Source of the DNA: a virus
Virus record (IMG/VR): IMGVR_UViG_3300046740_000384
Location: 1-21,898 of that record
Direction: 5' to 3' (one strand)
Length of the DNA: 21,898 bases
Of this stretch, positions 1 to 21,898 are shown piece by piece. The position numbers and the translations under genes were made by a program. The notes under the pieces were generated by a model that had not been told where the DNA came from, searched no databases, and saw nothing but the letters and a program-made list of their open reading frames with translations. The stretch's first letter is position 1. The number at the start of each line of letters is the position of its first letter.

Positions 1-2057
1 ACCCCGATCATCTCGAATATCCAGCGGTCGACCTTTGCCATGTCGTACAGACTCGGGTTCATCTGCGCCACCGTCTTGACCGCCTGGCACTTGATAAGCC
101 GGATGACGTGGCTCGCGGTGTTCGGATCCGCCGCCGGCACGATGTCGCAGTCGTCCAGCGCCCGCAGAAACTCCTCGGTCTCCCATTTCGGCGCCTTCTT
201 GTTCCAGCGCCAGAACGCCTCCGGGTTCTGCTTGTACCGTTCCTTGAGAAGCTCGAATTCCTGTGCCTGGCTGTCGTGCAGCCCGATATGCACCGCGGCA
301 AGGATCTTGGTCGCCTGCTCGATCAGCGCCAGCGTCGTGCCGACCGGCGCGTCCTGCCGACCCTCGCCGACCGGAAGCTCGGCGGTCCCGGCCACGCGGT
401 CCATGCGCCCCTCGATCGCCGTCGTGATCGCGATCAACCCCTGGCTGACGTCCTTGTAGGGGAGAGGCTGGATAATCTGGTTGAGCGGCACGTTGCCGAT
501 ATTCTTGATCCCGATCCCACCACCGGGCGGGACGCGGTTCTGGTTCGTCCAGTTGCGAATCGCACCCTCGTTGTAGATGAAGCCGGGGAAATTTCCGAAC
601 ATCCCGGCATCGAGCGCAATCCGCCACGCCGCGGTCAGAGCCCGGTCGCCGTTGCCGAGCAGGTGCAGCAGCCCGAGATCGTAGAACCCAAGAGCGGGAA
701 TGAAGCTGAATTTGACGAAGACCTGCCGCGCCGTGAAGGTATCGTCGTCCTCTTCCCAATTGCGCCGCAGCTCGAGCAACTCGCGGGCGTCCTTGTCGAT
801 CGTGACCTTGTACGGCATCGGAATGCCGGTCGCCTTGTCGGCGCGCTTGTGCTCGAACCCGGTGATGTCGAGTTCGACGTAACTCTCATAGAGCGTCCGC
901 GGTTGATCCTCCTGCCGCTGCGGCCGCGCGTCGAGGCCCTGCGCCGCCGCCTTCGCCTCATCAACCGGCGTCGGCGTGAAGCTCGGCTCATGCAATTCGA
1001 TGTCACGATAGACGCCGGCAATCTGCATACGCCGCACCATCGCCGGCCGCAGCACGATCCGATGCGTGATGCGGCCCGCGTCGCGGTGGTCGGAGACCGA
1101 GTTCGCGACGATGATGTCTTCCGCATCGACAAAGCGCGAGGTCGGGCGCTCCTTGATCGGGTCGTCGTACACCTTCTTGAACGCGCAACCCCCAAACCCG
1201 ACCGAGAACAGCATCCGCACGCTGTCCGGCCGGTAGGCTCGATCTGCCACGGTGAGGTTGTGGTTGAACCCCTTTTCCAGCGCCTCAGCCAAACCCTCGC
1301 GGCTGACCTGATCAGCGGCGTTGGTGTTGACGGCGGTCGTCGGATTGTCGTCATCGAGCGGCGGCCCACCATTATGACCGACCCCGGCAACCGAGAACGC
1401 CTGCGCCACCTGTTCCGGCGTCGCCCCCATCGATGCGAAATACTGTGCGACCTGCGCCGAGTCGATCGCCCCCTTCGGCTTCGTCGGGCGATCATCGCGC
1501 ACCTTGACCGGGCCCGACGGCGGATAGAGTTCGGCGCCGGCATTTGCCTGGAACCGCGATATGGCCTCCAGCAGCAGCGGGTGCCGGACCGTGGACATTC
1601 CCTCGAAGGTCGAGGCCGATCCGCCGGCATCGACGGTCCCCGCCTTCTCCAGCGCCGTGCCGAGCATCTTGATGCCCTCGGCGCGCATTTCGAGCCACTC
1701 CCGGCGCGATTGATCGTCAGCCTCGATGCCCCGCAGCACCTCGTCGACAATCCTGCCGCGCTCGTGGTCGCTGATCTTGCCGGCCAGGTTCCGGTAGAAC
1801 TTGCCCTCGTCGGGATCGTCATCATCCTCCGCAGGATCGCGGGCGCCGAACTGGATGACGACACCGCCATCCTCTGTCGGGATGCTCAGCGTCTTGCTCT
1901 CGGGGTCAAAGGTGCCGGCGCCCGGGTCGGCCTCGGAGAGCGGGATCACGCCATCAGTGAGACCGGACAGCGTATCCTCATCGGCCAGCGCATCCGGATC
2001 GTGCTCGCGCTCGCGCGGCAGGCGGCGGTTGCGGGAGAACGCCGGGGCATCGGACAT
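1..2057 (-). CDS. Phage portal protein (3' end outside the window)
   Basis: The frame opens at ATG 2057 and stays open for 685 codons to the left edge, so the C-terminus is missing. An in-frame stop lies at 2115-2117, and the only upstream alternatives are weak CTG or GTC codons. The protein begins MSDAPAFSRN. It has an acidic N-terminus, then a segment with EWLEMRAEGIKMLGTALEKA, VGHNGGPPLDD, and a long middle with GFGGCAFKKVYDDPI and GFYDLGLLHLLGNGDRALTA. The last is typical of the clip/stem region of large portal proteins from podovirus-like phages. The portal is the dodecameric ring at one capsid vertex through which DNA is packaged by the terminase. Position at the end of the operon downstream of the large terminase fits. 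No strong Shine-Dalgarno site is visible. Portal assignment is from memory of the family, not from a search. Confidence 0.85.
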   Translation of the reverse strand, partial: MSDAPAFSRNRRLPREREHDPDALADEDTLSGLTDGVIPLSEADPGAGTFDPESKTLSIPTEDGGVVIQFGARDPAEDDDDPDEGKFYRNLAGKISDHERGRIVDEVLRGIEADDQSRREWLEMRAEGIKMLGTALEKAGTVDAGGSASTFEGMSTVRHPLLLEAISRFQANAGAELYPPSGPVKVRDDRPTKPKGAIDSAQVAQYFASMGATPEQVAQAFSVAGVGHNGGPPLDDDNPTTAVNTNAADQVSREGLAEALEKGFNHNLTVADRAYRPDSVRMLFSVGFGGCAFKKVYDDPIKERPTSRFVDAEDIIVANSVSDHRDAGRITHRIVLRPAMVRRMQIAGVYRDIELHEPSFTPTPVDEAKAAAQGLDARPQRQEDQPRTLYESYVELDITGFEHKRADKATGIPMPYKVTIDKDARELLELRRNWEEDDDTFTARQVFVKFSFIPALGFYDLGLLHLLGNGDRALTAAWRIALDAGMFGNFPGFIYNEGAIRNWTNQNRVPPGGGIGIKNIGNVPLNQIIQPLPYKDVSQGLIAITTAIEGRMDRVAGTAELPVGEGRQDAPVGTTLALIEQATKILAAVHIGLHDSQAQEFELLKERYKQNPEAFWRWNKKAPKWETEEFLRALDDCDIVPAADPNTASHVIRLIKCQAVKTVAQMNPSLYDMAKVDRWIFEMIG

Positions 2058-2142
2058 CGGCAGAGCACCGCGCCCCAGACCGAGCGCCGAGCTCGCGGAG
2101 ACGATTGCGGATAATTACGCCACGAGGCGCCGGGCGAATGTA

Positions 2143-2724
2143 TCACCATCTGCCGGGTCGCGGCACGCTGCGAATGATCTGCCCCAACCACCGGCCACGC
2201 CCCTGAAAAATGGCGTCTGTATGCAGCGCCACGTATTGAGCCACCGTAACGGAGTTCTCGTCGGACCAGCGACGCAAACCTACGGCGTTGGTCCTCAGCC
2301 ACATCTCGACGAGACGCTGGTTATCGCCCCACCCCAGCCATCTGCGTAGAAAGACAAGGGAAAAGAGCCACACGTCCCGGATCGTCCGCTTGGTGGGGAA
2401 CGGGCCGCGTGGACTGGTCAATGGCCGCGCAACCTGCGGTCCTCGCATAGGATCGTCGCGCAGTCCCTCAGCTACCCTGCGTTCGCCGGCCATCACGTTC
2501 TCGGTAAGAGCAAGCGGGCGCTTGTAAAGCCAGAGGTCCGCCGACCTTATGAATACGGGGTCGTCGGACGGTACACCCGGCATCTCGATCCTATTTACAC
2601 GCAACCAGCCGGTGGCTCCTGGGTTAGCGCGGACGCGAAGGTCTATCCACTGATAATCGGTCTGATCGTCCTTCGCTGCGGCCGGTATATCGAGCAATCC
2701 TTCCCTCCATCGCGGAGACAGCAT
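2143..2724 (-). CDS. Hypothetical protein, 193 aa
   Basis: I do not recognise this protein. It lies between the portal and the small genes downstream of the large terminase, on the same strand, with an 85-base gap to the portal. It is rich in Trp and Arg. The first half holds YQWIDLRVRANPG and FIRSADLWLYKRPLALTE, suggestive of a mixed beta fold. The second half has a hydrophobic stretch near residue 125 (VWLFSLVFLRRWLGW) and NSVTVAQYVALHTDAIF. The hydrophobic stretch is interrupted by arginines and is probably not a membrane span. No clear Shine-Dalgarno site precedes ATG 2724; a purine-rich run lies about 20 bases inside the gene, so a slightly later start is possible. It could be a minor head or connector protein from its position, which is only inference. 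Confidence 0.6.
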   Translation of the reverse strand: MLSPRWREGLLDIPAAAKDDQTDYQWIDLRVRANPGATGWLRVNRIEMPGVPSDDPVFIRSADLWLYKRPLALTENVMAGERRVAEGLRDDPMRGPQVARPLTSPRGPFPTKRTIRDVWLFSLVFLRRWLGWGDNQRLVEMWLRTNAVGLRRWSDENSVTVAQYVALHTDAIFQGRGRWLGQIIRSVPRPGRW

Positions 2725-2757
2725 CAGGCAGCGCCCAGGGGCGGCGGGTCGTCTATA

Positions 2758-3015
2758 TCACAGCTTTGTAGCCGCATCGTCCGCCGTCTGCACGGGCGGC
2801 AGGTAGAGCAACCCCGCAAGGTCAGCCAACCCCATATTTACGAGGCCTGGGACAGCGGATATCCGGCGGACGAGAACCGCTTTCGGCAACCCCTTGCGTT
2901 TGCCAGACACGAACACCGGTAGGCTCGCCAGCGTCTCGGGGGGGAAATATCTCTGCGCCATCCCCATACCGCGGGCGGTCCATAATCCGATCTTCCGGTC
3001 GCGCGTTCGGGCCAT
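2758..3015 (-). CDS. Hypothetical small protein, 85 aa
   Basis: The start ATG at 3015 shares one base with the stop of the upstream gene (TGATG), a sign of translational coupling; a GTG one codon earlier is an alternative. The N-terminus is basic (MARTRDRKIGLWTARGMG), followed by RYFPPETLASLPVFVSGKRK and AVLVRRISAVPGLVNMG, and it ends in TADDAATKL. No known domain is recognised. It sits in the packaging operon between the large terminase and the portal. Confidence 0.6.
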   Translation of the reverse strand: MARTRDRKIGLWTARGMGMAQRYFPPETLASLPVFVSGKRKGLPKAVLVRRISAVPGLVNMGLADLAGLLYLPPVQTADDAATKL

Positions 3016-3257
3016 CACAGGTCTACCCCAAGTTCCCTAAGCCGATTGAACAGCACCGTGCGCTGGTGCTTCAGCATGTCAAGGATGACCGGGTTGTCGC
3101 CCATCACCTTCGCCTCGTAGGAGCCGACGGATAGCTTAACCTCACCGCGCCACGGAAACTCCGGGTCTCGGTCCCCGCGAATGAGGCCGATCAGGCTGTC
3201 GAGCCGGCGCATTTCGTCGCGACAGCTTACCGCTTCTTCCAGGTCGTTGGGGTTCAT
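3015..3257 (-). CDS. Hypothetical small charged protein, 80 aa
   Basis: The chosen start is ATG 3257, six bases after an AAAGGAG ribosome site (3264-3270) that overlaps the stop codon of the large terminase gene. An earlier ATG at 3263 directly abuts that site and is too close. The protein begins MNPNDLEEAVSCRDEMRRLD, is rich in charged residues and is predicted helical at both ends: DEMRRLDSLIGLIRG at the front, DMLKHQRTVLFNRLRELGVDL at the back, with a short beta-like segment VKLSVGSYEAKVMGDN between. A helix-strand-helix arrangement of this size would suit a small structural or DNA-associated protein, but no family is recognised. Confidence 0.7.
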   Translation of the reverse strand: MNPNDLEEAVSCRDEMRRLDSLIGLIRGDRDPEFPWRGEVKLSVGSYEAKVMGDNPVILDMLKHQRTVLFNRLRELGVDL

Positions 3258-3268
3258 TGTCATCTCCT

Positions 3269-5143
3269 TTACGTTTCATAAGGTAAGACCAAACGCCGGT
3301 TGGTTTCCCACCTCATCGAGTGATCCTCGGCCCGGTCGAACTCTTCTTTCCTCTCCATAAGACCGATGTCCCGCAGATGCTTCAGCCCACCGGAGAACAG
3401 GTCAGCCGCCTCATCGTGCTCGGCCCGCGGGAACATCACGAGCTCAGTGATCAGCGGCTCGGCCCAACTCGGGTGCGTGCCATCCTCATAGGTCGGGACG
3501 TAGACCTGCCCTGACGAGATCAACCCCGACACCGAATAGAGCCTGGCCCACTTGTCGCCCTTCGCCGGCAGCGTCTCGACGCCGCAACCCATATCGCTGT
3601 GCACGCGGCGCAGTTCCTGCTCGAGGCTGTGCCCGGCGGCTTGCGTCTCGATCCCGAGATACTCGACCCGGTAGCGCTTCACGGTGTCTGCCACCCACTC
3701 GACGAGGCCCCACTGCTCCTGACGCTGCTGGCGGAAGGCGATACTCGCCCATTCCTCTCGTGTGACCCCCGGCGGCACTTCCTCGGGAGGTCCATGCAGC
3801 GTCAGCCGCTTCTGCCAGCCGTACAGCAGCAGCACCTTCGGGAAACCGTAGTCGTCGGCGACCCTGACCAGCGTGCCATCACCGCGGCGCTCGATCCGCC
3901 CCTTGCCCTCGGCCCGAAACACCCCGAGCACGATCATCGCCGACGGATCGTTCTGCTGCTTCTCGGTATAGGCCGTGTCGACCCACCCGATGATGTACTC
4001 GAGCGCCGGGTACTGGATGCGGCCGCTCTTCACCATGTCGTAGGGGAAGGTGCCGTCGGCGTTCCACGGCGGCCACGGTTGCAGCCAGTCTCGCTTGATG
4101 ATGCCGCCTCCTCGGGGGATCGGCCGCTGCTGGAGCTGGCCGGCGGTCCCGTACTCGAGCAACTCCTTTTCCATCGATGACACGGACGGCTCGTTGAACA
4201 CCTCCGGCCACAGCAGTTCGCCGTCGCGCTCCCGGATGTCCATTTCGCAGGCGCGATCGCTCTCGAACCGCATCGGGAAGCAGATGTGCACCAGGTCGTC
4301 CCAGTTCTTGAGCGCATAGTCGGTTGCATCGCCCTGGTGCAGCCGCTGCATCACGAGGATGCGGGCTGTGCGCCGAGGATCGGTGACGCGAGTCGAGAGG
4401 TTGCGCATCCCGTCGATGGTTGCCTGCCGCATCAAGAGGCTCTCGACCCCCTTCGTGTTGTGCGGGTCGTCGATGATCTGGATATCGCCGCCGCGGCCGA
4501 GGATCCCACCCTCGATCGAGTTCGACAGGCGCTCCCCGCCGGCGCTGTTGGCAAAATGTGCGCGGCTCTGCTGGTCAGCCAGGATCTGAACCTGGTTCCC
4601 CCAGCGCTTCTGATACCAGTCGCCCATCACGAGCCGGAGCATCTTGACCGCAATCTCCTCGGCGAGCGTGGCGCCGTAGGAGAGGCAGAAGAACTTGACG
4701 TGCGGCCCCATCAGCGGGCCCCAACGCTCCTTTGGCTGCGCCCATACCCACGCCGGGAACGCGATCGAGATCACGTTGGTCTTGGTCGTGCGCGGAGGCT
4801 GGTTGTCGACGACGTTCCGGAGCACGGTGCCGTCGCTCTGGATTTGCTGCCGGGCGATGGCCTCGAGGTAATCCGCGATGACCTCATGATGCCAGTTAAC
4901 GATAAAATGGCCGCTCTCCCCGATGTGCGGCCAGGCGCAGCGCAGAAACTCAATCAGCGAGTCCGCGCAGGCGATCCGCTCGGCCATCAGCGTCTCAGCC
5001 TCGATAACCCCCTCGATCTGCTGCGCCAGCTTCGGGTCGCGGCGCCGGATCTCGACCAGCTCCGCGGTCGTGAACTCGTTGACGATCTCGGCCGGGTGGC
5101 TGTAGCGGTGGACGCGGGGAGGATTGGGTCTGGCGGCTCTCAT
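3269..5143 (-). CDS. terL: Terminase large subunit (ATPase and nuclease)
   Basis: This 624-residue protein is the motor that cuts concatemeric phage DNA and pumps it through the portal into the empty head. The ATPase domain has a degenerate P-loop PPRTTKT (116-122), a Walker B strand and acid IQIIDDPH (221-228) and a coupling motif VMQRLHQGD (264-272). The linker QQRPIPRGGGIIKRDW (339-353) is characteristic of the large terminase family with a gp17-like C-terminal domain. The RNase H-like nuclease domain shows IIGWVDTAY (acid D389), YLGIETQAAG (E499) and HDEAADLFSGGLKHL (D577, D581). Length is normal for the family. The ATG overlaps the stop of the upstream gene by four bases (ATGA). The small terminase subunit is not next to it but about 5 kb upstream in the same operon. 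Confidence 0.95.
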   Translation of the reverse strand: MRAARPNPPRVHRYSHPAEIVNEFTTAELVEIRRRDPKLAQQIEGVIEAETLMAERIACADSLIEFLRCAWPHIGESGHFIVNWHHEVIADYLEAIARQQIQSDGTVLRNVVDNQPPRTTKTNVISIAFPAWVWAQPKERWGPLMGPHVKFFCLSYGATLAEEIAVKMLRLVMGDWYQKRWGNQVQILADQQSRAHFANSAGGERLSNSIEGGILGRGGDIQIIDDPHNTKGVESLLMRQATIDGMRNLSTRVTDPRRTARILVMQRLHQGDATDYALKNWDDLVHICFPMRFESDRACEMDIRERDGELLWPEVFNEPSVSSMEKELLEYGTAGQLQQRPIPRGGGIIKRDWLQPWPPWNADGTFPYDMVKSGRIQYPALEYIIGWVDTAYTEKQQNDPSAMIVLGVFRAEGKGRIERRGDGTLVRVADDYGFPKVLLLYGWQKRLTLHGPPEEVPPGVTREEWASIAFRQQRQEQWGLVEWVADTVKRYRVEYLGIETQAAGHSLEQELRRVHSDMGCGVETLPAKGDKWARLYSVSGLISSGQVYVPTYEDGTHPSWAEPLITELVMFPRAEHDEAADLFSGGLKHLRDIGLMERKEEFDRAEDHSMRWETNRRLVLPYET

Positions 5144-5490
5144 TTCGGCCGGCGCCGCCCTATCTTTTCCAGTTGATCAGCGACCGCAGCCGCGGGAACA
5201 TTGATCATAGCTCCGTACTTTTTGTACGCAGCCGCCTCCCCATAGAAAATTCGATCCATCTGATTATACCTAATGCCAAATTTCTTCTGTATCTCATTGT
5301 CATCCCATGCGTCGCTGATGAGGCCGAGAACCTGCGCCAACCCCATTGCGCAACCGGCCGTACCGCAATGCGTATCCGCGAGCGTGATAGAATAGTCCCA
5401 CTCAAAACCTGCCGGCATCCCATCACGTAGGGCGCTCACAAGGATTGACCGGCGCAGGGCAGGGGTAAGCTCGACGGTATCGAAAGGCAT
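5140..5490 (-). CDS. Hypothetical phage protein with a CGTAGCA motif, 116 aa
   Basis: A good Shine-Dalgarno site (AAAGGAG) lies about seven bases before ATG 5490. The stop overlaps the large terminase start by four bases, so the two are probably co-translated. The central motif THCGTAGCAMGLAQVLGLI (residues about 40-58) has two closely spaced cysteines followed by a hydrophobic helix. I have seen such Cys-Gly-x-Ala-x-Cys-Ala segments in other phage hypothetical proteins but cannot name the family. The C-terminal part is YGAMINVPAAAVADQLEKI, predicted helical. The cysteines could bind metal or form a disulfide. No function is claimed. Confidence 0.75.
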   Translation of the reverse strand: MPFDTVELTPALRRSILVSALRDGMPAGFEWDYSITLADTHCGTAGCAMGLAQVLGLISDAWDDNEIQKKFGIRYNQMDRIFYGEAAAYKKYGAMINVPAAAVADQLEKIGRRRPK

Positions 5491-5510
5491 TAGATTTCTC
5501 CTTTAAAAAC

Positions 5511-5792
5511 TCATTGCCTCGCGCCGAAGGGGGCGTTCTCCAAGCTGCTGATGACCTCTTGGTTGCCCTGCTCGATGTTGCGACCGACGATCTGCATCGC
5601 CCGCTCCTTGGTCATGGTCCGCTGGTCCTGGAGCGCAATCAGTTGCCCGACGAGGTGCGCCGACAGCGCGAGCATCTCCTCGGAGGTGAGGCGATCGCCG
5701 TATCGGCCCAGGAGCGTGATCAGGTCATCGCGGAACTGCTTGTGGTCGGCCCGCGGCGTAACGAGGCCTGACCTGCGCTTTGCCTCGCCCAT
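5511..5792 (-). CDS. Small MGEAKRR-type phage protein, 93 aa
   Basis: The N-terminus MGEAKRR is a recurring start of small phage and prophage proteins. The rest is mostly helical and amphipathic: DDLITLLGRYGDRLTSEEML, ALSAHLVGQLIALQDQRTMT and KERAMQIVGRNIEQGNQEVI. The size and the Leu/Ile spacing suggest a helical bundle or a small oligomeric protein. It is followed by an 18-base gap before the next gene and preceded by a signal-peptide protein six bases away. There is no strong Shine-Dalgarno site, so translation may depend on the upstream gene. Function unknown. Confidence 0.75.
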   Translation of the reverse strand: MGEAKRRSGLVTPRADHKQFRDDLITLLGRYGDRLTSEEMLALSAHLVGQLIALQDQRTMTKERAMQIVGRNIEQGNQEVISSLENAPFGARQ

Positions 5793-5798
5793 CTTGAT

Positions 5799-6290
5799 TT
5801 AGCGGATTGATGCGAGGGCGGTCGGGGACGCTTGCGGAGCCGGCTCCGCCTTGATCGCCATCATCGCCTTCACCTTGTCCGCAGCCGTGACTGGCTTCTG
5901 ACCCGTGGCCGGCTCACCGGGGAGACGCGACTGCGCGAACTTGACGCCGCCGTGCCCATCGTCCTGGGCGATAAAGTCTTCGACGCGCCGGCCGCCGTGG
6001 CAGTCGCTGGTGATGGCGTGGGTGGAACTCCGCGTCTCGACCTTGTTGCCGTCCCCGTCGAAATAAATGTCGACGACCTGGTGGTAGAGCGCGCCGGTCG
6101 GCGGGGGTGGCTCATTGCCGAGCGTGATGAACCCGGTGCCGCCGCTGCCCATGATGATATTGTTGAGCGGGGTTAGCGTCGTGCCCGCCCCCGAGACCGT
6201 CCATACAGACTGCGCCCTTACCAAAGCAACCGACCCGACCAGGGCGTTCACCGCCAGCGCCGCGATGCCGAATTTCATAATCGTGTTCAT
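5799..6290 (-). CDS. Predicted exported protein with signal peptide, 163 aa
   Basis: The N-terminus MNTIMKFGIAALAVNALVGS continues to VALVRAQS, a classical Sec signal peptide with likely cleavage after RAQ or ALVRA. The mature part contains SGAGTTLTPLNNIIMGSGG, GALYHQVVDIYFDGDGNKVE and SDCHGGRRVEDFIAQDD. The single Cys and HGG cluster may be structural. The tail, from about residue 130, is low complexity (KPVTAADKVKAMMAIKAEPA) and carries one copy of the AEPAP repeat. GAGGAG before ATG 6290 is a good ribosome site. An exported protein inside a packaging operon is unusual; it could be a moron gene acting on the host envelope. The family is not recognised. Confidence 0.75.
   Translation of the reverse strand: MNTIMKFGIAALAVNALVGSVALVRAQSVWTVSGAGTTLTPLNNIIMGSGGTGFITLGNEPPPPTGALYHQVVDIYFDGDGNKVETRSSTHAITSDCHGGRRVEDFIAQDDGHGGVKFAQSRLPGEPATGQKPVTAADKVKAMMAIKAEPAPQASPTALASIR
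5835..5849 (-). repeat. AEPAP repeat, copy 1
   Basis: Exact 15-base sequence GCGGAGCCGGCTCCG on the coding strand, with palindromic core GGAGCCGGCTCC. It reads Ala-Glu-Pro-Ala-Pro in the exported-protein gene, near its low-complexity C-terminus. The surrounding bases extend the palindrome to 16. Confidence 0.9.
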
Positions 6291-6301
6291 TGGATTCTCC
6301 T

Positions 6302-7159
6302 CTACCGAAAGATGTTGGCCTGCGCCCGCAGTTTATCCGGCCCGGCCCGCAGGTGCAGCAGCTGCCCGATCAGCTTGTCCTCGTCCGGCATCCAGTCGTC
6401 GCCTTCGGGTGCAACGCACCAGCGCTCGATCACAGACCCGACCAGCCGGCGAGGCTTCCGCGCCTCGATCATCCCGCCCGGCCGCAGCTTGAACTCGCAG
6501 CCGTCGATCCGCTCCGTGACGCTGCCCCAGGCCTCGAACTCGGCCCACTGATCAGGGGTCAGGAGGCTCTTGAGAAGGCCGGTAGCGCGCTCTCGGGCGC
6601 CGGCGGCTGTCTCGGGGTCGATGCGGGGCAACCGCGGGAAATGCACTGGCTCTCCGCGGCCAAAGACCCTGGGATATTGGCGGTCGATCCGTGGGTACGT
6701 GCCTAACCCGGGCAGCAGCAGATCGCGGATCGCGCCGAGGTCAAGGCGCATAGGCTGAGGCGGCGGTGCGGCGTTCGTCGTGCCGATCATAGTCAGCGCA
6801 TCGCGCGACATCGCCTCGTGATGCAGCGCTAGGACGCGACGGATTTGCTCGGCGTCCATGACAGGGGTGTCGAGGCACCCAGCGGGGTCGTCTATCGTTG
6901 ACCATTGCACAGACTGCGGCGGCTCGGGGGCAACCATGAACGCCGGAGCCGGCTCCGCGGCGAACATCCCGCGGTAGAGATTGTTGTCGAGCATCTCTCG
7001 CGTGATCGAATAGCCGAGACCTATTTCAGTCCCGATCTGATCGAACACCCACCTGTCAGCCGGCTCCGGATCCGGCAAAGCGCGGCGGCTCATGGCGTGC
7101 CGCCACTCCTGCCGATGCCGAACAGCCGCAGCCCGGCGCTTTACCCGGCGGCTAGGCAT
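6302..7159 (-). CDS. Phage protein with a conserved LTP...C..PE...DxxxxQ C-terminal domain, 285 aa
   Basis: The start may be ATG 7159, which directly follows the upstream stop, or ATG 7093 (MSRRALPDPEPADRW), which has AGGAG about 12 bases before it. The first 22 residues look non-conserved. The middle holds RIDRQYPRVFGRGEPVHFPR. The last 85 residues (LLKSLLTPDQWAEFEAWGS, CEFKLRPGG, RWCVAPEGDDWMPDEDKLI, RAQANIFR) match from memory a recurrent domain of phage and prophage proteins of the form LTPEQ...F...G, YRIRPG, CVxPE, PxxDxMLAQ, LxxAN. That domain has no function I can state. The N-terminal half carries one AEPAP repeat and a degenerate one (PEPAD). It lies in the packaging operon. Confidence 0.75.
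   Translation of the reverse strand: MPSRRVKRRAAAVRHRQEWRHAMSRRALPDPEPADRWVFDQIGTEIGLGYSITREMLDNNLYRGMFAAEPAPAFMVAPEPPQSVQWSTIDDPAGCLDTPVMDAEQIRRVLALHHEAMSRDALTMIGTTNAAPPPQPMRLDLGAIRDLLLPGLGTYPRIDRQYPRVFGRGEPVHFPRLPRIDPETAAGARERATGLLKSLLTPDQWAEFEAWGSVTERIDGCEFKLRPGGMIEARKPRRLVGSVIERWCVAPEGDDWMPDEDKLIGQLLHLRAGPDKLRAQANIFR
6944..6958 (-). repeat. AEPAP repeat, copy 2
   Basis: Exact copy of GCGGAGCCGGCTCCG in the sense direction of the 285-aa gene, read as FAAEPAPAF. A shortened relative (GGAGCCGGCT) follows about 110 bases away in the same gene. Confidence 0.9.
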
Positions 7160-7495
7160 TCAGGTGTCCGCCAACTCGAAGGCGGCCACGATGGTCGACA
7201 CCTGGATGCTGGCCTTCGTCCTGCTCGTGGGCGCTACGAAGATGCGAGCCTTAGCTATATGGTCTGGCAGGATCATACTCTTCTCCTGCAATTCCACGTC
7301 TATCCAAAGGCCGGAGTTGGCGTCCTGATAAACGCGGTCGATGCAGTGAATGGCGATGATCACGCCTGCGGTCGTGAGCAGACCGAAAGACCACGTGTCG
7401 TCCATCATCCGAGGGATGAACCACGCCGGCAGAAGGCTTACGGAGTCCGAAATATGCTCGAACCCTAGCTCCTCAGCGGTATCGTCGGCACTCAT
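7160..7495 (-). CDS. Hypothetical protein, 111 aa
   Basis: The frame can be extended to ATG 7543, but this would overlap the upstream gene by 17 bases. ATG 7495 (MSADDTAEELGFEHI) is preferred because AGAGG lies about seven bases before it. The protein has SDSVSLLPAWFIPRMMDDTW, a hydrophobic stretch FGLLTTAGVIIAIHCIDRVY (one possible membrane span or buried strand pair), then WIDVELQE and a C-terminal strand-rich part ending in STIVAAFELADT. The stop TGA directly precedes the next ATG. The family is not recognised. Confidence 0.65.
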   Translation of the reverse strand: MSADDTAEELGFEHISDSVSLLPAWFIPRMMDDTWSFGLLTTAGVIIAIHCIDRVYQDANSGLWIDVELQEKSMILPDHIAKARIFVAPTSRTKASIQVSTIVAAFELADT

Positions 7496-7526
7496 CCCGC
7501 GACCTCTTGGTCTATCGTATCGGGCA

Positions 7527-7841
7527 TCAGTCCTCCGGAACAATCACGGCCGAGTGATAGGTGAACCCCTCGGCCCCCAGTTCCTCGGCGCTCCGATCAA
7601 TTTCCGTGCCAAGTAGCATCCACCGCGGGGAACCCCATTCCGTATCCCACTCGGCTATATTTAGCGCGCCGCCGCAATCACGGAGCCAATGCAGTCCGGG
7701 TTTGCTGGCATCCGGCGGATAGACGGGGGGCCCGACAGGATATCGCGGCTCATCACGCCCGCTGCTGCCTTCGTCGAATTTGGTCGGCTGCCCCTCTGAA
7801 CGCAGACGAGCAAGACCGAGATAGCGCTCCTCCTCGCTCAT
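7527..7841 (-). CDS. Hypothetical protein, 104 aa
   Basis: The ATG at 7841 overlaps the upstream stop by four bases (ATGA). The sequence begins MSEEERYLGLARLRSEGQPT, has a Pro-rich part (YPVGPPVYPPDASKPG) and then WLRDCGGALNIAEWDTEWGS and RWMLLGTEIDRSAEELGAEG. Trp and Gly richness suggests a small beta fold. I do not recognise it. Coupled in the run of small genes upstream of the terminase. Confidence 0.65.
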   Translation of the reverse strand: MSEEERYLGLARLRSEGQPTKFDEGSSGRDEPRYPVGPPVYPPDASKPGLHWLRDCGGALNIAEWDTEWGSPRWMLLGTEIDRSAEELGAEGFTYHSAVIVPED

Positions 7842-8065
7842 CCGCCGACCAACTGCGGAACCGCAATCACCTCCCGCGCCTCGGGGTCGAACGCCTTGAG
7901 GATCGGCGCGTCCTCCTGCGGGTTCGTGATGTCGAACATCGTGTAGCCCTTGGCGGCCAGGTCGGCGAACGCCGCAGCACCAGCCGCCCGGCTCTCGGCA
8001 TCCTCACCCCACTTGGCGACCTCGCCGTGCCCGGTCCGGTCGAGCTTGTAGATCACGCCTGCCAT
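7838..8065 (-). CDS. Small phage protein MAGVIYKLDRTG family, 75 aa
   Basis: The longest frame starts at 8200, but ATG 8065 has a clear GGAG eight bases upstream and begins MAGVIYKLDRTGHGEVAKWG, so the upstream 45 codons are not counted. The layout (short strand with RTG, then W, an Ala-rich helix, and a final strand AREVIAVPQLVGG) recalls a family of small phage proteins found next to head genes, where the C-terminal Gly tail is typical. That recollection cannot be verified here. It could be a small virion or head-associated protein. Confidence 0.75.
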   Translation of the reverse strand: MAGVIYKLDRTGHGEVAKWGEDAESRAAGAAAFADLAAKGYTMFDITNPQEDAPILKAFDPEAREVIAVPQLVGG

Positions 8066-8094
8066 CGTCTTCTCCTTTTCAGATACTTTAGCCC

Positions 8095-8271
8095 TCACAG
8101 CGGCACACAATGCGGTTCCTCGAACCGGCCCACAGCGCGCATCTCGGCAACCCGTGCCGCAGCAGCCTCGCGCCGCATCGGATCGCCGATCGCCGACCAA
8201 TGGCCTTTCTGCTTCGCGTAGACCTGGTAGCGGCCGGCCTGCGTTTCCTCGTTATCGTCGCGGCTGCGCAT
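8095..8271 (-). CDS. Hypothetical small protein, 58 aa
   Basis: The start at ATG 8271 is set by GAGGAG seven bases upstream, inside the end of the preceding gene (20-base overlap). The longer frame to 8409 has no ribosome site. The protein is MRSRDDNEETQAGRYQVYAK, then KGHWSAIGDPMRREAAAARV and FEEPHCVPL. RYQVYAKQKGHWSAIGDP reads like a strand-turn-strand and the rest like one helix. Function unknown. Confidence 0.65.
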   Translation of the reverse strand: MRSRDDNEETQAGRYQVYAKQKGHWSAIGDPMRREAAAARVAEMRAVGRFEEPHCVPL

Positions 8272-8479
8272 CGGCAGGCTCCTCAGAAACATCGCAGCAT
8301 CCCCGTTCGCCGCGATGGTGGCAATGGATGCTGCGCACGTCATCGAACTCCATGTGGCACTTCGGGCAGACCCCGACACCGGGGCATGCGAGCCAATACC
8401 CTTTTTCAAGCAGCGCGACGCGCAGGGCGTGGATGCCGATGCCGAGGAATGTCGGTTCGGGCGGGAGTGTCCTCATCAT
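8252..8479 (-). CDS. Small CxxC-motif protein, 75 aa
   Basis: Start at the double ATG (8479, 8476), which overlaps the stop of the preceding gene. The longer frame to 8542 is less likely. The protein starts MMRTLPPEPTFLGIGIHALR and has CPGVGVCPKCHMEFDDV with CHHRGERGCCDV behind it. C-x5-C-x2-C plus the following His and Cys residues could form a small zinc site. Such one-domain zinc proteins are common in phage gene clusters. A function in DNA or protein binding is possible but not shown. Confidence 0.65.
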   Translation of the reverse strand: MMRTLPPEPTFLGIGIHALRVALLEKGYWLACPGVGVCPKCHMEFDDVRSIHCHHRGERGCCDVSEEPADAQPRR

Positions 8480-8700
8480 CGCGGCCTCGCCCCCACCATC
8501 GCCCGCCATACCTCGTCGGCAAAGTCGATCGAGCGCGGCCATAACGAATTTCCACCCACCGTCCGCATTTTGGTGGTTGGCTCGACCGGCACGACGGCAA
8601 AACCCGCCGCCTCCAGCCGCTCGATTACGCAGCGGGCCGCCGTCACATTCGAGAACATCGCCAGCGCCATCACCTCGACGATCGTCGGAATATCCGCCAT
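8476..8700 (-). CDS. Small phage protein with a VWRAMV C-terminus, 74 aa
   Basis: ATG 8700 shares one base with the upstream stop (TGATG). An in-frame GTG lies one codon earlier. The N-terminal half is helical (MADIPTIVEVMALAMFSNVT, then IERLEAAGFAVVPVEPTTKM) and the C-terminus is FADEVWRAMVGARPR. The pattern of an Ala-rich helix, a short P-V-E-P-T linker and a closing helix with WRAM is a recurrent module of small phage proteins. A second example lies at 17441-17650 on the other strand. Function unknown. Confidence 0.7.
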   Translation of the reverse strand: MADIPTIVEVMALAMFSNVTAARCVIERLEAAGFAVVPVEPTTKMRTVGGNSLWPRSIDFADEVWRAMVGARPR

Positions 8701-9092
8701 CACCGCCCCTCTGCCTTATCTATGGCCTGCAGCCGCTTTAGGCGAGAGGCGGAGATTTTCTGCGAGGCCGCAAGCTTTCTTTTTAATTCCTTGATGTCAG
8801 CCTCGAGCGTGGGCACTTGCCGCTCCTCCCATGATCCGTACACCAACTCTCTGGCCGCATCGACGCCAAACGTCCGATCCCGGGATTCATAACGAGCACA
8901 GAAATGCTCCGCTGGTGCTTCCACCCATGCGGGATCCGCAGTGCATTGGCCCTCCACCCATTCATCGTTGTCTCGGATCCACGCATGCACCGCATGATTA
9001 CCTACGGTAAATTCTTCACCCTCATACCTGGGCTCCCAGCCAGGAGGGATTGTGGGAAGCCAACGGTTGCAGCCCAAACAGCAGCGCCCCAC
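8700..9092 (-). CDS. Cys-rich protein with C-terminal coiled coil, GTG start, 130 aa
   Basis: The chosen start is GTG 9092. GGAGG lies eight bases upstream, and the codon comes just after the previous stop at 9094. An in-frame ATG at 9119 would overlap that gene by 26 bases. The N-terminus MGRCCLGCNRWLP has a CCxxC cluster, suggesting a small metal site with C in EGQCTADP and HFCARYES further on. Then GWEPRYEGEEFTVGNHAVHA and a 35-residue C-terminal helix LEADIKELKRKLAASQKISA that fits a coiled coil. No family is recognised. Confidence 0.65.
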   Translation of the reverse strand: MGRCCLGCNRWLPTIPPGWEPRYEGEEFTVGNHAVHAWIRDNDEWVEGQCTADPAWVEAPAEHFCARYESRDRTFGVDAARELVYGSWEERQVPTLEADIKELKRKLAASQKISASRLKRLQAIDKAEGR

Positions 9093-9093
9093 G

Positions 9094-9663
9094 TCAGCGC
9101 CCTCCGCCCAGCATCTCATACGGCACCCGGCAACCCTCCTGCCCCGGCCGAGGTCCCCACCCAGGCGCCCAGATGCGGTTCTCGTGCCACATATCCAGCC
9201 GGCGGCGCCACAGGTCTTCCTCGTCCGGCTCGGGAGGCGGCTCGTCGTCCTCGGCGAGTTCGGCGCGCATCGCATCGAACGGGTCGATATTATCTTCGGC
9301 TGCGTCCTCCAGCGTAAGGACCGGCAGTTTATCTATTTCCACCTCCTCGCCATTAATTATTAATTTGGCGGTGCGTTCGGAATTATCAGCGCTGGTCGCC
9401 GCCGCGCGCTCCGCTGCATAAGCCGCCGCTGCGGCCTCCCGCCTGTCCTGATAATCCCAGTCTCTCGTATCGTCAGCCGAAAGCGCCTGAGCGGGCTCCG
9501 CGTCAGGGTGCGGGTCCACCACCACCCCCATCACCCGCAGGAGCTCCTCGGTCGCCTGCATCTGCATCTCCGCTATCTGCGCCAGGCGCGTGAGGTGGTC
9601 GGCCAGCGCCGCAAGCTGGCGGTCGATCTGATTAATCCTGGCGGCGCGCTCGGCGGCGTTCAT
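9094..9663 (-). CDS. Helical acidic protein, 189 aa
   Basis: ATG 9663 is set by GGAGG eight bases upstream; the longer frame from 9753 lacks one. The N-terminus is a long helix (MNAAERAARINQIDRQLAAL, then LAQIAEMQMQATEELLRVM) likely to form a coiled coil. An acidic, Ala-rich linker follows, with AEPAQALSADD, a degenerate form of the AEPAP repeat. The C-terminus is Trp-rich: EEDLWRRRLDMWHENRIWAP. The start overlaps the stop of a 9-codon mini-frame by four bases. A scaffold-like role would suit the shape, but this is guesswork. Confidence 0.7.
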   Translation of the reverse strand: MNAAERAARINQIDRQLAALADHLTRLAQIAEMQMQATEELLRVMGVVVDPHPDAEPAQALSADDTRDWDYQDRREAAAAAYAAERAAATSADNSERTAKLIINGEEVEIDKLPVLTLEDAAEDNIDPFDAMRAELAEDDEPPPEPDEEDLWRRRLDMWHENRIWAPGWGPRPGQEGCRVPYEMLGGGR

Positions 9664-9689
9664 GGCTTTTTCCTCCGGGTCCGTTTCAT
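9660..9689 (-). CDS. Nine-codon basic mini-frame
   Basis: ATG 9689 overlaps the stop of the 101-residue gene (ATGA) and is preceded by a strong AGGGAGG. It codes for MKRTRRKKP and stops with TGA at 9660-9662, overlapping the ATG of the 189-residue gene (ATGA again). It is the tail of the longer frame from 10127. It may act as a translation bridge between its neighbours rather than make a useful peptide. Confidence 0.3.
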   Translation of the reverse strand: MKRTRRKKP

Positions 9690-10127
9690 GGCGGCCCTCC
9701 CTGCTTCTCTGCGCCGATCGCAGGAAGCGCAATGTCCTGGGGCTGCCAGCCATGGGATCGGAGCCGCTCCATGCCCGTCGGGGTGATGTTGAGCCACGGG
9801 ATGTTGCCCTTGCGCGTCGGGTACGGCGTCGGGGCTAGGAAGATTTCGGCCAGATCCTCGCGCTGCAACCGGTTTACTACGCCCGGGTTTATCGCCTGCG
9901 TCGGCATCGGCCCTCGGTCGGCCAACTCCTCCAGCACTGCCCACCCGTATTTTGTCAGAGGGTGCGTCCTTGACCCGTTTAGGGGTGTCATCGATTTTAC
10001 CTCCGGCTGCGGCAAACCTCCGCCGAGCCTCCATCATCCCGAAACGCTGAGCGCCCATCGCAAACGTGCAATTGCAGTCGTTCCAGGCTCGCCCGCTCGG
10101 GCAGAATGGACAGATCGGTAATGGCAT
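9660..10127 (-). CDS. Cys4-motif N-terminal module in a frame overlapping the next gene
   Basis: The first 50 residues look real: MPLPICPFCPSGRAWNDCNC then TFAMGAQRFGMMEARRRFAA. They match the start of the 324-residue protein at 13972-14946 (C-P-F-C-x-S-G, W-N-x-C-x-C, A-Q-R-x-G, E-A). The four cysteines suggest a zinc knuckle. After about residue 50 the frame runs on with no stop to 9660, but it lies entirely over the 101-residue gene at 9686-9991 in another frame and looks like that gene's shadow (Arg, Gly, Pro and His rich). Either the gene is a decayed or truncated copy without its own stop, or it really is 155 residues and overlaps. Its stop overlaps the next start by ATGA. No good ribosome site precedes ATG 10127. 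Confidence 0.5.
   Translation of the reverse strand: MPLPICPFCPSGRAWNDCNCTFAMGAQRFGMMEARRRFAAAGGKIDDTPKRVKDAPSDKIRVGSAGGVGRPRADADAGDKPGRSKPVAARGSGRNLPSPDAVPDAQGQHPVAQHHPDGHGAAPIPWLAAPGHCASCDRRREAGRAAMKRTRRKKP
9686..9991 (-). CDS. Winged-helix-like phage protein, 101 aa
   Basis: ATG 9991 follows GGAGG by eight bases. The protein reads MTPLNGSRTHPLTKYGWAVL, then LADRGPMPTQAINPGVVNRL and PTRKGNIPWLNITPTGMERL. I recall a phage family with the same order: PLTxxAxxVLRxL, PxPxQxINPGVxxRLxRExL, then PxxTxKG and LxITxxG. The helices and the final strand pair resemble a winged helix, so DNA binding is plausible. The whole gene is nested inside the longer frame that starts at 10127. It overlaps a 9-codon mini-frame (9660-9689) at its stop. 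Confidence 0.75.
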   Translation of the reverse strand: MTPLNGSRTHPLTKYGWAVLEELADRGPMPTQAINPGVVNRLQREDLAEIFLAPTPYPTRKGNIPWLNITPTGMERLRSHGWQPQDIALPAIGAEKQGGPP

Positions 10128-10129
10128 GG

Positions 10130-10159
10130 CTCGATAGTGTATCGCGTTAGTGTATCGAG
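10130..10159. repeat. Direct and inverted repeat between terS and next gene
   Basis: TAGTGTATCG occurs at 10135-10144 and again at 10148-10157, thirteen bases apart. The outer bases form a perfect inverted repeat, CTCGATA (10130-10136) and TATCGAG (10153-10159). It lies in the 47-base gap between the end of the small terminase gene and the start of the Cys4-motif frame, so it is a candidate protein-binding site or RNA stem. Confidence 0.6.
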
Positions 10160-10174
10160 CGCCAGACCGTTACA

Positions 10175-10906
10175 TTACTTCTCCCCCTCCGGCTCATGGT
10201 CGATCACCGGCCCCTGCAGCAGCCGGCGTGCCCGCTCGACGATCCGCTCCGCCCACTCCAGCCGCTGCTCGTCGTTGATCTCGGTGTAGCGGTTCGTGAC
10301 GTCGACCTCGTGCTTGTCGCGCCAGTTCTCCCGCTGCCGGTTCTTGAGCCAGAAGATCCCCGCGACGGTTTCAGGTGGGACGCGGCGCTCGACCTCGATA
10401 ACCTGAATCTCCTCGATGTCCTTGCCGCGCTTGACCTTAAAGGCCTGCTGCTCCGTCCAGCGGTAGCCGGTGGCGCGCTCATAAAGGCTGCGGACGACCT
10501 CGCCGTCAGCTGGCTGCTTGCCCCGCTTTAAGGCTTCACCGAAGGCAGGGTGCATGTATTTCCAAGCATTTAGGCACTTGGTGGTGATTTCGAGGGTAGC
10601 TGCGATTGTATCCTCGGTCAGGCCGAGGAGGGCGAGATTGTGAGCCTGATCAGCGTATTCGGGACGATATGTCGATGGGCGACCGGTGGGTTTTGCAACC
10701 GCGTTTGATTTCGGAGCCGGCTCCGCGGTTTTGATTTCTTTGATTGCGGGCTTTGATTTCCGCGTGGTTTTCAAAGCGGCGGCGATCGGCCCGTGGGTCC
10801 CGGCTGTTTTAGCCTTGCGGCGCTTGGGTTCTGGCATTGCGACGGCGCTTTGGGTCCCGGCGTTTGATTTCCGGCCTGCACCTGGCCTAACTCCGCCCCG
10901 AGGCAT
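10175..10906 (-). CDS. terS: Terminase small subunit
   Basis: The small subunit recognises the packaging start site and hands DNA to the large subunit. The 243-residue protein opens with MPRGGVRPGAGRKSN, a basic AT-hook-like start common in these proteins, then a Lys/Ala/Pro-rich linker (residues 20-75) carrying an AEPAP repeat. The core is the helix-turn-helix GRPSTYRPEYADQAHNLALL (from residue 75), GLTEDTIAATLEITTKCLNA and WKYMHPAFGEALKRGK, followed by YERATGYRWTE and GIFWLKNRQRENWRDK, a C-terminal signature typical of this family. It is the first gene of the leftward operon, with a promoter at 10940-10968 and GGAG nine bases before the ATG. The large subunit lies 5 kb downstream, which is unusual. 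Confidence 0.88.
   Translation of the reverse strand: MPRGGVRPGAGRKSNAGTQSAVAMPEPKRRKAKTAGTHGPIAAALKTTRKSKPAIKEIKTAEPAPKSNAVAKPTGRPSTYRPEYADQAHNLALLGLTEDTIAATLEITTKCLNAWKYMHPAFGEALKRGKQPADGEVVRSLYERATGYRWTEQQAFKVKRGKDIEEIQVIEVERRVPPETVAGIFWLKNRQRENWRDKHEVDVTNRYTEINDEQRLEWAERIVERARRLLQGPVIDHEPEGEK
10712..10726 (-). repeat. AEPAP repeat, copy 3
   Basis: Exact copy of GCGGAGCCGGCTCCG in the sense direction of the small terminase gene, in the linker between the basic N-terminus and the helix-turn-helix (read as TAEPAPKS). Confidence 0.9.
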
Positions 10907-10929
10907 GGCTTGAAACTCCGGAAATCAAA
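10863..10929. repeat. Perfect 12-base inverted repeat at the terS 5' end
   Basis: TTTGATTTCCGG at 10863-10874 (inside the gene) and CCGGAAATCAAA at 10918-10929 (in the leader, near the predicted transcription start) are exact reverse complements. Related TTTGATTTC copies lie at 10703-10711 and 10753-10761, and a TTTGATT core also occurs around 10730-10744. This could be an operator or the packaging recognition site, which in many phages lies in or beside the small terminase gene. Confidence 0.6.
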
Positions 10930-10939
10930 GCCTGGGAGC

Positions 10940-10968
10940 GCTATAGCCGGCTTAGGGTTCTCTGTCGA
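10940..10968 (-). promoter_or_regulatory. Candidate promoter for the packaging operon
   Basis: Minus-strand TCGACA (10963-10968), a 17-base spacer, then TATAGC (10940-10945). This matches sigma-70-type elements at five of six and four of six bases. The predicted start near 10933 is 27 bases before the small terminase ATG. Confidence 0.55.
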
Positions 10969-10976
10969 GAGGGGGG

Positions 10977-11005
10977 TTGCATGATTAGGGCCATTGGCCC
11001 ATATT
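10977..11005 (+). promoter_or_regulatory. Candidate promoter with palindrome in the spacer
   Basis: TTGCAT (10977-10982), 17-base spacer, CATATT (11000-11005). The spacer holds GGGCCATTGGCCC (10988-11000), a six-base inverted repeat around one base, placed where a repressor would block the polymerase. A second inverted repeat, AGGGCA-ATGG-TGCCCT (11012-11027), lies just before the ribosome site. Confidence 0.5.
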
Positions 11006-11041
11006 CGTGGCAGGGCAATGGTGCCCTACGGAGAGAAAACG

Positions 11042-11413
11042 ATGGCCACACCCACCTCGCTCGTGAGTTTTTCGATCGAATCATGCGCGCCTTGGTCATT
11101 TGAGATCATCCCCGGCGAGGTCGTCGTCGGCACTTTTGCCTATACCATCTACGACGCCGCAACCCGACCGATAGGCTGCGGCCCCGCCCGTAGCGAGGAA
11201 GAGGCCCGCATCTTCGCCGCCGACGCCATAGCCAATCTGAACAATCAATTTGACCTTGACGACGAACCGCTCGGCATCACCATCGACGAATTTATTGCCG
11301 AGAACGAATTTGACGCCGATGAAATTGCTGAGATCCGCGGCCTTCATGTCGGCGAGGAAATTAAATTCGGCGGCGGCGCTGCCGCTCTCACGGTCCTGCG
11401 GAGGGTGCGCTGA
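11042..11413 (+). CDS. Conserved phage hypothetical protein, 123 aa
   Basis: The start ATG 11042 has GGAGAG six to eight bases upstream; the frame extends further left without support. The N-terminal half has SLVSFSIESCAPWSFEIIPG and FAYTIYDAATRPIGCG, likely beta-rich. The C-terminal part (DEFIAENEFDADEIAEIRGL, then VGEEIKFGGGAAALTVLRRV) follows a pattern I recall from phage proteins next to XRE repressors: F..N....D.EE...I..L..GE...FGGGA....V.RV. It is acidic. Stop overlaps the CTG start of the XRE gene. Function unknown; it may be a partner of the repressor. Confidence 0.75.
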   Translation: MATPTSLVSFSIESCAPWSFEIIPGEVVVGTFAYTIYDAATRPIGCGPARSEEEARIFAADAIANLNNQFDLDDEPLGITIDEFIAENEFDADEIAEIRGLHVGEEIKFGGGAAALTVLRRVR

Positions 11414-11640
11414 CCCCCACCGAACTAAAAGCCGCCCGCAAGAGCCTCGGCCTAACCGCCGAGGCTTTCGCGCGCCTCGTCCGCGTACAGAGCGGGCGCA
11501 CGGTGCGCCGCTGGGAGGCGGGCGAGCGCGACATTCCCGGGCCGGTGGTCGTCATCGTCGAGATGGCGATCGCCGTGCCAGCGGCGCTCAGTTATCTGCG
11601 AAATTCGAATCAAGAGGGGTTTATCGGCTCGAAAGCCTGA
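11410..11640 (+). CDS. XRE-family repressor-like protein with CTG start, 76 aa
   Basis: No ATG, GTG or TTG opens this frame in a useful place. CTG 11410 is placed five bases after GGAGG and overlaps the stop of the preceding gene, so it is the best start. The protein is (M)TPTELKAARKSLGLTAEAFA, RLVRVQSGRTVRRWEAGERD, then IPGPVVVIVEMAIAVPAALS. This is the compact Cro/XRE helix-turn-helix of phages, with recognition helix around SGRTVRRWEAGER. It may bind the palindromes at 10988-11027 and regulate its own operon. Its end overlaps the convergent membrane-protein gene by 20 bases. The rare start codon could keep expression low. Confidence 0.75.
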   Translation: MTPTELKAARKSLGLTAEAFARLVRVQSGRTVRRWEAGERDIPGPVVVIVEMAIAVPAALSYLRNSNQEGFIGSKA

Positions 11641-11731
11641 TAATGGCTGCTATTGCCCATGCGGCCCCGACGACCCCGAGGGCGACGGCGAACCACGGTG
11701 CGACGTCGTGGAAGGCTTGGGGCCAGGTCAT
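11621..11731 (-). CDS. Single-span membrane protein, 36 aa
   Basis: ATG 11731 overlaps the stop of the 572-residue gene by four bases (ATGA). The peptide MTWPQAFHDVAPWFAVALGV continues to VGAAWAIAAIIRLSSR, one hydrophobic span of about 20 residues with a short N-terminal tail and a basic C-terminus. Its 3' end overlaps the convergent XRE gene. Such micro membrane proteins are common in phages and may be membrane effectors or holin-like, but there is no direct sign of function. Confidence 0.6.
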   Translation of the reverse strand: MTWPQAFHDVAPWFAVALGVVGAAWAIAAIIRLSSR

Positions 11732-13446
11732 CGGGCCCGCCCGCGCGCCTCGGCTGCCTCAATTGCATGCAACACCCGGTCGAACAGCAGCTTGATGCGA
11801 GGAGGCACCCCGGTCCAGTTCTCTGTCGGCCTCCAGCCCTCAAGCGATTGGAACAGATCGCGGGTGGCCTCCAGCGCGCCGCGGCCGGGCAAGGTTTCAT
11901 TATGCCTGATGGCGCCATTCCACTTTGCTTCATCCTGCGCTTTCGCGAGGGCGAACCGGGCGTTATCGAGAAGACAAAGCGCTCTACAGACATGGCATTT
12001 AATCGGGCACCAGTGGCCATGATCCTTCCTGGCCTCCGCTTCCCATTCTGCATCGGCGTCAGTCTGCGCCTCGTGCTCGCCGTCGGCGCCAAGCGGGGTT
12101 TCATTATGCCTCATGGCGTTCCCGATCTCCTGAGCGAGTTGCTGAACGGCGCGCTCGACCCCCTCCTCGCTCGTCGGGTAGGGGCGCCGGAAGAAAACCC
12201 TGAACCCCTCGGCAATCGCCAGGGCGGAACCGCTGGGTGGGGGCGGGTCTATCAGCCGGGCGATCTCTCTCGATTGAAATAGAAGCACGTCGGACGCCTC
12301 GATAATTGTTCCCGCCGCTTCTTCGGTTCGGGTGGGGATGTGGTATAGCGCGTTAACCAACCGTTTTACGCGATCCTCTGATTGCCCGTCTTCTACGACC
12401 GCTTTCAGCCGGGCGATCTCGGCGTGGCTCTCCGCTCGCCCACGCTCCTCGGCGGCCTCGATGGCGTGTGCCCACCATTCGTCATCGTCCGGTTGATTGG
12501 CCCACTCTCTACCTTGGCACACTCGTTCAAATTCCTCTCGGTGCTGGCGGGCGATCTCCACCGCATCGGCGCTAGATTGTGACACGGCTCCCACGCCGAT
12601 TGGTGGTCCCCAGCCAGCTAGCACTAACTGTTCACGCTCGCGTGCTTCGGCGGCCTCGATTGCGCTCGCTAGTTCAGCCTTTCTCTCCGCGATCTGAGCA
12701 TCTGTTAGATAATCGATGGCGCGACTGTCGCGTAACAGCGTGCTAAATAGATTGTCGGCAATCTCCACCGCATCGGCTCTGGGCGGTACTCTGCGCCGAT
12801 TGCTGTCACTGGCTTGGGCAGTGAGCCTCAGCCGGGCAATCTCTGCGTCCCGCTCCGCGAGGGCGATGCGCGCGGCGTCGAGCAAGCCAAGCAAGTGGGT
12901 CGCGTCGCGATGGCTGATATTGTCATGATATGGATGACGCAGCCAAGAACGTATATTTGCCTCGCGCGCGTCGGCGGCGCTGGTGGGCTGCCGGGCGACA
13001 GCCTCCCCCTCCGTAAGCCGGGCGATCTCGGCCTCGTATTCACCCCTGGTCTGGCGCAACCCCGCCGTCATGTTGTTGATCGACACTTTGAGGTTGACGA
13101 TCTCGGCGTCCCGCTCCGCAAGGGCAGTCTTGAGCTTTTCATATTCGCCGACTGTGACGGCGTGCATACCGATATGTAGGTCGAGGTCGGCCTGCGCGCC
13201 GGAGAGGGCGAGGCGGGCGGTGTCCAGTCTAGCCCACAGGAATGGTAAATCGTCGAACGTGAAGGCGTGGCGCAAGCGGGCTTCGCGCTCTTCATCAGCA
13301 TCTCTATTGTTAACTTGTTCGGTAATTGCTGCATCTCGAACGGCGCGCGACATAGCAACCTTGCCGTTAAGTTCATGCAATTGCATTGAATCCTGAGATG
13401 TCCATGCCTCGTCGGCGCTGGTGGGCTGCTCGTGCTCGGTGGTCAT
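11728..13446 (-). CDS. Modular coiled-coil protein with repeated units, 572 aa
   Basis: A long helical protein in which two short units recur three times each. Unit A: ADAVEIADNLFSTL to AIEAAEARERE (224-271), ADAVEIARQHREEF to AIEAAEERGR (293-337), ALEATRDLFQSLEG to AIEAAEARGR (524-570). Unit B: ARLDTARLALSGAQAD (72-87), GLLDAARIALAERDAE (187-202), CLLDNARFALAKAQDE (491-506). ALAERDAEIVNLK and ALAERDAEIARLR repeat too, as do QPTSADEA/QPTSAADA and RHNETPLG/RHNETLPG. A small Cys cluster lies at 480-491 (CPIKCHVCRALC). This looks like fused or internally duplicated small phage proteins. GAGGAG precedes the ATG, which overlaps the upstream stop. Function unknown. Confidence 0.75.
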   Translation of the reverse strand: MTTEHEQPTSADEAWTSQDSMQLHELNGKVAMSRAVRDAAITEQVNNRDADEEREARLRHAFTFDDLPFLWARLDTARLALSGAQADLDLHIGMHAVTVGEYEKLKTALAERDAEIVNLKVSINNMTAGLRQTRGEYEAEIARLTEGEAVARQPTSAADAREANIRSWLRHPYHDNISHRDATHLLGLLDAARIALAERDAEIARLRLTAQASDSNRRRVPPRADAVEIADNLFSTLLRDSRAIDYLTDAQIAERKAELASAIEAAEAREREQLVLAGWGPPIGVGAVSQSSADAVEIARQHREEFERVCQGREWANQPDDDEWWAHAIEAAEERGRAESHAEIARLKAVVEDGQSEDRVKRLVNALYHIPTRTEEAAGTIIEASDVLLFQSREIARLIDPPPPSGSALAIAEGFRVFFRRPYPTSEEGVERAVQQLAQEIGNAMRHNETPLGADGEHEAQTDADAEWEAEARKDHGHWCPIKCHVCRALCLLDNARFALAKAQDEAKWNGAIRHNETLPGRGALEATRDLFQSLEGWRPTENWTGVPPRIKLLFDRVLHAIEAAEARGRAR

Positions 13447-13697
13447 CGCGGATTCTCCTCAGCGTCTGGATTGCAGAGCAGTGTAGAGTTGATGTATATC
13501 CTATCGGGGCGGATAATTTTCTCCATATCTTCAACTAACTTCTGCACCTCGTTTGGGCAGCTATTACCTACTATCTCTACAATCGGATCATTTCGCCCAG
13601 CTTCACCAGTGAAGTTCTTGTCAGAACAATATAAAGAAATATCGGCAACAGCTATCGAGATGCCTACCGCTAAAACGCCTATCGAAACTCTGGTCAT
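13443..13697 (-). CDS. Small protein with N-terminal hydrophobic anchor, 84 aa
   Basis: ATG 13697 and the stop both overlap the neighbouring genes by four bases. MTRVSIGVLAVGISIAVADI is a hydrophobic start, either signal peptide or membrane anchor. After it come CSDKNFTGEAGRNDPIVEIV, SCPNEVQKLVEDMEKII and RIYINSTLLCNPDAEENPR. Three cysteines in the outer part suggest an exported domain with a possible disulfide. Its base composition is a little more AT-rich than that of its neighbours, which hints at a separate origin. Not recognised. Confidence 0.65.
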   Translation of the reverse strand: MTRVSIGVLAVGISIAVADISLYCSDKNFTGEAGRNDPIVEIVGNSCPNEVQKLVEDMEKIIRPDRIYINSTLLCNPDAEENPR

Positions 13698-13975
13698 CTC
13701 GGCTTCTCCCCGGCGTCGAAGGCGGCAAGGGATGAGCGGAGGTCACAGCAAAGCCCGCACCCATGCGATCCGTCGCAGTTCTCGATGCCAAGTGCGCAGC
13801 CGATCCGGGTGTCGTGGTAAGCTGCTTCGCGCGCCGCCTCGACCACGGCCAGGGCGAGCTTGTGCTGCTCCAGGGTGGCGAGGGCGGCACGGGCCTCCCG
13901 AATGGTGTGCGGCTGCGTATCACCTTCGCACATGCGGCGCACCGCCGCGACCTGCTCGTCGATGTCGGTCATCAT
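13694..13975 (-). CDS. Small Cys-containing helical protein, 93 aa
   Basis: Starts at a double ATG (13975 and 13972); the second is better spaced from GGAG and both overlap the upstream stop. The N-terminus is helical (DIDEQVAAVRRMCEGDTQPH, REARAALATLEQHKLALAVV), followed by RIGCALGIENCDGSHGCGLC, a Cys/His cluster that may bind zinc, and a final helix LRSSLAAFDAGEKPR. Part of the operon headed by the ribbon-helix-helix gene. Function unknown. Confidence 0.7.
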   Translation of the reverse strand: MMTDIDEQVAAVRRMCEGDTQPHTIREARAALATLEQHKLALAVVEAAREAAYHDTRIGCALGIENCDGSHGCGLCCDLRSSLAAFDAGEKPR

Positions 13976-14946
13976 TCCGCTCCCCTGATCGTCAGCGTCG
14001 CCTTGCCGACCCAGGCCTCCACCGGGGTAAACGCGCTGGCGAGCTCGTCCCGGCCGTCTTCGCTCAACGCTTGGAACACGGCACCGACGTCGATCTTGTC
14101 GCTGTCGGCCTTGAAACGGCGGAGCAGCTTGAGGAGGTCGGCGGCCGGCGACGTCTCGGCGCGCTCGCGGCGCGGCGTACTCGATGGCTTAGCGCCGGCG
14201 CGGGCCATCTCGGCGACTGTTGGCGGCTTCTCGGCCTCGACGCGCGCCTCAAACTGCGGCGCATCCACGTTAGCAATCCGCTCAGCATCGACCCGTTGGC
14301 GACGTGAAAAACCGGCCGCCTCAGCCGCCTGATCACGCTCAGAATTAATTATACCGGCGCCGGTACTATTTTTAGCTGACGGTCGACCGGGAGACGGCGA
14401 GGGGATTTCCTTCAGCACCTCGCCCGCGCGACGAAGCGCCCACAGCTTCACGCGTTGCGCCTTTGCGAGCAAATCCTGATCCCGCGCCATCCGCGCGTAA
14501 CTCGCCAGCATCTCGTATTGATTGACCCACTCGCGGCAGACATCGAGCCGCACCACATCAGCCAGTAGTGCAACGGCCTGCTCATAATCAGCTGGCAGAC
14601 GAATGCGGTCGATCGCCGGCAGATAGCGCTCGGGGATCGGCTCGCCACGATCCTCGACCACGATCTCGGCAACCGTGGTGATAGCCTTCATCGTCTCGGG
14701 CGACAGCACGATCGCAGGCACCGGAGCCGGCTCCGCCGCTTTGGGTGCGGCCGCCGCGCGTTTCTGCCGCTTCGGGGGGGCCATCACCTTGCTCGGGTCT
14801 GACCCTACGCCTTTCTCGAACCAGTCCCTCGCGTATGCCTTGGCGGCCTCGAAATAACCATGGCGTTGCGCCCGGAGCGCCCAATCGCAAGAGCAGTTGT
14901 TCCAGGGTATCCCGGACGTGCAGAACGGGCATTTCCCCATAGCCAT
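13972..14946 (-). CDS. Cys4-motif protein with ParB-like/phage regulatory domain, 324 aa
   Basis: The N-terminus MAMGKCPFCTSGIPWNNCSC is a Cys4 module also found at 10127. A basic linker with an AEPAP repeat follows. The middle (YEQAVALLADVVRLDVCREW, then YARMARDQDLLAKAQRVKLW, ALRRAGEVLKEI) resembles the helical repeat of phage proteins where ARxxxDxxLxxxAxxIxxRAxRRxGEML is the pattern. GFSRRQRVDAERIANVDAPQ, FEARVEAEKPPTVAEMARAG matches their ParB-like helix-turn-helix tail. The last 80 residues are an extra helical domain (ADLLKLLRRFKADSDKIDVG). Likely DNA binding, perhaps in replication or regulation; precise role unknown. Its ATG shares a base with the stop of the ribbon-helix-helix gene (TAATG). 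Confidence 0.75.
   Translation of the reverse strand: MAMGKCPFCTSGIPWNNCSCDWALRAQRHGYFEAAKAYARDWFEKGVGSDPSKVMAPPKRQKRAAAAPKAAEPAPVPAIVLSPETMKAITTVAEIVVEDRGEPIPERYLPAIDRIRLPADYEQAVALLADVVRLDVCREWVNQYEMLASYARMARDQDLLAKAQRVKLWALRRAGEVLKEIPSPSPGRPSAKNSTGAGIINSERDQAAEAAGFSRRQRVDAERIANVDAPQFEARVEAEKPPTVAEMARAGAKPSSTPRRERAETSPAADLLKLLRRFKADSDKIDVGAVFQALSEDGRDELASAFTPVEAWVGKATLTIRGAE
14722..14736 (-). repeat. AEPAP repeat, copy 4
   Basis: Exact copy of GCGGAGCCGGCTCCG in the sense direction of the 324-residue gene (read as AAEPAPVPA), in the linker between the Cys4 module and the helical domain. Confidence 0.9.
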
Positions 14947-15107
14947 TAGCGGGGCCGCCGTATAGCAGCCACGGTTGCCTCAGTGGCAAGCGCCTGGCGC
15001 AGCAGGTACTCGATCTGCTTCGGCAGAGTGCGCATCTCGCGCTCGGCCATCTCCTTGATGATCGCCGAGATGTCATCCGGGAGCCGGAGGTGGAGATCGG
15101 CTTTCAA
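14946..15107 (-). CDS. Ribbon-helix-helix (Arc-like) regulator, TTG start, 53 aa
   Basis: The frame has no ATG or GTG at its start; an in-frame TGA lies 48 bases upstream. TTG 15107, five bases after GAGG, is the best start. The protein is MKADLHLRLPDDISAIIKEM, AEREMRTLPKQIEYLLRQAL, ATEATVAAIRRPR. The pattern LHLRLPDD (ribbon), helix, R(T/S)LPKQIEYLLRQAL (helix) is the Arc/MetJ fold, which binds operators as a dimer of dimers. It heads the leftward operon and faces the rightward operon across a 134-base gap, so it could control both. Not a standard start, hence easily missed. Confidence 0.75.
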   Translation of the reverse strand: MKADLHLRLPDDISAIIKEMAEREMRTLPKQIEYLLRQALATEATVAAIRRPR

Positions 15108-15136
15108 CGGTGCCTCGCCTTTGGGAAACGGCGTCC

Positions 15137-15165
15137 ACTGTCTCCCCTCTCAGCCCCGATTGTCA
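15137..15165 (-). promoter_or_regulatory. Weak candidate promoter for the RHH operon
   Basis: A perfect TTGACA reads on the minus strand at 15160-15165. With a 17-base spacer the -10 region (15137-15142, GACAGT) is poor, so an activator or a different sigma factor may be needed. Confidence 0.3.
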
Positions 15166-15184
15166 AGCCGGCAGGCGATAGGGG

Positions 15185-15213
15185 TTGAACTACGCAGATT
15201 TGCGGATTAAATT
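15185..15213 (+). promoter_or_regulatory. Candidate promoter for the rightward operon
   Basis: TTGAAC (15185-15190), 17-base spacer, TAAATT (15208-15213); four of six matches in each element. It lies 28 bases before the ATG at 15242, and AGGGAGG sits between. Confidence 0.5.
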
Positions 15214-15241
15214 AGAAGATCACCCAAGGGAGGAAGCGGGC

Positions 15242-15565
15242 ATGTCGGGCGATCTGACCTCAGTGTTCTTCTATGACGTGATGAACCAGCATTCGTGCCA
15301 CGCCGAGGTGTGGCTGCTTATGCCGGGCGAAGAGGTGAGGGAAATCCTCTCGACGCTGCCGCAGATGGAGCCGCCCCGGGCGCTCGCGGCGTTCATCGGC
15401 GCGCTACCTGCGGGCGCGAACGAGGAGGCGGTCGTGCAGGTGCACGGCATCCCCTGCGAGACAGCGACGGACTGGTACGACAACTTTGCGACCGCCGCAG
15501 GAACGGCTATCGCGTGGGACCCTGCGGCTCAGCGCGAGATTACCGACTACGAGCAAGACGCTTAA
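15242..15565 (+). CDS. Hypothetical protein, 107 aa
   Basis: First gene of the rightward operon. ATG 15242 follows GGAGG by eight bases; the longer frame from TTG 15185 runs over the promoter and is not used. The protein has MSGDLTSVFFYDVMNQHSCH, AEVWLLMPGEEVREILSTLP, then AALAAF-like helical and EEAVVQVHGIPCETATDWYD. Acidic, with a likely alpha/beta fold. It stops 14 bases before the methyltransferase start. The family is not recognised. Confidence 0.7.
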   Translation: MSGDLTSVFFYDVMNQHSCHAEVWLLMPGEEVREILSTLPQMEPPRALAAFIGALPAGANEEAVVQVHGIPCETATDWYDNFATAAGTAIAWDPAAQREITDYEQDA

Positions 15566-15578
15566 AAGGGTGCTGTCC

Positions 15579-17027
15579 GTGCCCGCCTATTACAACGAGA
15601 TCGACCCCTTCGCAGCCGAATGGTTGCGGAGGTTGATCGCGGGCGGGCACATTGCGGCAGGGGATGTGGATGAACGGAGCATCGTCGATGTCAAAGCGGA
15701 CGATCTCCGGGGGTACAGCCAAATCCACCTGTTTGCCGGGATCGCGGGATGGTCGCACGCTCTTCGATTGGCAGGATGGCCCGACGACCGGGAATGCCTT
15801 ACCGCAAGCTGCCCCTGCCCTCCCTTCTCGTCCGCAGGCAAGAAAGCGAAGTGCCCACGCTGCCAGGGCGCTTGCCTTGTCTGGTGCCCTCGACGAACTG
15901 GTTTTGCAATATGCGCAGACTGCCAGCACGCTTGGCTTGCCGATGCCCGCCACCTTTGGCCGGAGGCTTGGCGACTCATCGCCGAGTTGCGACCTGCAAT
16001 CTGCTTTGGCGAGCAAGTCTCATCGCCTGACGGACTTGTATGGTTCGCCGGAGTTCGAGCTTCACTGGAAATCATCGGATACGCTGTTGGGGCCGAGGAT
16101 CGACCGGCTGCAAGCGCGGGCGCGCCCCATATCCGGCAACGGCTTTGGTGGGTGGCCAACCGCGCAGACGAGAGACGGAGCGAACAGCCGATCCGGTCAG
16201 GTGTCGCGAACGGGAGAGCGGCGCCGGAACCTCGACGACTACGTGGAACTGAGCGGGTGGCCGACGCCAGATGCGCACCCGGACCTGCCGAACAGTGGGA
16301 CGAACCGGGGGAAGAATTGGGGCGGCGAGCGCCGCCGACTGACGCCGCAGGGTTTAGGGAACGTAGCGGCGATGTCGGGGTGGCCGACACCCAGGGCGTC
16401 GGACGAGGGCGGTGCGCGGCAGCAGGACGGCAAGCGGGGCGGATCTCTGGTCGAGGCGGCAGCGGGTTGGGCAACCCCGACGCAGACCGACGCCGAGCGT
16501 CGGGGCAATGTCTCGACCGATCCGACGCCGAACGCGAACCTCAACGTGATGGCCGGCTGGGCGAGCCCGGCAGCGCGGGACTACCGGCACCCGAACGCCA
16601 GGAGCTACGCGGAACGCAGCAACTCGACCAAGGGCGAGCAGTTGCCGAATCAAGCGCACTTCGCACTGACAGGATGGCCGACCCCGCAGCCGGACAGCTT
16701 TCGGAGCCGATCCGGCGACCGAAAGAACGAGATGGGCCTCGACCAACTGGCGCGGACGCTTGCGGAGCCGGCTCCGGATTTTGGTCCGGATCAGTCTGGC
16801 TCCCCTGCCTCGACGGAAAAGCCCGCCGAGCGCCGGGTGCTGAATCCGCTGTTCAGCTTGTGGATGATGGGCTTCCCGAGGGAGTGGGGAGCGTGTGCCC
16901 CGACCGATTTCCGCTCGCGACGGCGAGGCCGGGCCGAGTCGGGATGCTGAGGGCATCCGGGAACGCAATCGTGCCCGAGGTAGCGGCTGCGTTCATCCGC
17001 GCCTTCATGGCAACGCAGGAGGACTGA
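15579..17027 (+). CDS. dcm: DNA cytosine-5 methyltransferase (Dcm-like)
   Basis: Transfers a methyl group from S-adenosylmethionine to C5 of cytosine. GTG 15579, with AGGG eight bases upstream, gives MPAYYNEIDPFAAEWLRRLI, a start typical of phage members. Motif I is HLFAGIAGWSHALRLAGW (about residues 50-66). Motif IV is SCPCPPFSSAGK with catalytic C80; the usual Gln after PC is Pro. A 25-residue Cys-rich insert follows (C92, C95, C99, C103, C112, C115), then RHLWPEAWRLIAELRP. Motif VI is FGEQV (E145), motif VIII HIRQRLWWVAN (184-194). The C-terminus has GRVGMLRASGNAIVPEVAAA, motif X. The variable middle is Arg/Gly/Asp-rich with repeated VAD. The gene shares its DNA with a second frame at 15670-16950. 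Likely protects phage DNA or marks regulatory sites. Confidence 0.85.
   Translation: MPAYYNEIDPFAAEWLRRLIAGGHIAAGDVDERSIVDVKADDLRGYSQIHLFAGIAGWSHALRLAGWPDDRECLTASCPCPPFSSAGKKAKCPRCQGACLVWCPRRTGFAICADCQHAWLADARHLWPEAWRLIAELRPAICFGEQVSSPDGLVWFAGVRASLEIIGYAVGAEDRPAASAGAPHIRQRLWWVANRADERRSEQPIRSGVANGRAAPEPRRLRGTERVADARCAPGPAEQWDEPGEELGRRAPPTDAAGFRERSGDVGVADTQGVGRGRCAAAGRQAGRISGRGGSGLGNPDADRRRASGQCLDRSDAEREPQRDGRLGEPGSAGLPAPERQELRGTQQLDQGRAVAESSALRTDRMADPAAGQLSEPIRRPKERDGPRPTGADACGAGSGFWSGSVWLPCLDGKARRAPGAESAVQLVDDGLPEGVGSVCPDRFPLATARPGRVGMLRASGNAIVPEVAAAFIRAFMATQED
15670..16950 (+). CDS. WPTP-repeat protein frame inside the methyltransferase gene
   Basis: A 426-codon frame, offset from the methyltransferase and fully inside it. 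It starts with MNGASSMSKRTISGGTAKST (ATG 15670 has AGGGG upstream; start uncertain). It has GSRDGRTLFDWQDGPTTGNA, SPSCDLQSALASK, YGSPEFELHWK, then six WPTP-like units (GGWPTAQT, SGWPTPDA, SGWPTPRA, AGWATPTQ, AGWASPAA, TGWPTPQP), ARDYRHPNARSYAERSNSTK, and LNPLFSLWMMGFPREW near the end. These match from memory a widespread phage family annotated as hypothetical or methyltransferase-associated. It carries an AEPAP repeat in frame. Either both frames are translated, or the family is a by-product of methyltransferase coding. I cannot decide from one sequence. Confidence 0.5.
   Translation: MNGASSMSKRTISGGTAKSTCLPGSRDGRTLFDWQDGPTTGNALPQAAPALPSRPQARKRSAHAARALALSGALDELVLQYAQTASTLGLPMPATFGRRLGDSSPSCDLQSALASKSHRLTDLYGSPEFELHWKSSDTLLGPRIDRLQARARPISGNGFGGWPTAQTRDGANSRSGQVSRTGERRRNLDDYVELSGWPTPDAHPDLPNSGTNRGKNWGGERRRLTPQGLGNVAAMSGWPTPRASDEGGARQQDGKRGGSLVEAAAGWATPTQTDAERRGNVSTDPTPNANLNVMAGWASPAARDYRHPNARSYAERSNSTKGEQLPNQAHFALTGWPTPQPDSFRSRSGDRKNEMGLDQLARTLAEPAPDFGPDQSGSPASTEKPAERRVLNPLFSLWMMGFPREWGACAPTDFRSRRRGRAESGC
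16762..16776 (+). repeat. AEPAP repeat, copy 5
   Basis: Exact copy of GCGGAGCCGGCTCCG. It reads AEPAP only in the WPTP frame (LAEPAPDF); in the methyltransferase frame it reads CGAGSG. Confidence 0.9.
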
Positions 17028-17030
17028 CCG

Positions 17031-17444
17031 ATGGTTGCTGTCACCGACGTCGAGCCGCGGGCGCCGTTCAAGCGGGGCCAGCGCATCGTCCGCGTCGATC
17101 GCCCCGAGCACGGGTCGATGATCGTCGAGAAATGCGTATGGCGAGGCGCGGTGTGGGGTGTTGAGGCGCACACTAGACAAGCCGGCAGCTTCACCAGCGC
17201 CCCGGCCCACGCCTTTGTCCTCGTGCCGCAGAACTGGGTCGAGCCGCCGCCGCTCCCCTTTGTCATCCAGTACCCCGACCGGCAGAGTTCGATCCCCGAG
17301 GCTAGTGCTGCCGAGAGGGCGGATTCGGCTCTGGCGATGGCCTTGTGGTGGGAACACGTCGGCGCGCTGGTCAACCCGGCGCTGGCAGAGCAGCAGGTCG
17401 AGGGGTTCCGTAGGATGGCGGCTCGGCTGATGGAGGCAGTATGA
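17031..17444 (+). CDS. Hypothetical protein, 137 aa
   Basis: ATG 17031 follows GGAGG by eight bases, three bases after the methyltransferase stop. The N-terminal part MVAVTDVEPRAPFKRGQRIV, RVDRPEHGSMIVEKCVWRGA and WGVEAHTRQAGSFTSAPAHA is beta-rich and reads like a small barrel (SH3- or KOW-like), ending FVLVPQNW. The C-terminal part is helical: ADSALAMALWWEHVGALVNP, then EQQVEGFRRMAARLMEAV. Not recognised. It overlaps the next gene by four bases. Confidence 0.7.
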   Translation: MVAVTDVEPRAPFKRGQRIVRVDRPEHGSMIVEKCVWRGAVWGVEAHTRQAGSFTSAPAHAFVLVPQNWVEPPPLPFVIQYPDRQSSIPEASAAERADSALAMALWWEHVGALVNPALAEQQVEGFRRMAARLMEAV

Positions 17445-17650
17445 GCGAGATGGTCGAGCGGGTGGCGCGGGTAATAGACGAGATGTGCGCAGGAGCAGAC
17501 CCGCGGGATCATGCCGCATTCGCTGAAGCCGCTCGCGCTGCCATCGCCGCCATGCGGGAGCCGACCTTCGACCCCGAGACAGTGAGCTACCATCAGGGAA
17601 TGACTAGAGCCGACTGGTGGCGGGCGATGATCGATGAGGCGCTGAAATGA
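17441..17650 (+). CDS. Small WRAMI-module phage protein, 69 aa
   Basis: Coupled by ATGA overlaps on both sides. MSEMVERVARVIDEMCAGAD, then AEAARAAIAAMREPTFDPET and ADWWRAMIDEALK. This is a very common small phage protein type (VARAI helix, ARAAIAAMREPT, closing WRAMIDAAL helix), copies of which also occur as tails of other phage proteins. The gene at 8476-8700 has a related C-terminus. Function unknown. Confidence 0.8.
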   Translation: MSEMVERVARVIDEMCAGADPRDHAAFAEAARAAIAAMREPTFDPETVSYHQGMTRADWWRAMIDEALK

Positions 17651-18234
17651 GCAACCCATTCCTCGCAGCCCGCGCAAAGAACTGGCCCAGCGTCGAGGCG
17701 ATCCTCGCTGAGATCGACCGTATCTGCGCCGAGCAGCGGTACAAGATCGCCTCGGAGCGCCGGGAGGCCGACGACATCGACCAATCGGGCGATGATCTCG
17801 ACGAGGCTCACTGGATCCGCGTGGTTGCCCGCACCCGGGAAGAACTGGTCGACCTGTTCGGCAACCTCTGGCGCGGGCCGCAGGCGAAAGCGGAGCCGGC
17901 TCCGCCTGAGCACCCGATGCAGCCGGTCATCCTCGATGATCACGGCACGGCCCGGTTCAAGCGCAACAAGATCGTCAGATATCTGATCGACCAAGGCCAC
18001 GAACGCGGCCTCGGCCTTAACGATCTGGCGCGCATGGGTAATGCCTTCGATCAAGAGGATTGGCAGCAACTCGCGCAGCTGATCGGATACTCCGTCAGCG
18101 GGGCCGCTGATCTTTCCTACATGAGCGACGAACTGATCGCGCGGGCGGATGCCGCGGTCAAGGTGCTGCTGCGGTCAAAAGCGGAGCCGGCTCCGGATTT
18201 GGCTGCCGACCTCGACGACGAGATAAAATTCTGA
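17647..18234 (+). CDS. Conserved phage protein with RFK.N.IVRYLLD domain, 195 aa
   Basis: Starts by ATGA overlap. The N-terminal 85 residues form a helical domain: NWPSVEAILAEIDRICAEQR, ARTREELVDLFGNLWRGP. After an AEPAP repeat comes a conserved domain I recall from many phages: MQPVILDDHGTARFKRNKIV, RYLIDQGHERGLGLNDLARM, FDQEDWQQLAQLIGYSVSGA, ADLSYMSDELIARADAAVKV. In other phages this domain often stands alone and has no assigned function. A second AEPAP repeat lies near the C-terminus (KAEPAPDLAADLDDEIKF). Two repeats flanking one domain suggest that they act as linkers or mark inserted segments. Confidence 0.82.
   Translation: MSNPFLAARAKNWPSVEAILAEIDRICAEQRYKIASERREADDIDQSGDDLDEAHWIRVVARTREELVDLFGNLWRGPQAKAEPAPPEHPMQPVILDDHGTARFKRNKIVRYLIDQGHERGLGLNDLARMGNAFDQEDWQQLAQLIGYSVSGAADLSYMSDELIARADAAVKVLLRSKAEPAPDLAADLDDEIKF
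17890..17904 (+). repeat. AEPAP repeat, copy 6
   Basis: Exact copy of GCGGAGCCGGCTCCG, read as KAEPAPPE, between the two domains of the 195-residue protein. Confidence 0.9.
18181..18195 (+). repeat. AEPAP repeat, copy 7
   Basis: Exact copy of GCGGAGCCGGCTCCG, read as KAEPAPDL near the C-terminus of the 195-residue protein. The preceding codon AAA matches copy 6, and GGATTTTGG after copy 5 resembles GGATTTGG after this one. Confidence 0.9.
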
Positions 18235-18656
18235 TGCGCAAGCCTCACCTCACTGTAGCCGAGGCCCGCATGTTCTGCGAGGTCGACGACGCGATCCGCC
18301 GCGGCGGGTATCAGAGCGGCCACAATCTGGAGCAGGCCTTCAGCGACGTGCACGACTCAGGTGTCTATCGCGAAGAAGTCTCCGCCCTGATCCGCAAGCG
18401 GCTACTGGCGGTCATTCCGCTCAGCGAACCGCCGGGCCCACGCGACTACTGCACCTCCCTGATGGGCTACCACTGGACGGTCGACCTTACCGACCGCGCC
18501 ATGCGGATTTTCTGGCCGGCGCTGTACGCGAAGCGAGAGCGCCGCGCTCCATCCCCGCAATCCCGGGGAGGCCAAGCACGCGCCGCCAAATTATCACCAG
18601 AGCGCCGGCGGGAAATCGCTCGCGCGGCCGCTCTATCTCGATGGGCCAAACTATGA
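18234..18656 (+). CDS. Hypothetical protein with GGQARAAKLSPERR tail, 140 aa
   Basis: ATG 18234 shares one base with the upstream stop (TGATG). MRKPHLTVAEARMFCEVDDA, YQSGHNLEQAFSDVHDSGVY and SALIRKRLLAVIPLSEPPG form a helical first part. TSLMGYHWTVDLTDRAMRIF follows. The tail RGGQARAAKLSPERRREIAR, AAALSRWAKL is a motif seen at the end of many phage and plasmid proteins (GGKARAxxLSPERRxEIAxxAAxxRW), probably basic and nucleic-acid binding. Overlaps the XRE gene by four bases. Confidence 0.7.
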   Translation: MRKPHLTVAEARMFCEVDDAIRRGGYQSGHNLEQAFSDVHDSGVYREEVSALIRKRLLAVIPLSEPPGPRDYCTSLMGYHWTVDLTDRAMRIFWPALYAKRERRAPSPQSRGGQARAAKLSPERRREIARAAALSRWAKL

Positions 18657-18904
18657 CAGCCACCCTCGGCGAAGCCCTGGCGGTCGAGCGCCGCGCCCTC
18701 GGGTTTCTGCAGTCGGACGTCGCCCAGGCGATGGGGATCAGCGTCACGTACCTGTCGGACATCGAGCAGGGGCGGCGGAAGTTCCCCACGGCGCGGCTCG
18801 GCAAGCTGCCTCTGCCGCTGCGAGCGTCGCTCGGCCGGCGGATCATCGCCGACTACAAGTCCGAGATCAGCAACGTGCGGAAGATCATCTCAGCAAAGGG
18901 GTAG
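18653..18904 (+). CDS. XRE-family helix-turn-helix regulator, 83 aa
   Basis: ATG 18653 overlaps the upstream stop (ATGA). MTATLGEALAVERRALGFLQ, SDVAQAMGISVTYLSDIEQG, RRKFPTARLGKLPLPLRASL. Helix-turn-helix core is LGFLQSDVAQAMGISVTYLS with recognition helix around SVTYLSDIEQGRRK; this is a Cro/C1-type DNA-binding fold. It is inside the rightward operon, not next to a promoter, so it probably acts on another promoter or as an antirepressor-type partner. Its target is not visible. Confidence 0.85.
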   Translation: MTATLGEALAVERRALGFLQSDVAQAMGISVTYLSDIEQGRRKFPTARLGKLPLPLRASLGRRIIADYKSEISNVRKIISAKG

Positions 18905-18908
18905 AGCA

Positions 18909-18980
18909 ATGAGCAGCCGAATTGATGCTATCCTCGCGGGCATCGTTCTGTTTTTCACGATCTTGGCCCTGTGTGTGTGA
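18909..18980 (+). CDS. Micro membrane protein, 23 aa
   Basis: AAGGGG precedes ATG 18909 by seven bases. The peptide is MSSRIDAILAGIVLFFTILA then LCV: a short polar head and one hydrophobic span to the end. Too small for usual gene callers. It is followed by a second micro membrane protein and a lysozyme-like gene, so a holin-like or envelope role is possible. Confidence 0.55.
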   Translation: MSSRIDAILAGIVLFFTILALCV

Positions 18981-18994
18981 ACGCGGAGCGGACC

Positions 18995-19090
18995 ATGACC
19001 ACTCTCGCCTTCCTGCTATGGTTGGCCGTGCTGTTGGTGCTGGTCAGCCTCTTGGTCGGAGAATGGATTAACAAGGGGATGGGGGAATGA
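18995..19090 (+). CDS. Micro membrane protein, 31 aa
   Basis: GGAG precedes ATG 18995 by six bases. MTTLAFLLWLAVLLVLVSLL then VGEWINKGMGE: one strong transmembrane helix from the N-terminus and a short amphipathic tail. The stop overlaps the next start by four bases. Pairing with the 23-residue protein just upstream, and position before the lysozyme-like gene, suggest a lysis or membrane function. This is inference from position. Confidence 0.55.
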   Translation: MTTLAFLLWLAVLLVLVSLLVGEWINKGMGE

Positions 19091-19314
19091 GACACATCGG
19101 CGAGATCATCCAACCCATGGCGCGGCGCGTCTTCGACGCCGAGCGCTTCCCGTTCCTGTCGCACCGCTCGATCGCCGAGGTCGCTGAGACGGAAACGCTG
19201 CGGCAGCGTCGAAGCGCCGGGAGCCTCAAGGACACCGGCCGCTGGCGTCTGGCTGCGCTCGAAGCCCGCGCGTGGGAGCCTGACCGTATCAACAATGACG
19301 GCGATGTGGCGTGA
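19087..19314 (+). CDS. Hypothetical basic protein, 75 aa
   Basis: Coupled by ATGA to the micro membrane protein and by a GTGA overlap to the lysozyme-like gene. MRHIGEIIQPMARRVFDAER, FPFLSHRSIAEVAETETLRQ, RRSAGSLKDTGRWRLAALEA. Mostly helical, Arg-rich. It lies inside the possible lysis set, but it has no hydrophobic span. Not recognised. Confidence 0.6.
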   Translation: MRHIGEIIQPMARRVFDAERFPFLSHRSIAEVAETETLRQRRSAGSLKDTGRWRLAALEARAWEPDRINNDGDVA

Positions 19315-19664
19315 CGGTCGGAACCGCCTTTATGGCTGCCTGGCTCGCGGTTGCGGGTTATGGTGCCCCGCAGCGCGCGGCCGTGCTTCATCACGCGCAA
19401 ATCGAGAGCCGGATGCGATCGAACGCCATCAGCCCCGATGGCCGACATTGGGGGTTGTTTCAGTGGCGCGACGGGCGCCGGCTGGCGCTGTTCCGCCTCG
19501 CCGCCGAGCGCCACCGGGCATGGACCGATCCCGAGGTGCAGCTAGAGCACATGAACCGCGAGGCTCGGTCTCTCGCCGGAATGCAGGCCTTCTGGCGCGC
19601 CACGACAGCGCGGGAGGCGATCAAAACTTGGTGCGTTCATTTTGAGCGGAGAAAAAAATGCTGA
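19311..19664 (+). CDS. Lysozyme-like (phage tail lysozyme type) protein, GTG start, 117 aa
   Basis: GTG 19311 overlaps the upstream stop (GTGA). The N-terminus AAWLAVAGYGAPQRAAVLHH is followed by AQIESRMRSNAISPDGRHWG and LFQWRDGRRLALFRLAAERH. The arrangement A-G-x-x-x-N/H-x-x-x-E-S, then G-L-x-Q-W-x-D/G-R, then DPEVQLEHMNRE is that of the phage tail lysozyme family, in which E32 would be the catalytic acid and GLFQW lines the cleft. It would cut peptidoglycan, either for entry or for release of progeny. The protein is short, so it may be a minimal catalytic domain. No signal peptide is evident, so export would need a holin. Confidence 0.7.
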   Translation: MTVGTAFMAAWLAVAGYGAPQRAAVLHHAQIESRMRSNAISPDGRHWGLFQWRDGRRLALFRLAAERHRAWTDPEVQLEHMNREARSLAGMQAFWRATTAREAIKTWCVHFERRKKC

Positions 19665-19849
19665 CCCACGGTAGCACCATCCGCGCGCCGCGCTCGCTCG
19701 AGCAGGCGCTCGCCCACCTCGACGCCAAGCTGCGGGCCATGCCGCTGACGGACCCAAACCGCGGGCGGCTGGCGATGCAGGTCGTCGGGCTCGAGGATGA
19801 GATCGACCGGCGGCGCGCGGCGGCGCTGGCGCGGATGGGGACGCTGTAA
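19658..19849 (+). CDS. Small helical protein, 63 aa
   Basis: ATG 19658 overlaps the end of the lysozyme-like gene (ATGCTGA). MLTHGSTIRAPRSLEQALAH, LDAKLRAMPLTDPNRGRLAM, QVVGLEDEIDRRRAAALARM. Two amphipathic helices with a Pro turn (MPLTDPNRG), likely a helical hairpin or coiled coil. Function unknown. Confidence 0.65.
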   Translation: MLTHGSTIRAPRSLEQALAHLDAKLRAMPLTDPNRGRLAMQVVGLEDEIDRRRAAALARMGTL

Positions 19850-19852
19850 CCA

Positions 19853-20086
19853 TTGGCTTTGCATTTCATTGGCTTTGGCGACGACCGCTACTGGAACGCG
19901 GTCAAGGTGTTCGGGCTTCCGGACTTCTACCACCGCGTTTGGGATCGGCGCGCCCGCGATGAAGTTGTGCCGGGCGACGTAGCGATCTTCGCGACCGGCT
20001 CCATTGACGATGAGCCGAAGCCAATCGGCTGGGATGATAGCCAGCAGGACATCATCGCTCGCGGGATCAAGGGGAAAGACTGGTGA
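19853..20086 (+). CDS. Conserved phage protein HFIGFGDDRYWNAV type, TTG start, 77 aa
   Basis: TTG 19853 starts a frame that opens MALHFIGFGDDRYWNAVKVF, GLPDFYHRVWDRRARDEVVP and GDVAIFATGSIDDEP. This layout (HFIGF...YW.AV.VWG.PDF.HR.WD.RA..E...GD...FA) recurs in phages in my memory. No ATG or good ribosome site is present, so coupling from the upstream gene is likely. Stop overlaps the GTG of the next gene (GTGA). Function unknown. Confidence 0.75.
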   Translation: MALHFIGFGDDRYWNAVKVFGLPDFYHRVWDRRARDEVVPGDVAIFATGSIDDEPKPIGWDDSQQDIIARGIKGKDW

Positions 20087-21081
20087 GAACGATCGTCCGC
20101 ATCAAGTTCGGCTCGCATCTGTACGGCACATCAACGCCGGCCTCTGATCTCGATTTCAAGAGCGTCTTCGTGCCGAGCGCCCGCGATATCCTGCTCGGCC
20201 GCGGGAGGGACACGATCAACTCACAGCGGCCGAAGGCCGAGGGCGAGAAGAACGTCGCCGGTGAAATCGACGAGGAGGCATACAGCCTGCGCCGGTTCCT
20301 CGGGTTGGCGGCCGAAGGCCAGACCGTAGCGCTCGACGTGCTGTTCGCGCCGCATTGGTCAATGCCGGTAGAGCCCCGAAGCGAGTGGATTGAGATCGAA
20401 CGCAACCGGCAGCGGCTAATCACCCGCAAGTCGGCAGCGTTCCTCGGCTACTGCAGGCAACAGGCCAACAAGTACGGCATCAAAGGTTCGCGGGTCGCGG
20501 CTGCACGAACTGCGCTAACCCTGCTTGCCGAGGGCGTGGCCGATTTCGGCACAACGGCCAAACTCGGCGAACTCGCGGGCAGGATCGATAAACTCGCCTC
20601 GTATTCGGAGCATATGGATGTGCTCGATATCGAGGGCGCAACCGACGTGCACGGCGTTCGCCGCACCGTCCGGCATTGGGAGGTCTGCAACCGCAAGATG
20701 CCGTTCACGCAGACGATCAAGAGCGCGCACGAGGTTATGCGGCGGATCGTCGATGAATACGGGCACCGGGCGCGGCAGGCCGAGAGCAACCAAGGCGTCG
20801 ATTGGAAAGCGCTGTCGCACGCCGTCCGCGTTGGCCGGCAGGCGATCGAGTTGCTCGCGACCGGAGAAGTAACCTTCCCGCGGCCCGAAGCGGCGCACCT
20901 TATCGCCATCAAGACCGGCCAGCTTGCCTACCAACCTGTAGCCGAAGAGATTGAGGGATTGCTTGAAGAGGTGGAGCACGCTGCCGAGAAATCCTCGCTG
21001 CCCGCATCGGCTGATCTGGAATGGATTGACGACTTTGTTGCGGACGTGCACCGCCGCGTGATTATGGTTGGAGGCAGATGA
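20083..21081 (+). CDS. RlaP-like nucleotidyltransferase, GTG start, 332 aa
   Basis: Predicted nucleotidyltransferase of the DNA polymerase beta superfamily (RlaP/YcgL-like). It begins MRTIVRIKFGSHLYGTSTPA. The catalytic signature is GSHLYGT (10-16) with SDLD (D22, D24), followed by FVPSARDILLG and EAYSLRRFLGLAAEGQTVAL with DVLF (D85) as likely third acid. The C-terminal two thirds are helical (YCRQQANKYGIKGSRVAAAR, AHEVMRRIVDEYGHRARQAE) and probably bind substrate. Members occur in phages and bacteria; the substrate is not firmly known, and RNA or protein targets have been proposed. It is next to last in the operon, coupled to its neighbours. Possible role: change of a host RNA or protein. 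Confidence 0.8.
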   Translation: MRTIVRIKFGSHLYGTSTPASDLDFKSVFVPSARDILLGRGRDTINSQRPKAEGEKNVAGEIDEEAYSLRRFLGLAAEGQTVALDVLFAPHWSMPVEPRSEWIEIERNRQRLITRKSAAFLGYCRQQANKYGIKGSRVAAARTALTLLAEGVADFGTTAKLGELAGRIDKLASYSEHMDVLDIEGATDVHGVRRTVRHWEVCNRKMPFTQTIKSAHEVMRRIVDEYGHRARQAESNQGVDWKALSHAVRVGRQAIELLATGEVTFPRPEAAHLIAIKTGQLAYQPVAEEIEGLLEEVEHAAEKSSLPASADLEWIDDFVADVHRRVIMVGGR

Positions 21082-21275
21082 TGGCCGCGGCAGAAGCCCC
21101 CACGATCACCACGTTGTCCGGAGCCCAGCTGCTGCTGGCTGAATGCCTTTCCCGCCATATCGTGGTATCTCCCGGTCGTACATGCGGCATATTTGGCGTC
21201 CGAATTTCGGCGGGCGTCAACGAAAAACGCCCCGCCCGTTTCGGGGCGAGGCGCTCTTGCCTGACTAGGGGTTGA
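21078..21275 (+). CDS. Possible small protein at operon end, 65 aa
   Basis: Two ATG codons (21078, 21081) overlap the nucleotidyltransferase stop (ATGATGG), which favours translation. The peptide has MAAAEAPTITTLSGAQLLLA, ECLSRHIVVSPGRTCGIFGV and RISAGVNEKRPARFGARRSC. The last 15 residues run through the hairpin at 21228-21248, which acts as a terminator on the other strand, so the end looks accidental. It could be a real coupled gene or a decayed one. Not recognised. Confidence 0.35.
   Translation: MMAAAEAPTITTLSGAQLLLAECLSRHIVVSPGRTCGIFGVRISAGVNEKRPARFGARRSCLTRG
21223..21248 (-). terminator. Intrinsic terminator for leftward transcription
   Basis: On the minus strand CGCCCCG, loop AAACGGG, CGGGGCG, then TTTTT (21223-21227). 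The stem has seven G-C pairs. On the plus strand no T run follows, so it should stop leftward transcripts only. Confidence 0.75.
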
Positions 21276-21362
21276 CAACCGGGAGGAAGCTCCCCCATCG
21301 TGTCAGGACGATCTCGCGGTCTTTGCCGGACCCAGATCAGTCGGTCGTGCAGGCGACGTGAC
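21228..21362 (-). ncRNA. Candidate structured small RNA, about 135 bases
   Basis: A leftward promoter at 21369-21397 and an intrinsic terminator at 21223-21248 bracket a stretch without a convincing gene. The predicted transcript can form three stems. The first is GAC plus GATCT (21340-21342, 21334-21338) with AGATC plus GTC (21310-21314, 21307-21309) and inner GGTC/GACC. The second is CCTGAC/GTCAGG (21302-21307 with 21260-21265), enclosing GGGAG-CTTC-CTCCC (21281-21294). The third is the terminator. A long minus-strand frame crosses it but shows no domain. It also overlaps the end of the weak gene at 21078-21275, so it could act as an antisense RNA. No known RNA family is recognised. Confidence 0.5.
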
Positions 21363-21368
21363 GCGCAG

Positions 21369-21397
21369 AATATAGCGCCACCAAGCCAAAGGCTCAA
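21369..21397 (-). promoter_or_regulatory. Promoter of the candidate small RNA
   Basis: Minus-strand TTGAGC (21392-21397), 17-base spacer, TATATT (21369-21374), four and five of six matches to the sigma-70 consensus. Predicted start near 21362. Confidence 0.6.
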
Positions 21398-21754
21398 CCC
21401 TCCGATCAAACCCGGCAAGCCGCCCGAATGAGCGAGCGGCACCATTGGCCCATCATCACCAGGAGCAAGCGTCGCCGTAAATAGGCCGGCCCGACAGTAA
21501 ACGGGGCGGCCTCGGGGTCGCTCTCCCCCTTACGACGCTGACCCTTGCGCGGGGGACTTAGGGATAAATCGCACCGCCGCGGCGTGCAGCAATGGGTTGC
21601 ATCGACAGGCGTTTGGGGGATCACGAGTTCACCCCAGCAGCGATATGGCGGGAACGAGCCGCCCGGTCTGCCCAACGCGTTCGACGCGGTTTTTACCCGC
21701 GGCGCGCGCGAAAGGGCTTCTGTGCACAGTTGCTTTTCCGAAGAGGGCAACAAG
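21398..21754. other. Stretch without a convincing gene
   Basis: About 357 bases without a clear gene. It holds an 18-codon frame (21428-21484, MSERHHWPIITRSKRRRK), a basic peptide with no clear ribosome site, and a 66-codon frame at 21592-21792 without recognisable content. It may be a leader or regulatory region before the gene set that begins at 21755. Confidence 0.4.
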
Positions 21755-21847
21755 ATGCAATTCTTCTTCTATTACGGATCAAGCTTGCTTGATCTAGCCC
21801 GCCCGGCAATGAGGGCACGGTTCAGCAGGCAGAGGGACAGACGATGA
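21755..21847 (+). CDS. Small protein, 30 aa
   Basis: GAGG precedes ATG 21755 by eight bases. MQFFFYYGSSLLDLARPAMR then ARFSRQRDRR: an aromatic start, a short helix and a basic tail. The stop overlaps the next start by four bases (ATGA). This coupling suggests that it is a translated leader or a real micro gene. Not recognised. Confidence 0.5.
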   Translation: MQFFFYYGSSLLDLARPAMRARFSRQRDRR

Positions 21848-21898
21848 GAGGATGGTCGATGGGCAGAGATTACTACATCAAGCGGTCCGGTTGGCGCT
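21844..21898 (+). CDS. Start of a gene cut by the right edge
   Basis: ATG 21844 overlaps the previous stop. A second in-frame ATG at 21859 is better spaced from AGAGG. The visible part is MRGWSMGRDYYIKRSGWR. Too short to identify. Confidence 0.45.
   Translation, partial: MRGWSMGRDYYIKRSGWR

Follow-up and report, generated by a model that had tools for sequence, protein, structure and literature searches.

Two open frames in one stretch of DNA

Does a phage cytosine methyltransferase gene carry a second gene in another frame of the same strand, and if so, what is the second protein for? The question is raised by a stretch of 21,898 nucleotides from an IMG/VR virus record (IMGVR_UViG_3300046740_000384; the whole stretch is called the window). 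A preliminary description of this DNA reported two same-strand stop-free frames, one with methyltransferase motifs and the other with GWPTP-like repeats, and offered two readings: overprinted genes kept together across phages, or a WPTP family that is a mis-called methyltransferase frame. The frames are present at 15339-17024 (methyltransferase) and 15637-16947 (WPTP), the sequence words quoted from them occur in the frames given, and motifs I, IV, VI, VIII and X and six GWPTP-like units were located. The region delimited there, 15579-16950, begins at the probable methyltransferase start, but its end is the stop of the WPTP frame, because the methyltransferase runs on to 17027. Both frames are on the plus strand; the terminase genes in the window are on the minus strand.

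The methyltransferase frame, here alpha (15579-17027), is predicted to encode the 482 aa catalytic subunit of a C5 cytosine DNA methyltransferase from a probable GTG start, with AAAAGGG just upstream of the GTG. It matches PF00145 (E 4.7e-9) and PHROG 363 (E 1.2e-58), and alpha profile A1 retrieves M.HhaI (E 1e-15). The motifs that place it among the C5 enzymes are present in the expected order: motif I, HLFAGIAGWS (15726-15755); motif IV with the catalytic cysteine, TASCPCPPFS (15801-15830); motif VI, CFGEQV (16002-16019); motif VIII, HIRQRLWWVA (16128-16157); and motif X, LRASGNAIVPEVAAAF (16947-16994). Motif VI in this lineage is GEQV rather than ENV. By inspection, motif IX was not found in the alpha chain; a segment like it is present at 16840-16887, read in the +1 frame. 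The alpha segment directly before motif X is atypical in the window. Between motifs IV and VI, the window alpha also has a zinc-ribbon-like CxxC/CxxC insert (15852-15923; weak Pfam Zn_Ribbon_TF match, E 0.22) that is absent from most relatives.

The WPTP protein, here beta, is read in the +1 frame relative to alpha as 420 aa from an ATG start (15688-16950), and is predicted to be a recognition and motif IX subunit. It matches PHROG 1008, 31772 and 27243. A Pfam search with beta had no match, and no profile match to PF00145 or to solved methyltransferases was found; beta is therefore filed as a subunit and not as a PF00145 member.

The evidence for two-frame coding from the window alone is modest. 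When the synonymous codons of alpha are shuffled, 4.5 stops are expected in the +1 frame, and trials with zero stops make up 0.2% (P 0.002); the GC-rich window has 13 open frames of at least 300 codons. We regard this as suggestive. Two-frame coding becomes decisive through the comparative data from other loci.

Selection in each frame

Stops in the beta frame were counted at 69 non-redundant loci against a null in which the alpha protein was held fixed and synonymous codons were shuffled. There are 7 stops where 217 are expected, and 66 of the 69 loci have none; the control frame is undepleted (712 vs 660 expected). With beta held fixed, the alpha frame across the modules of 102 loci has 0 stops vs 308 expected, and the third frame has 574 vs 562. 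The P values are optimistic because the counts treat related loci as separate.

Substitutions show where along the gene each frame is constrained. Diversity at the fourfold sites of alpha is about 0.84-0.94 of expected through codon 96 and then falls to 0.4-0.55 over the beta core, with near-zero values at V116 (0.00), P108 (0.05) and V149 (0.04). The first ~60 residues of beta are barely constrained. A frame-agnostic nucleotide comparison used ungapped blocks, all 27,669 of them in one register. At alpha positions 2, 3 and 1, the difference rates are 0.133, 0.437 and 0.147 in the N-terminal part and 0.132, 0.123 and 0.295 in the modules, and they are mixed across the beta core and the motif IX region. 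Change thus peaks at alpha third positions in motifs I-VI and at beta third positions in the WPTP units, and is shared near VIII and IX; therefore, alpha is constrained at motifs I-VI, beta at the modules, and both near VIII and IX. Judged by these patterns of stops and substitutions, both frames are real coding sequence.

The stops and frameshifts that were to count against a second gene are thus rare in the beta frame, and the selection sought in the WPTP frame gives a strong signal in both the fourfold-site and the codon-position comparisons. The reading of the WPTP family as a mis-called methyltransferase frame was rejected on the stop depletion in each frame and the codon-position tests.

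The beta translation start

A Shine–Dalgarno-like GGAG (15676-15679) lies 8 nt upstream of the beta ATG; beyond its sequence, it is marked by family-wide enrichment and by co-occurrence with the ATG. An ATG spanning alpha codons 34-35 (D|V) is present at 62 of 83 loci, where 36% would be expected to have it. The rare arginine codon AGG at alpha codon 30, which builds the Shine–Dalgarno sequence, is used in 25/99 vs 5.8%, and GGAG co-occurs with the codon 34-35 ATG (36/38 vs 24/61). A substantial minority of loci lack the GGAG/ATG arrangement, so beta must start elsewhere in those.

Core, cassettes and motif IX-like end of beta

The beta core, SSPSCDLQ...GSPEFELHWK (15976-16071), is constrained in both frames. 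It is predicted as a helix and hairpin and is the sole part of beta that AlphaFold models confidently; the models are otherwise poor (pLDDT 55 and 65), with the modules predicted to be disordered on their own. A Foldseek fold search with beta gave no match.

Six modules follow, starting at 16150, 16255, 16378, 16465, 16555 and 16672 and ending at 16254, 16377, 16464, 16554, 16671 and 16806, the last limit being approximate; across all six, the alpha frame is filler. Module 1 is 76% identical to a module of locus L029. Module 2 matches module 2 of locus L012, with 78% amino acid identity in beta and 48% in alpha, and the nucleotide differences between the two number 8, 6 and 18 at beta codon positions 1, 2 and 3. 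From 0 to 6 units beginning GWPTP occupy the interval from the core to motif IX in any one beta. Among the 355 units collected there are 30 clusters of three or more, and members of the same cluster appear at differing positions in different proteins. By these sequence relationships, the GWPTP units are a shuffled cassette library. Non-redundancy of the modules inside a single beta is only suggestive (P 0.02-0.07). A count comparing module and core identity (250/325) is not relied on because it came from an ungapped core alignment.

The C-terminus of beta is nearly invariant (LNPxxSxWLMGxPxxW) and overlaps alpha just upstream of motif X; in the window, it is LNPLFSLWMMGFPREW (16840-16887). Its pattern resembles that of C5 motif IX, and the same element stands upstream of motif X in single-chain relatives. 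By pattern and position, then, the end of beta resembles motif IX. Searched against the PDB, neither the beta profile nor that of its motif IX matched a C5 methyltransferase.

Breadth of the alpha/beta pair

We call the methyltransferases of this kind lineage A. By tblastn, beta-frame homology is found in 53 phage records, where the features it falls in are nearly all named methylase or methyltransferase. Direct reading of the sequences shows open +1 frames in epsilon15, K1H, phiKX1, Edwardsiella eiAU, Rhodobacter RcIroh, Xanthomonas PhiXhv and others. Both frames are annotated in K1H and PhiXhv-18, phiKX1 annotates just part of beta as a "hypothetical protein", and most records list alpha only. 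The beta frame is also present, unlisted, in N15 gene 58 and in E. coli prophages. In K1 coliphages, including GU196278.1, the second frame is annotated as a "putative Mte8-like protein", a label that may derive from the name under which a database lists an EcoHK31I chain.

So that beta played no part in the choice of loci, a profile of alpha alone was used to scan IMG/VR. A beta-family ORF is in the +1 frame at 80/80 of the best alpha-selected viral loci, a set confined to alpha relatives near the seeds, and alpha is present at 80/80 beta-selected loci. Together with selection in both frames, this bears out overprinted genes that are kept together across phages. A further 83 loci, mostly from bacterial species genomes, have clean pairs in 78 cases and span, by record title, Pseudomonadota, Verrucomicrobiota, Nitrospirota and Leptospirota; in the other 5, the copies are broken or duplicated or there is an additional match. 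The GC content of lineage A loci runs from about 0.44 to 0.72, and the pattern holds at 44-45% GC.

Lineages B and C and the single-chain relatives

A "hypothetical protein" of a Sphingomonas paeninsulae plasmid (locus L261) led to lineage B, whose methyltransferase has the signature LSLCAGVGGL and ENV. At that locus (1760-2851; NZ_CP032828.1), the gene table lists the beta frame only, and the frame proved to overlie an unlisted methyltransferase. No WPTP protein away from a methyltransferase, which the preliminary description had asked after, was seen among the beta-selected loci of lineages A and B. Beta is in the +1 frame at 81/81 lineage B loci. Stops number 0 vs 164 expected in the beta frame and 2 vs 164 in the alpha frame across the modules. 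The module difference rates (0.129, 0.128 and 0.308) have the same phase pattern as in lineage A. In the first test, the third frame also fell short of its null expectation (447 vs 545), which makes this control less clean than that of lineage A.

The 60 contigs of lineage C were recovered by a DNA-level pattern of a related motif IX. In 40 of the 60, matches to the beta profile and a methyltransferase N-terminus are in one ORF, and in most of these motif X follows IX by about 30 residues; these single-chain relatives are some of the methyltransferases of phage contigs. In loci L367 and L380, a single frame runs through motifs I-VIII, several LPTP units, and motifs IX and X. In L353 and L384, units of the same kinds are in a +1 ORF, and alpha has IX and X. 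An overlapping +1 beta ORF is present at 49 of the 53 loci with an alpha ORF, and in some loci the modules occupy both frames. Motif IX is in the alpha frame at many lineage C loci, so its placement varies.

The module region of L367 matches the betas of lineages A, B and C with E values of 2.7e-9, 6.6e-15 and 4e-35. The target recognition domains of C5 enzymes sit between motifs VIII and IX (PMC3404938). From this match and the one-frame order of L367, the units occupy the recognition-domain position, and beta is best read as the recognition and motif IX subunit of a split enzyme. That position, and the motif IX-like end of beta, had been missed in the preliminary description.

A two-chain enzyme and its rivals

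We propose, with a probability of about 0.86, that overprinting at this locus yields a two-subunit C5 cytosine DNA methyltransferase, with beta as the cassette recognition and motif IX chain. Two chains would be made from one mRNA. Alpha would supply motifs I-VIII and X, with cofactor binding and the catalytic cysteine, and its stretch across the repeats, between VIII and X, would be open, unconserved filler. Beta, made from the internal start in the +1 frame, would supply the small conserved core, the exchangeable array of GWPTP cassettes and motif IX. We infer that alpha and beta assemble into one active enzyme in which the cassettes act as target-recognition modules. The assembled enzyme would methylate phage DNA, probably at several target sequences, which may allow escape from host restriction.

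Beta might instead be a real overprinted protein that is no part of the methyltransferase and merely shares its DNA, such as one with an anti-restriction or regulatory role. Its want of a structural match and the predicted disorder of the isolated modules are in keeping with that, yet alpha is without motif IX while beta ends in a segment like it, single-chain relatives hold the same units and the same segment between VIII and X, and the pair is kept in two methyltransferase lineages; we consider a separate protein improbable. Somewhat less probable again is a single fusion polypeptide, made when ribosomes undergo a programmed +1 frameshift out of alpha and into beta downstream of motif VIII. 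Lineage C loci with modules in both frames and the weak constraint on the beginning of beta would suit a frameshift, but the beta start has its conserved ATG and co-occurring Shine–Dalgarno sequence, and alpha is open through the modules with 0 stops, so motif X is reached, whereas a shift into beta would lose it. Finally, methyltransferase coding, base composition and repeated DNA cassettes could together have produced the WPTP frame incidentally, with no second protein. GC-rich DNA like that of the window does yield long open frames by chance, but the depletion of beta-frame stops is conditional on the alpha protein, the free positions in the modules are the third positions of the WPTP frame, the pattern persists at the loci of lowest GC, and single-chain enzymes carry the same units in-frame. 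This is already contradicted, and we give it next to no weight.

Beyond this locus, it seems probable, though we hold this less firmly than the two-subunit reading, that methyltransferases of a class widespread in phages and prophages carry exchangeable recognition cassettes in a second frame on top of the catalytic gene. Trading of cassettes would reshuffle specificity and alter only inert filler in the catalytic protein, and the cassettes would move between one-chain and two-chain and between in-frame and +1 layouts. If so, many phage methyltransferases would owe their specificity to cassettes, an annotated gene with a broken second frame should fail, and target motifs should track the cassettes.

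Relation to known systems

In M.EcoHK31I, too, the small chain is encoded in a different frame of the DNA that encodes the large one. M.EcoHK31I (YGGCCR) is a two-polypeptide C5 methyltransferase with the same split of motifs as alpha and beta, likened here by published motif layout: its larger chain has I-VIII and X and its smaller chain IX (PMC3404938), while our motif IX is assigned by pattern and not by profile. The two differ in that its predicted recognition domain is in the large subunit (PMC3404938), whereas here beta holds the cassette array and the corresponding part of alpha is unconserved. Of the matches from a search for an E. coli restriction-modification relative close to EcoHK31I, the three inspected are prophages. 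M.AquI is another natural two-chain C5 enzyme, as predicted for alpha and beta, but its small chain has half the variable region with IX and X (PMC3404938), and here X stays with alpha. The Bacillus phage C5 methyltransferases SPR, SPbeta, phi3T and H2 have tandem recognition domains for several targets (PMC8936443). By description, this is like what the cassette array of beta suggests, except that their domains are in one chain and one frame and the window array has a separate frame and chain. L367, unlike the window, has a single chain in which units stand in tandem between VIII and IX.

The three PHROG families and the Mte8-like proteins of K1 coliphages belong to the beta family; their labels are DNA methyltransferase or unknown, and no statement of a second-frame subunit was found for them. 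A C5 methyltransferase split so that its small chain has motif IX is thus already known. What is new is the cassette array in a second frame, in at least two methyltransferase lineages and in mixed layouts, and the switching of cassettes between frames. No description of overprinted phage pairs was found in the literature searched, which left out most subscription papers, and an earlier description is possible.

Annotation and irregular copies

One common group of phage proteins annotated as methyltransferase or unknown is a second protein in the same DNA, and most of the records examined, from phages, plasmids and E. coli prophages, do not list beta. The same-strand overlap is unusually long (>1 kb here) and well conserved, with selection switching frames along the gene, and it should be useful for calibrating overlap detectors.

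Several loci are irregular. L050 and L023 each have two alpha/beta copies about 2 kb apart on a single contig. In L196 and L231, from an Arsenophonus endosymbiont, the frames are in pieces and the copies are apparently decaying. Alpha is broken by a single in-frame stop in L038 and L169 (at 2732-2734 in L038), and beta is open. Indels in L070, L229 and L078 exchange the tails of the frames, joining alpha to the motif IX of beta or beta to the motif X of alpha; these may be either sequencing errors or real frameshifts. In L039 and L003, a long insert in alpha separates the motif IX overlap from motif X. L013, L014 and L016 carry an HNH-endonuclease-like insert, read in the beta frame, in the interval of alpha motifs IV-VIII (~3100-3800 in L013), and alpha is open across it as ~200 aa of filler.
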